A DNA stretch of 64,000 nucleotides from Sulfurospirillum diekertiae (GTDB lineage: Bacteria; Campylobacterota; Campylobacteria; Campylobacterales; Sulfurospirillaceae): NCBI RefSeq assembly GCF_002162315.1, contig NZ_CP021416.1, positions 2,554,207 through 2,618,206 on the forward strand, written 5' to 3'. Of this stretch, positions 1 through 64,000 are shown in pieces (position 1 is the stretch's first letter; every line of letters starts with the position of its first letter). Below the pieces are notes generated by a model that did not search any database, was not told where the DNA came from, and saw only the letters and a program-made list of their open reading frames with translations. The position numbers and the translations under genes were made by a program.

Positions 1-1
1 T

Positions 2-85
2 ATTTTAGTATCGTTTCTTAAGGACGATAAAGTCCATGTAAAAACGGAAGCAGAAAAAGGGATGGTTTTGTGGAACGTCGCTTAA
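2..85 (+). CDS. C-terminal fragment of an unidentified protein
   Basis: An open frame runs in from the left edge and ends at a TAA at 83-85, giving 27 residues ending in MVLWNVA. A strong terminator hairpin follows at once, which supports this as a real gene end. The piece is too short to assign to a family. It is rich in Lys, Asp and Glu. The start lies outside the window. Confidence 0.4.
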   Translation: MLVSFLKDDKVHVKTEAEKGMVLWNVA

Positions 86-117
86 GAAGATACCCTTAAT
101 CGGGCATCTTCTTTTTT
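84..117 (+). terminator. Rho-independent terminator
   Basis: A 12-bp stem (AAGAAGATaCCC at 84-95 pairing with GGGcATCTTCTT at 102-113, one mismatch) is followed by a T run on the + strand. The left arm overlaps the stop codon of the upstream fragment. It also lies just beyond the end of the converging molbindin gene, so it may serve both strands. Confidence 0.8.
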
Positions 118-119
118 GT

Positions 120-329
120 TTATTCTTTAATCAGTAAAACACTGACGGCTTTAACAATGACTTTGACTTTATCACCCTCTTTCAGCCCCATCTCTTCGAT
201 GGATTCCATCGTCATAACCGAACTCATTTTATTGGCAATGATGTCGCCCACATCGACTTGACACATCACTTCACCTTTTTTGATCTTTTTAACCGTTGCA
301 GTGATTTCATTTCGTGCGCCGTATTTCAT
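120..329 (-). CDS. mop: Molbindin (Mop), single TOBE domain
   Basis: A 69-residue protein made of one TOBE/Mop domain, starting MKYGARNEI and containing the family patterns TATVKKIKKGEV and GDKVKVIVKAVSVL. Molbindins are small cytoplasmic proteins that assemble into oligomers and bind molybdate or tungstate oxyanions at subunit interfaces. It lies directly downstream of cysA on the same strand, with 87 bp between them. Its presence beside a sulfate transporter, in a genome that makes a molybdenum or tungsten formate dehydrogenase, suggests a role in oxyanion storage or discrimination; that role is inferred. The family assignment is secure. Confidence 0.85.
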   Translation of the reverse strand: MKYGARNEITATVKKIKKGEVMCQVDVGDIIANKMSSVMTMESIEEMGLKEGDKVKVIVKAVSVLLIKE

Positions 330-400
330 CGTAGCTCCTTGTGGTAGATTGATAACAAAATGCTACTCCAAAGCCTTATAACCTGTCAATTCCGAACGCT

Positions 401-410
401 TTACATGTAA
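401..410. repeat. First of at least 35 TTACATGTAA palindromes
   Basis: Perfect copies found by eye start at 401, 4781, 10021, 14750, 16872, 21753, 22007, 22112, 22585, 24152, 25959, 28135, 28863, 29119, 32683, 33362, 34063, 35124, 35894, 37941, 39392, 40863, 42302, 44725, 44880, 46483, 50375, 51479, 52801, 54714, 56409, 59295, 60177, 60795 and 63202. One-mismatch copies are at 1643, 6018, 33831 and 44992. Most extend to TTTACATGTAAA. Inside genes they encode LHVK, (L/F)TCK or YM-stop, according to frame. Confidence 0.9.
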
Positions 411-416
411 AGATTT

Positions 417-1496
417 TTAGATGACATAATCGTTCCAAGAAGCCTCATTTGTATAAATGCGTGCATTGGAAAAATGAACAAATAAAGCGCCATTTTCATA
501 CGCTTTAATTGCTTGCCATTCCGTTTTTGAAATCTCCGCTTCAACCTTTTGGTGCTCATGCAGTGTTTCAAGCTCAACTCTTACGCGAGGACCTACCAAT
601 CTCCAACCAATCAGCTTCGCCTCGATGCCACCACCAAGGGCATTATCAATACTAATATGAATCTCATGCGGACGAACAAAAAGCGATGCCTCTTTAGAAC
701 TTCCAAGATCAGGCGTATTCAGTTCTGTATTTTCAAGATGCAGCGAGCCTTGTTCCACACGTGCATGAAAGAGATTGACATTGCCCAAAAAGCTATAGAC
801 AAACGGATTGGCAGGTCTGTCGTACACCTCTTCAGGAGTACCGATTTGCTCGATTTTTCCTTGATTCATCACAACGATTTTATCGGAAACTTCAAGCGCC
901 TCTTCTTGGTCGTGGGTTACAAACACGCTGGTAATGTGAATCTCATCGTGCAAAGCTCTTAACCACTGGCGCAATTCTTGGCGTACTTTGGCATCAAGCG
1001 CACCAAAAGGCTCATCGAGTAACAAGACTTTTGGCTCAACTGCAAGCGCACGCGCTAAAGCAACACGTTGACGTTGACCACCTGAGAGTTGCGATGGATA
1101 GCGATTGGCGATCCAGTCGAGTTGAATGAGCTTAAGAAGCTTATGTACCCGCTCTTTGATCTCCTCTTCACTCGGGCGTGTTGCTTTAGGGCGCACTCTT
1201 AAACCAAAGGCGACGTTTTCAAACACGCTCATGTGACGAAAAAGCGCGTAGTGCTGAAAAACAAACCCCACGCCTCGGTCACGTACGTGCGTTGCGGTGG
1301 TATCTTCTCCGTTAAAATAGATCGTTCCGCTATCGGCCTCTTCCAGCCCTGCGATAATGCGAAGCAAGGTTGTTTTGCCTGAGCCTGAAGGTCCAAGAAG
1401 TGCTACGAGCTCGCCATCGGGAATGGTTAAGTTAATGTTATCTAATGCTACAAAATTATCAAAACGCTTGTTAATCTGTGAAATCTGAATACTCAT
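417..1496 (-). CDS. cysA: Sulfate/thiosulfate ABC transporter ATPase CysA
   Basis: A 359-residue cytoplasmic ATPase that powers sulfate or thiosulfate import with CysT and CysW. Walker A is GPSGSGKTT at about 35-43, the ABC signature is LSGGQRQR at about 138-145, Walker B is [11 protein letters not shown] at about 159, and the switch histidine lies in VTHDQEEAL. The last ~120 residues form the extra regulatory domain typical of CysA (about 350-365 residues in the family). It is the last transporter gene of an operon read sbp-cysT-cysW-cysA, 9 bp after cysW. A copy of the palindrome TTACATGTAA (401-410) sits just after its stop. Confidence 0.95.
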
Positions 1497-1505
1497 GGTT
1501 TATCC

Positions 1506-2342
1506 TTAGTGGGCAAGTGAGCGTTTTTTACCGATGCGCCACTCAATGAAACTTTTTAACACCAATGTCACCAGTGCTAAAAGGGTTAAAAGTGAAGCAA
1601 CCGCAAAAGCCGCGGTGAAAAGGTACTCGCCGTATAAAATCTCTACATGTAAAGGCATTGTTGTCGTTAAGCCTCTGATATGACCTGAAACAACCGCAAC
1701 CGCTCCAAACTCGCCCATGGCTCTCGCGTTACTGAGAATAACACCATAAAGCAGACCCCATTTGATGTTGGGAAGCGTCACTTTCCAAAACGTTTGCCAC
1801 CCTGAGGCGCCGAGTGTTAAGGCAGACTCTTCTTCATCTTTGCCTTGCTCTTGCATCAAAGGAATGATCTCACGTGCCACAAAGGGCGAGGTGATAAACA
1901 GCGTCGCAATTATAATGCCCGGAGTCGCAAAGACAATGCGAATATCATGCGAGCCTAACCACGCCCCAAACCAACCTTGACTTCCAAATAAAAGCACAAA
2001 AATAAGACCTGCAATGACTGGCGAAACCGCAAAAGGCAGATCAATCAGGGTAATTAAAAACCCTTTACCTCGAAATTCAAACTTGGCGATCAACCACGCC
2101 GTGGCAACACCAAAAACGGTATTGAGCGGAACCGTAATCAAGACCACTAAAAGGGTTAGTTTAATCGCTGCAATGGCATCTGGTTCACTGATGGATTCCC
2201 AGTAAACTTTCCACCCTTTGGCTAGAGCTTCACTAAAAACCACCGCCAAAGGAAGCACTAAAAAAATTCCTAAGAAAAGAAGCGTAATACCCAATAAAAG
2301 TGGTTTAAGCCATCTTGGCTCTAAACGATGTTCTATTTGCAT
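1506..2342 (-). CDS. cysW: Sulfate ABC transporter permease CysW
   Basis: A 278-residue inner-membrane permease with about six hydrophobic helices. The cytoplasmic EAA loop that contacts CysA is visible as [19 protein letters not shown] near residue 170. It pairs with CysT to form the channel for sulfate handed over by the periplasmic Sbp protein. It is 9 bp from both cysT upstream and cysA downstream, so the genes are co-transcribed. Length and gene order fit CysW rather than a molybdate ModB permease. Confidence 0.93.
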
Positions 2343-2351
2343 TCTCTTTTC

Positions 2352-3182
2352 CTATAAACTTTTTTCGCGACTGTAAATCTGAATAGCATTAATCAAAAAC
2401 AAAATGACAAACGTTGCAAGCAACATCACGGTTCCCACTGCCGTTGCACCCACATAATCAAACTGCGAAAGCTTGGTCACGATGATGAGTGGCACGATTT
2501 CGCTCACAAAAGGCATATTGCTTGAGATAAAAATGATGGAGCCATACTCACCCAACGCTCGTGCAAACGAGAGTGCAAAGCCTGTTAAAAGAGCTGGCAT
2601 TAAAGAGGGTAAAATGACCCTGCTAAACGTCTGCCACCACGAAGCTCCAAGGCTTGTTGATGCCTCTTCAAACTCTTTTTCAAACTCCTCAATGACGGGC
2701 TGAACGGTACGCACCACAAAGGGAAGCCCGATGAAGACGAGTGCAACCACAACACCTGCTTTAGAATAGGCAATCTGAATCCCAAATGGATCTAAAAGTC
2801 TACCGATCCAACCACTTTGCGCAAAAATTGCCGCTAGGGCAATACCCGCAACGGCGGTTGGAAGTGCAAAAGGCAAATCAACCAGTGCATCGACAATTTT
2901 TTTACCAAAAAAGTTATAACGAGCCAGAGTCCACGCAACGATAAGTCCAAAAAAGAGATTGATAACCGCCGCAATAAGACTTGCGCCAAAACTCAGTTTA
3001 AACGAAGCCAGAACTCTAGGATCAAGGATGACCGCACCAAATTCGCTCCACGAAAGCTTGGTGGTATAAAGGAGTAATCCTCCTAGTGGAATGAGCACTA
3101 GGAGGATTACGTAGGTCAGGCTAAAGCCAAGCGTCAGACCAAAACCTGGCAAGACACTCGGTTTTCTAAAGCGCCATTTCAT
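2352..3182 (-). CDS. cysT: Sulfate ABC transporter permease CysT (CysU)
   Basis: A 276-residue inner-membrane permease with about six transmembrane helices and an EAA loop ([21 protein letters not shown] near residue 172). It is the heterodimer partner of CysW. The N-terminal part [19 protein letters not shown] is the usual CysT start. Its first codon overlaps the end of sbp by four bases, indicating translational coupling to the binding-protein gene. Confidence 0.93.
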
Positions 3183-4198
3183 CGCTTGATTGAAGCGAAG
3201 ATCTTGTCAAACTCGCCACCGTCAGCAAAGTGTTTTTTCTGAGCTTCACCCCACCCGTTAAAGACGGCGTCAATGGTAAAGAGTTTTAGCTTTGGAAAGT
3301 TTGCTTCGCTCTCTTTGATAATTTCAGGATCGGTTGGCCGGTAGTAATTTTTAGCCGCAATTCTCTGTCCCTCTTTAGAGTAGAGGTACTCTAAGTAAGC
3401 GGTTGCTACCTCTTTCGTTCCTTTTTTGTCCACATTTTTATCCACAATGCTGACACTTGGCTCTGCTAGGATACTGATGCTCGGAACGACAATATCAAAC
3501 TTATCCGGTCCTAGTTCTTTAATCGACAAGATCGCTTCATTTTCCCAAGCAATTAAAATATCGCCCAAACCTCTTTGGACAAAAGTATTGGTCGCACCTC
3601 TTGCTCCCGAATCGAGCACAGGAACATTCGCATAGATTTTAGAGACAAACTCTCTGGCTTTCTCTTCACTACCGTATTTTTCAAGTCCATAACCCCATGC
3701 GGCCAAATGGTTCCATCTAGCACCTCCTGAAGTTTTAGGATTTGGAGTAATGACTTTAACATCTGGCTTGGCTAAATCATCCCAATCTTTAATCCCTTTA
3801 GGGTTGCCTTTACGTACCAAGAAGACAATGGTAGAGGTGTAGGGTGCGCTGTTATGGGCAAAGCGTTTTTGCCAATTTGGGTCAATCGCATGTGCTTTTT
3901 CAGCAATCGCATCGACATCATAAGCAAGGGCTAATGTGACGACATCGGCATCCAAACCGTCTATAACACTTCTAGCTTGTGCACCAGACCCTCCGTGTGA
4001 TTGACGAATCGTGACATTATCACCTTTGAGCTCTTTCCAGTGTTTGGCAAAGGCTTGGTTATACTCTTTGTAAAACTCACGCGTTGGATCATACGAGACA
4101 TTGAGCAAGGAGATATCTGCGGCGTGAACAAAAGGCGCTACAAGCGCCAAAACTACTATGGCTACCCCAAAGAGGTTGTTTGATTTGAAGAATTTCAT
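3179..4198 (-). CDS. sbp: Periplasmic sulfate-binding protein
   Basis: A 339-residue secreted protein with a signal peptide of about 26 residues ending in PFVHA. The mature part starts [21 protein letters not shown] and has the Sbp signatures [18 protein letters not shown] and [19 protein letters not shown], which contribute to sulfate binding in this family. It delivers sulfate to CysTW. It is the first structural gene of the operon and lies 61 nt after the Cys-ending leader ORF. A thiosulfate-binding CysP is the alternative, but the motifs fit Sbp better. Confidence 0.93.
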
Positions 4199-4259
4199 GT
4201 TTTTTCCTTTTACTTTTGTGTGCTATTGATTTGATTTTTTTACATATAAGACGTTTTTT

Positions 4260-4325
4260 TTAGCAACACATCAGACAAAAAACATGAGCACTATTCCCAT
4301 GAATAGGGGGAAAATTAGACTTCAT
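4260..4325 (-). CDS. Cys-ending leader peptide upstream of sulfate transport operon (predicted)
   Basis: A 21-codon ORF with a near-perfect Shine-Dalgarno (GGAGGTAACC directly before ATG at 4325) ends in FCLMCC followed immediately by TAA, with Cys at codons 17, 20 and 21. It lies in the 5' leader of sbp. Leader peptides rich in the codon of the end product are a known attenuation device, and Cys-rich leader ORFs before sulfur genes are known in other bacteria. The inference is that scarcity of Cys-tRNA stalls ribosomes here and raises expression of the transporter. No intrinsic terminator is seen in the 61-nt spacer, so control may be by coupling or Rho. A 6-bp hairpin (4291-4306) lies inside the ORF. 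Confidence 0.65.
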   Translation of the reverse strand: MKSNFPPIHGNSAHVFCLMCC

Positions 4326-4433
4326 GGTTACCTCCTTGTTTTAAATTGACGAAATAATAGCAGGTTTATTTTTAATTGTCAAGAATATCGAGCGATTTAC
4401 TAATATATAAAATCTTTTTAGTCTCTTTTATGT

Positions 4434-4439
4434 TATAAT
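4434..4439 (+). promoter_or_regulatory. -10 box of crcB promoter
   Basis: TATAAT preceded by TATGT lies 29 bp before the crcB start codon. The upstream region is T-rich, as usual for Campylobacterota sigma-70 promoters, which often lack a clear -35 box. No fluoride riboswitch fold was found between it and the gene. Confidence 0.6.
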
Positions 4440-4468
4440 CTTTTTAAATTTGTAAAAAGGTCTTTTTG

Positions 4469-4858
4469 ATGTTTTACACCGTTTTGGCTATTTTTTCAGG
4501 TGCTGGTTTTGGCGCACTTTTACGCTGGTTTCTGGGAACAAAACTGAACAGTATCTATCCTTCACTTCCTCTAGGAACACTCAGTGCCAATCTTTTAGGT
4601 GGCTATCTTATCGGTTTGGCTATTGCTTTTTTTGCTTCCAATACAGCACTCACTCCAGAATGGCGACTTTTTATTATTACAGGTTTTTTAGGTGGGCTCA
4701 CCACCTTTAGCACTTTTAGTGCCGAGATTGTTACGCTCATTCAAGAGGGGCGCTTGAGCCTGAGCATTATGGCAGCTCTTTTACATGTAATAGGTTCTAT
4801 CACAATGACATTTTTAGGCATCGCCAGTTACACCCTACTTCAAAAAGGAAGCTTATGA
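4469..4858 (+). CDS. crcB: Fluoride exporter CrcB/FEX
   Basis: A 129-residue, four-helix membrane protein of the Fluc/CrcB family. Visible motifs are [13 protein letters not shown] near the N-terminus, the pore segment [14 protein letters not shown] with the conserved Asn, and [12 protein letters not shown], whose Phe residues line the ion path in this family. It forms dimeric fluoride channels in the inner membrane. I chose ATG 4469 over the in-frame TTG at 4466 because AAAAGG at 4456-4460 is better spaced. It overlaps the next gene by four bases. Confidence 0.93.
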
Positions 4859-5166
4859 AAGGTTTTCAACTCGTTTTTTCAACCCTACAAAGTCGTAAAC
4901 ACCCAAACGGTGAACATATCAGCCATTGGCTTGTTGAAGTAACCGAAAAAATTGGCATTAAAGGCGTCACAATTTTAAACGCTGCGCAGGGAATCGGTCG
5001 TGATGGGAAACTCCACTCATCAACCTTTTTTGAGCTTGCTGATGAACCACTCGAAATCATCATGAACGTAAGCGATACAGAATGTGAAAAACTATTTACT
5101 CTTTTAAATGAAGAAAAATTAGGACTTTTTTACACCAAAACGGCTATTGAGTATGGAACAGTTTAA
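4855..5166 (+). CDS. DUF190 family protein
   Basis: A 103-residue soluble protein with a ferredoxin-like or PII-like fold predicted for DUF190 (pattern [19 protein letters not shown], then [15 protein letters not shown]). DUF190 genes commonly sit beside crcB. It overlaps crcB by four bases (ATGA), so it is translated with it. A regulatory or accessory role in fluoride resistance is likely from context, but its biochemical activity is not known. Confidence 0.85.
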
Positions 5167-5657
5167 GCATACCCTTATTATTTAGATAGACAACTCTCTT
5201 CTCAACATTTGTCATAGACTATAAATTTATATTATATTTACCCACTTATAGATAGACGAATTTTATATTTATCATTTTTCTATTAATTATTTTAAATGCA
5301 AATAACTAGCGTTATATACTTTTCATAATCTTATTAAGTATATTTTATTAAATATACCAATGGTACAAGAATACAAAAACACAATCATGTTGTAAAAGTA
5401 CCATAAAAACGCTCTAAAATGTATATTTTAGACACTAAAATGACACTTTTAGTACAAAATGTGGGCTTAAAAGTACAATCATTTCTCTCTAAAATCCATT
5501 TCTATTGAACTACCCTATCTGATATACTTCACAAAAATATAGAAATATTGAGGTTTTAGTTATTCTTTTTTTGCATATTTGTGACGTAAAAAATATAACT
5601 ATTTCAACGAATTAATACATTTTAATCCATCAAATTTTTCTAATGAAGGAGGGAATG
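5167..5657. other. AT-rich intergenic region with inverted and direct repeats
   Basis: About 490 bp without a convincing gene. It holds a 9-bp direct repeat TAGATAGAC (5183-5191 and 5249-5257), a perfect inverted repeat ACTAAAA-n6-TTTTAGT (5434-5453), and several near-copies of AAAAGTAC (around 5393, 5448 and 5469). This is probably the regulatory region of the following AraC gene. No RNA gene was recognised. Confidence 0.5.
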
Positions 5658-6470
5658 ATGACACTACCTATTTTTACGATTAAAGAAGAACATTTTAAAA
5701 TAGATAAAATAGACTATCTTTCTCCTGTTCCTAGGCATAAACATGATTGTTATGAGCTTTTCTTTATTTTTAAGGGCGAAGGAACATTTTATGTTGATTG
5801 CCAAAGTTATGAAATTCATGAGAATTCATTTTTTTTAGTATCCCCCAATCAAATTCATGGATGGGAATATACGCAAAATCTTCATGGCTACCTTCTCAAG
5901 TTTGATATGTCTTTCTTTTCTGAAAGATCATTTATTGAATATCTGTCTATTTTTCACTTTGATACCGTCAATGTTAGTGAGTCTGAATTCTTATCCTTTG
6001 AAACTATTTTGAAAAGTTTACATGTAGAATATAGGATGACAAAATCATTTAAAGAGTGCACTATCACTAACCTCATTCAAATTTTACTCATTTATGTAAA
6101 ACGCGCTTTGCCAGCGAAACCAGCATCCGTCATGACAAATACATTATTTACAAAACTCAATGATCTTATGCACGAGAACCACTACCAACTCACACCTGTA
6201 ACCTATTATGCTAAAAAATTAAAAACCAGTATTAAATTACTCAATCAAGCAATTAAAGAGAGTACCGGGTTTAATTGCAGTGAGTTTATTCGTTCAAAAA
6301 CGATACAAGAAGCCAAAAGGCTTCTCAAATATGACACGATGTCTTGCAATGAAATTGCCGATCATTTAGGTTTTATTGACCCCGCTTATTTCAGCCGTTT
6401 CTTCAAAAGAGAAGTTGGTACTTCTCCTAAAAGCTTTCGAAATGAATTGGACGGAAAGTACAATTTTTAA
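5658..6470 (+). CDS. AraC family transcriptional regulator
   Basis: A cytoplasmic one-component regulator of about 270 residues. The N-terminal half is a cupin-like sensor (PRHKHDCYELFFIFKGEGTF near residues 24-43); the C-terminal third has two helix-turn-helix motifs (TYYAKKLKTSIKLLNQAIKE and SCNEIADHLGFIDPAYFSRF). I chose ATG 5658 because AAGGAGG at 5647-5652 would lie inside the coding region if the upstream ATG 5643 were used. It faces a porin gene on the same strand and is a close paralogue of the broken regulator at 9150-9991. It probably controls the porin/YceI/DoxX block; the ligand is unknown. Confidence 0.9.
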   Translation: MTLPIFTIKEEHFKIDKIDYLSPVPRHKHDCYELFFIFKGEGTFYVDCQSYEIHENSFFLVSPNQIHGWEYTQNLHGYLLKFDMSFFSERSFIEYLSIFHFDTVNVSESEFLSFETILKSLHVEYRMTKSFKECTITNLIQILLIYVKRALPAKPASVMTNTLFTKLNDLMHENHYQLTPVTYYAKKLKTSIKLLNQAIKESTGFNCSEFIRSKTIQEAKRLLKYDTMSCNEIADHLGFIDPAYFSRFFKREVGTSPKSFRNELDGKYNF

Positions 6471-6506
6471 TAATGAAAATCCATTTTAAAAATAAATATT
6501 ACAAGT

Positions 6507-6512
6507 TATAAT
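6507..6512 (+). promoter_or_regulatory. -10 box of porin promoter
   Basis: TATAAT in an AT-rich stretch, 32 bp before the porin ATG. A strong Shine-Dalgarno GGAGGAATTACA precedes the start. No clear -35 box is visible, which fits an activator-dependent promoter, possibly served by the adjacent AraC regulator. Confidence 0.5.
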
Positions 6513-6543
6513 TTATCTGAAATTAAATTTTGGAGGAATTACA

Positions 6544-7869
6544 ATGAAAAAATTCGCTGTTGTACTATTAAGTACCGTTGTTTGTGGCACTTTGGCGAGT
6601 GCTAAGATTGTTCAACAATTTGAACCAGAAAAAGACACTTCTGCTTTTAATGGTAAACCAGAAGTCAGTTTTGCAGTTGATTTATCATTTTATTATCAAG
6701 GAATAGATCAAGCTTGGAGTGCCTCTAAGTATGCACCTCATGTTGATGCTAATACATGGAATGTTCCAGGTAATACAGGTGCAGGAGTTGGTGATGCAGA
6801 GTCAGCTTTAAGCTTACCAAGTGCAAACTTTGATATCAATGCGAAAGTGATGAGTGGTTTTAACGTTAAACTACAAACTATGTTAGCATCACACCATCAC
6901 AACGAGACTTATGTTAAAGGTGGTTATGCAACCATTGATAACCTTGATTTTATTGCTCCAGGGTTTTTATCTGGCTTTATGAAAGATGCAACCATTAAAA
7001 TTGGTGTTAATGACATTAACTATGGTGATGATCAATATAGAAGAACCGATAATGCAAATGTTATGAGAAATCCATTTATTAATAATTTAGCTGTTGATGC
7101 CGAGGATCAAGGTACTCATATTGAATTACTTTATCGTATCCCTGCGATTAGTTCTTTTGTTATGGTGGGTATTACAAATGGTCAAGCTAATCCTCAAGAT
7201 ACAGCTGAGTCAGATACCTATGGTACAACAAGTAACACTTATGCCGTTTATGGAAAAATTGGCTTTGATCATGACTATACTGACAATTTAAGACTTAGAA
7301 TTACAGAATCTGTTTATAATGTTTCTGATGTCAATAGACAAGATTTATATGAAGGTGATAAAGCGGGTAATGTTATTCGAAATGTTTATGGTACGGTTAA
7401 TTCGGCTGTTTTATCTTCTGGTTGGGATCCTACAAGAAATTATGTTAATTACAAGGGTACCAAACAATTTTCCTCTGCTCCTGATGTCTTCGCTTCTAAA
7501 ACCAATCTTTTTGTAAAATATTACGATACAGAACTTTATGGAATGTATGAAATCATAAATGCTGAAGACACTATGGGTAAATCTATTGACGTTGACCATT
7601 ATGCCATTGATCTTGTACAACGTTTTTACAATGACAAATTCTGGGTAGCTGCTCGTTATGAAAATGCCGTTCAAAAATACAATGATAGCTATAACGACCT
7701 TGGTGATGCAGAGTTAACACAATACCAAGCAACACTTGGTTGGTTCCTCTCTAAAAATGCGGTTGCGAAACTTGAATACATCAAACAAGAGAGAGAGAAA
7801 TTCTCAATCTATAATGGCGGTAAAGCAGACTTCAACGGCTTTATGGTCAATGCATCTCTTAGCTTCTAA
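6544..7869 (+). CDS. Outer-membrane porin-like beta-barrel protein
   Basis: A 441-residue secreted protein with a signal peptide (MKKFAVVLLSTVVCGTLASA). The mature part has alternating polar and aromatic residues and ends in MVNASLSF, with the C-terminal Phe typical of outer-membrane barrels recognised by BamA. Segments such as GFNVKLQTMLASHH and DNLRLRITESVYNVSD look like barrel strands. It resembles the Campylobacterota major outer-membrane porin type. Substrate is unknown. It has a strong ribosome site and is followed 17 bp later by yceI, suggesting one transcript. Codon use and AT content differ somewhat from the neighbouring formate dehydrogenase locus. Confidence 0.75.
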   Translation: MKKFAVVLLSTVVCGTLASAKIVQQFEPEKDTSAFNGKPEVSFAVDLSFYYQGIDQAWSASKYAPHVDANTWNVPGNTGAGVGDAESALSLPSANFDINAKVMSGFNVKLQTMLASHHHNETYVKGGYATIDNLDFIAPGFLSGFMKDATIKIGVNDINYGDDQYRRTDNANVMRNPFINNLAVDAEDQGTHIELLYRIPAISSFVMVGITNGQANPQDTAESDTYGTTSNTYAVYGKIGFDHDYTDNLRLRITESVYNVSDVNRQDLYEGDKAGNVIRNVYGTVNSAVLSSGWDPTRNYVNYKGTKQFSSAPDVFASKTNLFVKYYDTELYGMYEIINAEDTMGKSIDVDHYAIDLVQRFYNDKFWVAARYENAVQKYNDSYNDLGDAELTQYQATLGWFLSKNAVAKLEYIKQEREKFSIYNGGKADFNGFMVNASLSF

Positions 7870-7886
7870 TTTTATAAGGATTTAAT

Positions 7887-8369
7887 GTGAAAAAATTGAT
7901 TTGTAGCCTTTTGCTTTTATCTGGCTTAGTTTATGCGGAAAATATTGAGATTCATGGAACATCTACATTGCATGATTGGAAAATGGTCTCTAACAAAACC
8001 GATGTTGCTTTTGAAAATGATGGTTCTAAAATCACAAAATTGAACGTTTCTGTTCAAATTAAGACGCTAAAAAGCGGTGACGAGGGACTGGATGAAAAAG
8101 CCTATGATACCCTTAAAATTGACCGTAATAATGTCATCACCTTCAAAATGGTTGATGCAGATCTTGCAGCTGGTACGATCAAGGGTGTGTTCAAAGTATT
8201 GGATAAAGAGCGAACTGAAACATTAAAACCTGAGGTTTTAACACTTGATCATGTTTCTGGTAGCTTTAAAGTAAAAATGACTGAATTTGGTCTTGAGATT
8301 CCTTCAGTCATGTTCGGTGCCATTAAATCAGGTGATGAAGTAACCGTTAAATACGACATCAAAAAATAA
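7887..8369 (+). CDS. YceI family periplasmic protein
   Basis: A 160-residue protein with a 17-residue signal peptide ending in GLVYA and a YceI lipocalin-like domain (IEIHGTSTLHDWKM at the start, then GVFKVLDKERTETLKPEV). YceI proteins bind long isoprenoid or amphiphilic ligands in the periplasm. It lies 17 bp after the porin gene, so is probably co-transcribed with it. A second, more canonical YceI is encoded at 25388-25954. The specific ligand cannot be read from the sequence. Confidence 0.85.
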   Translation: MKKLICSLLLLSGLVYAENIEIHGTSTLHDWKMVSNKTDVAFENDGSKITKLNVSVQIKTLKSGDEGLDEKAYDTLKIDRNNVITFKMVDADLAAGTIKGVFKVLDKERTETLKPEVLTLDHVSGSFKVKMTEFGLEIPSVMFGAIKSGDEVTVKYDIKK

Positions 8370-8394
8370 CATTTTTTTAGCCCATTTTTATCTA

Positions 8395-8431
8395 AGAAGA
8401 GAGGTTTGTACCGCCAAGCGACCTCTCTTCT
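8395..8431 (+). terminator. Hairpin after yceI, probable terminator
   Basis: AGAAGAGAGGT (8395-8405) pairs perfectly with ACCTCTCTTCT (8421-8431). The following sequence is only moderately T-rich, so termination efficiency is uncertain. Confidence 0.55.
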
Positions 8432-8448
8432 CTCTCCTTGAAAACGAC

Positions 8449-8502
8449 TTATACAATGGCTAAAAGCTTTATTTTTATTTAAAGTTTGTAGCCATTGTAT
8501 AA
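8449..8502. repeat. 22-bp inverted repeat with 10-bp loop
   Basis: The arm starting TTATACAATGGCTA at 8449 is repeated in inverted form ending at 8502, 22 bp each with two mismatches around the loop ATTTTTATTT. It lies between yceI and doxX with no gene inside. It could be a strong RNA hairpin, a regulator site, or the remnant of a small mobile inverted-repeat element. Confidence 0.6.
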
Positions 8503-8631
8503 GCCATCATATCGTTGTTAATAATTTATGCTAGAGTTTAACCGTTTTTATTGTACTTTAAAACAGTTTTTTTACTTGAAAATACAATAATTTGCTGTGA
8601 AAGTCTATTTTAACGTCGGAATAAAGTTGTT

Positions 8632-8645
8632 ATACTCCTGAGTAT
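8632..8645. promoter_or_regulatory. Palindromic operator candidate before doxX gene
   Basis: ATACTC-CT-GAGTAT is a perfect 6+6 palindrome 22 bp before the start codon, beside the ribosome site. Its position suits a repressor or RNA-level control. No regulator can be assigned. Confidence 0.4.
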
Positions 8646-8666
8646 CAAATTGCTTAGGAGTTTATT

Positions 8667-9104
8667 ATGATTATTTTAGAAAAAAAATTAATATGTTTTG
8701 TCAATGAAGATAGTGGAAAATTACTGTTACGTCTCAGCATCGCTATATTAATGCTTTTTCATGGATTTAAAAAGTTTCATTCTGGCATTGGTGGCATTAA
8801 AGCATTAGTTTTCAACGCTGGATTACCAGACTTTTTTGCCTATGGAGTTTATTTTGGAGAGATTATTATTCCAATTTTATTAATAATTGGGTTATACACA
8901 CGTATCAGTGCCTTCATATTTAGCATCAACATGTGTGGAGCAATTTTTTTAGCATTAAGCGATAAAATTTTTATGCTTGATCCTAAAACGGGAGGTTTAA
9001 TGATTGAACTTCCTTTATTGTATCTCTTAAGTTCATTTGTTATTGTTTTTTTAGGTGCTGGAAAGTACAGTATAGATAGTAAATTGCAACATTACCAGAA
9101 GTAA
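8667..9104 (+). CDS. DoxX family membrane protein
   Basis: A 145-residue inner-membrane protein with four hydrophobic helices. The DoxX pattern LLRLSIAILMLFHGFKKFHSGIGG is near residues 19-43 and GVYFGEIIIPILLIIGLYTR follows. DoxX proteins are small quinone-associated or redox-related membrane proteins of mostly unknown activity. AGGAG at 8656-8660 sets the start. It lies between the porin/yceI pair and the broken AraC gene on the same strand. Confidence 0.85.
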   Translation: MIILEKKLICFVNEDSGKLLLRLSIAILMLFHGFKKFHSGIGGIKALVFNAGLPDFFAYGVYFGEIIIPILLIIGLYTRISAFIFSINMCGAIFLALSDKIFMLDPKTGGLMIELPLLYLLSSFVIVFLGAGKYSIDSKLQHYQK

Positions 9105-9149
9105 ATCACAACTGGCAATATTTTATTGGGATGTGAAAAGGAAATATAC

Positions 9150-9991
9150 ATGACGACCGAAATTAAACTTTTTTATGATATCGATCCCAATAGCCCTAAT
9201 GAAGATAAAAATTTTTTCATTGGAGAGATCCAACATTCTCCTCTACCCGTTGGAACACCTCCACCCCTTCCCATAGACATCCTTTTTACGAAATCATCTT
9301 TGTTATCAATGCAAATGGTGTCATGAAAATTGATTTTATTGATCGACCTATGCAAAAAGGTTCATTGTATTTGATGTTACCTTCTCAAATCCACTTACCT
9401 ATTTATACAGGAGAATTTCACGGTATTTTACTTCGTTTTGATCTCTCTATTTTTGAAGAAAAAACTTTTTTAGAAAATCTCTCTATTTTTAATTTTGATT
9501 ATTTATTAGTAGAAGAACCTGCCTATAGTTCATTAGTGGAATTATTACTCAGCTTACATGAAGAATTTCAAAGCGACAAAACGCTTAAACAATGTACGAT
9601 TAATAACTTACTCAAACTCTTTCTCATTCAAGTTCAAAGACTTCTTCCCAATGTTGTCAATGAACATACCCATACAACCATTTTTGGTTCACTCAATACT
9701 CTTTTAGAGACCAATAATTACAAAATTCAAACACCTGCCTTTTATGCAAAAAAACTCAAAATTTCGCTCAAAGTGCTTAATCAGGCAGTTAAAGAGTATA
9801 CAGGAATTCCTTGTGGCGAGTATATTCGCTCCAAAACAATTATTGAAGCGAAAAGACTTCTTTCTTATACAGGAATGAACTCAAACGAAATTGCAACTAA
9901 TTTAGGCTTTGAAGATGCAGCGTATTTTAGTCGCTTTTTTAAAAGAGAAACGGGATTTACGCCTATCGTATTTCGTAAAAAAGCACTCTAG
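9150..9991 (+). pseudogene. AraC family regulator, frameshifted
   Basis: A paralogue of the regulator at 5658-6470 (matching cupin and HTH segments, for example QAVKEYTGIPCGEYIRSKTI) split over two frames. The first part starts MTTEIKLFYDID at 9150; the conserved cupin piece PHRHPFYEIIFVINANGV is found only after shifting frame at the C tract near 9264-9272 (CCC at 9270-9272, one base short). A downstream ATG at 9323 could give a 222-residue C-terminal protein that keeps both helix-turn-helix motifs but lacks much of the sensor domain. The cause may be a sequence error, slippage or decay. Confidence 0.75.
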
Positions 9992-9994
9992 TAA

Positions 9995-10014
9995 AAGCCC
10001 CATTTCTGGGGCTT
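9995..10014 (+). terminator. Terminator after the AraC pseudogene
   Basis: AAGCCCC-n6-GGGGCTT forms a compact GC-rich hairpin directly after the stop codon. The next bases are CACTC and then a TTACATGTAA palindrome at 10021-10030. Confidence 0.7.
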
Positions 10015-10079
10015 CACTCTTTACATGTAAAGCACTTACTCTGCCTCGCAAGAGGCAAGCTTCAGTGACCTAGTATTTA

Positions 10080-10112
10080 ACGTAGCTTTTCAAGCTTAGC
10101 TTGTAAAGCGTG
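10080..10112. repeat. Hairpin downstream of fdhC, related to one at 14836-14877
   Basis: After AACGTA the sequence GCTTTTCAAGC-tta-GCTTGTAAAGC forms an 11-bp stem with one mismatch. A similar element (AACGTAG, then TCTTTAAAGC-ttt-GCTTTAAAGG) lies after the TorD-like gene. Both sit just beyond the 3' ends of minus-strand genes of the formate dehydrogenase locus, without an obvious T run. They may be mRNA end-protecting or processing hairpins. Confidence 0.45.
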
Positions 10113-10117
10113 TCAAA

Positions 10118-11017
10118 TTAAAACTTACCCTGATCTCTCAGTTTCTTATACCATGTACTATGAAGAATCTTGACTTCTTCTTCTTCAACATACCCAGTAA
10201 TAATACTATGCACTGCTCCTTTAATAGCAAACATGGACATATACACATGGGTGATAAACATTGCAACGATTGCAAAGCCCATCACATTATGGATAATCGC
10301 TGCTGCTCTTAACATATCTATTTGAGATAGACCTGTGAGATCATGCAACATTTGCATTTTAAAGTCTAGGAAGAACATGAATGCACCACTTAAGATCATG
10401 GTAATACCACCAAGTATTGCTACCCAGTACCACATCTTTTGACCAGCATTAAACTTCCCTGCTAGGATGGGTTTTTTCTCTTTAGAGAGGTAACCTCCTA
10501 GGATCATAAACCATTTGACATCATCCATGTTAAAGAGTGCTTCTTTAAGCCACATCAGAGCCATAGGAATGACGACAATAGTGAAAGGTATGGTAAAGAT
10601 ACCATGGAGGTTCTTTGCCATTCTTACAAAGGTTCCACCACCAAAGAAGTCACCGAAAACGATAATGAATCCTGTGGGTATAATCACCAAAAAGCTTATT
10701 GCGGCTACTTGGTGGATTATTCGATTATAGAGATTAAAGGCATAGTATTTCTTTGCACTGTGTGGAAACACTTTGGGGCCTATAATCAGGTAATGGATAT
10801 AGAAGGCTAAAGGAACTCCGATTAAGACTCCTAGGAATATCCATGCAAAGTATTTATTTTGCAACAGGGTAAACAAAGGTCCTAAGTGGGTACTGCCCTC
10901 TTTGCCGTATTCTAAAATATTTTGTATGCGCATCTCACCCCAGATTTGGCTCTCAGTGGCAAATGCCACTGTTGCCAAACTCAGAGCTGCAATGATCATC
11001 AGTAGATTCTTTCTCAT
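10118..11017 (-). CDS. fdhC: Formate dehydrogenase cytochrome b subunit
   Basis: A membrane di-haem cytochrome b (FdnI/FdhC family) of about 299 residues that passes electrons from FdhB to the menaquinone pool. An N-terminal signal-like stretch (MRKNLLMIIAALSLATVAFA) is followed by four transmembrane helices with histidines suited to haem ligation (YNRIIHQVAAISF, KNLHGIFTIPF, AAIIHNVMGFAIVAMFITHVYMSMFA). I prefer ATG 11017, five bases after AAAGGAG, over the upstream ATG 11032 that overlaps fdhB. It is the last gene of the fdh operon. Confidence 0.92.
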   Translation of the reverse strand: MRKNLLMIIAALSLATVAFATESQIWGEMRIQNILEYGKEGSTHLGPLFTLLQNKYFAWIFLGVLIGVPLAFYIHYLIIGPKVFPHSAKKYYAFNLYNRIIHQVAAISFLVIIPTGFIIVFGDFFGGGTFVRMAKNLHGIFTIPFTIVVIPMALMWLKEALFNMDDVKWFMILGGYLSKEKKPILAGKFNAGQKMWYWVAILGGITMILSGAFMFFLDFKMQMLHDLTGLSQIDMLRAAAIIHNVMGFAIVAMFITHVYMSMFAIKGAVHSIITGYVEEEEVKILHSTWYKKLRDQGKF

Positions 11018-11028
11018 TGCTGCTCCTT

Positions 11029-11610
11029 TCATTGCACCTTTAATGCACCTTTACCTCGACCTACAACACGTTTACGATATATGGCAGAGACACTCTCTGC
11101 ATCTCCGACCAAAAGGGCATTGGTGGAGCAGACGGCCGCACACATAGGAACTTTGCCCTCAGCGATACGGTTTTGACCGTAAAGTTCACGCTCATGAACG
11201 GAGTTTGTCTCTAATGGACCGCCAGCACACATCGTACATTTATCCATAGCTCCCTTGTGCCCAAAGGCACCATCTCTTGGAAATTGTGGTGCACCAAACG
11301 GACATGCGTACAAGCAGTAACCACAACCGATACATTTGCTTTTATCATGAAGGACGATACCATCCTCTCTGATATAGAAACAATCCACTGGGCACACTTG
11401 CTCGCATGGAGCATCCGTACAATGCATGCAGGCAATGGAAGTGCTGATCTCTTTACCGATCACACCCTCATTGAGGGTGATGACTTTACGGCGATTAATC
11501 CCTGTTGGAAGTTCATGGGCTTCGCCGCATGCAACCATACATGCAAAACATTCGATACAACGATCATTATCACAAAAGAATTTCATTCGTGCCATATCAT
11601 TACTCATCAT
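11029..11610 (-). CDS. fdhB: Formate dehydrogenase iron-sulfur subunit
   Basis: A 193-residue ferredoxin-type subunit with four Cys clusters: CIECFACMVACGEAH, CMHCTDAPCEQVCP, CIGCGYCLYACPFG and the CTMC...CAAVC set. These bind four [4Fe-4S] clusters that link the catalytic FdhA to cytochrome b FdhC. No signal peptide is present; such subunits cross the membrane with the Tat-targeted FdhA. It is 7 bp after fdhA. The start may be either of two adjacent ATGs (11610 or 11607) after a GGGGGTGG ribosome site. Confidence 0.94.
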   Translation of the reverse strand: MMSNDMARMKFFCDNDRCIECFACMVACGEAHELPTGINRRKVITLNEGVIGKEISTSIACMHCTDAPCEQVCPVDCFYIREDGIVLHDKSKCIGCGYCLYACPFGAPQFPRDGAFGHKGAMDKCTMCAGGPLETNSVHERELYGQNRIAEGKVPMCAAVCSTNALLVGDAESVSAIYRKRVVGRGKGALKVQ

Positions 11611-11617
11611 CCACCCC

Positions 11618-14455
11618 CTATGCTTTCTCGACGCGGCATAGACCAGCGTTGAACTCTGAAATTTGCGTAATCACATCAAAACCGTAATTGGTAATCGTAT
11701 TGGAACTCTCACCAATCGCATACGGTTTCGTACCTTCTGGATAATTGGCACTCAGATCCGTTCCTTGGAACACCCCTGAAAAGTTGTATGGCATGCAGAT
11801 ACGATCTGGCGTTACGCTTTGATTGTGATACGCTTTGACCTTGATTTTTGTGCCTTGCGGTGCATGAATCCACATCATATCACGATCTTTAATACCATGA
11901 CTGAGTGCTAAGTCTGGGTGAATATTGGCATACATCTCTGGCGTAAGTGCGGAGAGGTATTTACTCGTTCGCTCAAGCATACCAGCTCCTGAGAGGTTAA
12001 CCACCCTCATGCTCACCAACATCGTTGGAAACTCTTTAGACCAATCTTGTTTTTGTTGCTCAGACTTATATTTTGTCTCAACACGGAAGTTTTTAGCCTG
12101 ATCTTCATACGTTGGGTATTTTTGAACCAAATCCCATCTTGGTGAGTGGATCGGCTCTCTGTGCATTGGCACAGGATCTGGGAATTCCCACACAATCGTA
12201 CGAGCACGTGCATTTCCATACACACAAACCCCAGCTTCACGCGCTTTTTGCTGAATGATGCCGCTAAAGTCCATCGCCCAGCTTCCACCCATTTGTGCTT
12301 TTTCTTCTTCGGTAAGGGTAATACCAAGCACTTTTTCAATGTTCTCTTTAGTGAGTTGTGGGTAACCACCCTCAATTTTTGAGCCCGCAACGGTCACGCT
12401 TTTATCGGCCAATTGACTGACACCATTGTGTTCTAAGCCAAAGCGATTTCTAAAGCCCATACCACCTTCATTGACGGGAACATCTCGATTGTAAAGTATA
12501 GGTGAGCCTGGGTGTTTTTCATCCCAACATGGCCATGGAAGTCCATAATACTGACCTTTCATAGGTCCTTTACCTTCGAGTGTTACAGGATCAAACATAT
12601 GCCAGTTTTCTTGATGCGCGCGTAAACGTTCCGCCGTCCAACCACTCAGACCAATGGATTTAATGGTACGCGCGATTTCGTTAGTTGCATCATCTGGCCA
12701 TTTAAAGTCCTCTTTAACTTGAACGACTTTACCCTCTTTGACACCCATCTTCATACCACGAACAAACTCATCATAGAAACCAAATTTTTTCGCAAAAAGG
12801 AACATAACCTCTTCGTCTGGTTTACTCTCATAAAGCGGCTCAACCACTTTGGTTCGCCATTGAGAAGAGCGGTTCGTTGCGGTAACGGTTCCTTCGCTCT
12901 CAAATTGAGTTGCAACCGGTAAGATGTAGATATTGTCTTTTCGGCTTGTAAGAACGGCTGCTTCATTGACAAATGGCTCTGCAATCACCACTAAATCAAC
13001 TTTATCCAGCGCCTCTTTTATTTTGGCTTGTTGAGACATAGAGGTAATGCCCGTCCCTTGAATCCAAACAGCACGAATAGGACTTGAAGAGTAGGTTTTT
13101 TCCTCTTGAAGAACACCTTGATACCATTTAGCCAAAGAGAAGCCTTTTTCGTTCATCCATTTTTTCTCAAAGAAACGACCTTTGAGCCATTCGTAATCCA
13201 CGCCCCAAGATGTCGCAAAGTATTTCCATGCTGGATCTTCAAGGCCATAATAACCAGGAAGCGTATCAGCAAGGTTTGCCATATCCGTTGCACCTTGAAC
13301 ATTGTCGTGTCCACGAATAATGTAAAGCCCACCACCTTTTCGACCCATGTTGCCCAGAGCAATTTGAAGGATTGGAAGGATTCTGGTGTTAGAAGAACCA
13401 ATACTGTGTTGTGTAATACCCAATGACCATGCAATAGCGCTTGGGCTATTTTTTGCAAACAGTGTGGTTGCTTGAATAATTTGATCGACCGGAATGCCTG
13501 TAACATCCGAAGTAACTTCCGGTGTCCATTTGGCAGCTTCTGCACGGATTTGATCCATTGCATAAGAGCGCGTATCGATAAATTCTTTATCTTCCCAACC
13601 ATTTTTGAAGATAAGATGGAGCATGCCGTACACAAATGCAATGTCTGTACCTGAACGAATACGTAGGTAGAGATCTGCTTTTGCAGCACTACGAGTGTAA
13701 ATTGGATCAACAACGATCAATTTTGTCCCCGCTCTGTCTTTTGCTTGTAAGAAGTGTTTAAAACCAATTGGGTTTGCAACCGCTGAGTTACAACCGATCA
13801 TCATAATGACCTTAGCGTTTACAGCATCACCAAATTGTTGTGTCATAGCACCGTATCCAAATGTATTCGCAGCACCTGCGACGGAAGCACTATGTCAGAT
13901 TCTAGCTACGTGGTCAATATTGTTTGTTCCCCACATTGCAGCAAACTTTCTAAAATAGTAAGATTGTTGCAAGCTGAATTTCGCTGAACCTAAAAACTCT
14001 ACGATGTCTGGGCCATTTTCGGCGCGCATTTTAAGCATTTTTTCTGAAATCTCATTAACGGCTTGATCCCAACTGATACGTTGCCATTTTCCATCGACTT
14101 TTTTGAGAGGATACTTAATACGTTGTTTGCTTTTCACCAAATCAATCTGGTCAATGCCTTTACAACAGTGGCTACCTTGGCTAATCGGGTGATCTTGTGC
14201 CACATCTTGGCGAACCCACACACCGTTTTGTACTTCAGCGATAATACCGCAACCTGCCGAGCAGATACTACAAATCGTTTTGACTTTCTTTGAACCTGGG
14301 AAAGGATTTTTCACTTCTTCTTCAGTAGCTGGTCTGATTGAGTCACTGGAGGCAAACGCTGTTGTTGCTCCAAAACTCGCTCCGATCGCTGCCATTTTAA
14401 GAAATGATCGTCGTCCCATATGCAAAGAGGCGTCTTTTAACATCTCTTTACTCAT
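11618..14455 (-). CDS. fdhA: Formate dehydrogenase alpha subunit, selenocysteine-containing
   Basis: The catalytic molybdopterin subunit, 945 residues when the in-frame TGA at 13895-13897 is read as selenocysteine. A Tat signal (MGRRSFLKMAAIGASFGA) directs export; a [4Fe-4S] motif (CSICSAGCG...CC) follows at about 61-100. The Sec codon sits in the expected context VARI-U-HSASVAG, and the frame continues without a break into NTFGYGAMTQQFGDAVNAK. It oxidises formate in the periplasm using a bis-MGD Mo or W centre. A SECIS hairpin lies just downstream of the TGA, and selA/selB are 6 kb away. The two open frames should not be annotated as separate genes or a pseudogene. Confidence 0.96.
13867..13881 (-). 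promoter_or_regulatory. Bacterial SECIS hairpin in fdhA
   Basis: Read on the minus strand, TCGCAG-GTG-CTGCGA forms a 6-bp stem, starting 13 nt after the UGA. Its apical AGGUGCU resembles the AGGUCU loop of the E. coli fdhF SECIS, where SelB binds, and the spacing is similar. It directs selenocysteine insertion at 13895-13897. Confidence 0.85.
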
Positions 14456-14464
14456 CTAATCTCC

Positions 14465-14668
14465 TTAGACTGCCGCGTGATAATACGCGTCCCAATTGGC
14501 TGTTTTTTTGTAGAGAATCTCTTTTTTCTTAGAGTGTCCCTTAACAACACCATTACTTCCTGCTATTTTTGCACCGTTTTCATTAGCAATTGCGCTAACG
14601 CCAACAGCGGCAACAACAGCACTTGCGCCGAGAGTTTTTTTAAGAAAACTCCTTCTTTGATCTTGCAT
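14465..14668 (-). CDS. Small Tat-signal protein of the formate dehydrogenase operon
   Basis: A protein of about 67 residues with a twin-arginine signal (QRRSFLKKTLGASAVVAAVGVSA) and a short basic mature part ending NWDAYYHAAV. Small Tat-signal proteins of this type precede fdhA in Campylobacter and relatives; they may be exported with the enzyme or assist assembly, but the function is not established. AAGGAG lies nine bases before ATG 14668 and three before ATG 14674, so I prefer 14668. It is 9 bp upstream of fdhA. Confidence 0.75.
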   Translation of the reverse strand: MQDQRRSFLKKTLGASAVVAAVGVSAIANENGAKIAGSNGVVKGHSKKKEILYKKTANWDAYYHAAV

Positions 14669-14708
14669 GGTCATTTTCTCCTTGCAGAATTTCTCTTTGA
14701 GTACCAAA

Positions 14709-14746
14709 GAGAGCGCTAAAGAAACCGTGATTTCCTTAGCGCTCTC
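14709..14746 (-). terminator. Long hairpin before the fdh genes, attenuator-like
   Basis: GAGAGCGCTAA(A)GAAA pairs with TTTC(C)TTAGCGCTCTC, about 15 bp of stem with a 6-nt loop. On the minus strand it is followed by TTTGG and then the ribosome site of the small Tat gene. It lies between the torD-like gene and fdhA, so it may end the upstream transcript or reduce read-through. A TTACATGTAA copy (14750-14759) abuts it. Confidence 0.55.
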
Positions 14747-14835
14747 CCTTTACATGTAAAGATAAATACTATGCAAAATTAGCATATTTATAGAACATAA
14801 AGCACCAATGGGAAGTGGGCTTTCTGTCTTTGAAA

Positions 14836-14877
14836 ACCCAGTGTTAACGTAGTCTTTAAAGCTTTGCTTTAAAGGCG
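14836..14877. repeat. Hairpin downstream of the TorD-like gene
   Basis: AACGTAG followed by a stem TCTTTAAAGC-ttt-GCTTTAAAGG. It resembles the hairpin after fdhC at 10080-10112 and likewise follows a minus-strand gene end. No T run is seen on the minus strand. Confidence 0.4.
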
Positions 14878-14890
14878 TATTAAGAGTTTT

Positions 14891-15604
14891 TTAGAGAACA
14901 AACTCTTCCATATTCTTCTTCGGTCTTGGGGTAAGTTGTTTATGGGGTTTCTTAAACTCTTTGGTAAATACTCTTGGTGTTTCACTCTCTCGTATAGGTT
15001 TTTTCACATCCAGATAAAGTCTCTCAAGTGCCATAAATGATTGCATGATAACTGCGAAATCTTCGTAAAAATGACTCTCTTCATGAACATGAAGAGCTGC
15101 GATAAACTCATCAATAAAAGGATTTAAAATCTTCTCAAAAACTTCACGAGCTAGTTGTGCACTCTTCTCATTGCCACTGAGCTCTTCTTCGATCATTTTT
15201 TGCATAAACAGAACAATAAAACCGATGTGATCTTCCAACTCTTTAAATTTCTCGTTATCCCGTCTGTAGTTGGAACTTAAAACGTATTTCACCATCTCTT
15301 GACGCATTTTGCCATCGTCTCTGTTCTCTACAAAAAATGAAGCGGTGACAGGAATATACGCTGAGTAAGGACTAAAAAAGACTTTATCGCTCTCCTCTTT
15401 TAAAAGCGTATAGCCTCCAGTAATAAGCAAATTTTGCATATTACTAAACGCGACTTTACTTTCTTCATCAAGTGGATTCTGAGCCAGTGCATCCATTGTT
15501 TTTTGAATGATTCCAAGATCATTTGGATTGTCAAAAAACGTCAAAAGGGAGGCAAAGAGCCCATAATAAACGGCTCTTGCCTTATTGATCGCCTCTTTGT
15601 TCAT
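14891..15604 (-). CDS. TorD/DmsD-like chaperone for formate dehydrogenase
   Basis: A 237-residue, all-helical cytoplasmic protein. The N-terminal ARAVYYGLFASLLTFFDNP and the central FFSPYSAYIPVTASFF fit the TorD/DmsD/NarJ redox-enzyme maturation family, whose members bind Tat signal peptides and hold the apoenzyme until the Mo cofactor is inserted. Its place just upstream of fdhA makes FdhA the likely client. The basic C-terminal tail (KEFKKPHKQLTPRPKKN) is an extension beyond the usual ~200-residue fold. It overlaps the preceding polyferredoxin gene by four bases. Confidence 0.82.
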   Translation of the reverse strand: MNKEAINKARAVYYGLFASLLTFFDNPNDLGIIQKTMDALAQNPLDEESKVAFSNMQNLLITGGYTLLKEESDKVFFSPYSAYIPVTASFFVENRDDGKMRQEMVKYVLSSNYRRDNEKFKELEDHIGFIVLFMQKMIEEELSGNEKSAQLAREVFEKILNPFIDEFIAALHVHEESHFYEDFAVIMQSFMALERLYLDVKKPIRESETPRVFTKEFKKPHKQLTPRPKKNMEEFVL

Positions 15605-17283
15605 ACATTCATTCCTTTAGTTTCATTTTCCATGTGCGCTTTAAACATCACTTTGGGTTTGCATGCTGCACAGCAGTAGAGCGTTCGAAGTTTCACTTCA
15701 TCATTACCAAAAAGCGGCGTCATGACTGCTGCAATTTTTTCAACCGCTTTAACCGTCGCAAACGGTGTCCCACACTCAATACAGGTAAAGAGTTCGTCTT
15801 TTGCCATAATACGTTGCGAAAACCAACTCGGTTTTAAGCTGATCTCATCGCGTATGACCGTTAAACAACCTTGTTCAGGACAGGTCACTTCACAATAGGT
15901 ACAATTCGTACAAATGGACGCATTAAAACGAAGTGAATTGTCTTCAGGGTGCGCTGTGAGTGCGCGAACATTACACGCTCCCACACAGCTAAGACACAAT
16001 GTACACTTACTCTCATCGATTTTGATGTCGCCATAATGAACATGTTCACCCGTCTTCACCACACCTAAATCTTCATCACCCACCAAATGCGCAAGGCGTG
16101 CTGAGAAGATCTCTCGTTTGCGAAGACCCTCTTCATTGATGCCGTACATACACTCAGGAATACTCTCAATCGTTTCAAAAATACGTGCTAAATCAGCACT
16201 GTCTTCACAGACATAAATGGCTTTTTTATGGTACTTTCTCTCAAAAATTTCGTTAAGAATGCGAATGACGTCACCCGTACCTTTAGAGATAAAATCGGTG
16301 TAGAAAATAATCGGATTGCCGCTGGTTTGAAGCAAATTCATCAAATGGGCTTCATGCAAATACTTCTCACCCTCAATCATAAGTGGCAAAACGCCCTCTT
16401 TCAAAGGAATGTCAATCAAACCTAAATCCATTTTATGCGGAATAATCAGTGCTGTTGAGCCTTTAAAATACTCACTCAAATGCGAAAAAGCAATGCGTGG
16501 CATCTGCGTATAATCAAGTGCTCCACTGGGGCACACACTGATACAACCACCACAGCCATGACAGTCTATATGTGAAAATGCCAAGTGCTTCTCTTCATCC
16601 TCTTTTAAAATGGCAACCGTTGGACAGACCTCAGCACATTTACCGCAAATCTCTTCGCGTCTTTCATGGTACTGGCAGATGGAAGGGTCGTAGCTAATAT
16701 AGTTTTTATAGTGGTACTCGCCTTTGTTGTCACGAAGCTTTTTAAGCGCACCTTCCAAACTAAGAAGTGCGGGGTCATACACACCGCTTTGTTTCATCGC
16801 AAACACGGGCGCATTCCACCAAATGATTTGATCGCACTCTAATTCAAGGAGTTCGCCCTCTTTTTTAAGCGTTACATGTAAATTTCCAATGTGCCCATTC
16901 ACATCTAAAATCATCGATGGGGAAAGAAGCATGACCGTAAAGTCATCCTCTCTTAACTCTTCTTTCAATGCTTCATGACTAACCTCTTCAGTGACGATTA
17001 AAACCTTATCGCCAACTTCTTGTGAATAGTCCATATCTTGTGCAAAATCAAATCCAAGAGCACGCATTGCGTAAAGTTTTGTAACATTATTTATTTTTTG
17101 TGCAATGCTATCGTTGGATTGTTTGAGGTAGAAATTGATCTCTGGTGCGTAAATAATCGCTTCTGCCTCAGGGTGATTGGAGACGAGATACTCGCCTTTA
17201 GAAGCCGTTTTGACAAGCTCTATCTCTTCACTCAGTGGAAAATCTAAGCCGATGTTATCGTAAAAAATATACTCTTTTTGCAT
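15601..17283 (-). CDS. Polyferredoxin associated with formate dehydrogenase
   Basis: A cytoplasmic protein of about 560 residues. Four ferredoxin-type Cys motifs are visible: CGKCAEVCP, CHGCGGCISVCP, CTLCLSCVGACN and CTNCTYCEVTCP, with further CIECG and CCAAC pairs at the C-terminus that could bind a cluster or zinc. The first ~190 residues have no recognised fold. It is co-transcribed with the TorD-like gene and fdh genes. Its role is probably electron transfer or assembly for the formate dehydrogenase, inferred from context. The start is ATG 17283 after GGGA; ATG 17295 upstream is possible. Confidence 0.75.
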   Translation of the reverse strand: MQKEYIFYDNIGLDFPLSEEIELVKTASKGEYLVSNHPEAEAIIYAPEINFYLKQSNDSIAQKINNVTKLYAMRALGFDFAQDMDYSQEVGDKVLIVTEEVSHEALKEELREDDFTVMLLSPSMILDVNGHIGNLHVTLKKEGELLELECDQIIWWNAPVFAMKQSGVYDPALLSLEGALKKLRDNKGEYHYKNYISYDPSICQYHERREEICGKCAEVCPTVAILKEDEEKHLAFSHIDCHGCGGCISVCPSGALDYTQMPRIAFSHLSEYFKGSTALIIPHKMDLGLIDIPLKEGVLPLMIEGEKYLHEAHLMNLLQTSGNPIIFYTDFISKGTGDVIRILNEIFERKYHKKAIYVCEDSADLARIFETIESIPECMYGINEEGLRKREIFSARLAHLVGDEDLGVVKTGEHVHYGDIKIDESKCTLCLSCVGACNVRALTAHPEDNSLRFNASICTNCTYCEVTCPEQGCLTVIRDEISLKPSWFSQRIMAKDELFTCIECGTPFATVKAVEKIAAVMTPLFGNDEVKLRTLYCCAACKPKVMFKAHMENETKGMNV

Positions 17284-17379
17284 TTTGTTTCCCATATTGG
17301 TAAATCATTGTTTACCTAATTGTAAAATGAATTGGTTTAAACGGCTCTTAACAAGAGAAAGTTTATCGTCTTGCATATC

Positions 17380-17401
17380 GTTATATATATTTATATACAA
17401 C
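17380..17401. promoter_or_regulatory. Palindromic operator candidate in the divergent fdh/sensor region
   Basis: GTTATATATA-tt-TATATACAAC is a 10+10 inverted repeat with one mismatch. It lies between the polyferredoxin gene and the sensor operon, where a response-regulator dimer could act on both promoters. It is AT-rich, so chance pairing is possible. Confidence 0.4.
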
Positions 17402-17449
17402 TAATTATAGGGGCTTTTTTCACTATAGGTTGCGTTAATATTCTTCCGC

Positions 17450-17455
17450 TATAAT
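17450..17455 (+). promoter_or_regulatory. -10 box before the sensor operon
   Basis: TATAAT 33 bp before the start of the binding-protein gene. No convincing -35 box is seen. Confidence 0.45.
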
Positions 17456-17487
17456 AGTTATCATCAAACAATGAAGGTGACTTTATT

Positions 17488-18651
17488 TTGGTAAACAAAA
17501 ACTTTCTGGTATTGAGCTTTTTTGCTCTCTTTCTTATCTTATTTTATTTTATGGTTGCTCCACAATATAAGAACTATGAAAAAAATACGATTCTATTGGG
17601 CGCCTCGCTTCCCCTAAGTGGTATCAATAGCCACTTGGGCAGAGATATCGTTGTGGGTGCAAATACCTATTTTAGTCATACCAATGCCAGAGGTGGAATT
17701 CAAGGTAAAAAGATCGAATTTATCCAATATGACGATAAATATGAGCCAGAAAACACGTTTAGCAACACCATTAAACTCATTACCAAGGACGAGGTTTTTG
17801 CTCTTTTTGGCTTCGTAGGAACACCAACGGTTAAGCGAGTCCTTCCCATCATTGTGGAAAGCAACATTCCTTTCATTGCTCCTTATACCGGTGCGCTATT
17901 TCTACGCACCAAAGATACCGACAACATTGTCAACTTCAGAAGCTCTTATACCGATGAGCTTGATGCCTTGGTGGAGTACCTCACCAGACAAAAAAATATC
18001 ACCCGCTTTGCGATCTTCTATCAAAATGATGATTATGGTGAAGAGGGGTACATCGCACTCACAAATGCCCTCTCTAAACGTAACTTATCACTTATTGCTG
18101 AAGGCACGTATAAACGCAATACACTCTCCATTCGTCATGCTATCCATGAAATTGAAGCGGCAAAACCTGAGGCTATCATCTTAGTAGGTGCCTATAAACC
18201 AACGGCACGTTTTATTGAGAAAGTCAAAGAATATGGTTCTTCAAAAATTATTTTTTGTCCCATTTCCTTTGTCAATGCAGATGCTTTAATGGGAGAGTTA
18301 CAAGGAAAAGGCGACAATATTCTCTTTTCGCAAACTGTTCCCTCTTACGATGATTTCTACTCTAAAGAAGCCGTAGAGTATTTGAAAAACCTCGCATTTT
18401 ACTATCCTGATGAGAAACCTTCTTTGGTCTCATACGAAGCGTACCTTGCAGCAAAAACAACAGTCGCTGCACTCAATTCTATTAATGGAACCATTACCCG
18501 TAGCAAATTTTTAGATAAACTCAAACATGTTTCACCTCGCACACTGGATAACATTCCTCTTTTTTACCACAATGCGCAACTTTTAAACCAAGTGTATCTC
18601 TCAAACTACGTCAATGGCAAGTTTGAGATTATTCAAAAGTATGAGTATTAA
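17488..18651 (+). CDS. Periplasmic branched-chain-amino-acid-type binding protein (sensor)
   Basis: A 387-residue protein with an N-terminal membrane anchor or uncleaved signal (FLVLSFFALFLILFYFMV) and a type I periplasmic binding fold of the LivJ/urea-binding family (ILLGASLPLSGINSHLGRDIVVGANTYF, NARGGIQGKKIEFIQYDD). No permease genes are nearby; instead a histidine kinase and a response regulator follow and overlap it. It therefore probably senses a ligand for the kinase rather than feeding a transporter. The start is a TTG after AAGGTGA. The ligand is unknown; formate or a related small molecule is a guess from position. Confidence 0.8.
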   Translation: MVNKNFLVLSFFALFLILFYFMVAPQYKNYEKNTILLGASLPLSGINSHLGRDIVVGANTYFSHTNARGGIQGKKIEFIQYDDKYEPENTFSNTIKLITKDEVFALFGFVGTPTVKRVLPIIVESNIPFIAPYTGALFLRTKDTDNIVNFRSSYTDELDALVEYLTRQKNITRFAIFYQNDDYGEEGYIALTNALSKRNLSLIAEGTYKRNTLSIRHAIHEIEAAKPEAIILVGAYKPTARFIEKVKEYGSSKIIFCPISFVNADALMGELQGKGDNILFSQTVPSYDDFYSKEAVEYLKNLAFYYPDEKPSLVSYEAYLAAKTTVAALNSINGTITRSKFLDKLKHVSPRTLDNIPLFYHNAQLLNQVYLSNYVNGKFEIIQKYEY

Positions 18652-18652
18652 G

Positions 18653-20284
18653 ATGACATTTTTTCAATTTATTAACCAAAAATTAGAAACGATCAAGTTT
18701 TCCAATAAAACGAAAATTCTCATCTTTATCATCTTAAGTGGCACGATGACGATTGGTTTTTTGATGTTCGTCTCTATTTTTGCACTCAAATACGACTATG
18801 AAACGCTGTTTCAAAAACACACCCAACCTCAATTTGATTTGGAAGAGATTAAAGATAATTACAGAGTCAATATCGCTGAAACACTCCATGACATACGTGA
18901 AAAGCAGATTAGCAATGATGATGCTATTGAAGTCATTTACCTGAGTCAACAGATCATCCACAAACAATGGAATAGCTACCAATTCGCTACCAATCGCCAT
19001 ATTGGTGGACTTCCTTATTATGCGAGTAAATGGCTCAGCCTCTTTTTAGTCACGCCAGACATTCCAGAAAAAACGATTTTCCAGCAAGGTATTGTGGAAA
19101 AGGTGAGTGTCAAAATGCAAAATATCGATAGTAAAATCAATATTGTGCTTGAACTGTTAAAATACTCTAAAAATGAGCAAGTTGGCTTTTTGATCGACGA
19201 TATTCTTTTAGAGACCAACTCTTTGAATATCTATCTCTCCAGCCTGATTACTACCCATCTAAAACAGTCCATCACCGAAAAACAGGTCAATGACAGCCTC
19301 TTTCAAACCAGCACAGTGATGCTGATTCTTCTCATCGGTATGATCTTCTTTTTTATCACCATGGTACTTCTCATCATCATCAACCATTTTAAAAACCTAC
19401 ACAACTACCTTGAAGAGAACGTCTTGATTAAAACCAAAGAGCTCCGTGATCTCAACGATTCGCTCGAACTTCGCATCAGACGTGAAGTCGAAAATAGCCG
19501 TAAAAAAGACAACATTATGTTCCAACAGGCCAGACTGGCAAGTCTGGGGGAGATGCTGCAAAACATTGCCCATCAATGGAGACAACCGCTGGGTTCTTTG
19601 ATGATGATTATCCAAAGTTTTGAAAGCAAATTTTTTGCCAAAAAACTCGATGAAACCTTCATCGCTTCACGCGTTAAAGACGCTCAACTGCTCTCTTCTA
19701 CGATGTCAGATACCCTAGAAGATTTTCGCACTTTCTTTAACCCAAACAAAAGTAAAAAAGAGTTTAGTATCAATGCTGTCATTCAAAAAGCGATTGACCT
19801 CTCCAAATATCAACTGGAGCGTGAGGAGATTACCCTTGAATTGTTCATCAAAGATGATTTAGAAGTCTTTGGTTTTAAAAATGAACTGATTCATGTTTTG
19901 CTCAACCTTATTGGCAATTCTAAAGATATTTTAGCAACCAAAACAGACCAATCTGCCAAGATCATACATATCATTGCCAAGCAAAATTCTGAGCGTATTT
20001 ATATCAATGTTATTGATAATGGTGGTGGAATAAAAAGTGATATAATACCCAAAGTTTTTGACCCCTATTTTACGACTAAACACAAGAGTGTAGGCACTGG
20101 CATTGGGCTTTATATGTCCAAACAGATGGTCGAAAAACATATGCATGGTAAAATAACCTGTAAAAATATTCGCCATAAATTAGGAACAAAACTTTTTTGG
20201 GCGTGTACGATGTTTACGATAGAAATACCAAAAAATTACATCAATACAAATGAGGGTGATGACGATGAACAAGCGCAATTTTGA
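18653..20284 (+). CDS. Membrane sensor histidine kinase
   Basis: A protein of about 543 residues. One transmembrane helix (ILIFIILSGTMTIGFLMFVSIFAL) opens a periplasmic helical domain of ~170 residues, a second (VMLILLIGMIFFFITMVLLIIINHF) closes it. A coiled coil leads to the phospho-acceptor motif NIAHQWRQPLGSL, then an ATPase domain with N box ELIHVLLNLIGNSKDIL, DNGGGI and GTGIGLYMSKQMVEKH. It is encoded between the binding protein and response regulator. ATG 18653 just after the upstream stop and ATG 18641 are both possible starts. Confidence 0.88.
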   Translation: MTFFQFINQKLETIKFSNKTKILIFIILSGTMTIGFLMFVSIFALKYDYETLFQKHTQPQFDLEEIKDNYRVNIAETLHDIREKQISNDDAIEVIYLSQQIIHKQWNSYQFATNRHIGGLPYYASKWLSLFLVTPDIPEKTIFQQGIVEKVSVKMQNIDSKINIVLELLKYSKNEQVGFLIDDILLETNSLNIYLSSLITTHLKQSITEKQVNDSLFQTSTVMLILLIGMIFFFITMVLLIIINHFKNLHNYLEENVLIKTKELRDLNDSLELRIRREVENSRKKDNIMFQQARLASLGEMLQNIAHQWRQPLGSLMMIIQSFESKFFAKKLDETFIASRVKDAQLLSSTMSDTLEDFRTFFNPNKSKKEFSINAVIQKAIDLSKYQLEREEITLELFIKDDLEVFGFKNELIHVLLNLIGNSKDILATKTDQSAKIIHIIAKQNSERIYINVIDNGGGIKSDIIPKVFDPYFTTKHKSVGTGIGLYMSKQMVEKHMHGKITCKNIRHKLGTKLFWACTMFTIEIPKNYINTNEGDDDEQAQF

Positions 20285-20939
20285 ATTACTTGGTAGCTTC
20301 ACGATTCTTTACATTGAAGACGAGGCTGATCTTCTCAAACACACAACAGCCGTTCTTGAAGATTTTGTGAAAAAAATATACCCTGTTCAAACCATTGACG
20401 AAGCTTTAAAAATTATACAAAGTGAAAAAATAGATGTCATCGTCGCCGACATTCACCTCAAATACAGCAATGGTCTTGATTTTTTGCGCACACTCAAATA
20501 TGACCTTGAAATTGAACTTCCCTGCATTGTAACAACCGCATTCACCGACACAGAATATCTGCTTGATGCGATTAAACTCCATGTCGATAATTACATCATC
20601 AAACCCGTCAATATCAAAGAACTTTTAAATTCCTTGCACGATGTACTTTTACCCAAAATTCAAGCCAAAGAGATTGAGCGTTCTTACAATATCATTAAAA
20701 CCATCTCTGCTGTCACCGATAGCAAGCAAGTGGAAATCATTCGATTTATCATTAAAAACTTGGACTATGAGAACATTCTTAACTACTCCTATAGCGAGAT
20801 CATGGAGCAAGTTGATGTGAGTAAACCTACGGTTATTAAACTCTTTAAACAACTGAGTGACCAAGGGATTCTAACGAAGATTCAAAACAAAAAATATCTT
20901 TTTGATGAAACTAAATTACCGCTTCCGGAGAACGCATGA
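20265..20939 (+). CDS. Response regulator with winged-helix output
   Basis: A cytoplasmic regulator of about 224 residues. The receiver (ILYIEDEADLL, VIVADIHLKYSNGLDFL with the phospho-Asp, VTTAF, IIKPV) spans about 1-125. The C-terminal part has a helix-turn-helix (YSEIMEQVDVSKPTVIKLFKQLSDQGIL) followed by a short wing, a less common MarR-like output. It overlaps the kinase gene and is followed by selA with a four-base overlap. It may control fdh and/or sel expression. ATG 20265 fits the GAGGGTG ribosome site better than ATG 20250. Confidence 0.85.
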   Translation: MNKRNFELLGSFTILYIEDEADLLKHTTAVLEDFVKKIYPVQTIDEALKIIQSEKIDVIVADIHLKYSNGLDFLRTLKYDLEIELPCIVTTAFTDTEYLLDAIKLHVDNYIIKPVNIKELLNSLHDVLLPKIQAKEIERSYNIIKTISAVTDSKQVEIIRFIIKNLDYENILNYSYSEIMEQVDVSKPTVIKLFKQLSDQGILTKIQNKKYLFDETKLPLPENA

Positions 20940-22276
20940 ATGCTTTAAGAACCCTTCCTAAGGTTGACAAGTGCCTTACACACTCCTTATTTGAAGGCTG
21001 TAATGCAACCTTGATGATGAAAATTGCACGAACAAAAATCGAAGAAATACGTCAACAACTGATTCACAAAGAGATCGAAAGTTTTAATGAAGAAGCCTTA
21101 ATGCAGGAGATCAAGAAAGCGTACGATGCCCTTTTTGAGCCTTCACTCAAACCTCTCATCAATGCCACGGGTGTCATTTTACACACCAACATGGGCAGAA
21201 GCCTCATCTCTAAAACCTTGCTGGATCGTGCAAGCGACGTTATTTGCAACTACTCCAATTTAGAATATAACGTGGAATTGGGAAGTCGCGGAGAGCGTTA
21301 TGAACATGTGAGCCGTCATCTGAAAGAGCTTTTAAATGTTGAAGATGTACTGGTTGTCAATAACAACGCTTCCGCCGTCTTTCTCATCTTAAATACCTTT
21401 GCTAAAAATAGAGAAGTGGTCGTCTCTCGGGGCGAATTGGTCGAAATCGGTGGCAGTTTTCGCATTCCTGAAGTCATGAAACAAAGTGGCGCCATTTTAA
21501 ATGAAGTGGGTGCCACCAATAAAACCAAAGTCACTGACTACGCCAACGCCATTAACGAAAATACAGCCATGCTGATGAAAGTGCATCAATCCAACTTTTC
21601 TATCGAAGGCTTTAGTGAAGCGGTGGAGTACGAATCACTCAAACAACTGGCATCCAATCATAACCTTTTGGACTATTATGACCTTGGAAGTGGCTATGTT
21701 CCCAAATTACCGTATAACTTGGGTCACCGCGAGCATTCCCTTAGCGAAATTCTTACATGTAATCCTTCACTGATTAGCTTTAGCGGTGACAAGCTTTTTG
21801 GAAGTGTTCAAGCGGGCATTATTGCTGGGCGCGCTGATTTGATCGCAAAATTAAAAAAGAACCAACTGCTGCGTATGCTTCGCGTCGATAAAATCACGCT
21901 GAGCTTGCTCGAAGAGAGTATTAAAGCTTATTTGAGAGAAGAGTACGAGCAGATTCCGACGCTTTGGTTACTCTTTCGAACGACTGAAGATTTGGAGCAG
22001 CGAGCTTTACATGTAAAAGAGATTATCGGTGAAAATGCGTGCGAAGTTGTAGATAGTGAAACCTATATGGGCGGAGGTACACTGCCTAACCGACGCTTCC
22101 CCACAATCGCTTTACATGTAAAAGGCAAAGCGACTGCTTTGGAGAGACAATTTCGTGAGAAGCATGTCATTGGGCGTATTGAAAATGATCAATTTTTGCT
22201 CGACTTTCGCACCATTCTTCCAAGCATTGAAGAAAAACTCATTGAAATCATCAAAAGTATTGTAGGCAAGCAGTAA
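20936..22276 (+). CDS. selA: L-seryl-tRNA(Sec) selenium transferase
   Basis: A 446-residue PLP enzyme that converts seryl-tRNA(Sec) to selenocysteyl-tRNA(Sec) using selenophosphate. The N-terminal LRTLPKVDKCL and the PLP-lysine region SFSGDKLFGSVQAGII are typical SelA motifs; INATGVILHTNMGRSLIS is also diagnostic. Length is close to the family norm. It overlaps both the response regulator and selB, forming one operon. It supplies the tRNA needed for FdhA. Three TTACATGTAA copies lie inside it, two encoding LHVK. Confidence 0.96.
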   Translation: MNALRTLPKVDKCLTHSLFEGCNATLMMKIARTKIEEIRQQLIHKEIESFNEEALMQEIKKAYDALFEPSLKPLINATGVILHTNMGRSLISKTLLDRASDVICNYSNLEYNVELGSRGERYEHVSRHLKELLNVEDVLVVNNNASAVFLILNTFAKNREVVVSRGELVEIGGSFRIPEVMKQSGAILNEVGATNKTKVTDYANAINENTAMLMKVHQSNFSIEGFSEAVEYESLKQLASNHNLLDYYDLGSGYVPKLPYNLGHREHSLSEILTCNPSLISFSGDKLFGSVQAGIIAGRADLIAKLKKNQLLRMLRVDKITLSLLEESIKAYLREEYEQIPTLWLLFRTTEDLEQRALHVKEIIGENACEVVDSETYMGGGTLPNRRFPTIALHVKGKATALERQFREKHVIGRIENDQFLLDFRTILPSIEEKLIEIIKSIVGKQ

Positions 22277-24111
22277 TGGAATATAGCATCATTGGAACCG
22301 CAGGACACGTCGATCATGGTAAAACAGCCCTTATTACAGCACTTACAGGCTTTGAGGGTGACAGTTTAGAAGAGGAGAAACGTCGAGGCATCACCATCAA
22401 CCTTAGTTTTTCCAGTATGCAAAATGAGACCAAAAACGTTGCGTTTATCGACGTTCCAGGGCATGAAAAGCTTTTAAAAAACATGATCGCGGGAGCATTT
22501 GGATTTGACGCAAGCTTGGTGGTGCTTGATGCCAATGAAGGCATTATGCCCCAAACCAGAGAGCATTTAGAGATTTTAAACCTTTTACATGTAAAAAATA
22601 TTATCATTGCGCTCACTAAGAAAGATCTTGCCACTTCTGAGGTTCTCGAACAACGAAAATACGAAATTACTGAGCATCTGAAATCCCTCAAAAACCTTCA
22701 TTTGGTAGAAATTATCCCTGTGAGTATTTATGAGCCCTCCTCTATTCAAAAGCTCAAAGACGCACTTTTCGCACTGCCCGTAACGCCTAAAAAAAGTAAT
22801 GGACTCTTTCGTTACTACGTCGATCGCTCTTTCTCCATTGCGGGGGCTGGAACGGTTGTGACAGGAACGGTACTTGATGGAACCATTAAAGTTGGTGAAA
22901 AGCTCTTCGCACCCGAACTAGAGAAAGAGTTTGTCATCCGTAACCTTCAAGTCCATGACCACGATGTTGAGAGTGCTTACTCTTCTCAAAGAACCGCGAT
23001 CAACCTTCAAAACGCCCAAAAAACCTCTTTTGAAAAAGGAGCACTGCTCTGCAAAAAAGGATTTATTCGGGGATTAGACTGTGCTGATGTCTGGGTTGAG
23101 AGTATCGGTGGACATACGCTAAAACACAATGCCAAAGTCATTTTGTACGTGGGTACGAAACAAGTGGAAGCGCGTATTTTGTTTTACGAACATGACGATA
23201 AAGCGGACAAAGGTTATGCTAAACTGCAATTTAACCATAAACTCTTTTTAGTCCATGATGAGCCGTTTATCATCTGTTCCAGTGGACGTACCATTGGTGG
23301 TGGGCGTGTGCTCAATCCCATCAATGACCCTATGAAAAAAAAGGTCAAACTAGAGCTTCTTAAAGCACTCGATACCAAAGATTTTAAAACGACATTTACC
23401 ATTTTAGTCGAAATGCACAAGCACGGTTTTGGACTCATCTCCTCTAACCAACGCTTTGGGCTAAACCATGAAGAAGCCAAAGGGATCGCCAATGAGATGA
23501 GTGATGTTTTTGTCGATGAAAAGGGCTTAGTGCTCTACCCTATAACGATGCAAGAAGAGTTGGGACGCATCGTTCAAGCCATTTACGCTAAAAATGCGTA
23601 TGCCCTCCTCTCCGCAAACTCGCTCTCTTTGAAACTTAAATGGGCGAGTGTCGCTTTGGTGGAAAGTGTTTTGCAAAATCTTTGCGATGAAGGGTTGCTT
23701 GATTTTGTGGGTGGCATCTACAAAAATGCACAAATTGATATTGCCAATATCGAAACACTCATTGAAGATAAACTCTATAACACCTTGCTCACAGCCGAAT
23801 TTACACCCGATGCTCCCTACAACATCTACGATAAGCTCGATCTTGACCGCAAGATGGGCGATGACGCACTCAAAAGCCTCACACGTGCTAAAAAGGTCGT
23901 ACGCTTAGAGCATAACCTCTTTGTCACCACCATCGCATTAAGTGCCATGATGGCGCATCTAAGAGACATTATGCGCAAGGAAAACGGTGTCGATATCAAA
24001 GCCTTTAAAGAGCACTTCGATATCAGCCGTAAATACCTAGTCGCTTATCTTGACTACCTCGATAATTTTGATGATGTAAAAAAAGAGGGAAACAGAAGAG
24101 TGTTGGGGTAA
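22276..24111 (+). CDS. selB: Selenocysteine-specific elongation factor
   Basis: A 611-residue GTPase that brings Sec-tRNA to UGA codons by binding the SECIS hairpin. GTPase motifs are GHVDHGKTALI (G1), DVPGHEKLLKNM (G3) and TKKD (G4). Domains II and III follow, then winged-helix repeats at the C-terminus (about 380-611), which bind SECIS RNA. It starts on the TAATG shared with selA. The nearby fdhA is an obvious target. Confidence 0.96.
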   Translation: MEYSIIGTAGHVDHGKTALITALTGFEGDSLEEEKRRGITINLSFSSMQNETKNVAFIDVPGHEKLLKNMIAGAFGFDASLVVLDANEGIMPQTREHLEILNLLHVKNIIIALTKKDLATSEVLEQRKYEITEHLKSLKNLHLVEIIPVSIYEPSSIQKLKDALFALPVTPKKSNGLFRYYVDRSFSIAGAGTVVTGTVLDGTIKVGEKLFAPELEKEFVIRNLQVHDHDVESAYSSQRTAINLQNAQKTSFEKGALLCKKGFIRGLDCADVWVESIGGHTLKHNAKVILYVGTKQVEARILFYEHDDKADKGYAKLQFNHKLFLVHDEPFIICSSGRTIGGGRVLNPINDPMKKKVKLELLKALDTKDFKTTFTILVEMHKHGFGLISSNQRFGLNHEEAKGIANEMSDVFVDEKGLVLYPITMQEELGRIVQAIYAKNAYALLSANSLSLKLKWASVALVESVLQNLCDEGLLDFVGGIYKNAQIDIANIETLIEDKLYNTLLTAEFTPDAPYNIYDKLDLDRKMGDDALKSLTRAKKVVRLEHNLFVTTIALSAMMAHLRDIMRKENGVDIKAFKEHFDISRKYLVAYLDYLDNFDDVKKEGNRRVLG

Positions 24112-24145
24112 AATTAAGAGATTTTTACCCTCGCAATACTATTGA

Positions 24146-24175
24146 GAAGCTTTACATGTAAAGCTTCTTTTGTTT
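24146..24175 (+). terminator. Terminator of the sel operon built on TTACATGTAA
   Basis: A perfect 22-bp palindrome (24146-24167, arms GAAGCTTTACA) is followed by TTTTGTTTTATTTT on the + strand. Its centre is the recurrent TTACATGTAA motif. It also abuts the 3' end of the opposing PsiE-like gene. Confidence 0.75.
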
Positions 24176-24693
24176 TATTTTTCTCCTGCTTTAATACATT
24201 TTTCGCACTTTTCTCTCTCCCACTTATGTTTCATCCCTTTAATGTAGACAATTAAGATAAAAAAGAGTGCCGAAGTGACGCCTAACACGAGTAAAAGCAG
24301 TGTTTCAGAAGGGTCTGTCTCTAGTAAGATGAGCTTTCGTACCAACACGACAAACGAAATTTCAAGAAAGGTCACGGCATAGTCAAAGCCATCTTGGATA
24401 AAGAGCGTTTTGACAATCGCCAAAACAATCAAGATAAACAAGCCATCGGTCAAAATGATCTTAATTGAGCTAAAATCAAGCGCACCTTGTGAGATGGTAA
24501 AGGAAATCATCTTATAGCCAAGGCTGATAAGACACTGCCCCAAATAGACAATCATCATAATAATAAAGACATAACGCGCAATATTAAGAACATTGAGCAG
24601 TAATTTTTCTACTTTACCCTCTAAAAATTCATTGAATGCGAACACTTTACTTGAGATATTTTCATTGCATTTTTCGTTATTTTTTTCTTCCAT
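24175..24693 (-). CDS. PsiE-like membrane protein
   Basis: A 172-residue inner-membrane protein with four hydrophobic helices (IARYVFIIMMIVYLGQCL, IILTDGLFILIVLAIVKTLF, VTFLEISFVVLVRKLILL, LLLLVLGVTSALFFILIVYI). The arrangement and FDYAVTFLEISFVVLVRK resemble the phosphate-starvation-inducible PsiE family. Its activity is unknown. It converges with selB over a shared terminator and is divergent from marR. Confidence 0.7.
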   Translation of the reverse strand: MEEKNNEKCNENISSKVFAFNEFLEGKVEKLLLNVLNIARYVFIIMMIVYLGQCLISLGYKMISFTISQGALDFSSIKIILTDGLFILIVLAIVKTLFIQDGFDYAVTFLEISFVVLVRKLILLETDPSETLLLLVLGVTSALFFILIVYIKGMKHKWEREKCEKCIKAGEK

Positions 24694-24820
24694 ACTTTCT
24701 CCTAATGCCTTTTACTTTGTAAAATGCGGCGAAATTATATAACAATTCCTGCAAATTCAGTTCTTATTTCAGATCAAAATGACATTTTTGTTCTTTTTGA
24801 AGAAAAAATTCATTTTACTC

Positions 24821-24849
24821 TTGACATTATTACTAATTAGTAATATAAT
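24821..24849 (+). promoter_or_regulatory. marR promoter with internal operator
   Basis: TTGACA (24821-24826), a 17-bp spacer and TATAAT (24844-24849) make a near-ideal sigma-70 promoter. The spacer holds the perfect palindrome ATTACTAATTAGTAAT (24829-24844). A repressor bound there would block RNA polymerase, implying autoregulation by the MarR protein encoded next. Confidence 0.85.
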
Positions 24850-24870
24850 TTCGGCAAAGGAAGGAAAAAG

Positions 24871-25326
24871 ATGAAACTGAGATCAAATGTGAAAAGCTAT
24901 GGTGAACGCACCGATAGAAGTATGCAAACATGGATTCAAATCCTCCGTGCATTTCAGAAAATCCGTGCCAAAGAGTTGAAGTATATCAACGCATCAGGTC
25001 TTAGCATGAATCAATTTGAAGTCTTAGAAGTCCTTTACCATCGTGGCGATTTGAACATAGGTGCAATCACAAAATTGATTGAAAGCACCCCTGGCAATGT
25101 CACTGTGGTGGTGAAAAATCTCATACGAGATGGCCTTATTAACACACTGCCTTCACCTGAAGATAGCCGTGTACGCATTGTCAGCATTACGGAAAAAGGA
25201 AAAGAACTCATCGGAGGAATGTTTCCCCAGCATGCAAGCAACCTGCAAAGCTATTTTGACGTGTTGAGCGATGAAGAGTTGATCGCATTGTACGATCTGT
25301 TACGTAAATTGCAAAAAGCGCAATAG
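24871..25326 (+). CDS. MarR family transcriptional regulator
   Basis: A 151-residue winged-helix repressor. The HTH core (LNIGAITKLIESTPGNVTVVVKNLIRDGLI) and the wing (PSPEDSRVRIVSITEKGKELI) are clear. MarR proteins act as dimers on palindromes and usually let go on binding a phenolic or oxidant signal. The same 14-bp palindrome TTACTAATTAGTAA occurs in its own promoter and before yceI, so it probably controls both itself and the yceI-pirin-CDGSH genes. Confidence 0.92.
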   Translation: MKLRSNVKSYGERTDRSMQTWIQILRAFQKIRAKELKYINASGLSMNQFEVLEVLYHRGDLNIGAITKLIESTPGNVTVVVKNLIRDGLINTLPSPEDSRVRIVSITEKGKELIGGMFPQHASNLQSYFDVLSDEELIALYDLLRKLQKAQ

Positions 25327-25360
25327 GCTTCGTGTAAGCTCGCATTTTTTTGCTCATATA

Positions 25361-25374
25361 TTACTAATTAGTAA
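25361..25374 (+). promoter_or_regulatory. Second MarR operator, before yceI
   Basis: TTACTAATTAGTAA repeats the operator core found in the marR promoter. It lies 13 bp before the yceI start codon, next to the ribosome site AAAGGA. Confidence 0.8.
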
Positions 25375-25387
25375 AAAAGGAACTATT

Positions 25388-25954
25388 ATGAAAATTAAAA
25401 CATTACTCGCATCTTCTTTGTTGGCAGGAACTGCCCTATTTGCCGGAAACTATAACGTTGATCCTATGCATTCTAGTGCAGATTTTAGTGTTAAACACGC
25501 CATGATTTCAACCGTAAAAGGAAATTTTTCAACATTCAACGGAAGTTTTGTATACGATGAAGCAACCAAAACGCTTAAATCTTTAAACGGAACGATTCAA
25601 GCTGCCACCATCGATACAGGTATTAAAGACAGAGATGAGCACTTACGCTCAGCGGATCTTTTTGATGTTGCAAAGTATCCAACCATTACCTTTGTCCTTG
25701 ATGAAGTGAAAGGCGATAAAGCGTATGGAAAATTGACAATGAAAGGTGTGACAAAACCTGTTGTGTTAGCTTTTGAAAACGGCGGTGCTGCAACGGATTT
25801 ATACGGTAACAAACGTGTAGGACTGGGTCTTAGCGGTAAAATCAATCGTTCAGACTTTGGTATCTCATGGAACAAAGCGCTTGAGACTGGCGGCGTGATC
25901 GTGGGTGAAGAGGTTAAAATCGACGTAGCCCTAGAGGGAATTTTGCAAAAATAA
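25388..25954 (+). CDS. YceI family periplasmic protein
   Basis: A 188-residue protein with a signal peptide (MKIKTLLASSLLAGTALFA) and a full YceI domain: YNVDPMHSSADFSVKHAMISTVKGNF, then IKDRDEHLRSADLFDVAKYPTITF and KINRSDFGISWN, all family hallmarks. It is a periplasmic lipocalin-like carrier of a polyisoprenoid-type ligand. It is under the MarR operator and leads a unit with pirin and CDGSH genes, which suggests a stress or redox context. Confidence 0.93.
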   Translation: MKIKTLLASSLLAGTALFAGNYNVDPMHSSADFSVKHAMISTVKGNFSTFNGSFVYDEATKTLKSLNGTIQAATIDTGIKDRDEHLRSADLFDVAKYPTITFVLDEVKGDKAYGKLTMKGVTKPVVLAFENGGAATDLYGNKRVGLGLSGKINRSDFGISWNKALETGGVIVGEEVKIDVALEGILQK

Positions 25955-25979
25955 TGTTTTACATGTAAAGGAGAAAACA

Positions 25980-26687
25980 ATGGCATTTTCAATTCATAAA
26001 GCAAACCAAAGAGGTGTTGCGGAACATGGTTGGCTTCACAGCCATTTTAGCTTCTCCTTTGCGGAATATTACAACAAAGAACGTATGGGCTTTGGCGCAC
26101 TTCGCGTCATTAACGATGATATTATCGAAAAAGGCGAAGGCTTTGGGATGCACCAGCATCGTGATATGGAGATTATCTCTATCGTGACCCAGGGAGTTTT
26201 GATTCACAAAGACTCTTTTGGCAATCATGGTGAAGTTCATGCGGGTGAAATTCAGTATATGAGCGCAGGCGAAGGGGTGTACCACTCCGAATTTGCCTCA
26301 AAAGATGAAACGACAGCTCTGTTCCAAATTTGGATACACCCGAATCAAAAAGGCGGGAAACCCCTTTACAACCAACGTGATTTTAGAGATGTCACCAAAA
26401 ATAATCAATGGGTTACGCTGGTTTCTCCTGATGGAAGAGAGAACTCCATTGCGATCAAACAAGAGGCGTTTATCGTCACCACTGAGTTAGAGGAAGGTAA
26501 AACAATTTCCTTAGCATCTTCTACTCCAAATCGTGGTAAACTCGTATTCGTTGTCGAAGGAAGCATTGAAATCGATGGTGTTGTACTTGAAAAAAGAGAT
26601 GAAGTACAAATTACCGAAAGTAAAGCTTATGAGATAAAAGCGTTGAAACCCGCTTGGGTTTTAGTCTTTGATGTGCCAATGCACTAA
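25980..26687 (+). CDS. Pirin family protein
   Basis: A 235-residue bicupin. The N-terminal cupin has the pirin metal-site pattern GFGMHQHRDMEIISIVTQG and HAGEIQYMSAGEGVYHSEF, with His and Glu ligands for iron. Bacterial pirins include quercetin dioxygenases and redox-linked regulators of metabolism. It is 25 bp after yceI. The ribosome site directly follows a TTACATGTAA copy (25959-25968). Physiological substrate is unknown. Confidence 0.92.
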   Translation: MAFSIHKANQRGVAEHGWLHSHFSFSFAEYYNKERMGFGALRVINDDIIEKGEGFGMHQHRDMEIISIVTQGVLIHKDSFGNHGEVHAGEIQYMSAGEGVYHSEFASKDETTALFQIWIHPNQKGGKPLYNQRDFRDVTKNNQWVTLVSPDGRENSIAIKQEAFIVTTELEEGKTISLASSTPNRGKLVFVVEGSIEIDGVVLEKRDEVQITESKAYEIKALKPAWVLVFDVPMH

Positions 26688-26705
26688 ATGATTGAAGGAA
26701 GAAAA

Positions 26706-26918
26706 ATGTCACCTGTTAAAATGTCACTAGAAGCCAATAAAGAGTACCACTTCTGCACCTGTGGTAAAAGTGCTACGACTGTTTTATGCGATGGTAGCCA
26801 TAAAGGCTCAGGTTTTACACCTAAAGCATTCACGGTCACCGAGGCAAAAGAGTATTATCTTTGCGCCTGTAAAAAAAGTGCTAATGCACCATTTTGTGAC
26901 GGAAGCCACGCTAAATAA
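26706..26918 (+). CDS. Double CDGSH iron-sulfur protein
   Basis: A 70-residue protein with two CDGSH motifs, FCTCGKSATTVLCDGSH and LCACKKSANAPFCDGSH, each binding a [2Fe-2S] cluster through three Cys and one His. ATG 26706 follows GAAGGAAG at a proper distance; the ATG at 26688 would put this ribosome site inside the gene. It follows pirin at 18 bp. A role in redox or iron-sulfur handling is likely from the family. Confidence 0.9.
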   Translation: MSPVKMSLEANKEYHFCTCGKSATTVLCDGSHKGSGFTPKAFTVTEAKEYYLCACKKSANAPFCDGSHAK

Positions 26919-26930
26919 CCAAACGCTCTT

Positions 26931-26966
26931 GAGTGTCGCAAAGATATCTTTGCGGCGCTCCTTTTT
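26931..26966 (+). terminator. Terminator after the CDGSH gene
   Basis: GAGTGTCGCAAAG (26931-26943) pairs with CTTTGCGGCGCTC (26948-26960) through 13 bp including two G-U pairs, followed by CTTTTTC. It ends the yceI-pirin-CDGSH unit. Confidence 0.85.
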
Positions 26967-27031
26967 CTGCTCCTTTGAAAATCCCTTTATTCGTGTATAA
27001 TTGCTAAAAAACAATACAAAGGTCTCTTTTC

Positions 27032-27946
27032 ATGCCAAAACATCCAACTCTTTTACACCAATTTCGCTCTTTTTGTCTCCAAAATCATGTCGATGATATG
27101 GAAAAAGCCATTGAGTATTTTTCTGTATTTGGAGGAACAAGCTGGAAAGTGGACATGCACAAGCCTCTTTTAGAGCTTATTGAGACTAAGATTTTCAAAA
27201 ATTATCCTTATATTCATAGCGACATTGCCAAAATAACCTTCAGCAACAAACTCAGCCATACACTTTTAAGCGCTATGGCAACGGGCGATCGTCGAGTGCA
27301 TTCAACCTTTAAGCGAGCCCACATTAGCCGAGAAGAAGGTGAATCAGCGCTTGATACACTTTTGGACAGCGCACTGATTCGTTTCGAGTATTCGCTGGAA
27401 CGTCCTGTCAATGCCGATGATGATAACTCCGATAAACTAAGTTTTATGACCCCTTTTATGCGCTTTTGGTTTGCCTTTGTCTCCCCGTTTTATAAGACGA
27501 TCAAAGAGGGCGATTACAGTGAAGTTGAAAAATCATTTGCCTCTCGCGAACAAGAATTTTATGAACTCATCTTTAAAAAACTCTCATTTGAGCTTTTGCG
27601 TAAAATAATGATCGAAGATCCTATCGTAGAGGTGGGAAGTTATTGGGATAAAAACGCTGAAATTGATATTCTGGCTAAAACACAATCAGGAAAACTCATC
27701 GCAGGAAGTACCAAATACAAAAATACTAAAGTGAAAAAAACCGAACTTACCAAACTTAAAGAGCAATGTGCCAAAGCAGATTTTGAGCCTGATCTGTTTG
27801 TGATTCTCTCCAAAAGTGGGTTTACTTCTGAACTCAAAGCACTGAAAGGTGATGACCTTAAACTCTTTACGATCAAAAGCATGAAAGCCTTAGTGGAAGA
27901 TGTGAGCGAAAAAGAGTTAATTCCATGTGAGGGGAAAAAATATTAA
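27032..27946 (+). CDS. DUF234-type protein without ATPase domain
   Basis: A 304-residue cytoplasmic protein resembling the C-terminal DUF234 module of archaeal-type ATPases. It has a winged-helix-like region (residues ~70-130, STFKRAHISREEGESALDTLLDSALI) and a PD-(D/E)XK nuclease-like core (VGSYWDKNAEIDILAKTQSGKLIAGSTKYK). The usual N-terminal AAA domain is absent, as in other Campylobacterota homologues I recall. The catalytic pattern is degenerate (STKYK in place of ExK), so nuclease activity is doubtful. Function unknown. Confidence 0.65.
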   Translation: MPKHPTLLHQFRSFCLQNHVDDMEKAIEYFSVFGGTSWKVDMHKPLLELIETKIFKNYPYIHSDIAKITFSNKLSHTLLSAMATGDRRVHSTFKRAHISREEGESALDTLLDSALIRFEYSLERPVNADDDNSDKLSFMTPFMRFWFAFVSPFYKTIKEGDYSEVEKSFASREQEFYELIFKKLSFELLRKIMIEDPIVEVGSYWDKNAEIDILAKTQSGKLIAGSTKYKNTKVKKTELTKLKEQCAKADFEPDLFVILSKSGFTSELKALKGDDLKLFTIKSMKALVEDVSEKELIPCEGKKY

Positions 27947-27952
27947 CACGCA

Positions 27953-27980
27953 TAAAAAAGGGGTTTTACTCCCTTTTTTA
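27953..27980 (+). terminator. Bidirectional terminator
   Basis: TAAAAAAGGG (27953-27962) pairs with CCCTTTTTTA (27971-27980), giving A and T runs on the two sides. It sits between the DUF234 gene and the opposing small ORF at 28000-28080. Confidence 0.85.
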
Positions 27981-27999
27981 TACGATTGCCCTTGGTAAA

Positions 28000-28080
28000 T
28001 TATCGCGCTAGAACAACACAGGTTGCGACAAAGGCGACGACCTCAGGGGTGTATTTGATGTAATTTATCCATACACGCAT
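28000..28080 (-). CDS. Predicted 26-residue membrane small protein
   Basis: A short ORF begins ATG at 28080 after AAAAGGATGGGTC, a usable ribosome site, and ends TAA at 28000-28002. The product starts MRVWINYIKYTPE and ends in a hydrophobic helix VVAFVATCVVLAR. Single-helix proteins of this size often join membrane complexes. A terminator suited to it lies at 27953-27980. No family is recognised. It would be missed by standard length cutoffs. Confidence 0.5.
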   Translation of the reverse strand: MRVWINYIKYTPEVVAFVATCVVLAR

Positions 28081-28134
28081 GACCCATCCTTTTGTTGTGA
28101 TATTGACAACCTAAGCATACTTCGTTCCAAAGCG

Positions 28135-29109
28135 TTACATGTAACGCTCATACGCTTCAATTTTTTCATGCAGTTTGAGGGCTAAATAGTGATGGGCATA
28201 GCCAAGTTCACTCAAAATCATCTTTGCCTCTTCAAGATACTTTCGTTTTTTCGCTTCATCCCAGTGTTTGGGAGGTACACCCAAATTGGTAATACGATCG
28301 GCAAGTTTGACCAGTGCTACGCAGTTTTGACGTTTTTTAAGCCGCTCAAGACTGTCTTGCATCTGCACCTCTTTAGAAGGGAGCGTTTTATCTTTGGTAA
28401 GCGCTTGTACCCCTTTAGCGATCACTTCACTATTCCCTGCTAAAGAGCTCTCTTTGGTGATTTGGGTGGTTGTATCTTCATTAACATCATGCAAAAGTGC
28501 ACAAGCAATGGCAACATTGTTTTCATCGAAACTCAGTGGCTCCATGTAAAGAGCGTTAATGACTTCACTGGCAACACTTAAAAGATGCATTGAGTAAGGC
28601 AAGCCGTGTGGCGTCTTTTGCTCACCATGTGCAAGAAGGGCAAAAGCAAGATTTTCCTTGAAAAATTCCACACTAAAAAGCTCTTTCGGTAAAGTCTCAT
28701 TCATGCGTTTGACCTGAGGTAAAGAGGGCTTTTTGCCTTTTTCGATTTTGGCATAGTGCGCCTCTTCTTCATCCTCGCTGTAGAAAAACAGATAACTGCC
28801 CTCCTCGCAGACAAACTCCAACTCCTCAAAACGCTCATGCTCGCCAACAGTGGCATAAAGGTTTACATGTAAAATCTTTGTGAACATTTCACTAGGAGAA
28901 TAAGGCGTTTTTGCAGGCGGAAGAGGAATGGTATCGAACTTGAAAAACTCAAAATAACCCAAAGAACCACCTGCAACATGAAAATTAATGGTGAGACTTT
29001 TAGGTTTCCCCTCTTTGAGATAAACAATTTCAATGAGCGCATGCATTGTATAAAGACCTATGACTTCACACCCTTCAATGTCGTTTAAATAAGCCCATTT
29101 TTTATCCAT
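28135..29109 (-). CDS. HD-domain hydrolase (SpoT-hydrolase-like)
   Basis: A 324-residue cytoplasmic protein. The C-terminal half is a metal-dependent HD domain related to the (p)ppGpp hydrolase fold: GEQKTPHGLPYSMHLLSVASEV, the HD pair in ACALLHDVNEDTTTQI, and LVKLADRITNLGVPPKHW. The N-terminal ~150 residues are of unknown fold. No synthetase domain is present, so it may hydrolyse alarmones or other nucleotides. The gene ends YM-stop in a TTACATGTAA copy (28135-28144); another copy (29119-29128) overlaps its ribosome-site region. Confidence 0.8.
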   Translation of the reverse strand: MDKKWAYLNDIEGCEVIGLYTMHALIEIVYLKEGKPKSLTINFHVAGGSLGYFEFFKFDTIPLPPAKTPYSPSEMFTKILHVNLYATVGEHERFEELEFVCEEGSYLFFYSEDEEEAHYAKIEKGKKPSLPQVKRMNETLPKELFSVEFFKENLAFALLAHGEQKTPHGLPYSMHLLSVASEVINALYMEPLSFDENNVAIACALLHDVNEDTTTQITKESSLAGNSEVIAKGVQALTKDKTLPSKEVQMQDSLERLKKRQNCVALVKLADRITNLGVPPKHWDEAKKRKYLEEAKMILSELGYAHHYLALKLHEKIEAYERYM

Positions 29110-29137
29110 AAGTGACCTTTACATGTAAAGAGTGTAA

Positions 29138-29344
29138 CTACTTTTTACAGAGTTCATCAAACCATACGTCATTTTCAGAAGAACGGTTCATTTTGGAGCG
29201 TAAAAGCGTTTCGCGTACCGAGACTAAATCCTCTAATTCTAAGAACTCTAACATTGAAAATGAAGAAATTGGAGCGTTTGGATCAGATTCTATCAATTTT
29301 TCGATTTCTTCTATAAGTGCCATTTTATCGGCATTCTCTGGCAT
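29138..29344 (-). CDS. Small hypothetical acidic protein
   Basis: A 68-residue, helix-rich acidic protein (MPENADKMALIEEIEKLIESDP...). AAAGG seven bases before ATG 29344 favours this start over ATG 29365 or 29359. No domain is recognised. It lies upstream of the HD-domain gene on the same strand, 28 bp away, and may be co-transcribed with it. Confidence 0.6.
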   Translation of the reverse strand: MPENADKMALIEEIEKLIESDPNAPISSFSMLEFLELEDLVSVRETLLRSKMNRSSENDVWFDELCKK

Positions 29345-29438
29345 TCGTTGACCTTTCATTAACAAACTATGATTGGTTTTATTGTATAATACCTAACATT
29401 TCATGCAGATTAGTTTCTGTAACTTATAAGGAAAATGA

Positions 29439-30158
29439 ATGAAAAAACACATTTTATGGTTAGTTGCGCTTCTTTCTAGCACACTTTTTGCCGCAACAGA
29501 CGCACAGATTGTTGAACACTTTAAATCAACGATTCAAGTACCCAATATTACCATTGAAGTTGTCTCACGCAAAAGCGTTGATGGCATTGATGGCATGGAT
29601 TTCGTGACTCTAAATCTTACCGATGGAACACGTTCACAAAAACTCAGCATCTTTACCAAAGATGATTTGATTTTCCCTGATGTTATCAGCATCAAACAAG
29701 GTGGAAGCATCAAAGAGATGATGGAGATGGCAGAGCTTCAGAAAAAGCTTTCAGCAATCTACAAAAAAGAGGAAAAGAAAAATGTCATCTCTTTAGGCAA
29801 TGACCCTAAAAAAGATACATTGGTAGTTTTTACCGATCCTGAATGCCCTTACTGCAGACAAGAACTTGCTCAAATCGAACAAAGACTTACAACCAATAAC
29901 CTTAAGTTGATTTTTACACCGGTTCATGAGCGAAGCTCTCTTGAAAAAGCAGCCGTTATCTACACTGAAACCGCTAAAGCTAAAACCGATGCTGAAAAAA
30001 TTAAAATCTTGAAAAAATACTACGATGAAAACGTCAAATTTGATCAAAAAGTTAGCGATGCTGAAGTCGCTCACATTGATGAACTTAAAAACAAATACTT
30101 TGGTGCTGGCATCAAAGGCGTCCCATTTATCGTTAAAGAGAAAGAGCTTTTAAAATAG
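29439..30158 (+). CDS. Periplasmic thiol:disulfide interchange protein, DsbC/DsbG-like
   Basis: A 239-residue secreted protein with a signal peptide (HILWLVALLSSTLFA) and a thioredoxin-like domain bearing the active site CPYC in VFTDPECPYCRQEL near residue 135. The cis-Pro loop is seen as GVPFIV near the C-terminus. The N-terminal ~100 residues fit the DsbC dimerisation module. It shuffles or reduces disulfides in periplasmic proteins. Terminator-like hairpin follows at 30171. Confidence 0.85.
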   Translation: MKKHILWLVALLSSTLFAATDAQIVEHFKSTIQVPNITIEVVSRKSVDGIDGMDFVTLNLTDGTRSQKLSIFTKDDLIFPDVISIKQGGSIKEMMEMAELQKKLSAIYKKEEKKNVISLGNDPKKDTLVVFTDPECPYCRQELAQIEQRLTTNNLKLIFTPVHERSSLEKAAVIYTETAKAKTDAEKIKILKKYYDENVKFDQKVSDAEVAHIDELKNKYFGAGIKGVPFIVKEKELLK

Positions 30159-30170
30159 TCTTCGCCTTTC

Positions 30171-30194
30171 TATCCCGCTCGTAAGGGCGGGATA
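30171..30194 (+). terminator. Hairpin after dsb-like gene
   Basis: TATCCCGC (30171-30178) pairs with GCGGGATA (30187-30194), followed by ACTTTATG. GC-rich stem but weak T tail. Confidence 0.6.
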
Positions 30195-30216
30195 ACTTTA
30201 TGTTAAAGAGGTTCGT

Positions 30217-31356
30217 ATGACAGAGATCGTCCTTTTTGCGTGCATTGGTGTGTTACTGGCTTCTACCATAACTCTGTTTATACTTCTTCAAAACCAAAAA
30301 AAACAAACAACCCCTCAAAATATTACTTCTTTCGATGATATTTTTCAATCGATTCCTATACCCTTTCTTTACAAAAAAGAGAATAGACTTTATTACAATA
30401 AAGCGTTTGAAAAAGCGTTTGGAACTTTTTTTAAAGCAACCATAGATCATATTAGTACGCTTCCAAAAAAAGGTGAGCACCCTCTTTTACTCACGTTTGA
30501 CAACAATATACCGAAGCAAACAACCGTTCATATGACAACCCTCTTTGATGAACAAAATAATATTATAGGCTTTACAGCGCTGATAGTTGACATATCAGCG
30601 CTTCATAAAAGCAAAGAGCTCCTCTTAACGCAAAAAGAAAGATTAGAACTTGCCCTTGAAGGAAGTGATGAAGCTTTTTGGGATTGGGATATGAAAAGCG
30701 ATGATGTCTTTTACTCTCAAAAGTGGAAACAGCTCATGGGGTATAATGAGACTGAAACCCCTTCAACACTCTCCTCATGGCTTAATTTAGTCCATTCTAA
30801 AGATATGGCTCTGGTCAATGAACGCCTTAAAGCACATCTTGATGGTCATAGCGAATATTTCATGGTTGATCATCGCATTCGTCAAAGTGAGCCTCTTCGT
30901 TGGGTGAAGGTTCGAGGTCGCGTCATTCGTGGCAAAAATGATCGCAATATCCGTATGGTTGGGATTATTCGTGATATAAGCCAACAAAAAGCCAGTGCCG
31001 CTCAAGAAGCTATAGAACACGAACGATTTATCGCTTTTGTAGAACATATTCCCGCTCCAGCCTTTATAAAAAATTCGCAAGGGAAGTATCTTTATATGAA
31101 CCAAGCGTATCAAAAATTTATCGGCTTTAAAACATGGAAAAATAGAAATGCCGCCGATATTTTTGACTCTCATACTGCCGAAGAAATTGCCGAAACGGAT
31201 CGCCTTTCTCTTTATGAAGGGATTGTGACACACGATATTAGCTTACCAACTGCAGAGGGAACCAAAAGTTATTTTCATCTTTATAAATTTGGTATTGAAA
31301 GCGAAAATGAAAAATTACTCTGTGGCTTTGGTATTAACAAACCGTTCAAAGAGTAA
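30217..31356 (+). CDS. Membrane-anchored multi-PAS protein without output domain
   Basis: A 379-residue protein with one N-terminal transmembrane helix (IVLFACIGVLLASTITLFILLQ) and three PAS-like units: a first near 40-130, a PAS/PAC pair near 145-265 (FWDWDMKSDDVFYSQKWKQLMGY ... MVGIIRDISQQKA), and a third near 270-370 (IPAPAFIKNSQGKYLYMNQAYQKFIGF). No kinase, GGDEF or EAL domain follows and the next gene begins after 107 bp. It may sense through partners such as the next two-component pair. It could be a truncated relative of a longer sensor. Confidence 0.8.
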   Translation: MTEIVLFACIGVLLASTITLFILLQNQKKQTTPQNITSFDDIFQSIPIPFLYKKENRLYYNKAFEKAFGTFFKATIDHISTLPKKGEHPLLLTFDNNIPKQTTVHMTTLFDEQNNIIGFTALIVDISALHKSKELLLTQKERLELALEGSDEAFWDWDMKSDDVFYSQKWKQLMGYNETETPSTLSSWLNLVHSKDMALVNERLKAHLDGHSEYFMVDHRIRQSEPLRWVKVRGRVIRGKNDRNIRMVGIIRDISQQKASAAQEAIEHERFIAFVEHIPAPAFIKNSQGKYLYMNQAYQKFIGFKTWKNRNAADIFDSHTAEEIAETDRLSLYEGIVTHDISLPTAEGTKSYFHLYKFGIESENEKLLCGFGINKPFKE

Positions 31357-31463
31357 GTGTATTATTTGACAAGATTTTGGGCAGAGGTCGTCTCCAGCCA
31401 ACTGTTTTGGCATTGCAAAGACTTTTGATACATGCCCCTATAAAATCACGATAGGACAAAACC

Positions 31464-32144
31464 ATGCAACCCAACCTTTTGATGATTGAAGATGATGTCG
31501 AACTCGCAGAAATTTTATGCAATTTTTTAAAACGCTACAACATCATCGTGACCAACTATGAAGACCCGTATCTAGGCATTAGCGCCTTAAGCCTCACCAA
31601 ATATGACCTGCTGATTTTAGACCTTTCCCTGCCAGGTATGGATGGATTAGAAATTTGCAAAGAAGTCCGTTCTAAAAGTGATATTCCTATTATCATCTCC
31701 TCTGCTAGAAGCGATTTGGAAGATAAAATCGTAGGTCTAGAGCTCGGAGCGGATGATTATTTACCCAAACCTTATGAGCCTAAAGAGCTTTATGCACGCA
31801 TTATGAGTGTACTGAGACGCTACAAAAAAAGTCACTCCACAGCAGAAGAAGTCTCAACATCCGCTCTTATCCTTAAAGAAGAGAGTCATACTATTTTATT
31901 TAACAACGCCCCTCTTACACTAACCCCTGCTGAATATGATGTATTAGGACACCTCATCAAAAAAAATAACTGCGTTGTTTCTCGAACGGAACTGTTAAAT
32001 AGCACACTTAGTCTGAATGAAGATAACGAAAGCAGAAGTCTTGATGTCCTTATTAGTCGCATTAGAACCAAACTAGGAGAAAGCTCTAAAGAACCTCATT
32101 TCATTCACTCCGTACGGGGCATCGGCTATAGGCTTCAAGCATGA
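31464..32144 (+). CDS. OmpR/PhoB family response regulator
   Basis: A 226-residue regulator. The receiver has LLMIEDDVELAE, the phospho-Asp in LLILDLSLPGMDGLEI, and LPKPYEPKEL; the C-terminal winged helix shows LTLTPAEYDVLGHLIKKNNCVVSRTELLN and SRSLDVLISRIRTKLGE...SVRGIGYRL. Its stop overlaps the ATG of the following kinase gene. The pair resembles the ArsRS/CprRS-type systems of Campylobacterota, but the signal is unknown. Confidence 0.92.
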   Translation: MQPNLLMIEDDVELAEILCNFLKRYNIIVTNYEDPYLGISALSLTKYDLLILDLSLPGMDGLEICKEVRSKSDIPIIISSARSDLEDKIVGLELGADDYLPKPYEPKELYARIMSVLRRYKKSHSTAEEVSTSALILKEESHTILFNNAPLTLTPAEYDVLGHLIKKNNCVVSRTELLNSTLSLNEDNESRSLDVLISRIRTKLGESSKEPHFIHSVRGIGYRLQA

Positions 32145-33371
32145 GATGGTATCATTCAATTATTACACGTATTACACTTATCTTTGCACTCGCGCTTATC
32201 GGGATTGGTGCTATCTTTTTTTTCACTCACCATGCATGAGCGAGAGACCAACCTAAGGCGTATGCACGATTATTCGCATCTTGCTGTGCGTTCATCTGTT
32301 GACCCTTTCACCAAACAACTTGATTTTAGTAAGCTTGATGAAATGGGTTTTATTCTTGTTGAAGATAAAAAACTTCGAGAGAAGCTTCTCTCCTTGCCTA
32401 AACCACCTCGTCCTTTTCCGATAAGACAGATGGAAGAGAAGATGCGATTTGCATTGGATGTCATTCCCTATGGCATTCATATCTATGCTATTTTACAAAA
32501 AAGGAACGATGAGCCTGTGATCTTAGAAGTGCCTTTTGAAAAAGAGGTGTTTCCTCAAATTCTTTTTCCGTTTTTAACCTTTGCCTTTGTGATTTTCCTT
32601 TACATTGGCATTATTCGAAGTATTCTTCCCCTTAAAACACTCAGAGAGAAGATCAAATACTTTGCCAATGGTGATTATGACATTACATGTAAAAGTACGA
32701 AAAAAGATGAAATCGCTGCTCTTGCCAATGAATTTGACAGCGCTGTCATCAAAATCAAAGCATTACGCGATTCAAGGCAACTCTTTTTGCGCAATATTAT
32801 GCACGAACTGAAAACACCGATTACGAAGGGGAAACTTGCCGCTGAAATGATCGAAGATGCCACCTATACCAAGATATTGCAAAACGTTTTCAAGCGCCAA
32901 GAAGCGCTCTTAGAAGAGTTCTCGCGCATTGAAAAATTGAGTGCCGATGAACTTAAGCTGGAAATCAAGCACTATCACATTGAAGATGTAGTAGACTTTG
33001 CCCTTGATATTTTAGATGATAAACAAGAGAGTATTACCTGTAAGCTCACTCCTGCTGAGCTCCATGTCGATTTTGAGCTTTTTGGTGTGGCACTCAAAAA
33101 CCTTTTAGACAACGGCGTTAATTACTCTACCGATCATCATGTATTCTTGTGTAATGATGCTAAAAGTATCACCATTTCCAACAAAGGGCCTGCTCTAGAG
33201 TTCTCATTAGAGCGTTATGCAGAGCCTTATTTTTTAGAAGGTAAAAAACAAAAAAGCTCCCGTGGTCTTGGGTTTGGTCTGTTTATCACCTGGCACGTCA
33301 TTCGGTTACATGGCATGAAACTTGCCTATAAACATGAAGGCGATACCAACTATTTTTATATTTACATGTAA
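32141..33371 (+). pseudogene. Sensor histidine kinase, frameshifted in a T8 tract
   Basis: The gene begins ATG 32141 (ATGA overlap with the regulator) and encodes a first transmembrane helix (ITRITLIFALALIGIGAIFF). At the T8 run 32216-32223 the frame ends after a few codons; removing one T restores it into SLTMHERETNLRRMHDYSH and the rest of the kinase: second helix (FPFLTFAFVIFLYIGIIRSI), HAMP-like segment, phospho-acceptor NIMHELKTPITKGKL, N box LKNLLDNGVNYS and GLGFGLFITWHVI. Sequencing error, phase variation or RNA-polymerase slippage could explain it. The last codons YM-stop lie in a TTACATGTAA copy. Confidence 0.8.
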
Positions 33372-33392
33372 TGGTAAGAAGGAGAGAAATTT

Positions 33393-34001
33393 ATGGCATA
33401 TTCAGTGGGTATTTTTATCTTTGACAATGTTGAAGTCCTTGATTTTGCGGGTCCTTATGAAGTCTTCACAACTGCATCACGTGTCTTTAACAAAACGGCT
33501 TCTTCTCCAGAAAACCTTGCTTTTGAAGTCTTTACGGTTGGTAAAACTAAACAATCTATTTACGCAAGAGCTGGGCTGAAACTGCACCCTGATTATTCCA
33601 TTACTTCACATCCAACACCCGATCTTTTACTCATTCCTGGTGGCGTGGTGACCAAAGAACTCGAAGACAACGATATTATTTCTTGGATCAAAAGCACCTC
33701 ATCTCACACTACCATCACCGCTTCTATCTGCACAGGTGCTTTTTTGTTAGCAAAAGCAGGACTACTTGAAGGCAAATCCTCAACAACCCATTGGGAAGAC
33801 ATTGATGATCTTCGTACCCTATTTCCAACGTTACATGTAGAAGAAAACAGGCGGTGGGTCGATGAAGGCTCGATCGTCACCTCCGCAGGCATTTCGGCTG
33901 GCATCGACATGAGTTTGCACCTTGTAGAGCGCCTGATGGGGCAAGAATTAGCCATTAATACCGCCAAACAGATGGAGTTTGATTGGACGCAAAACAGCTA
34001 A
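33393..34001 (+). CDS. DJ-1/PfpI family protein (GlxA-like domain)
   Basis: A 202-residue cytoplasmic protein of the class I glutamine-amidotransferase-like superfamily. Motifs are GIFIFDNVEVLDFAGPYEVF, the nucleophile elbow ASICTGAFLLAKAGLLEG with the reactive Cys, and THWEDIDDL. The sequence is closest to the isonitrile-hydratase-like/GlxA sensor group but lacks an AraC domain. It lies 21 bp after the kinase gene, with a good ribosome site. The substrate is unknown. Confidence 0.85.
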   Translation: MAYSVGIFIFDNVEVLDFAGPYEVFTTASRVFNKTASSPENLAFEVFTVGKTKQSIYARAGLKLHPDYSITSHPTPDLLLIPGGVVTKELEDNDIISWIKSTSSHTTITASICTGAFLLAKAGLLEGKSSTTHWEDIDDLRTLFPTLHVEENRRWVDEGSIVTSAGISAGIDMSLHLVERLMGQELAINTAKQMEFDWTQNS

Positions 34002-34140
34002 ACTCTCTGATCTTCAAAAAGGCTACTTTATATAACTTTTTATTTTTGTTGTCTAAAATTCTTTACATGTAAAGATAAACGATGAAATGAGAATAAATAA
34101 AAAAACCAGTTCCCCATTTTTATGTCATAAGTAGGCTAAT

Positions 34141-34617
34141 ATGGATCAAGCAATAATGGTAAGAGAAAAATCTGTTTACATATTCATGTATGATGATGGC
34201 AAACGTGTTCTTAGCGCACTCGCATTTCTAACAATGATCATATTAGGGTTAGGATTTATGTGTTTAAATCAATGGGTTACTTTAATCTTTGGTGGATTAG
34301 TCGTTGTTGTAGGAATATGTAAATTTGTAGATGCTTGCTTTTTCAAACGTATAATAATAAATAAAACTCATATTACAAAAGAGTGGTTGTACTTTGGAAA
34401 ACGAAGTATCAAGCTTTCCAATCTGCAAGTTGGCGTTGTAAAAGGATTGTGGAGTGGCACAATTTTTTTTCATCAAAAAGACAGCATTGGGTTAAATCGA
34501 ATTCCTATCCAACTTGAAGTACTTCCAATTGGAAACACAGGGTTTAATCTAATTAGAAAGATACTCATTCAAAAAGGAATAATTACCGGTGATGAGCGCT
34601 CATGGAACAATTCATAG
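34141..34617 (+). CDS. Hypothetical membrane protein
   Basis: A 158-residue protein with two adjacent transmembrane helices (VLSALAFLTMIILGLGFMCL and VTLIFGGLVVVVGICKFVDACFF) followed by a soluble part of about 90 residues that could form a PH-like or YcxB-like fold. No clear ribosome site is visible before ATG 34141; ATG 34156 is an alternative. It is more AT-rich than its neighbours and has no evident operon partner. Confidence 0.55.
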   Translation: MDQAIMVREKSVYIFMYDDGKRVLSALAFLTMIILGLGFMCLNQWVTLIFGGLVVVVGICKFVDACFFKRIIINKTHITKEWLYFGKRSIKLSNLQVGVVKGLWSGTIFFHQKDSIGLNRIPIQLEVLPIGNTGFNLIRKILIQKGIITGDERSWNNS

Positions 34618-34674
34618 AAAATAAAGCGGACAAGCTACTTTTATCGCTATTTTTGCTCCATATTTTGTTCTTTA

Positions 34675-35745
34675 TCAACCTCTCTTAATCTTCAAAATAC
34701 TCTGACAAACTCCTAAATGATCGATAATTTCATCGACTTTTAATCCCGCCATTTCGATTAGCTTGATAAAGTCTTTTGAGTGGTACATCTTACTGCATCC
34801 ATTTGCCATGGCGGTGAAATAAGGCGAGGTGTTGATGATGCAAAATGCCGATGTTTCAAAGCGTTGCCTGTCCCAAAATGGCTCCATGATGCAAAGCAAG
34901 GTCTGCTCATTCATCGCCTCTTTGGCTTTGCTTAAAATGTTGACAATCTCCTCTTCGCTAAAGCAGTCTAAAAACTGGCTCATCCAGATGATGTCAAACC
35001 CTTTGGGAAAGCTGTGCTTTGGGGCTAAAACATTGGCAGGCAAAAGGTCAATCTGCTCACGTAAGCCCGCTTTTTCGATGTTTTCACGCGCTAATGCGAG
35101 CTGTTCTGGCAGATCCATAATGGTTACATGTAAAGCCTTATCGCTCTTTGCGATCAGCATCGAAAACTTCCCTGTATTGCCGCCCACATCTAAAATTTTG
35201 CTCGGTTTGAGACTCAAAAGCTTTTTCACCGCTTCAGGAAACGCGCTGTCGGAGTAAAAATGATCGAAGGTAAACCAACTCTGTTTCGCGTTTTCAGGCA
35301 AGATGGAAAGTGCGGGGTAGATGGTTTCCCATTCGCCAAAGACTTTGAGTCCTGTCGGTTTGCCACTTTTGATCGCCTCATCCAGAGAAAAAAGCCCTTG
35401 GTAATTCACATGGTGGTTGTAGTTCATATTGGCAATGGTCATCGGATCGTTCAGTAAAAAACAACCCGTTTTGGTGATGAAATAAAGCTCGCCTTTTTGC
35501 TTGACGATGTCCGCGCTCAGACTGGTTTCGATCAGTGTTGTGATGCCGTATGTGCTTAGATTGGTCTCTTTTGCCAGCGCTTCGATGCTCAGACCCTCTT
35601 TGTGCTCATAGAGTGCTTTTAAAACGCCTAGATCGCGCATAGAGCGTGCCACTTGAAATACAATCGGTGCAAATGCGATGCGTTGAGCGTTGTACTGTGC
35701 TTCTAGGGCAGAGACACTGTCGTTATCGTTAAAAAATGGATTCAT
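34675..35745 (-). CDS. O-methyltransferase, likely of the polyene cluster
   Basis: A 356-residue protein: an N-terminal winged-helix dimerisation domain (LGVLKALYEHKEGLSIEALAKETNLS) and a class I SAM-methyltransferase domain with the glycine motif ILDVGGNTGKFSMLIA near 190. This is the layout of small-molecule O-methyltransferases (acetylserotonin/hydroxyneurosporene type). It is divergent from the hotdog dehydratase gene that opens the polyketide-like cluster, and aryl-polyene clusters often include such an enzyme to methylate the aryl head group. Membership is inferred from position. Confidence 0.8.
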   Translation of the reverse strand: MNPFFNDNDSVSALEAQYNAQRIAFAPIVFQVARSMRDLGVLKALYEHKEGLSIEALAKETNLSTYGITTLIETSLSADIVKQKGELYFITKTGCFLLNDPMTIANMNYNHHVNYQGLFSLDEAIKSGKPTGLKVFGEWETIYPALSILPENAKQSWFTFDHFYSDSAFPEAVKKLLSLKPSKILDVGGNTGKFSMLIAKSDKALHVTIMDLPEQLALARENIEKAGLREQIDLLPANVLAPKHSFPKGFDIIWMSQFLDCFSEEEIVNILSKAKEAMNEQTLLCIMEPFWDRQRFETSAFCIINTSPYFTAMANGCSKMYHSKDFIKLIEMAGLKVDEIIDHLGVCQSILKIKRG

Positions 35746-35868
35746 TCAAATGTTCCTTATTTTCTAAAAAAGTAAATGAAACCTTAACAGAAAACTCTCT
35801 TTTAAGCTCTTATTTTAACTAGATTTATATAATACGCTTGTTTGTTTTAGAATCGCTGCAAGGAGTGT

Positions 35869-36183
35869 ATGATACTCAACCATTTGTATACGCTTACATG
35901 TAAAGAAGGGGCACGCTTTTGTGTGAGACTTAGCGACGCGTCACATCCCGTTTTTCAAGCGCATTTTCCTACAAATCCTATTCTTCCTGGGTTTATTTTG
36001 CTTGATTTAAGTGCAGAAATTTTAGGAATTGAAATTGTCAAAATTCAAAAAGCAAAATTTTTAAAAAATATTACGCCTCTTAGTGTGCTTTGGTTCGACA
36101 CGCAAACGCACGAAAAAACACTCAAAATTCGTGTCACACAAAATGAACAAAAAGTAGCAGAACTCACTTATGAAAAAAGATGA
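35869..36183 (+). CDS. Hotdog-fold 3-hydroxyacyl dehydratase (ApeI-like)
   Basis: A 104-residue FabZ-like protein. HPVFQAHFPTNPILPGFILLDLSAEI matches the FabZ active-site helix region, including the His and the PxxPG turn. It probably dehydrates ACP-bound beta-hydroxy intermediates to build the polyene. It is shorter than FabZ (~145) but of the usual size for aryl-polyene cluster dehydratases. First gene of a tightly packed + strand operon; overlaps the next gene by 14 bases. Confidence 0.78.
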   Translation: MILNHLYTLTCKEGARFCVRLSDASHPVFQAHFPTNPILPGFILLDLSAEILGIEIVKIQKAKFLKNITPLSVLWFDTQTHEKTLKIRVTQNEQKVAELTYEKR

Positions 36184-36877
36184 TATCGTTGTTGTGATTC
36201 CTACGTACAATAATCCTCTTACCATTGAGAAAGTGGCACAAGAGGTTTTAACACAAGGGTACGCTTTGATTGTTGTGGATGACGGCTCTAAGATCAACGT
36301 AGCTGACATCATTTTAAAACCGCATGAAAAACTCACGATTATCAGGCACCTAACCAACCAAGGTAAAGGCGCTGCCATCATGACTGGCGCTCACGAAGCT
36401 CAAAAACGTGGGTTTGACTACTTTATCAGCCTAGATGGCGATGGACAGCATTTAGCTTCTCAAATTGAAAAGATATGCAACGCCTGCGATGGTAAAGATC
36501 AGATCATCATTGGAGCACGTAATTTTGAGATCAATCATGTTCCCAATGGTTCTAAATTTGGCAGATGGTTTAGTAATTTTTGGGCATGTTGGGACACCGA
36601 ACAGAGTATTACCGACTCGCTTTCGGGTTTTAGACTTTACCCGACTTCCATACTCGACCTCATCATCAAAACCAAACGGTTTGACTGGGAGATGGAAGTG
36701 CTTGTCAAACACGCATGGAAAGGTCGCATCATCAAAGAAGTGAGCATTGAATGTTACTATCCCACACCCGAAGAGCGGGTGAGTCACTTTAAAAAGTTTT
36801 GGGATACCGCGGCGATTGTCATGGTGCATGTCAAACTTTTACCGTGGAAATTTTTTCTCAAGAAAAAGTACCAATGA
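36170..36877 (+). CDS. Family 2 glycosyltransferase
   Basis: A 235-residue cytoplasmic or membrane-peripheral GT2 enzyme: VVVIPTYNNPLTIEKV at the start, VVDDGS for nucleotide-sugar binding, and SLDGDGQH as the DxD-type metal motif. It resembles dolichyl-phosphate mannosyltransferase-like proteins. Such a gene is a standard part of aryl-polyene clusters and is thought to act on the lipid anchor. It overlaps both neighbours. Confidence 0.88.
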   Translation: MKKDDIVVVIPTYNNPLTIEKVAQEVLTQGYALIVVDDGSKINVADIILKPHEKLTIIRHLTNQGKGAAIMTGAHEAQKRGFDYFISLDGDGQHLASQIEKICNACDGKDQIIIGARNFEINHVPNGSKFGRWFSNFWACWDTEQSITDSLSGFRLYPTSILDLIIKTKRFDWEMEVLVKHAWKGRIIKEVSIECYYPTPEERVSHFKKFWDTAAIVMVHVKLLPWKFFLKKKYQ

Positions 36878-37740
36878 GTACAAAACAGCGAGGAAGCGGA
36901 TGGAGTATCAAACTCGTTTTTACCTTTTATAGGCTCTTTGGCTACACTTTTATTTATTACCTGATGTATCCTGTAACCTTTTTTTTATTTTTAGTCGCGG
37001 GCAATGTCAAAGAGGCGCTCAAAGACTACTACGCGCATATCAACCGACCGTTTAACAACAGAGTCTATTTTGAACACTTACGCCATTTTGCAATCACCAT
37101 GTGTGACCGTTTTGTCTCCAAAGTGAGCCCCCAAGATTATACGTTTGAAATAGCCAACAAAGAAGCCTTGATGAACCATCTTCATCAAGGTGGTATTTTG
37201 CTTTTATCGCATTTTGGCGGTTGGGCAAGTGCTGGTAACTGTTTTTCAGATCTTAAAATTAACATTGTCATGCAAGAATCACTCATCGCACCCATCAAGT
37301 GTATTGAAGACAATCTTGAAACCAAAAATCCACATCTCAACATCATCGATCTCTCCAAAGGCGGAGTGTATGTCACCATGAAAATTGCTTCAGCACTTCT
37401 CAATAACGAAATTGTAGCAATGATGGCTGATCGTGCAACGGAAGCCAAAAACAGAGAGTTTGTCACTTTCTTTGGCGAAAAAGCAGCATTCAATAAAAAC
37501 CCTTTTAGCATTGCGTACAAAACCGAAAAGCCGCTCATGGGCATCGCCTTTAGCTATCAAAAGCCCCAACATTACCGTATCGAATTTATTGAAATAGTCA
37601 TGAATAAAAACAACCATGCAGAAGTAGAGATACACAAAGCCATGCAAATTTATGCCGATTTCTTTGCATCGCATGTTCGTGCGTACCCTCATCAATGGTT
37701 CAATCTATACCCTTTTTGGAAAGAGGAAGTATCTTTATGA
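36874..37740 (+). CDS. LpxL-like acyltransferase of the polyene cluster
   Basis: A 288-residue inner-membrane protein with an N-terminal helix (VFTFYRLFGYTFIYYLMYPVTFFLFL) and a lysophospholipid/lipid A acyltransferase-like fold. The region around the expected HX4(D/E) catalytic motif reads LLSHFGGWASAGN: the histidine is present but the fifth position is Ala, not Asp or Glu. It may place the polyene or an acyl chain on a lipid anchor. ATG 36874 overlaps the previous stop (ATGA), which I prefer to the upstream ATG 36799. Confidence 0.8.
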   Translation: MSTKQRGSGWSIKLVFTFYRLFGYTFIYYLMYPVTFFLFLVAGNVKEALKDYYAHINRPFNNRVYFEHLRHFAITMCDRFVSKVSPQDYTFEIANKEALMNHLHQGGILLLSHFGGWASAGNCFSDLKINIVMQESLIAPIKCIEDNLETKNPHLNIIDLSKGGVYVTMKIASALLNNEIVAMMADRATEAKNREFVTFFGEKAAFNKNPFSIAYKTEKPLMGIAFSYQKPQHYRIEFIEIVMNKNNHAEVEIHKAMQIYADFFASHVRAYPHQWFNLYPFWKEEVSL

Positions 37741-38426
37741 AAAAAGTTTTAGTCACAGGAGCAACAGGTAGCCTTGGCGAAGCTATCGTGCGTTATTTTG
37801 CCAAAGAGGGGTACTTTGTGTACATCCACTACCATCGTCACAAAGAGAAAGCCTTAGCACTTCTTGAAGAGATCAAAAACGGTGAAATTATCCCGTTTGA
37901 CATCACGCAAAAAGAGGAAGTGAAAAAGGCGTTAGAATCTTTACATGTAAACGTCTTGGTAAACAATGCAGGCATCACCAAAGATAAACTTTTTTTCTTT
38001 ATGGAAGATGAGGCGTGGAGTGATGTTATGGATGTTAACCTTAACAGCCTTTTTTATGTCACCAAGCAAATTCTACCGAATATGATCAAAGAAAAAGCAG
38101 GCTCTATCGTCAATGTCTCCTCCATTTCTGGTCTCGTAGGAAATGCTGGACAAGTGAACTATTCAGCTGCAAAAGGTGGCATTATCGCTTTTACCAAAGC
38201 GCTTTGTGCAGAAGTTGCACGTTATAATATCAGAGTCAATGCCGTAGCGCCAGGTGTGATTGAGTCTGAGATGGTTCATGCTGTGGATAAGAACATCACC
38301 GATCTGATTCCCTGTAAACGGCTCGGTCGTCCTGAAGAGGTAGCAGAAGTCGTCTTCTTTTTAGGCGATAAAGCAACGTATGTGAATGGTGAAGTGATCA
38401 ATATTAGTGGGGGAATGGTACGGTAA
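37737..38426 (+). CDS. 3-oxoacyl-ACP reductase (FabG-like ketoreductase)
   Basis: A 229-residue short-chain dehydrogenase. The NADP-binding motif GATGSLGEAIVRYF is at residues ~8-21, the catalytic set is NNAGI, S in VSSISG and YSAAKGG, and the C-terminus has NAVAPGVIESEMV. It reduces beta-keto intermediates on ACP. It starts on the ATGA overlap with the acyltransferase, and ends on a TAATG with the next gene. This is the ketoreductase of the cluster, not the housekeeping FabG. Confidence 0.9.
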   Translation: MKKVLVTGATGSLGEAIVRYFAKEGYFVYIHYHRHKEKALALLEEIKNGEIIPFDITQKEEVKKALESLHVNVLVNNAGITKDKLFFFMEDEAWSDVMDVNLNSLFYVTKQILPNMIKEKAGSIVNVSSISGLVGNAGQVNYSAAKGGIIAFTKALCAEVARYNIRVNAVAPGVIESEMVHAVDKNITDLIPCKRLGRPEEVAEVVFFLGDKATYVNGEVINISGGMVR

Positions 38427-38959
38427 TGCATATACTTTTTTCGTTTTTATACGCACCCATCGTTGTGGTGCTTCTTGGTTATTTTGATATTAAAACAGTC
38501 TCTATAGGACTTTTTAGCTTTGGTGTACTTTGGCTTTTGAGTCAAAAAAAACGAGAGGTCAAAACCACAATTTTTCCTCTTTTTTACATGGCGGTAGCGC
38601 TAGGCGCCTATTTTTTAGATGACTTTTTAGTGCTCAAATTTCTACCCCTTTTGATTTCTTTGGCATTTATCTTTTTCTTGATTGCAAGTTATTTTGATAA
38701 CGATTCTATCATTTTGCACTTCGCACGCAAAATCCATAAACGAACTCTTAGCGCTGCAGAAGAAGCTTACGTCAACTGTTCAACGATTTTTTGGATAGTC
38801 CTTGCAAGTGTTAATATCCTTTTACACGTCAGCATATTACTGCTGAAAAATGACCACTACTGGATTATCTACTCTTCTTTTGGCTGGTATTTTGTTTTTA
38901 TTCTAGGTGGCATTGTGCAGTTCTTGCACCGTCATTTTATCTTCCTAAAACGGATGTGA
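38426..38959 (+). CDS. Membrane protein of the polyene cluster (COG4648-like)
   Basis: A 177-residue inner-membrane protein with about five hydrophobic segments (IVVVLLGYFDIKTVSIGLFSFGVLWLL, FLPLLISLAFIFFLI, FWIVLASVNILLHVSILLL, YFVFILGGIVQFL) and a conserved-looking soluble loop DNDSIILHFARKIHKRTLSAAEEAYVNCST. Similar predicted membrane proteins occur in aryl-polyene clusters. Its biochemical role is not known. Confidence 0.7.
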   Translation: MHILFSFLYAPIVVVLLGYFDIKTVSIGLFSFGVLWLLSQKKREVKTTIFPLFYMAVALGAYFLDDFLVLKFLPLLISLAFIFFLIASYFDNDSIILHFARKIHKRTLSAAEEAYVNCSTIFWIVLASVNILLHVSILLLKNDHYWIIYSSFGWYFVFILGGIVQFLHRHFIFLKRM

Positions 38960-38962
38960 TAC

Positions 38963-39445
38963 ATGAGAGTCATCGTTTTATGCTGTCTCTTTTTTCTTTC
39001 TCTTTTTGCCAATGACAGCGCTGCTTTTAAAGAGACACGCTATCTCTATGCGCTTGATAAAAATATCACCTTAGAGGGATACATCACTTTTGGCGAGCAA
39101 AACATTGTCATTGAATATGTCAAACCAGAACCTAAAGTCTTGACCTATTTTGAAGAAAAGCTCACCATTCAAGATGCTAAAGGCTATCAGGTGATTGATG
39201 CGCAAAGTATGCCTTCCATGAACTATTTTTTTATGATTATCAAAGCAGTTCATGATGAAAATACACTTTTGCTCAACTCCTTTTTTGAGGCAACCACACA
39301 AGGAGATGAGACCGTTTTAACCCCCAAAGGCGTAGCGGCGGAGGTACTTGAAGAAGTGCGTATTGTGCGGCATGAAAAGAAGCTTCACTCTTTACATGTA
39401 AAGATTAAAAACGGCGATAGGATCACCATTGAAGTCATGGACTAA
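38963..39445 (+). CDS. LolA-like periplasmic carrier of the polyene cluster
   Basis: A 160-residue secreted protein with a short signal (VIVLCCLFFLSLFA) and a LolA/DUF-type half-barrel pattern rich in beta strands (FKETRYLYALDKNITLEGYITF, GVAAEVLEEVRIVRHEKKLHSLHVKIK). Aryl-polyene clusters encode a LolA-like protein thought to carry the lipidated pigment across the periplasm. It overlaps the MMPL exporter gene by 17 bases. Confidence 0.75.
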   Translation: MRVIVLCCLFFLSLFANDSAAFKETRYLYALDKNITLEGYITFGEQNIVIEYVKPEPKVLTYFEEKLTIQDAKGYQVIDAQSMPSMNYFFMIIKAVHDENTLLLNSFFEATTQGDETVLTPKGVAAEVLEEVRIVRHEKKLHSLHVKIKNGDRITIEVMD

Positions 39446-41543
39446 AACCCTCAATCTTCTTTTATTTGCCATCGTTGGCACACTTTTTTTCGTTTACCAA
39501 AACTCGGTGCATGTCTCCACCAATTTACTCTCTTTTTTACCTGAAAGTAAGGGCAAAGAAGCACTTGAAATCTATTCCCATTTCAAAAATTCTAAGGAAA
39601 TCTTGATCGCTTCGGAAGGGTTTGATAAAGAGTCTCTCTCTCACATAAAAACCATCGAAGAGAAACTGCTAGCATCCCATCTTTTGAAGCTAGAAAGTGC
39701 CATTGTCCCCAATGCAACACTTATAGAATACACCAAAAAGAACGCTTTTTATCTGAAAAATCTGAATAAAGACGACCAACCAAACATTCACGAAAAGCTC
39801 AAAACTCTTTATGAAAGAATGGTGAATAATCCCTACTATACTGTAATAGACGCCAATGATCCACTGGGGTATTTTACCCCCAAAGAGAAACCTATTGCCA
39901 TGAGTATTCGTGATGGTCACTTAGCCTTAGGTGACTTTGGATATTTTAGTGTTTTTAGCATCAAAGACACCTCCAATACCATTGAGAGTTATAAAGCGGT
40001 TTACGATCTTGTGCATCAAGAACTCAAGGGCATGCAAACGATTCGTGTCTTTAGCCCAACATTTTATTTTGTGGAAAACTCGCAAAAAATTCAAAATGAT
40101 GTCAATTTTTTGATTGCTCTTTCTACCCTTTTACTTCTGATTCTCTATGTTTTTATCATTCGAAATATTTACCTTCTCATCAACACCATCGTGACGCTTG
40201 CCACCTCAACACTGCTTTCGTTTTTGCTCATTGGTATGATTTGGAGTGAAGTCTCTGTCTTTGTTTTAGCCTTTGGAAATGCCATTGGCGCACTCGCGAT
40301 TGATTACATGTTTCTCTACTACTTTTACGGTCATTATGAGCATAAAAAAGGCTTTAATACTTCCGCTTTTTATGGCTTTTTGACCACCTTTGGCGGGTTT
40401 ATGGTCTTTTCGTGGATCAATTTTCCACTCATCCAACAAGTGTGTGTGTTTGCGATGTTCTCACTGGTCTTCTCTTATCTTCAATTTGTTTTTCTCTTTC
40501 CACTTATTGGGTTTAAAAAAGCACACCCTTTTGCCAATTTCACATTTTCACTTCCACTGCCTTACCGCGCCATCGCCTTACTCTCTTTGCTAGCCATCGC
40601 GGTTTCGGTCTATTTTTTGCAGGTCGATACCGACATCAAAAAACTGGACTACCAAAATACAGCTCTGATGAAAGAGGAGAAATTCTTTAAAGACGCGGCT
40701 AAAAAAGAGGGCTATACCCCAATTTTGATCGAAGCCAACTCGATTGATGCGCTTATAGCGCATAGTAATACCATCAAAAATCGTTTTAAAAATGCCACCG
40801 TACCGCTCTCATACTTTTTCGATAGAGCCTTTTACGAAGCGCGAAAACAAGAGCTTGAAGCTTTACATGTAAAAGAGAAAAAAACACTTATCGAAGAGGA
40901 AGCCACTAAGATTGGTTTTCGTGAAGGCTTCTTTAAAAATGCCTATAACGATCAGCTTTTATCTCCAAGTTACCCAAATCTTGAGCTCGAAACGCTTAAT
41001 GCGATGGGGTTTGATGTCGTACAGAAAGATGGTCACTACTTCACTTATGCACTTGTTAAAAACAGCGAGCGAGGTTTATTGGAAAAATTTGATTTTGCTT
41101 ATGCTATTGATGCGAAAGGAATGTTTCTGGTTGCGCTTCAAAAAATTATGCATCAATTGCTTCTTAGTGGGGCATTGAGTGTTGCTTTTAACGCCTTCAT
41201 CCTTTTTGCTGTTTGCCGCAAAACATTGGCACTGAGTTCGAGTTATGTTTTACTTCCATCCGCTCTTATTTTAACGCTTTTAGGGCTTCATTTTACGATT
41301 ATTCATCTCTTTATGCTGTTTATTGTGATCTCTTTTGGAATTGACTATGGTATTTATATGGGAAAGAGTAACCATCTTGAAAGCGAAACAAAGAGTACGA
41401 TTGTAGCCTCTCTTATCAGCGCTTTTGCTGGCTTTGGCGTTTTAGTCTTTAGCGACATCGGGGCACTTCATTATATGGGTCTTGTTTCGTGCATTGGGAT
41501 AGGGGCTATTTTAATTTTACTGATGGGGAGAAGAAGCCATTGA
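39429..41543 (+). CDS. MMPL/RND-type exporter of the polyene cluster
   Basis: A 704-residue inner-membrane protein with two repeats, each of one helix, a large periplasmic loop and five helices (first set ~215-375, second ~575-700). This is the RND/MMPL layout of predicted lipid exporters. Helix motifs include GNAIGALAIDYMFLYYFYGHYEHKKG and SFGIDYGIYMGKSNH, with acidic residues suited to proton relay. It starts at TTG 39429 inside the LolA gene. It likely moves the acylated polyene out of the inner membrane. Confidence 0.85.
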   Translation: MKSWTKTLNLLLFAIVGTLFFVYQNSVHVSTNLLSFLPESKGKEALEIYSHFKNSKEILIASEGFDKESLSHIKTIEEKLLASHLLKLESAIVPNATLIEYTKKNAFYLKNLNKDDQPNIHEKLKTLYERMVNNPYYTVIDANDPLGYFTPKEKPIAMSIRDGHLALGDFGYFSVFSIKDTSNTIESYKAVYDLVHQELKGMQTIRVFSPTFYFVENSQKIQNDVNFLIALSTLLLLILYVFIIRNIYLLINTIVTLATSTLLSFLLIGMIWSEVSVFVLAFGNAIGALAIDYMFLYYFYGHYEHKKGFNTSAFYGFLTTFGGFMVFSWINFPLIQQVCVFAMFSLVFSYLQFVFLFPLIGFKKAHPFANFTFSLPLPYRAIALLSLLAIAVSVYFLQVDTDIKKLDYQNTALMKEEKFFKDAAKKEGYTPILIEANSIDALIAHSNTIKNRFKNATVPLSYFFDRAFYEARKQELEALHVKEKKTLIEEEATKIGFREGFFKNAYNDQLLSPSYPNLELETLNAMGFDVVQKDGHYFTYALVKNSERGLLEKFDFAYAIDAKGMFLVALQKIMHQLLLSGALSVAFNAFILFAVCRKTLALSSSYVLLPSALILTLLGLHFTIIHLFMLFIVISFGIDYGIYMGKSNHLESETKSTIVASLISAFAGFGVLVFSDIGALHYMGLVSCIGIGAILILLMGRRSH

Positions 41544-42721
41544 AAGTCATTCTAAAAAACGATGATGGCAGTGAAAACGTCTATGAAAGCGCACACCTCA
41601 TCGACCGGGCGCTTAAAAATCAAACACTTCTTATCCCTTCCAAAACCAAAGAAGAGAATGCCTTAGAGATTTTAAGAGCCTATCTTTCAGGCGCAAAGCC
41701 TATTTTGTATGATCAAGAAAATCTCTCTTTAAAAGAAAAAATCGAGTCTTTGGGCACTGAAATATTCAAAGAGATCGACTTTGCCGCCATGTTTTTTACC
41801 TCAGGCAGTACGGGATTTCCAACGGGTGCCTTTAAAAGCAGAGAGAACATTGAAACCGATATGGAAGCCTTGCTGTTAGAATTTGGGAATTTCAAGATTC
41901 AAACAGTGGTTGCAACCGTGCCATTCATTCATATCTACGGTTTTTTAGCCGCCCTTTTACTGCCACTCAAACTGGATGTGGATTTACTCTTTAAAGAGCA
42001 TTTTTTGCCGCACGATCTACTTGAATATGCAAAGCCTCACCATCTTGTCGTGACCACACCCCTTTACATCAAATCACTGCTCAGACTGGATGAAGTAAAA
42101 GATTTGAGCGAGACGATATTTATTAGTTCCACAGGTCCTCTGCCCACCGAAATCGCCAAAGAATTTACGGACAAATTCAACACCACACTCATTCAACTCT
42201 TTGGCTCAACCGAATGTGGAAGCATCGCTTTTAAAAAACAAGACGATACCTTTTGGAGCCCTTTCCACGGAGTAGAGACATCGCTCAATACCGAAGGACT
42301 TTTACATGTAAAATCCCCCTTTATCTCAAAAACGCTATGGCAAGAGGGCTTGGTACAAACAGCTGGGGAAATTCAGAGCTTTGATTATGCGATTCTTGAA
42401 AACGGGAAGTTTCAACTGATAGGACGAAGCAGTAACATTGTCAAAATTGCAGGAAAACGTTATGCTACAGCACAAATCGAAGAAATTTTAGAAGCACAAG
42501 AAGGTATCTCGAAAGCACTCGTGCATGTCAAACATAACAATGCGGAACTGAAAGATGAGATGGTGGTAATTTTCTTAGAAACCACTCAGCCTATCACACA
42601 AAAAGCAGTCAAAAGTACGCTTAAGCACCGTATTGGAAAGATCAATTTACCTATCGAATTACACATCGTGGATAAAATCTCTACCACGCTGATGGGGAAA
42701 AAATGTATGCCATTAGTCTAA
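41540..42721 (+). CDS. AMP-dependent acyl/aroyl-ACP ligase
   Basis: A 393-residue adenylate-forming enzyme, shorter than typical acyl-CoA synthetases (~500). The ATP-binding P-loop is FFTSGSTGFPTGAFKS near residue 93; later motifs are LFGSTECGSIAF and the C-terminal hinge LIGRSSNIVKIAGKR. In aryl-polyene clusters this enzyme activates the aromatic starter acid and loads it on ACP. It starts at TTG 41540 overlapping the MMPL stop, with GGGGAGAAG as ribosome site. Confidence 0.85.
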   Translation: MKVILKNDDGSENVYESAHLIDRALKNQTLLIPSKTKEENALEILRAYLSGAKPILYDQENLSLKEKIESLGTEIFKEIDFAAMFFTSGSTGFPTGAFKSRENIETDMEALLLEFGNFKIQTVVATVPFIHIYGFLAALLLPLKLDVDLLFKEHFLPHDLLEYAKPHHLVVTTPLYIKSLLRLDEVKDLSETIFISSTGPLPTEIAKEFTDKFNTTLIQLFGSTECGSIAFKKQDDTFWSPFHGVETSLNTEGLLHVKSPFISKTLWQEGLVQTAGEIQSFDYAILENGKFQLIGRSSNIVKIAGKRYATAQIEEILEAQEGISKALVHVKHNNAELKDEMVVIFLETTQPITQKAVKSTLKHRIGKINLPIELHIVDKISTTLMGKKCMPLV

Positions 42722-42722
42722 A

Positions 42723-42750
42723 AGGATGGCAGAGCGTGCCATCCTCTTTG
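42723..42750. terminator. Terminator between converging polyene-cluster genes
   Basis: AGGATGGC (42723-42730) pairs with GCCATCCT (42738-42745), followed by CTTTG on the + strand. It sits between the ligase gene and the opposing lipoprotein gene. Confidence 0.65.
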
Positions 42751-42755
42751 ATGCA

Positions 42756-43154
42756 TTAGAGCAAGCTAAGTTGTACTTGAATGGCCTTGTTAAGGTTTTG
42801 AATCCATCCGTTGTAGTTACTATGAATCGTATTGTTTTCCGCGTTATAATCTAAATTAATACTACTTTCGTAGTTAATACTGTACTCTTGTGTATTGTAC
42901 GTAATCGCAACCACTGCAGTATGCGTCCTTAAAACAAGCGTACCTTTGAGCAAACCCTCTTTCTCTTTTTTGATGATCCAGCCAAGTCCTCCGCCCGCAC
43001 GGATAATGGCTTTTTCAACATCAGACATGCTGGCTTTTTTATCAGCAGTCACAGCAATGGCATTATTGTTGACATTGTAAACGGGTGGCGTTCCACACCC
43101 CAAAAAAGTGACACTTAAGACAAAGGCGATCGTTAACATCAGAAGCTTTTTCAT
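42756..43154 (-). CDS. Hypothetical lipoprotein
   Basis: A 132-residue lipoprotein: signal peptide MKKLLMLTIAFVLSVTFLGCG with a lipobox ending in Cys. The mature part has SMSDVEKAIIRAGGGLGWIIKKEKEGLLKGTLVLRTH and a Tyr/Asn-rich end (YNAENNTIHSNYNGWIQNLNKAI). The pattern looks like a compact alpha/beta domain seen in other small proteobacterial lipoproteins; no function is known. ATG 43154 follows AAAGG at six bases. It sits inside the polyene cluster on the strand of the ACP operon. Confidence 0.75.
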   Translation of the reverse strand: MKKLLMLTIAFVLSVTFLGCGTPPVYNVNNNAIAVTADKKASMSDVEKAIIRAGGGLGWIIKKEKEGLLKGTLVLRTHTAVVAITYNTQEYSINYESSINLDYNAENNTIHSNYNGWIQNLNKAIQVQLSLL

Positions 43155-43252
43155 TACCATCCTTTAGAAAAATTTAAATTCATTCTATTGACATTCAGAT
43201 TAAATTTTACTGAGTTTGTAGTATTTAAAAGCCTAAAATAGGCACTTATCAC

Positions 43253-44576
43253 TTAATGTAGCCCTAAAATTTCTTTTCCGTGAATCAGTTTGTTGTTGAT
43301 TTGACACAACGAATAAAATACCATCGAGGTCGAGAGCGCTTCAATAGGTTTTCCAAAGGTATCCATCGTAATGCCCAAGAGATGAAGTTTGGTATTTTGC
43401 AATTTTATTCTGCCCGAAATATCACTCGCAACAATAAAAACTTTAGCATTTTGAGCCGATAGTACCACCGATTTTGTACTTTTAATGGTACTGTTGATAA
43501 TCTTTACATCCGAATTTATAATGGCCAACTCCTCAACCACCGCATCTTTAATGATAATTTTTTGAGAATTAATGATGCTCATATTTCCAATTCTTCCCGT
43601 ATAAACTCTACCATCAATATCTCTGATAGTGGCACTGTAGTTGGGAGCATTGAGCGGCACAGTAGGTCGCACAATCCCATCTTGATTTACAAGATGTGCT
43701 TCAAGAAGATTTAAAAAGGTTTCTTCATGACTGACCATAGGAACATGCCCCGTATGTGGCAGTATTTTCAAAGAGGCATTGGGCATTAGTTTATGCAGCA
43801 CATACCCCGTTTCCACAGGTGCAATTGTGTCTGTTTCACCCCAAATAATCGTCGTTCTTGCATTAATTTTTTGAGGAATTCCGTTAAAATTTTCCTCGAC
43901 CAACGCAACGGCGGCAATGCTATAAGGACTTCCTCCAAGAATAGTGGCTCGCAAATCTTCACTGGAAAGAACCACTTCCATATCTAAAGACATTTTACGA
44001 TCAATTTTCTCCGCAATTTTGTCGATAAATGAGGTTACTTTTTGCGTTTGAAGACCTTGGATCAGACCATTTTGCTCATCAAAAAAAGCATTGACACCAT
44101 TTTGCACTAAAAAGTTATTGTACTCAGAGCGATGCAGTATACCCGCCGCATCTACAAGCACTAAACTCTCCACATCGGAAGGATACATACTGGTATATTT
44201 CAGCGCTATCGCTCCACCCATCGAGTGCCCCACCAAGTGAAACGGCTTTTTCACATATGTTTGAGTGATATAGTGAATAAACTTGGCATAATTGAGTGGA
44301 GAATAAAGCTCATTGGATTTACTGGATTGTCCAAATCCTGGAAGGTCAAATGTCACCACAAAGTAGTCATCTTTTAACCGTTCAATACTGCTTTCCCAAA
44401 TGGTAGAAGCCTCATCACCCAATCCATGCACTAAAACGACTGCTGGATTGTCAGGATTACCGACGGTTTGCATGTACACAGAGGCGTTAAAAACAGGCTC
44501 GGTAATAAACGTCCCCGCTAGTTCTTCCGCATGAAGTCCTAAAAAAAAAGACCCACATCAACACAAAAATTTTCAT
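43253..44576 (-). pseudogene. Secreted alpha/beta hydrolase with C-terminal beta-rich domain, frameshifted in a T9 tract
   Basis: The start ATG 44576 overlaps the previous stop (ATGA) and gives a signal peptide beginning MKIFVLMWV. A run of nine T (44541-44549) shifts the frame; with eight T it continues FFLGLHAEELAGTFITEPV into the long open frame. That frame holds an alpha/beta hydrolase (VVLVHGLGDEAS, nucleophile GHSMGGAIAL, acid in WGETDTIAP, His in GHVPM) and then ~130 residues of short repeated strands (IIKDAVVEELAIINSDVKII), suggestive of a beta-helix-like fold. It may process the polyene or its lipid. An internal ATG at 44479 would lack the signal peptide. Confidence 0.75.
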
Positions 44577-44935
44577 ATACCACGCTCTCCAAGCACAAGC
44601 ATCAACGTTCCACTGGCACATATCTCACTACCCTCTTTTTCAAACACCTCAAAGTAAAATTCGCTCGAATTGCCAAGCGACGTACGCGTTTCAATGATGA
44701 TGATACATGTTAAGCTTTGCACCTTTACATGTAAAGAGACATCTTTGATTAAAACCAAAAAACCATTTCGTGGTGTATCCGTCTTAGAAAAGGCTGAGGA
44801 GGCTTGAGCAGCAGCTTCTGTGAACATTGGAAGCGTTGGTAAACATGGAAATTCACACAGCACTGTGGCTTGTTTTGCTTTACATGTAAGCAGCTTTTTG
44901 ACAAAACGAATGGGTGGAAGATGGGGTAAATTCAT
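44573..44935 (-). CDS. Hotdog-fold dehydratase (ApeP-like)
   Basis: A 120-residue protein whose opening LPHLPPIRFVKKLL resembles the start of ApeP-type 3-hydroxyacyl-ACP dehydratases, followed by a hotdog-like helix TEAAAQASSAF and long strands. It would be the second dehydratase of the polyene pathway. Overlaps both neighbours by four bases. It contains two TTACATGTAA copies (44725, 44880), read as LHVK and LTCK. Confidence 0.7.
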   Translation of the reverse strand: MNLPHLPPIRFVKKLLTCKAKQATVLCEFPCLPTLPMFTEAAAQASSAFSKTDTPRNGFLVLIKDVSLHVKVQSLTCIIIIETRTSLGNSSEFYFEVFEKEGSEICASGTLMLVLGERGI

Positions 44936-45576
44936 AGGTTCACTTCGATAATGGAGGATTCTAATTGTGATGCATTTTGCGCTACATGTAACATCTCACT
45001 AATGGAGTTTGGTACACCTTTTAGCTCACTTTTTTGGAGCTTTAAAGTCGCCTCTCTTTCCGTCACACGCACAACTAATGCCACCCCGCTTTCAAGGTAA
45101 TCAATACAATGATTGACCTGTTCGATACCCGCAATATCCAACGTTTCAAAGCATAAAAGAAGCAGTGTATCGCCATCCAATGCTTTCAGCGCTCCTGCTT
45201 TAAGAACATTAAGGGAGGTTTTATCACCACTGGAGAGTGTCAAAATTTCATTCTGGTTGTGGTACAAAATAGAAAGGTATGAAACAGCCGTATTGTAAAC
45301 CGAATTTTGAAAATCGGTGGGACTAAGTGGCTCTTCCTTGTCAATCGCATTCAAGATATTTGCTGTCGTTTCAAGCTCGCCAAACGCGCTTCCACACAGA
45401 ATACGTCCCCCTTCAAAATGCTCCACGTGGCTTAACAGTTCGACACAAATTTTCGCCGCTTTGGTCAGACGACGGCGCGTCATCATGTGAGGCACAAGCT
45501 CTTTGATGTGAGCCAGCTCAATGCTTTTAACACCCAGAAGATAGGCACTGCTTAAAATCTCTAAATTGACTCTCAT
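44932..45576 (-). CDS. Beta-ketoacyl-synthase-like chain-length-factor homologue (ApeC-like)
   Basis: A 214-residue protein matching the short ketosynthase N-terminal-like family (HMMTRRRLTKAAKICVELLSH, LCGSAFGELETTANILNAI, SPTDFQNSVYNTAVSYLSI). The place of the catalytic Cys is taken by a non-Cys residue in NTAVSYLSI, as in chain-length factors. In aryl-polyene systems such a protein pairs with the ketosynthase. Coupled by four-base overlaps to the ketosynthase and dehydratase genes. Confidence 0.78.
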   Translation of the reverse strand: MRVNLEILSSAYLLGVKSIELAHIKELVPHMMTRRRLTKAAKICVELLSHVEHFEGGRILCGSAFGELETTANILNAIDKEEPLSPTDFQNSVYNTAVSYLSILYHNQNEILTLSSGDKTSLNVLKAGALKALDGDTLLLLCFETLDIAGIEQVNHCIDYLESGVALVVRVTEREATLKLQKSELKGVPNSISEMLHVAQNASQLESSIIEVNL

Positions 45577-46682
45577 TGGGGCAGTCCAAAAAGCAGTGCG
45601 GTGTTGTTGCCACCAAACGCGAGCGAATTGCTCAGTGCATAACGAAAGGAGTGTGCTTTCGCCTCATGTATGAAATGTAGCGTTTTGTTTTCAGGTTCAA
45701 CAAGATAGGTATTGGGTGGAAGTATCTGTTTTTGAAGCGCCATAACACAGATGATCGCTTCTAGTGCGCCCGCTGCGCCTAGCGTATGTCCCGTAATCGA
45801 TTTGGTCGAACTTACAGGCACATGAGCACCAAAAAGGCTTTCAATCGCACACGCTTCACTGGTATCGTTTGCCTGCGTGCCTGTACCGTGCGCGTTGATG
45901 TACCCTACTTCTGATGATGCAATATGGGCACAGTGAAGCGCTTTTTGCATCGCGCACAACGCACCCGCCCCATCAGGACTAGGATGTGCCATATGATGCG
46001 CGTCTGAGCTGTACCCCACGCCCAAAAGCTCCATGCTCGTAGGTTGAGGCTTATTTTCCAGCAGCAAAACAGCGATGCCCTCTGCGACATTCATACCATC
46101 ACGCTTTACATCAAAAGGCTGACATGTATGAGAACTCAACACGCCAAGAGCGTCAAAACCCCGTATGGTTGTCAATGAGAGCGTATCAAACCCCACCACC
46201 AAAACACTCTCATAAACCCCTTTAGCGATCATCTCATAGCCATATCCTAAAGCATTGGCACTGGACGTACAAGCGGTTGAGAAGGAGATGTCATCCCTAA
46301 ACGTGAAATGCTTGGAAAGCATATGTGCGATGGCATCAATTGCGTGCAATTTTGGGTCGATGTTTTGGTAGTGATGGTCTCGTAAGAAAATATTCTCGCT
46401 CATTTGCATTCCGCCCACGGAAGAGCCGACAACAAGGAGTGTATTCTCAAAATTTTCAAGGCCACTTTGGACTAAAACCTTTTTACATGTAAACGCTAAA
46501 AGGGATTCAATGGAAAAAGGTTTTTCGATTTTACCTAAAGCGATGGACTTGTTAGGAATGAATTCACTGAAGGATTTAATGCCACTTTGATGCGTACAAA
46601 TCGCCTCAAATAGTGCTTCACTACTTTCGCCTGCACAGCAAACCGACTCAAAACAATTAACATAAACACTATTTGTGGGCAT
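45573..46682 (-). CDS. Beta-ketoacyl-ACP synthase (FabF-like ketosynthase)
   Basis: A 369-residue condensing enzyme. The catalytic Cys lies in SFSTACTSSANALGYG, the two His in INAHGTGTQANDT and KSITGHTLGAAGALEA, and the C-terminal glycine-rich motif is NSLAFGGNNTALLF. It is shorter than FabF (~410). It extends ACP-bound chains with malonyl units, presumably with the chain-length-factor-like neighbour. Overlaps the ACP gene by 14 bases. Confidence 0.92.
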   Translation of the reverse strand: MPTNSVYVNCFESVCCAGESSEALFEAICTHQSGIKSFSEFIPNKSIALGKIEKPFSIESLLAFTCKKVLVQSGLENFENTLLVVGSSVGGMQMSENIFLRDHHYQNIDPKLHAIDAIAHMLSKHFTFRDDISFSTACTSSANALGYGYEMIAKGVYESVLVVGFDTLSLTTIRGFDALGVLSSHTCQPFDVKRDGMNVAEGIAVLLLENKPQPTSMELLGVGYSSDAHHMAHPSPDGAGALCAMQKALHCAHIASSEVGYINAHGTGTQANDTSEACAIESLFGAHVPVSSTKSITGHTLGAAGALEAIICVMALQKQILPPNTYLVEPENKTLHFIHEAKAHSFRYALSNSLAFGGNNTALLFGLPQ

Positions 46683-46920
46683 TAATAAAATCTAATAAAC
46701 TTTGAACATTTACAAATATTTTTTCGTATTCTTTGGAATCAGAAATTTTGACACCAAATTCTTTGTCAATGGTTAAAACAAGTTCAATGGAATCCACAGA
46801 ATCGAGCCCTAAACCATTCTCTCCAAAAAGTGGCATCGTGTCATCTATATCTTCGGGTTTCATATCTTCTAATTTCAAATTTTTAATCAAAATCTCTTTC
46901 AATGTTCGTATATCCACCAT
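46669..46920 (-). CDS. Acyl carrier protein of the polyene cluster
   Basis: An 83-residue ACP. The phosphopantetheine serine is in LGLDSVDSIELVLTID; the acidic helix II (DSIELVLTIDKEFGVKI) is typical. It opens the minus-strand operon ACP-ketosynthase-CLF-dehydratase-hydrolase. Only one ACP is visible here, although aryl-polyene clusters commonly have two. Confidence 0.92.
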   Translation of the reverse strand: MVDIRTLKEILIKNLKLEDMKPEDIDDTMPLFGENGLGLDSVDSIELVLTIDKEFGVKISDSKEYEKIFVNVQSLLDFINAHK

Positions 46921-47311
46921 TGCTTATTGACCTTTAACGATAGCGTTTCATTTTAATTTCAAGTGTACTTTAACCTATCTTGTACTTTTATAAAAAAGCC
47001 AATAAATAGCAGGATACTGGCATTTATTGTCACTCTTTTGACAAGCATCCAGCCGTGAAAAACCAAACCAGTTACAAACCTTAATATTGTTTTAAATAAT
47101 TTCCACTATAATGCTCGTAATTTCAAGACTTCATTAAGAAACAAAGAACTTCACCTAAAACCTACCAGATTTGAGAAATCCTCAGTGAGTATGTAGGTTT
47201 TTGCATACGATATTGACGGGTTCGTCCCCCATTAAAATTTTTATGTACATGAGTTTTGTGCCTAGCTGCACATTAGTATTGTTTTGGAAAAATTAAACAC
47301 ATGGAAAACAC
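46921..47311 (+). other. Intergenic region: helicase promoter and long structured 5' leader
   Basis: About 390 bp between the divergent ACP operon and the helicase gene. TATAAT at 47107-47112 is a likely -10 box, giving a leader of about 190 nt. Within it AAAACCTAC (47157-47165) pairs with GTAGGTTTT (47193-47201), enclosing a smaller GATTT-gag-AAATC hairpin, and the outer stem ends in a short T run. Further upstream AATAAAT and ATTTATT (47001-47028) form a weak inverted repeat. Cold-regulated RNA helicase genes often have such leaders. Confidence 0.6.
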
Positions 47312-49114
47312 ATGGAAAACAACACAACCACATTTGAATCATTTGGCTTACACCCAGAGATTCTTAAAGCCGTCGTAGAGGCTGGCTTTACAGAACCAAG
47401 CCCCGTACAAGTAGAAGCAATCCCTTTAGTGCTAGCGGGTAACGACATCGTTGCACAAGCACAAACCGGTACAGGAAAAACAGCTGCTTTTGGACTCCCA
47501 ACACTCAGTATGCTCGATCAACATCTCAATAAAGTACAACTTTTAGTCATTACGCCCACACGTGAACTTGCAACCCAAGTGAGCGATGAGCTTTACTCAT
47601 TAGGTCGCTTTTGTGGCATTAAAACCGTTACGATCTACGGTGGTAGTTCGTATTCACGCCAAATTGGCTTGATCGAAAAAGGTGCTAGCGTTATCGTAGC
47701 AACACCTGGTCGTATGCTTGATCTTCTTAAAAACGGCAGACTTCCAGGTTTTGCACCTAAGATGGTCGTTTTAGATGAAGCGGATGAAATGCTCGATATG
47801 GGCTTTTTAGAAGACATTGAAGAAATCTTTACTTACCTTCCAAAAGAGCGTCAAACCCTTCTTTTCTCAGCAACAATGCCAGATCCTATCAAACGCCTTG
47901 CAAGTAAAATCTTACATGAGCCAAAATTTGTCAGCATTACGCCAAAAGATCACACCACAAACGAAGACATTGAACAACTTTACTACGTGATCAACGAATA
48001 TGAGAGAGACGATGCGATGATTCGTCTTTTAGATGCACTTGAGCCTGAAAAATCCATCGTATTCTGCCGTACCAAAAAAGAGGTTGACAGACTTTCAACA
48101 CAACTCATGGCAGTTGGACATGCCGCTAAAGGCTTACACGGCGATATGGAGCAAAATCAACGTGAGAGCGTTATTAAAGCATTCCGTAGTTCACAAATCG
48201 AAATCCTTGTCGCAACCGACGTTGCAGCACGTGGTCTAAACGTTGCTGACATCAGCCACGTTTTCAACTACCATATGCCATTTGATCCAGAGAGTTACGT
48301 TCACCGTATCGGAAGAACCGGACGTGCGGGCAAAAAAGGTACGGCGATTACTTTAGTAACGCCTATTGAATTTCACTCCATGCAACGTATCGGTAAAAAA
48401 GTCGGCTCTAAAATCGAGCACAGAATTGTTCCAAGTTTACGCGATGTGAAAGAGAACAAACTGGTTAAAATTGCTGATGATATTAAAAATGCTGAACTCA
48501 ATGAAAATGCAAGCAAACTTCTTTCGATTCTTGAAGAAGAGATGGATATGTCGCAAATCGCGCTTAAACTTCTCTCAAACCTTTTGAAAGAAAATACACC
48601 AGTAGGTCCTGATAAAATCGGTTTAGATAAAAAAACCTTAGAGTCTGTGGTTAAAAACATCGAAGAGCGTGATGGTGGTCGTGGCGGCAGAAGTGGCGGT
48701 TACAGAGGAAACTCTGGCGGCGGTTACAGAGGCTCACGTGATGGTGGCGGCTATAGAGGAAACTCTGGCGGATCACGCGATGGCGGCGGCTATCGAGGTA
48801 CATCATCCACAGGTTCACGTGATGGTGGCGGATACAAAGGTTCTAACCCACGTGATGGCGGAAGCAGAGATGCAGCACGTCCTCCAAGAGGCGATGGCGT
48901 TCCTAGAAGTGATAGCAGAGGCGAGAGCCGTAACCCTTTTGCCAAAGAGGGAAGCAGTTCAGCACCACGCGAAGGCGGCGGATACAAAGGGACTCGTGAT
49001 AGCGGCGATAGCAGACCACCACGCGCTCCAAGAGCCGATAGACCAAGTGCACCACGCTCTGATGCAGGACGTGCTCCAAAAGCCGCTCCTAGAAACGCTT
49101 ACAAAAAAGACTAA
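47312..49114 (+). CDS. deaD: DEAD-box RNA helicase with RGG/GGY-rich tail
   Basis: A 600-residue cytoplasmic helicase. The core has the Q motif region (TFESFGLHPEILKAVVEAGFTEPSPVQ), motif I AQTGTGKTA, motif II LDEADEMLDMG, motif III SATMP and motif VI HRIGRTGRAG. From about residue 450 a low-complexity tail holds repeats of SRDGGGYRG and ends in Arg/Pro/Ala-rich sequence, suited to RNA binding and phase separation. The tail DNA is built of near-repeats and may vary in length between strains. An 11-bp direct repeat ACATGGAAAAC lies across the start; the upstream ATG 47301 is out of frame. Confidence 0.93.
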   Translation: MENNTTTFESFGLHPEILKAVVEAGFTEPSPVQVEAIPLVLAGNDIVAQAQTGTGKTAAFGLPTLSMLDQHLNKVQLLVITPTRELATQVSDELYSLGRFCGIKTVTIYGGSSYSRQIGLIEKGASVIVATPGRMLDLLKNGRLPGFAPKMVVLDEADEMLDMGFLEDIEEIFTYLPKERQTLLFSATMPDPIKRLASKILHEPKFVSITPKDHTTNEDIEQLYYVINEYERDDAMIRLLDALEPEKSIVFCRTKKEVDRLSTQLMAVGHAAKGLHGDMEQNQRESVIKAFRSSQIEILVATDVAARGLNVADISHVFNYHMPFDPESYVHRIGRTGRAGKKGTAITLVTPIEFHSMQRIGKKVGSKIEHRIVPSLRDVKENKLVKIADDIKNAELNENASKLLSILEEEMDMSQIALKLLSNLLKENTPVGPDKIGLDKKTLESVVKNIEERDGGRGGRSGGYRGNSGGGYRGSRDGGGYRGNSGGSRDGGGYRGTSSTGSRDGGGYKGSNPRDGGSRDAARPPRGDGVPRSDSRGESRNPFAKEGSSSAPREGGGYKGTRDSGDSRPPRAPRADRPSAPRSDAGRAPKAAPRNAYKKD

Positions 49115-49126
49115 TTTTTAAAGGGT

Positions 49127-49145
49127 GGCGTGAATCAATCACGCC
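49127..49145. terminator. Hairpin after helicase gene
   Basis: GGCGTGA (49127-49133) pairs with TCACGCC (49139-49145), between converging genes. The T tail on the + strand is weak. Confidence 0.55.
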
Positions 49146-49157
49146 ATCTCACCCCGT

Positions 49158-49691
49158 TTAGTTTTCTCGCTCAATCATCGCTTTAAGCGCTTCAACACCA
49201 TCTGCATATTCTACTTTTTCGACCTGTTTATTTTTGAGTGTCACCACGGTAATGCCATCGACTTTTGCCCCATTTTTCAAAGATGCGGCGATTGTTCCAT
49301 CTAAAATGAGATTGACACTGTAGGGTTGCGTTTTAAGATCGGGAAGTGCAAAGGTATTGCGAATCACCACAGGCATAGGGCTGATATCCGCGACAAATGC
49401 CACATGATGAACAGAGAGATAATCCGCACTTTGCGCTCCTAGATACGCTTTAACCGTATGTCCTGTATCTTTTGCAAAGACCAAAATCAGCGTATGAATC
49501 GAATCATCCAGCGTATGCGGTTTGCCAAATTGATCAAACAGCGTGTACGAGATCGTTGAGCCCACATGCAACCCATCGCTCTGCGACACCGAAGACGTAT
49601 GCCCCTCATACGTATCTTTACCTTTAAAAAAAAACAGCACTCCCGCCGCCGCGACCAGAATAACCAGTAAGCCCAGTAATATCTTCTTCAT
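49158..49691 (-). CDS. Hypothetical membrane-anchored thioredoxin-like protein
   Basis: A 177-residue protein with an N-terminal membrane anchor (ILLGLLVILVAAAGVLFFF) and a periplasmic domain. ISYTLFDQFGKPHTLDD and a later VILDGT-like strand suggest an AhpC/thioredoxin-like fold, but no Cys pair exists, so it is not a redox enzyme. Function is unknown. It is downstream of the LysE gene on the same strand, 47 bp away. Confidence 0.55.
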   Translation of the reverse strand: MKKILLGLLVILVAAAGVLFFFKGKDTYEGHTSSVSQSDGLHVGSTISYTLFDQFGKPHTLDDSIHTLILVFAKDTGHTVKAYLGAQSADYLSVHHVAFVADISPMPVVIRNTFALPDLKTQPYSVNLILDGTIAASLKNGAKVDGITVVTLKNKQVEKVEYADGVEALKAMIEREN

Positions 49692-49738
49692 ATCAAACCT
49701 TGTATGGTAAATTTATGGAGTATTGTACCGTAACCGAC

Positions 49739-50365
49739 CTACGCCCTATCCAACGCTAACTTAAGACCTAGCACGCCCAAAACACTTCCTGCAATTCTAT
49801 CGATGTACTTTTTAGTGCGTAAATATATCTTTTGGGCTTTTTGTGTCGATAACAGTCCTACAACGCACGAGTACCATGAAACATCGATGATAAACGCGAT
49901 GAGGCAAACAAACAGCGTTCCAAAAGGCGGTATCTCTTGGGGAAGCAAAGCGGCAAAAATACTTCCGATGATGATGGCGGTTTTTGGATTGCTCATTTGT
50001 GTTGCAAACCCAAATAAAATGGCTTTGGCAAAGCTCTTTGGTTTTTGCTCCAAACTAAGCTTGGTCTCTAAAGGCGTATCGGCGTATTTCCACATTTTAT
50101 AGGCTAAATAGACAAGGTACATGCCTCCTACGATTTTTAAAGCGCCATACAAAAAAGGCACGGTTTTCAAAATAGCATAGAGCCCAAAGATGGCTAAAAG
50201 CGAAAAGACAACCGCACCCATCCCTAAACCAATCGCAACCCCAAACCCCTCTTTACGAGACTTTGAAACAGCCGTTTTGGCAATCAAAATAAAACTAGGC
50301 CCCGGACTCATCGTCCCCAATATAAACACCGTCGCTATCGCTAAAAGAAAAGAGTATTCGCCCAT
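49739..50365 (-). CDS. LysE family amino-acid exporter
   Basis: A 208-residue inner-membrane protein with six hydrophobic helices. MSPGPSFILIAKTAVSKSRKEGFGVAIGLGMG is the family signature (PGP loop and GxxxGxG), followed by FATQMSNPKTAIIIGSIFAAL. LysE/RhtB proteins export amino acids or related metabolites. Its ribosome site AAAGG directly follows a TTACATGTAA copy at 50375-50384. Confidence 0.92.
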   Translation of the reverse strand: MGEYSFLLAIATVFILGTMSPGPSFILIAKTAVSKSRKEGFGVAIGLGMGAVVFSLLAIFGLYAILKTVPFLYGALKIVGGMYLVYLAYKMWKYADTPLETKLSLEQKPKSFAKAILFGFATQMSNPKTAIIIGSIFAALLPQEIPPFGTLFVCLIAFIIDVSWYSCVVGLLSTQKAQKIYLRTKKYIDRIAGSVLGVLGLKLALDRA

Positions 50366-50519
50366 GATTTGCCTTTACATGTAAAAAGTTTGACCAGAAT
50401 TTTGGCTTATGAAAGTTTAGCATGTGAATGTGGATAGCGAGATAAGAGAGGTTAGTTAAATCATTTTTTTGCTATGCTTTCTTGATTTGTAAAATTCTTT
50501 TCTAAGGACAAGATATTCA

Positions 50520-51074
50520 ATGAAACCAACAATATGGAAAAACTTATCTCCATTCACAAAAATTATAGTTTTATTTTTTATCGCAGAAATTTCACTGTTT
50601 TGGATAAGTTTTTTTATTGGTTATGGTTATATCCTATATATGAATATTTTTTTACAAAAAACCAACACGTTAACACAACAGGATATATCAATACTATATT
50701 CTTTTTCTGAATTACTATTTATCCCAGAAGAATTTCGTTTGGGAAAAGGATACAGGCTTAACTTTTTAGGGGATATTTATTTCATAGCATTCGCATTTTC
50801 AAAAATATTAATTTTATTTGGTTTATATAAAATTTTTAGTAAAAAAACAATTGAACAGCTATCCAGTAATAATTTACATATAAAAAACAATACTGCATCG
50901 AGTATGCTAACAGGTGGTTTGATATTAATGATTATTCAAGATTTATTCATTATATCGTATGGTTATTTTAATACTATTTCATTACTATCTGCAAGTATAT
51001 TGGTTACAAGTCTATTCTATATTATTATAAAAATTCGACAAACCGAAAAAAGCATAGCGCAACATGAAGAGTAA
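50520..51074 (+). CDS. Hypothetical four-helix membrane protein
   Basis: A 184-residue protein with four hydrophobic helices (KIIVLFFIAEISLFWISFFI, DIYFIAFAFSKILILFGLYKIF, LTGGLILMIIQDLFIISYGYF, LLSASILVTSLFYIIIKI). No family is recognised. The coding sequence is markedly more AT-rich than its neighbours, a possible sign of recent acquisition. AAGGAC precedes ATG 50520. It stands alone on the + strand between minus-strand genes. Confidence 0.6.
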   Translation: MKPTIWKNLSPFTKIIVLFFIAEISLFWISFFIGYGYILYMNIFLQKTNTLTQQDISILYSFSELLFIPEEFRLGKGYRLNFLGDIYFIAFAFSKILILFGLYKIFSKKTIEQLSSNNLHIKNNTASSMLTGGLILMIIQDLFIISYGYFNTISLLSASILVTSLFYIIIKIRQTEKSIAQHEE

Positions 51075-51094
51075 AAGGAGACAAACTTATTCAA

Positions 51095-51370
51095 TCACTC
51101 TTTCAAACGATGCCGAGAGACAATCACACCCTCATACCCCGTCGTTTTCACCGCTTCTAAAAACGTCTTATCTTCAATGCCATCTTTGGCAATGACGACG
51201 GCTAATTTTGTCTCTAACGTCACTTTAGATGACTCAACACCTTCGACACTTTTGAGTGCTTTTTTGACCGCTGTGGTACACAAAGGACAGTGCATTTCAG
51301 CCACTTTTATGACCACTTCTTCTTTGGCGAAGAGCATCAATGGTAACAATAAAATCAACCATTTTTTCAT
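51095..51370 (-). CDS. merP: MerP-like periplasmic metal-binding protein
   Basis: A 91-residue protein with a signal peptide (MKKWLILLLPLMLFA) and one heavy-metal-associated domain with the metal site MHCPLC. The canonical GMTCxxC is altered to EMHCPLC. ATG 51370 overlaps the merT-like stop (ATGA), which decides this start over the longer upstream frame. It would pass Hg(II) or another soft metal to the MerT-like permease. Confidence 0.85.
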   Translation of the reverse strand: MKKWLILLLPLMLFAKEEVVIKVAEMHCPLCTTAVKKALKSVEGVESSKVTLETKLAVVIAKDGIEDKTFLEAVKTTGYEGVIVSRHRLKE

Positions 51371-51699
51371 TCTACATCCTCTATGAAAAGATTTGCTACT
51401 TCGGGATAAAGCAATAGGATGAGGATTATCCCTAAAATTATTGAATAAAACCAAAGATAACGCTTTCTCTTTTGAGGATTACATGTAAAGGTATGATGCG
51501 CGTAACTACGCCATGAAAGCCACAAAACAAAGAGCGACAATAAAGAGAGCGGTATACGAAATGGGGTAAGGACTTCTAGGAAACTTAAAAATCCAAAAGA
51601 GATTCCAAAGAGTAAAAACAGCAAAGGCGGCAGACAACATGCCGTGGCGGCAAGGGCTGAGAGCAGTGCTGTTAGTACGCCTAGAATCTCTTTTTTCAT
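51367..51699 (-). CDS. merT: MerT-like metal transporter
   Basis: A 110-residue inner-membrane protein with three helices. The first contains the vicinal cysteines TACCLPPLLFLLFG that take up Hg(II) in MerT. A further Cys is in HTFTCNPQKRKR in the loop. No mercuric reductase or MerR is nearby, so the natural metal may not be mercury. Coupled to merP-like gene. Confidence 0.85.
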   Translation of the reverse strand: MKKEILGVLTALLSALAATACCLPPLLFLLFGISFGFLSFLEVLTPFRIPLSLLSLFVLWLSWRSYAHHTFTCNPQKRKRYLWFYSIILGIILILLLYPEVANLFIEDVE

Positions 51700-51702
51700 A
51701 CG

Positions 51703-52791
51703 TTAAAGTTTTTCTTGTGAATTAAAGCTATACGTAAAGGCGGCTGGAGCGTAGTAATCTAACACTTCATCTTCGACTTCGGCGTACGGATAACCAAACA
51801 TATTGAGTGGTTTTTGCGCTGGGGTTGGCGTTAACACAAAATCACGTGCCGTGTTATAGCCCATCCAGTTCATCTCCCAGTTGCCGAAGAAATATTCACG
51901 CACTTCTTTAATGAGCGGATCGTTCAGCGTCATTTTCTCGGTCAAGATGACTTTAGCCACATCGGCAGGATCGCATGGAACCCAACCAGAACCATCAAGA
52001 TAAAACTCCGCTCGACAATGCTCCGCGCCAGTAATTTTTGCCAACCCTTTTTCATCACTGCTTCCGCATGCTTTTGAGTAACGAGAACTGCCTAAACGGA
52101 TACCAAAGATTTCACGAGCCGGCACTCCGACACTTCTAAGAAGTGCTACAAAAACAGAGCTAATATCGGTGCATTTACCGCCCATAATGTTCTGCTCTAT
52201 AGCCTTGCCTGCATCACCTACGCCACAACCAACTACGGCGTTGTCACGGTACATATTTTCAGTGACCCAAAGATAAATCGCTTTAGCTTTTTCAAGAGGC
52301 GTTTTAGAGGTTGCGGTAATTTTCAGTGCAAGTTCTTTGACTTTGCCGCTTGTAGGAATGTGTGCCGTTGGTTTGAGGTAATGTACAACATCTTTGGGGT
52401 ATTTGGTTGAAGCGGTTGCTTTTGAGAGGTCAGAATTGCGCTCATACGTCGTAATCGTATAGGTCACTTCGAGTACTTTTTCGCCGCCGTTTTTCCACTC
52501 AGCGTAAAGCGTTCTAGCTTTGTAGCTGTTTTTATCGGTGACATAGGCGTTTGTTGCATTGGAGCTAAATTTAAAATCGCTCACTTTTTGATAGCTTGTT
52601 TCTTGTGGAAGTGGAACCCAGAGTTTAGTCAAACCCTTTGTATTTTCGTGCTTAAGGTTATAACTGTTTGTGACGAAAAAAATACGAGTTTTGCTCTTTG
52701 GCTCACTGGCTTCTAAAATCGAAACCTGAGGGAGGATGACCGAACTGGCACCGAGTGCTACGCAGCCTTTCATAAACGTTCTTCTTTGCAT
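51703..52791 (-). CDS. Exported transglutaminase-like protein
   Basis: A 362-residue periplasmic protein with a Tat-like signal (MQRRTFMKGCVALGASSVIL). The transglutaminase/protease core is visible: GGKCTDISSVFVALLRSVGVPAREIFG with the catalytic Cys, AEHCRAEFYLDGSGWVPCDPAD with the His and Asp. Members are usually peptidases or cross-linking enzymes. The N-terminal ~140 residues form a beta-rich domain (WVPLPQETSYQKV). It lies 3 bp upstream of the merT-like gene, suggesting co-transcription. Confidence 0.85.
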   Translation of the reverse strand: MQRRTFMKGCVALGASSVILPQVSILEASEPKSKTRIFFVTNSYNLKHENTKGLTKLWVPLPQETSYQKVSDFKFSSNATNAYVTDKNSYKARTLYAEWKNGGEKVLEVTYTITTYERNSDLSKATASTKYPKDVVHYLKPTAHIPTSGKVKELALKITATSKTPLEKAKAIYLWVTENMYRDNAVVGCGVGDAGKAIEQNIMGGKCTDISSVFVALLRSVGVPAREIFGIRLGSSRYSKACGSSDEKGLAKITGAEHCRAEFYLDGSGWVPCDPADVAKVILTEKMTLNDPLIKEVREYFFGNWEMNWMGYNTARDFVLTPTPAQKPLNMFGYPYAEVEDEVLDYYAPAAFTYSFNSQEKL

Positions 52792-52976
52792 AAAAAATCC
52801 TTACATGTAAAATGGCACAAAGAGGAGAAAACATAAAAGTAGTTAGAAAAGAAGTTAATACGATTATGTTTGTCTAAACCTTAGACGTTGTGCATTGGAG
52901 GGATTTTACAGTGGATTAGCTTAAAAATAAACCTAGAAGTTCCGATAGTTTAACACTACCAGAACTTGCTTAAGCC

Positions 52977-53193
52977 TTACGCAACTTTAGATGATTTTTT
53001 TTTGGTCTTCTTAGAAGCTACGTGATGTTTAGGGGTGCTTTTTTTAGCAGCTGTTACTTTTTTTGCAGTTTTTTGTTTTTACAGTTTTTGTTTTTGTTGG
53101 TGCTGCATCTTCTGACGAAAGATAGCTTTGAGCAAATACTGATGATGATAAAAATGCAACCATAGCCATGACTAGTGTTAAACGTTTCAACAT
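52977..53193 (-). pseudogene. Secreted Lys-rich small protein, frameshifted in an A6 tract
   Basis: ATG 53193 follows AAAGGAG and encodes a signal peptide (LVMAMVAFLSSSVFAQ) and a Lys/Thr-rich mature part (PTKTKTVKTK). As given, the frame stops at 53044-53046. With one A fewer in the run 53069-53074 it continues TAKKVTAAKKSTPKHHVA and then a Lys/Ser tail to a TAA at 52977-52979, about 71 residues in all. The composition is continuous across the junction, which supports one original gene. The basic tail resembles histone-H1-like or cell-surface binding segments. Function unknown. Confidence 0.65.
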
Positions 53194-53240
53194 GTTTTCT
53201 CCTTTCTTAGAAATAAAAGCGCTATTGTACAATGTAAAAT

Positions 53241-54218
53241 CTAAATTTTTTCCAAAATATGAAGATGCTCGTAGTTTAGGCGTTTTTTGAATCTATTTTG
53301 ATAGGATTTAAAGCGTTGATGCGGCACTTTTACGTTATTATATTTTCCATACTTTCTCATCATGGAAGCAATCTCTTCACAAACGATTAATCCTTCATCA
53401 TTGTAGCTCAAAAAAATATACGAAAATTGTGCCTCTTTGATCAGTTTTTCCAATGCGTGTAAAGCACTTATCGGCTTACAAAAAGACGAGCTTTCGTAAC
53501 TCCTGACACCTGTTTTACCTTTAGGGTTAAAATGATCATAATGTGCAATCGTATTTAAAATATGATAATTCGCCCCATATTGGCGACGATTATACGGTGG
53601 ATCAAGATAGAGAATATCGCCTTTGATTTTGGAAATGAGCACATTGGCATCTTCGCAAAAAATCTGATGAGACTTGTACGTTGGCTGATAATCCAATGGT
53701 TCTAACGATAATGGGACGTGGGCTAAAGGTTTTAAGTGTTTTAAAAAAGCGCTGTACACGGAAGCCGTATTGGCAACTTTATCGGCACTAAGAAGTAGAG
53801 ATGCTAAAAGAAAAAAGTAGCGTTTTTCATCTTTTTTATAGGTTTCGATCCCTTGGCGCAAGGCATCTATTTTTTTGCCATTTTCATCACTAAAATAGTT
53901 TCTTCCACTCCCACTGCCGTGACAATAATAGTGGTACATCAGCCCTTCTTTGAGAGGTAATTCATTCAGTAATGTTATGATGTTAGAGGCATCATCAAGC
54001 TCGCCTGTTAGCAAAAGCGCATGATTGAGCACATAACTGTAGTATTCAAGATCGTTGCTTAAAATCGTGCACCCTTTTTGCGCGAAGGAGTGCCCGACAA
54101 TGCCACTACCCGCAAAAAGATCACAAAAGACTTTGGAAGAGAGATCCTGCCCCACAAAAGCTTCTATGGTGGCATGAATAAAAGGAAGAAGCTTTGCTTT
54201 TGAACCAATATAGTTCAT
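53241..54218 (-). CDS. D12-class DNA adenine methyltransferase, solitary
   Basis: A 325-residue N6-adenine methyltransferase of the alpha (Dam-like, D12) class. Motif X is MNYIGSKAKLLPFI at the N-terminus, motif I DLFAGSGIVG at 33-42, and the catalytic motif IV DPPY in ILYLDPPYNRRQYG near 205. No restriction enzyme or specificity gene is adjacent, so it looks like an orphan methyltransferase. Orphan adenine methylases in Campylobacter can mark self DNA for natural transformation. The target site cannot be read from the sequence. Confidence 0.88.
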   Translation of the reverse strand: MNYIGSKAKLLPFIHATIEAFVGQDLSSKVFCDLFAGSGIVGHSFAQKGCTILSNDLEYYSYVLNHALLLTGELDDASNIITLLNELPLKEGLMYHYYCHGSGSGRNYFSDENGKKIDALRQGIETYKKDEKRYFFLLASLLLSADKVANTASVYSAFLKHLKPLAHVPLSLEPLDYQPTYKSHQIFCEDANVLISKIKGDILYLDPPYNRRQYGANYHILNTIAHYDHFNPKGKTGVRSYESSSFCKPISALHALEKLIKEAQFSYIFLSYNDEGLIVCEEIASMMRKYGKYNNVKVPHQRFKSYQNRFKKRLNYEHLHILEKI

Positions 54219-54304
54219 CTCTTTTCCTCAAAATTTTCCATATCATAGCAAAAGTAGAACACTTTTTGCTTATGAATACGTAAGAATTTTTTAAAGGAAA
54301 AAAC

Positions 54305-54661
54305 ATGCATTTTTTAGTGGTTGATGATAGCTCAACAATGCGCAGAATTTTGTGCAATACCTTAGGCAGTATCGGTTACAGTACAACAGAAGCTGAAGAC
54401 GGGCTGGATGCGCTTAAAAAAATCAAAAGTCAAAAATTTGATGCCATCATGACTGACTGGAACATGCCTAAAATGAACGGCTTAGAGCTTGTACGTAATC
54501 TTCGAGCAATGGAAGAGTATAAATACACTCCCATCATTATGGTCACGACAGAAGGTGGCAAGCGTGAAGTCATTACGGCGATCAAAGAGGGTGTTAATAA
54601 TTATATTGTCAAGCCATTTACGGCTAACGTTCTTCGTGAAAAGCTGAAAGAGATCGTCTAA
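54305..54661 (+). CDS. cheY: CheY-like chemotaxis response regulator
   Basis: A 118-residue single-domain receiver. The acidic pair D7-D8 (VVDDSSTMRR), phospho-acceptor D51 (MTDWNMPKMNGLELV), Thr in VTTEGGK and Lys in IVKPFTANVL are all present. It binds the flagellar switch when phosphorylated by CheA. No other chemotaxis gene is in the window, which is usual for the scattered che genes of this phylum. AAGGAAAAAAC precedes the start. Confidence 0.92.
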   Translation: MHFLVVDDSSTMRRILCNTLGSIGYSTTEAEDGLDALKKIKSQKFDAIMTDWNMPKMNGLELVRNLRAMEEYKYTPIIMVTTEGGKREVITAIKEGVNNYIVKPFTANVLREKLKEIV

Positions 54662-54666
54662 AATTC

Positions 54667-54698
54667 TTTCTCTTTTGCTCACCTGAGCAAAAGAGAAA
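54667..54698. terminator. Bidirectional terminator
   Basis: A perfect 14-bp stem, TTTCTCTTTTGCTC (54667-54680) with GAGCAAAAGAGAAA (54685-54698), and a 4-nt loop, between the converging cheY and allophanate hydrolase genes. Confidence 0.85.
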
Positions 54699-54703
54699 TA
54701 CCA

Positions 54704-55102
54704 CTATTGATCTTTACATGTAAGATAGTTTCGCCATCCACCATATTGACTGATTTCTTCTGCGCCTTTCAGGGCATCCGCTTCACATAAAAAACCATAC
54801 ACACTGCTTCCATCTTCTAAAAAAACGGTTCCAATGCATAAGGGTGACGCGATTTGCACCATAAACGCCCCAAAGTTTTCCAAGGGCATTTCCCACACTT
54901 CCAGCGCTAAAGCATAAGGACTTGTGCTGTCTTTGAGCATTCCTGGACGAGGTGGCAGTTTTTGAGGAACATCAAAAAGGCGGTATCCCACAACTGTTTT
55001 GCACGTTTTGATAAACACAGCTTCTAGGCTGAGTAGTTGATGATTGAGTGGCAGACCTTGCATATGTGCGCCGCATACGGCAATTTGGATAGTTTGATTC
55101 AT
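54704..55102 (-). CDS. Allophanate hydrolase C-terminal domain as a separate protein
   Basis: A 132-residue protein matching the C-terminal domain of AtzF-type allophanate hydrolases (VCGAHMQGLPLNHQLLSLEAVF, VGYRLFDVPQKLPPRPGMLKD, PYALALEVWEMP). In most bacteria this domain is fused to the amidase; it decarboxylates the N-carboxy product. Here it has its own AAGGAG ribosome site and an ATGA overlap with the amidase gene, so the split looks genuine. It is the last gene of the nitrogen-assimilation operon. Confidence 0.85.
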   Translation of the reverse strand: MNQTIQIAVCGAHMQGLPLNHQLLSLEAVFIKTCKTVVGYRLFDVPQKLPPRPGMLKDSTSPYALALEVWEMPLENFGAFMVQIASPLCIGTVFLEDGSSVYGFLCEADALKGAEEISQYGGWRNYLTCKDQ

Positions 55103-56427
55103 ACAGACTCCTTACGATAACGTTCACCCATCTCCAATAATGCTCTATCGTTAAAATGATCGGCAAAGAGGGTAATGCCAAATGGCAGATGATTACTTCG
55201 TTCTCCTGCTGGTAAAGCGTATGCCACAAGATCCAGAAGATTCATAAAATTGGTGTAATAGCCTAAATTACTATTGAGCGTTATAGGGTCAGCCTGAACA
55301 GCTTCAATGGTATAAATTGTTCCTGTGGTCGGCGTTACACAAAAGTCCACTTCGGCCAAAATCTTCTCCGCCGCTCTTCGATACGCTTTGAGTTGATACT
55401 CTGCTTCAAAATATTCACTCGCTTTTTTCATCTCTCCTTGGGCAATAATGGCACGCGTCACCTCTAAAAAGCTCTCAGGCGATGTGTGCAGCAGTGTTTG
55501 GGTCGCAAAATAGCGTTCGGCAACCCATGGTCCACTGTAGAGCAAATTGGCCGCTTCTAAAAAGGGGTTAAAATCAATCACTTTAGGTATGCCGCCTAAG
55601 CCAATCAAGCGCTGAATACTCTTCTCAAACAGCACTTTTGCCTCTGTGTCTCCGAAAAATTGAAGATCGCTCGCCTTGGGCACACCAAAGGTAAAGTTGA
55701 AGGGTATCGTACTCTTTTGGGGTGGTAATGCTCTGGCATAAACATCTTCTTCATCAAACGATGCCATAATCTCAAAGATCGTTGAAACATCGCTTGCTTC
55801 TTTACAAAACAACGAGACACAGTCCAAGCTACGACATGCGGGGACTACACCTGAAGTGCTCACGACTCCTTTGCTGGCTTTAAAGCCTAAGAGATTATTA
55901 AACGCCGCAGGCACTCTGCCTGAACCTGCGGTATCGGTTCCTAGAGAAAAAACGACCATATCAAGGGCAACACTGACCGCACTGCCTGAACTAGAGCCCC
56001 CTGAAATATACGCTGAGTCAATGCTGTTTTGACAAGCGCCATAAGGCGAACGTGTACCCACAAGCCCTGTGGCAAATTGGTCAAGATTAGTTTTGCCAAT
56101 AGGAATGGCTCCTGCTTCAATCAAACGCTCTACCACATAAGCAGATCGCTCTGGTAGATAGCTAAAGTCTGGACATGCCGCCGTGGTGGGAATACCCGCT
56201 AAGTCAATGTTGTCTTTTATAGCAAAGGGCACACCGTAAAGGGGTAACTCTTCCATCTTGGCATGCTCAAGTCTTGTTAAATAAGGCTCTAGTTCTGCAT
56301 CGCTTAAAACATGTAACCAGATAGGATTGTCTGAAAAGTGTGCGATACACTCTTTGATTTGTTGCACCAGTTCTCTCGGTGTACACATATTTTGAGCGTA
56401 ATTTTGCTTTACATGTAAAAGTGTCAT
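55099..56427 (-). CDS. atzF: Allophanate hydrolase, amidase domain
   Basis: A 442-residue amidase-signature enzyme. The Ser-cisSer-Lys triad is seen in GVPFAIKDNIDLAG (Lys), SGGSSSGSAVSVAL (Ser) and GTDTAGSGRVPAAF (Ser nucleophile). It cleaves allophanate to yield ammonium and CO2 with the C-terminal-domain protein encoded next. Context with the carboxylase and DUF1989 proteins supports allophanate as substrate. Overlaps the permease gene upstream by four bases. Confidence 0.88.
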   Translation of the reverse strand: MTLLHVKQNYAQNMCTPRELVQQIKECIAHFSDNPIWLHVLSDAELEPYLTRLEHAKMEELPLYGVPFAIKDNIDLAGIPTTAACPDFSYLPERSAYVVERLIEAGAIPIGKTNLDQFATGLVGTRSPYGACQNSIDSAYISGGSSSGSAVSVALDMVVFSLGTDTAGSGRVPAAFNNLLGFKASKGVVSTSGVVPACRSLDCVSLFCKEASDVSTIFEIMASFDEEDVYARALPPQKSTIPFNFTFGVPKASDLQFFGDTEAKVLFEKSIQRLIGLGGIPKVIDFNPFLEAANLLYSGPWVAERYFATQTLLHTSPESFLEVTRAIIAQGEMKKASEYFEAEYQLKAYRRAAEKILAEVDFCVTPTTGTIYTIEAVQADPITLNSNLGYYTNFMNLLDLVAYALPAGERSNHLPFGITLFADHFNDRALLEMGERYRKESV

Positions 56428-57305
56428 TCTCTCTCCTTTGTCTCATCTTCTTGCGTGCGCAGTGCCTCTATCAAGGCTGCACTGAGGATTAAAAATCCAC
56501 CGATATATTCTCTAAAATCCATCGTCTCCCCCGCAATCAGCGTTGCGGAAATCACCGCGGTGATCAGCTCCATAATGATAATAATGGACGAACGCCCTGC
56601 TTCCATATGGGTCACGCCCCATTGCGAACCGATATTGGCAAGCAAAAGCCAAATCAGTGCATACAATCCAAGTGCTCCCCACGCATGTATACTAACTTCT
56701 AGTGGGAAAGGCTCAACCTTCCCTAAGAGTAAAAGTCCTGCTAAGATAAAACAGCCGTAAAACATCGCCCCTATTTTAGAGGCAACAGGTACGCTTTGCG
56801 CAAAGCGAAAAAGCAGGTTATTGAGCGCAAATAAAAGCCCTGAGAGAAGCGCTAACGCATCAATCCATGAAGGCGAAGTGCTAAAGATTTTAAAGCCACC
56901 TAAAATCAAAAACGCACCTAAGACAGCCGCAACGACCCCAACCCAACGCCACCTATCAATGCGCTCTTTTAAAAAAAAGTAGCCACCCAAAACGCCCCAT
57001 ACGGGCAAAAGGTAAAAAAGCACCATCACACGAATCACTTCACCATTAATGAGTGCATAGGTAAATGTCAAGTTAGCTCCTCCACCGAATAAGGCAATCC
57101 AAAACATCATGTTTCGATGTTTCCACCCTAACGCTCTTTGTCTTACAAGTTGTGGGCTCATCACCAAAGCGATAATGCCATATGCTCCAAAACTCAAAGC
57201 AATACCCTGTATACCCATCGCATTGATGGCTTTGAGCGGAATCCATGAAAGCCCCCATAAAACAGAAGCACCGAGTAAAACAATGACGGGAAAGTAGCCT
57301 TTCAT
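56424..57305 (-). CDS. EamA/DMT family transporter
   Basis: A 293-residue inner-membrane protein with ten predicted helices in two EamA repeats (GASVLWGLSWIPLKAINAMG, then IDALALLSGLLFALNNLLFRFAQ). It lies inside the operon between the carboxylase (5 bp) and amidase genes. It could import or export the nitrogen compound or a by-product; direction and substrate cannot be read from the sequence. Confidence 0.85.
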   Translation of the reverse strand: MKGYFPVIVLLGASVLWGLSWIPLKAINAMGIQGIALSFGAYGIIALVMSPQLVRQRALGWKHRNMMFWIALFGGGANLTFTYALINGEVIRVMVLFYLLPVWGVLGGYFFLKERIDRWRWVGVVAAVLGAFLILGGFKIFSTSPSWIDALALLSGLLFALNNLLFRFAQSVPVASKIGAMFYGCFILAGLLLLGKVEPFPLEVSIHAWGALGLYALIWLLLANIGSQWGVTHMEAGRSSIIIIMELITAVISATLIAGETMDFREYIGGFLILSAALIEALRTQEDETKERE

Positions 57306-57310
57306 AATGG

Positions 57311-60300
57311 CTACGCTTTCAAAGGCTCTAAGATGAAAAGTTGTTTGCCCGCATAAATACTCTCACCCTCTTCACACAAAATATCCACAATCACACCATC
57401 TTCAGGCGATTCAATTTCTACTTCCATCTTCATCGACTCGACAATCGCTAAGGGTTCACCCTCTTTCACGGTGTGACCTACTTTGGCTAAAATCTTCCAT
57501 AAATTGCCTTGTATAGGAGCTTCAACCGCTTCTTTATCGTCATCAATCACCACTGAAGCACTCTCATCATGATGCTCTTCGTGTGCACTTTGTGAGGTAA
57601 AATTAGCAAGTCCCGTGCGTTCCCACATGTTGCGCTCTTCTTCAAATGCGTGTTGCTGAGTGGCTTTAAAGGCTTTGATAGTGGTCTCATTCTCATCTAA
57701 AAACGTTTGGTACTTTTTGAGGCTAAAGGTTGTCTCTTCAATACGCAATTTAGCTCGCCCTCTGGGGAAATCTTCACGCAAACGCAGTAACTCTTCCGCA
57801 CTCACTTCGTAAAAACGAATTTGGTCAAAAAAGCGCAATAACCACGGTTTCCCCTCTTTAAAATCTTCGGTTTGACGGTGGCGATTCCACATTTGAACGG
57901 TTCGTCCTACAAACTGATAGCCTCCTGGTCCTTCCATACCGTACACACACATATATGCCCCGCCAATTCCTACAGCGTTTTCAGGTGTCCATGTACGAGC
58001 AGGATTGTATTTGGTCGTCACCAGTCGATGCCTTGGATCAAGCGGCGTTGCCACAGGAGCACCCAGATACACATCGCCCAAGCCCATGACCAAATAGCTC
58101 GCTTCAAACAGAATACGTTTGACCTCATCAATGCTCTCTAATCCGTTAATGCGACGAATAAATTCAATATTGCTTGGACACCATGGTGCATCAGGACGGA
58201 CAATTTTCATATACTTATCAATCGCAATGCGCGTTTGTTCATCATCCCATGAAAGCGGCAAATGCACGATGCGCGCAGGCACTTCAATATCTTCTATGGA
58301 AGGTAAAGAGAGCTCTAAACTCTGCACCGTTTGCATCAGTGCTTCACGCTCACACAAACGTGGATTAAAATGAATCTGTAACGAACGGATTCCCGGTGTC
58401 AATTCAATCACACCGTGGATGTTGGCATCAACCACCGCTTGCATCAGCACATGAATGCGAAAACGTAAGCTAATATCGAGCTGCATTTCTCCGTATTCAA
58501 TCAGTAAATTGCTATCGCCTGATTGACGAAAGGTCACACTTGGCAAAAGCGCACTGCTTTCATCATAGTATAAAACGGGTGAGCCTATCTCTTTTTCACA
58601 CAACATCGCTCGTTCGTCATACGTCTTCAGTGAACAAAGCGCTTCATCTTGCAAGCGAAGCATCTGCATCGCTTCATCATGGCAGATAGGTACAAAGGTG
58701 ACGGTGTCGCCTGCACGTAGTTGTCCTATCTTCCAAAGCTCCGCACTGACAATCGTCACAGGACAGACAAAACCGCCCAAACTTGGACCATCAGGACCTA
58801 AGATAACGGGCATATCGCCCGTAAAATCCACCGCACCAATAGCATAGGCGGTATCGTGAATATTGGAAGGATGCAAACCTGCTTCTCCACCATCACTACG
58901 CGCCCATGTAGGTTTAGGACCGATGAGTCTTACCCCCGTGCGATTAGAGTTGTAATGCACTTCCCAACGGGCTTCAAAAAAGGCTTTGATATCTTCATTG
59001 GTAAAAAAATCGGGTGCGCCATGTGGTCCATACAACACTCCAATGCGCCACTCATTTGTAAATGAACGATAAGGGGTAATGGTCTCAAAACACGCTTCTT
59101 TGGCAACCATGGCATCCACATGCAGCACATCTCCTGCAAGCAATGCTCTTCCCGCATGTCCGCCAAAAAGTCCTAAAGAGAACGTCGAACGGCTTCCTAA
59201 ATACAAAGGCACATCAATGCCCCCTCGCACGGCAAGGTAGCTTCTAAAGCCTTTCGTGTGTACTTTTTTTGAGTTTTTAAAACACTGCCAGCTTTTACAT
59301 GTAACGCTTGATTCATGCCCACTTTAACACCATCAATAAAAGCATCAATCACAGCGCCACACAGCGCAATAACTCCATCATAGTTAAAGCGAAGCGTAGG
59401 ACCAGCAATGGCTATCTCAAGACCTGCGGCATCATCACTATTACCGACTAAAGCATTAGCATAACGAAAACTAAGGTTATCATACGGACCGCTCGGAGGT
59501 ACGCCAATGTCCCAATACCCGATTCTCCCCGGATAATCTTGCACGGTTGTATGCGTTCCGGGACGCAAAATATCAATACTTTGAGGAGCAAAGCGAAATG
59601 TATTGAGAAACTTGGTCGTTTGTTTGCCTGCTTGAAAAACATCTCCCGCTACAATCGCGCCAAGGTAGTCTAAATTGGTTTCAATCCCATCAATGCGCGT
59701 CTCTTTAATCGCCTGCGCCATTTTGGCTAAGGCGTTTTCTCGTGTATTTTCTTTGACAATCAGCTTTGCAATCATCGGATCGTAAAATGACGAAACATTC
59801 AAACCCGTTTCGATAAAGCTATCCACTCGAATAGAGGGAGCAAAATGCACGTGGGTGAGCACACCAGAGCTGGGTTGAAAATTTTTCATCGGATCTTCGG
59901 CATACACACGCACTTGGATAGAATGCCCATGAGGCATGTGCTTATATTCGTACAATTCGGGATTATGCCCATACGCTTGTGTGATCATCCATCGCACTAA
60001 GTCGATGCCGCTGACTTCTTCGGTCACACCGTGTTCGACTTGCAAACGGGTATTGACCTCTAAAAAATAAAACTGCTCACTTTGCGTATCGTACACAAAT
60101 TCAACTGTCCCAGCGGAGAGATACTTAACTGACTCACACAAAGTACGCGCCGCACTGAAAAGCGCTTCACGTGTCTTTACATGTAAAAAAGGAGCGGGAG
60201 TTTCTTCAATGACTTTTTGGTTACGGCGTTGCACCGAGCAGTCTCGCTCCCCAAGCGTTGCGACATAGCCTTTGCCATCGCCAAAGACTTGCACCTCGAT

Positions 60301-60921
60301 ATGACGCGCATGTTCAACGTATTTTTCTAAAAACATTCCGCCATTGGAGAAGTTGTTTTCACTGAGGCGTTTGACCGAAGCATACGCATCGCAAAGGGCT
60401 TGTTCGTCATAACACAACTGCATCCCGATGCCACCACCCCCAGCGGTACTTTTGAGCATTACAGGGTAACCGATACGTTTGGCTTCCACTATTGCTTCGT
60501 CTAAATCCAAGAGCAATGAAGAGCCGGGAAGGAGAGGAACATTGTTAGATTCGGCAAGGGAGCGTGCGGTATGCTTAAGACCAAAAGCTTCCATATGTTC
60601 AGCCCGCGGGCCAATAAACACGATGCCCTTTTCTTCACATGCTTTGGCAAACGTGGCATTTTCACTTAAAAATCCATACCCCGGATGAATCGCCTCCGCG
60701 CCACTTTTATAGACCACATCAAAGATTTTTTGGGTATCAAGGTAACTCTCGCTGGCTAAGCCTTCACCAATACAATACGCCTCATCGGCCAAGCTTACAT
60801 GTAAAGAATCTTCATCCGCTTTGGTGTACAGGGCAACAGAAGCAATGCCCATCTTTTTGAGCGTGCGTATGATGCGACACGCGATTTCGCCTCGGTTGGC
60901 GATCAATATTTTTGAAAACAT
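57311..60921 (-). pseudogene. Biotin-dependent guanidine/urea carboxylase, frameshifted in an A7 tract
   Basis: About 1,200 residues when joined. The N-terminal 574-codon frame has the biotin carboxylase (ILIANRGEIACRIIRTLKKMG, KSTAGGGGIGMQL, EVNTRLQVEHGVTEE) and the start of the carboxyltransferase A domain. At the A run (59264-59270, T on +) it leaves frame; adding one A restores [23 protein letters not shown] into the 639-codon frame with the rest of the carboxyltransferase and a biotin domain (VESMKMEVE) at the C-terminus. The family is called urea carboxylase; the riboswitch and DUF1989 genes argue for guanidine. If the shift is real the enzyme would be two overlapping halves (59197-60921 and 57311-59230). 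Confidence 0.85.
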
Positions 60922-60942
60922 TTCTCATCCTGTATGATGGTT

Positions 60943-60983
60943 TTGGGTCGTCCCAAGTTCATCTCTTTTCTAGGCCGTCCTAG
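60943..60983 (-). ncRNA. Guanidine-II (mini-ykkC) riboswitch
   Basis: Read on the minus strand, two small hairpins have ACGR tetraloops: CTAGG-ACGG-CCTAG (60983-60970) and TTGGG-ACGA-CCCAA (60956-60943), separated by a 13-nt linker. This is the defining structure of guanidine-II riboswitches, where guanidine docks the two loops and frees the ribosome site. The second hairpin ends 21 nt before the carboxylase ATG, just upstream of AGGATGAGAA. An upstream GCCTAG (60997-61002) could pair alternatively with the first stem. Confidence 0.88.
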
Positions 60984-61020
60984 CAAAGAAGAAGATGCGC
61001 TCTTCTAGGCGGTTATGCGA

Positions 61021-61644
61021 TCACTCTTTATCCCAGACGATCATCTGTATGGGTGTCGGATTAAATCCATTGCACGGATTGTTGAGCTGTGGGCAGTTGG
61101 AAACTAAGACTAAGGTATCCATCACCGCTGTCATTTCGACATAATCACCCGGTTTGGAGATACCATCCACAATCGCTAAATGACCATTTTCTTCCACAGG
61201 GACGTTCATAAAAAAGTTAATGTTATTGGTAAGATCACGAGGGTTCATCTCCAATTCACCGACTTCAAATAAAAAGTTATCGCGACAGCTGTGCATGTAC
61301 TTTTTATCATGCCCGAAACGTACGGTATTGCTCTCGGCACTGCAATGTCCACCAAGGGTATCATGGTTTCCACACGTATCTGCCACCACTTCCATCAACA
61401 CATTGTCATCGCTGGAGATCAGTTTCGTTCCTGTCGTAATAAAGATACTGCCTTGTTCTCGTATCGTATCGGACGCACTGTAACGCTCTTCGTGATCATG
61501 TGCATTATAAAACAGTGTATCGACCGCTTGACATCCCTCTAAATCCACAATGCGCAGTGTTTGTCCTTTATAAATGATTTTTGACCATGGAATGCCAGAA
61601 GGCACATGTTCATTGTAAATGGCGGTTTGAATTTCTCGTTTCAT
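61021..61644 (-). CDS. DUF1989 protein (urea-carboxylase-associated / carboxyguanidine deiminase subunit)
   Basis: A 207-residue cytoplasmic protein of the DUF1989 family (RIVDLEGCQAVDTLFYNAHDHEERYSA, CGNHDTLGGHCSAESNTVRFGHDKKY, NFFMNVPVEENGHLAI). Pairs of such proteins form the carboxyguanidine deiminase that converts carboxyguanidine to allophanate in guanidine-degrading bacteria. Cys and His residues suited to metal binding are visible. ATG 61644 follows AAGGAG; GTG 61647 is less likely. It is 6 bp after the companion gene. Confidence 0.88.
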   Translation of the reverse strand: MKREIQTAIYNEHVPSGIPWSKIIYKGQTLRIVDLEGCQAVDTLFYNAHDHEERYSASDTIREQGSIFITTGTKLISSDDNVLMEVVADTCGNHDTLGGHCSAESNTVRFGHDKKYMHSCRDNFLFEVGELEMNPRDLTNNINFFMNVPVEENGHLAIVDGISKPGDYVEMTAVMDTLVLVSNCPQLNNPCNGFNPTPIQMIVWDKE

Positions 61645-61653
61645 CACATCTCC

Positions 61654-62391
61654 TTACGCAAAATAGCGGGCATTGTTCTCAAAACCACGTTTGGCTTCGG
61701 GACTAAAATTCATACAAAAATCATCTTCACTCAAAGGAGCACCTTGATAAATGGTGATTTGCACATCACTAGGGTTATACACCCCTTTTTCCATCACATG
61801 CGGTGTGTTAGAGAGCACTAAAAGCACATTCATCTCTGCTCTTAACTCAATATAACCACACGTCTCTGGGCGCAACGGTGAAAGAGAAAGTTTGCTTCCC
61901 TCTTTAACATCTACTTTACGAAACAGATTAAGACACGCAACAATGTCTCGTTTTCCCATACCGTATTTTCCAAGCTCTACCAAGAAATTTTCACGATCAC
62001 TCTTGTAGTAGCGGTTACGAATATCGTTAAATGACCCTTCACCAAAATTTTCTTTGACAAGGCGTGGATTGCTCATGCCTGCTACTGTATCCATGAGTCC
62101 GTTGGTCGTATCTTCGGTAATAGAAAAGAGAATATGTCCGAGTTCTGAAAACAGAACTTTGCCTTTTCCTAAAAATGCGTTCCATTGAATTTTAACCGTA
62201 TCGGCGAAGTTATAGCGCTCAGCGGTATTATCAGCATTGTAAAAAAGAGCACTCACAGCTCCTTTGCCATCTTCCGTGCTGATGCGCACCTTTTGACCAC
62301 GTTTAATGATTTTAGACCATTTACCACCGCCGGGCAATACTTCATCCAGCACAATGCTCTCTTGCTTAAGATTGAGATGTTTGCTTATCAT
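61654..62391 (-). CDS. DUF1989 protein, second subunit
   Basis: A 245-residue paralogue of the next gene product (LPGGGKWSKIIKRGQKVRISTEDGKGAVSALFYNADNTAERYNFADTVKIQW, NLFRKVDVKEGSKLSL). It is the larger partner of the putative carboxyguanidine deiminase. Encoded in tandem with the smaller subunit. GAGGGAAG precedes ATG 62391. Confidence 0.88.
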   Translation of the reverse strand: MISKHLNLKQESIVLDEVLPGGGKWSKIIKRGQKVRISTEDGKGAVSALFYNADNTAERYNFADTVKIQWNAFLGKGKVLFSELGHILFSITEDTTNGLMDTVAGMSNPRLVKENFGEGSFNDIRNRYYKSDRENFLVELGKYGMGKRDIVACLNLFRKVDVKEGSKLSLSPLRPETCGYIELRAEMNVLLVLSNTPHVMEKGVYNPSDVQITIYQGAPLSEDDFCMNFSPEAKRGFENNARYFA

Positions 62392-62415
62392 AATGCTTCC
62401 CTCGTTATCGTTTGA

Positions 62416-63168
62416 TTAATTTTTTTTAAACACACTCTCCTTCTCTTTTTTATCGTGAAGGGGAATATCATAGGTTATTTTGGCTCCAAAGGCATTCGGT
62501 GCTTGTGGGTCAAGACGTACTTTATCGAACACCAGAAGCCTTGTTCCTAGGTAAAATCCTTCGTGAAGATCATGCGTGACCATCACAACCGTTAAATTAT
62601 TTTTTTTCCATAAATCCAAAATGAGTGCGTGCATGTCAGCCCTGATACCCGGATCCAGTGCACCAAAAGGCTCATCGAGCAGTAACAGTTTTGGCTTTTT
62701 CACCAACGATTGCGCGATGGAGAGACGTTGCTGCATACCACCGGAGAGTTGACTTGGATAGTGATGCAACACATCCCCTAGCCCTACTGCTTCAAGCATC
62801 GCTATCGCCTCTTCACGTGCTCTTTTCTTCGCTTTACCAAAGAGTTTACCCAAAAGAGGCGATGCCCCTAGTTCAATGCCAAGCATTACATTTTCCAATA
62901 CACTCAGATGCGAAAAGAGTGAATAGCGCTGAAACACAATACCTCGCTCAGCGCTTGGCTCGGCAGGGAACGGTTTGCCTTCAAATAAAAACAGACCTTT
63001 TGTCGGGCTCTCTTCCCCTAAAAGCATTTTTAAAAACGTACTCTTGCCACACCCTGAAGGGCCAACCAGCGTACAAAATTCTCCTGCTTCAATACTAAAG
63101 GAGAGGTTTTCCAACACAACCGTTTCACCATAGCGTTTCCACAAGTTCTTAATGGTGATTAAACTCAT
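62416..63168 (-). CDS. NitT/TauT-type ABC transporter ATPase
   Basis: A 250-residue ATPase: Walker A GPSGCGKST, Q loop FQRYSLFSH, signature LSGGMQQRLSIAQSL, Walker [15 protein letters not shown] and H loop VTHDLHEGF. It energises uptake, probably of guanidine or a related nitrogen source given its neighbours. Overlaps the permease gene by four bases and lies 24 bp before the DUF1989 genes. Confidence 0.92.
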   Translation of the reverse strand: MSLITIKNLWKRYGETVVLENLSFSIEAGEFCTLVGPSGCGKSTFLKMLLGEESPTKGLFLFEGKPFPAEPSAERGIVFQRYSLFSHLSVLENVMLGIELGASPLLGKLFGKAKKRAREEAIAMLEAVGLGDVLHHYPSQLSGGMQQRLSIAQSLVKKPKLLLLDEPFGALDPGIRADMHALILDLWKKNNLTVVMVTHDLHEGFYLGTRLLVFDKVRLDPQAPNAFGAKITYDIPLHDKKEKESVFKKN

Positions 63169-63983
63169 GCTTTATCCTTATTTTCGTACCATGGGAAAAG
63201 TTTACATGTAAACTTTTTCAGTAGAAAATCTGCTAAAAAAGCCAACAAAGTGATCCAAATAACATAGGGTAAAATCATATCCATCGCCAAATAACGACGC
63301 ACCAAAAAGATGCGATACCCAAGCCCCTCTGTAGCAGCAATAGCTTCTGAGGAGATCAAAAATATCCACGCGGTTCCCAAGGTCAAACGTACCGAATCTA
63401 AAAGGCGCGGTAACATTTGCGGAAGAATGATACGGATCACAAGCGTCCATGTCGAAGCACCCAATGTTTGCGCTTTAATGAGCTGCTCTTTGGAAAACTC
63501 CTCAACGCGGTGTTGTAAATCACGCACGATAAGTGGTGTGACACCGATAACAATGAGTGCCACTTTTGCCACTTCCCCCATCCCAAATATAATAAAGAGA
63601 ATAGGTAAAATGGCAATCGGTGGTACCATTGAAAAAGCTGCGATAAAGGGTGAAAGACCCGCTCTGACTAACGGAATAAGCCCTAGAGGAATACTAATGA
63701 TAAGCCCCATAAGAGCACTGATAACCACACCAATGCCTAAACGTTTGAGCGAAGAGAGCGTATCATTGATAAAAATAACCTCTCCTGAACGCTTGCTAGG
63801 ACTTAAGGCAGATTTTTCCATTGTGTCAACCATATGCGAAAAAGAGGGTAAGAGTTTATCGTCCTCATTTTCGTGTAGTCTTGCATTCGATGCAAAAACA
63901 TACATCAACACAATCAGTAAAAAAGGCATCAGCCCTAGCACAAGAGCTTTGGAATGAGAAGGCTTTTGGTTAATCAGTCGCAT
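63165..63983 (-). CDS. NitT/TauT-type ABC transporter permease
   Basis: A 272-residue inner-membrane permease with about six helices and an EAA-type loop (QLIKAQTLGASTWTLVIRIILPQMLPR). It pairs with the ATPase encoded next; the expected periplasmic binding protein is probably just outside the right edge. ATG 63983 is preceded by AGAGGA. The gene is complete in the window. Confidence 0.92.
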   Translation of the reverse strand: MRLINQKPSHSKALVLGLMPFLLIVLMYVFASNARLHENEDDKLLPSFSHMVDTMEKSALSPSKRSGEVIFINDTLSSLKRLGIGVVISALMGLIISIPLGLIPLVRAGLSPFIAAFSMVPPIAILPILFIIFGMGEVAKVALIVIGVTPLIVRDLQHRVEEFSKEQLIKAQTLGASTWTLVIRIILPQMLPRLLDSVRLTLGTAWIFLISSEAIAATEGLGYRIFLVRRYLAMDMILPYVIWITLLAFLADFLLKKFTCKLFPWYENKDKA

Positions 63984-64000
63984 AGTTCATCCTCTTTGAT

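Follow-up and report, generated by a model that had tools for sequence, protein, structure and literature searches.

The window, i.e., the whole 64,000-nt stretch of Sulfurospirillum diekertiae DNA analyzed here, carries on its minus strand most of a guanidine-assimilation operon with the order Guanidine-I riboswitch, substrate-binding protein, permease, ATPase, UAAP1, UAAP2, Guanidine-II riboswitch, carboxylase, EamA transporter, and allophanate hydrolase, the last of these encoded in two ORFs (Table 1). The Guanidine-I riboswitch (86.8 bits versus a cut-off of 63) lies at the operon head, 1.1 kb past the window end; features located there are given in window-equivalent positions, obtained by adding 54,000 to the coordinates of locus L112. 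The split allophanate hydrolase (54704-56427, minus strand) seems to be arranged alike in locus L122, so that a natural split, rather than damage, looks likely. The EamA transporter is found between the carboxylase and the allophanate hydrolase in many Campylobacterota operons, whereas the proteobacterial loci lack it in this position.

Table 1. Features of the guanidine operon and of the loci compared with it (positions are those of the window unless marked otherwise)
Feature	Position	Strand	Evidence
Guanidine-I riboswitch	window-equivalent 65135-65234 (L112 11135-11234)	-	Rfam
ABC substrate-binding protein	window-equivalent 64021-65118		TIGR03427, above cut-off
ABC transporter permease (importer)	63165-63983	-	family models
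ABC transporter ATPase (importer)	62416-63168	-	family models
UAAP1 (DUF1989), carboxyguanidine deiminase subunit	61654-62391	-	TIGR03425, above cut-off, 279 bits
UAAP2 (DUF1989), carboxyguanidine deiminase subunit	61021-61647	-	TIGR03424, above cut-off, 348 bits
Guanidine-II riboswitch, P1 hairpin, CTAGG-ACGG-CCTAG	60970-60983	-	motif search, RF01068, fold, covariation
P1-P2 linker, AAAAGAGATGAAC, purine-rich	60957-60969	-	motif search, duplex test
Guanidine-II riboswitch, P2 hairpin, TTGGG-ACGA-CCCAA	60943-60956	-	motif search, RF01068, covariation
Shine-Dalgarno-like AGGA between P2 and carboxylase ATG	60928-60931	-	sequence, folding
Guanidine carboxylase, N-terminal ORF (574 aa): biotin carboxylase and beginning of carboxyltransferase domain, cut short by frameshift	59197-60921	-	
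Frameshift site, contains A_AAA_AAG	59264-59278	-	comparison with G056 and G206
Guanidine carboxylase, C-terminal ORF (639 aa): carboxyltransferase and biotin carrier domains, Asp135/Asp386	57311-59230	-	
EamA (DMT superfamily) transporter, within operon	56424-57305	-	
Allophanate hydrolase, amidase part	55099-56427	-	family models
Allophanate hydrolase, C-terminal domain, separate ORF with 4-nt overlap	54704-55102	-	family models
KdpE-like response-regulator gene, split	window-equivalent 68539-69117 (L112 14539-15117)	-	
Example of three-switch cluster, Guanidine-II copies	L115 5754-5798 and 9029-9067	+	
Example of three-switch cluster, Guanidine-I	G288:C1:1146914-1147012		
Three extra genes of the L115 operon	L115 7192-8205, 8217-8999, 12706-13557	+	

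An exact motif search detected tandem hairpins with ACGG and ACGA loops on the minus strand at 60943-60983, the place where the sequence-only reading had noticed a two-hairpin match to the mini-ykkC consensus just before the ribosome site. Read 5' to 3' on that strand, the element consists of CTAGG-ACGG-CCTAG, the 13-nt linker AAAAGAGATGAAC, and TTGGG-ACGA-CCCAA, followed by AGGA and the carboxylase ATG at 60921; in the predicted fold, the P1 stem is extended by a lower UCUUU/AAAGA helix outside a G.A mismatch. Tandem ACGR hairpins of this form were observed once in 124 kb of the genome, versus 0.025 expected under a first-order Markov model. In an Rfam search with an E-value threshold, the Guanidine-II model (RF01068) matched positions 60944-60986 of the same strand over its full length, with 26.5 bits against a gathering cut-off of 32. 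The check with the mini-ykkC covariance model, suggested along with the original observation, thus gave a divided result: the score remains below the curated cut-off, but this match, with an E value of 0.003, is unique in the 2.88-Mb genome, and the orthologous sites in congeners G209, G235, and G248 pass with 36.8, 33.1, and 33.1 bits, respectively. An Rfam scan of the window at gathering cut-offs returned no match, so standard annotation would miss the Guanidine-II riboswitch here.

The gene directly downstream of this element, expected to form a single frame of about 1,200 codons, is interrupted in this genome, and no second copy of the carboxylase was detected there. The sequence-only reading did not report this interruption. 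Compared with congeners G056 and G206, both of which encode the carboxylase in an unbroken 1,203-residue frame, the A5 (59274-59278) and A7 (59264-59270) runs each contain one additional base. With its carboxylase ORF broken, this strain may be unable to produce the enzyme by normal translation; if the frameshift is not a sequencing error, the carboxylase may be absent or come from recoding only. It is conceivable, if rather unlikely, that the riboswitch is genuine but a relic that controls a dead gene, the carboxylase having been inactivated by a true frameshift. Such a loss would agree with two one-base differences in A runs only 3 nt apart that result in a net change of frame, with the intact frame in both congeners, and with the lack of a second detected copy. 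However, no other frame lesion is present, and apart from this interruption the two gene halves, the diagnostic residues, and the core of the riboswitch are all intact. Besides, a survey of ∼124 kb of the genome revealed a second split gene, located outside the window, which encodes a KdpE-like response regulator and is broken at an A run with an extra A relative to G206. This second case speaks just as much for homopolymer error in sequencing. A pair of such A-run lesions fits errors of sequencing or assembly best, with mutation as a less probable alternative.

The remaining option, a real interruption bypassed by -1 ribosomal frameshifting at A_AAA_AAG, so that full-length carboxylase is still made, appears very improbable. 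The phase of this heptamer suits -1 slippage, which would yield the full-length protein with one extra residue, and the structure downstream of it folds somewhat better than shuffled sequences (z score of -1.98), but the effect is too small to make a case for programmed frameshifting. A recoding explanation shared by both A-run frameshifts was rejected because another kind of shift would be required in the response-regulator gene. If true, frameshifting at this site would represent a recoding step on top of two guanidine riboswitches. The frameshifted carboxylase leaves function in this particular strain uncertain.

The substrate of the pathway can be judged from its enzymes. In the alignment with the urea amidolyase of Kluyveromyces lactis (5i8i), in which the diagnostic positions were counted by hand, Asp135 of the C-terminal carboxylase ORF is found opposite Asn1330 and Asp386 opposite Asp1584. 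Asp residues at both of these positions serve as the criterion for guanidine carboxylase (PMC11410670), and both are present in all 104 loci (104/104). UAAP1, UAAP2, allophanate hydrolase, and the TIGR03427 substrate-binding protein all score above their family cut-offs, and UAAP1 and UAAP2 are, as PMC11410670 cites Schneider et al. (2020), the subunits of carboxyguanidine deiminase. The diagnostic Asp pair and the UAAP1 and UAAP2 scores support a guanidine pathway and, along with the guanidine switches, agree with the initial assignment of this locus to guanidine rather than urea assimilation. Assimilation of urea by a true urea carboxylase, for which the public models that label these genes as urea carboxylase and urea amidolyase-associated proteins could be invoked, is hardly credible given the Asp instead of Asn at the K. 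lactis 1330 position, the two classes of guanidine riboswitches in one operon, and the deiminase role of UAAP1/UAAP2 attributed in PMC11410670 to Schneider et al. (2020). Relative to the pathway of guanidine carboxylase, CgdAB, and allophanate hydrolase, as represented in PMC11410670 with reference to Schneider et al. (2020), all enzymes are encoded here, with matching diagnostic residues and family scores; the difference is the interrupted carboxylase frame in this genome. Guanidine would be converted by the carboxylase to carboxyguanidine, which UAAP1/UAAP2 would turn into allophanate, to be split by allophanate hydrolase into ammonia and CO2. A full-text search of a collection of open-access papers turned up none that deals with the metabolism of guanidine in Sulfurospirillum.

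The 41-nt core of the element is unchanged in congeners G056 and G206, in which the DNA of the carboxylase region is ∼88% identical. Across 56 copies found upstream of carboxylase genes, a scripted count showed that the inner P1 and P2 pairs are kept through compensatory changes; the fourth pair of P1, for example, is CG, TA, AT, or GC and is paired in 54 of the 56 copies. These copies include a few near-duplicates, with pairs counted at fixed distances from the loops, and the pairing percentages lean upward because the loops were picked for flanking pairs; the variety of pair types is free of this bias. A full carboxylase is encoded in 24 of the 397 genomes sampled from the class; weaker matches (25 to 37% identity) look like other carboxyltransferase-type proteins. 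The Guanidine-II riboswitch was detected in 22 of these 24 Campylobacterota genomes, as a rule directly before the carboxylase. In 13 carboxylase-free genomes used for comparison, 9 of them from the same genus, it was not detected at E values up to 1. The Guanidine-I riboswitch occurs in every one of the 24 and is absent from the same 13, so that both switches occur together in 22 of the 24 sampled carboxylase-bearing genomes. A chance resemblance, or an intergenic structure unrelated to guanidine, would fit the score under the gathering cut-off but is extremely unlikely in view of the genome-wide E value, the orthologues above the cut-off, the covariation, and the co-occurrence with guanidine genes.

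Some of the surveyed clusters deviate from the two-switch arrangement. In genomes G389 and G362 (loci L130 and L132, respectively), no Guanidine-II riboswitch was detected; each of them has the carboxylase and two Guanidine-I copies. Five other genomes (G288, G305, G191, G360, and G396) have three guanidine switches per cluster, with Guanidine-I at the head and Guanidine-II both before UAAP1 and before the carboxylase. The guanidine operon of L115 additionally encodes a protein resembling fatty-acid desaturases, one with a metallo-beta-lactamase fold, and a xylose-isomerase-like TIM barrel protein; these three might act on substituted guanidines.

With its structure, position, conservation, and co-occurrence directly observed, and the diagnostic residues in place in the enzyme downstream, the element is very probably a Guanidine-II (mini-ykkC) riboswitch located between two cistrons of an operon for guanidine assimilation and, in the presence of guanidine, should increase carboxylase translation. 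Its location inside the cluster, before the carboxylase, which the sequence-only reading had emphasized, is borne out by the covariance-model matches and by conservation. This location is not unusual: it corresponds to a published layout and is common in the loci compared, including many beta- and gammaproteobacterial ones, in which Guanidine-II likewise directly precedes the carboxylase. In three enterobacteria, Guanidine-I has been described before the importer and deiminase genes and Guanidine-II before the carboxylase and allophanate hydrolase genes (PMC12186494). The same two-switch order is seen here, in a member of Campylobacterota, with the addition of the EamA transporter, an allophanate hydrolase in two ORFs, and a carboxylase that is frameshifted in this assembly. 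The leader before the carboxylase contains no promoter-like or terminator-like site on this strand, as expected for a translational switch inside a single transcript.

As established for the Guanidine-II family, guanidine is bound by both loops, which then form kissing loops, and the ribosome site is freed. The S. diekertiae element resembles RF01068 members in having two ACGR-loop hairpins with conserved closing pairs that adjoin the start codon of a guanidine gene, and it differs from them in its score below the gathering cut-off, the G.A mismatch in the lower P1 stem, and the purine-rich linker. In the E. coli Guanidine-II riboswitch, an anti-Shine-Dalgarno sequence has been proposed in the linker; none is evident in the P1-P2 linker here. 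Pairing of the region upstream of P1 with the Shine-Dalgarno region, judged by duplex energies, was no better than for shuffled sequences, and an anti-Shine-Dalgarno sequence at that place was rejected. In the predicted folds of the window sequence and of G056, a CCU triplet pairs with AGGA and masks the Shine-Dalgarno sequence, but an 8-nt deletion in G206 removes this CCU and leaves AGGA much freer, so this helix was discarded as a conserved switch. Since a masking partner was not found for this RNA, the direction of switching is taken from the family, and the ligand and the translational mode are likewise proposed by analogy with known families. By that analogy, the ACGR loops of both hairpins would bind guanidine and then pair in a kissing-loop interaction, and more carboxylase would be translated from the downstream AGGA and ATG. 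At the level of the operon, the head Guanidine-I riboswitch would gate the whole transcript, so that guanidine first allows transcription of the importer, deiminase, and carboxylase genes; in a separate second step, the Guanidine-II riboswitch would boost translation of the carboxylase, an ATP-using enzyme.

That Sulfurospirillum and other Campylobacterota combine two riboswitch classes in an operon for guanidine assimilation, as already described in enterobacteria, extends known biology modestly and does not represent a new system. It adds a site that is overlooked at the standard Rfam cut-offs, corrects the urea annotation of these genes, and offers testable predictions for guanidine use in Campylobacterota.
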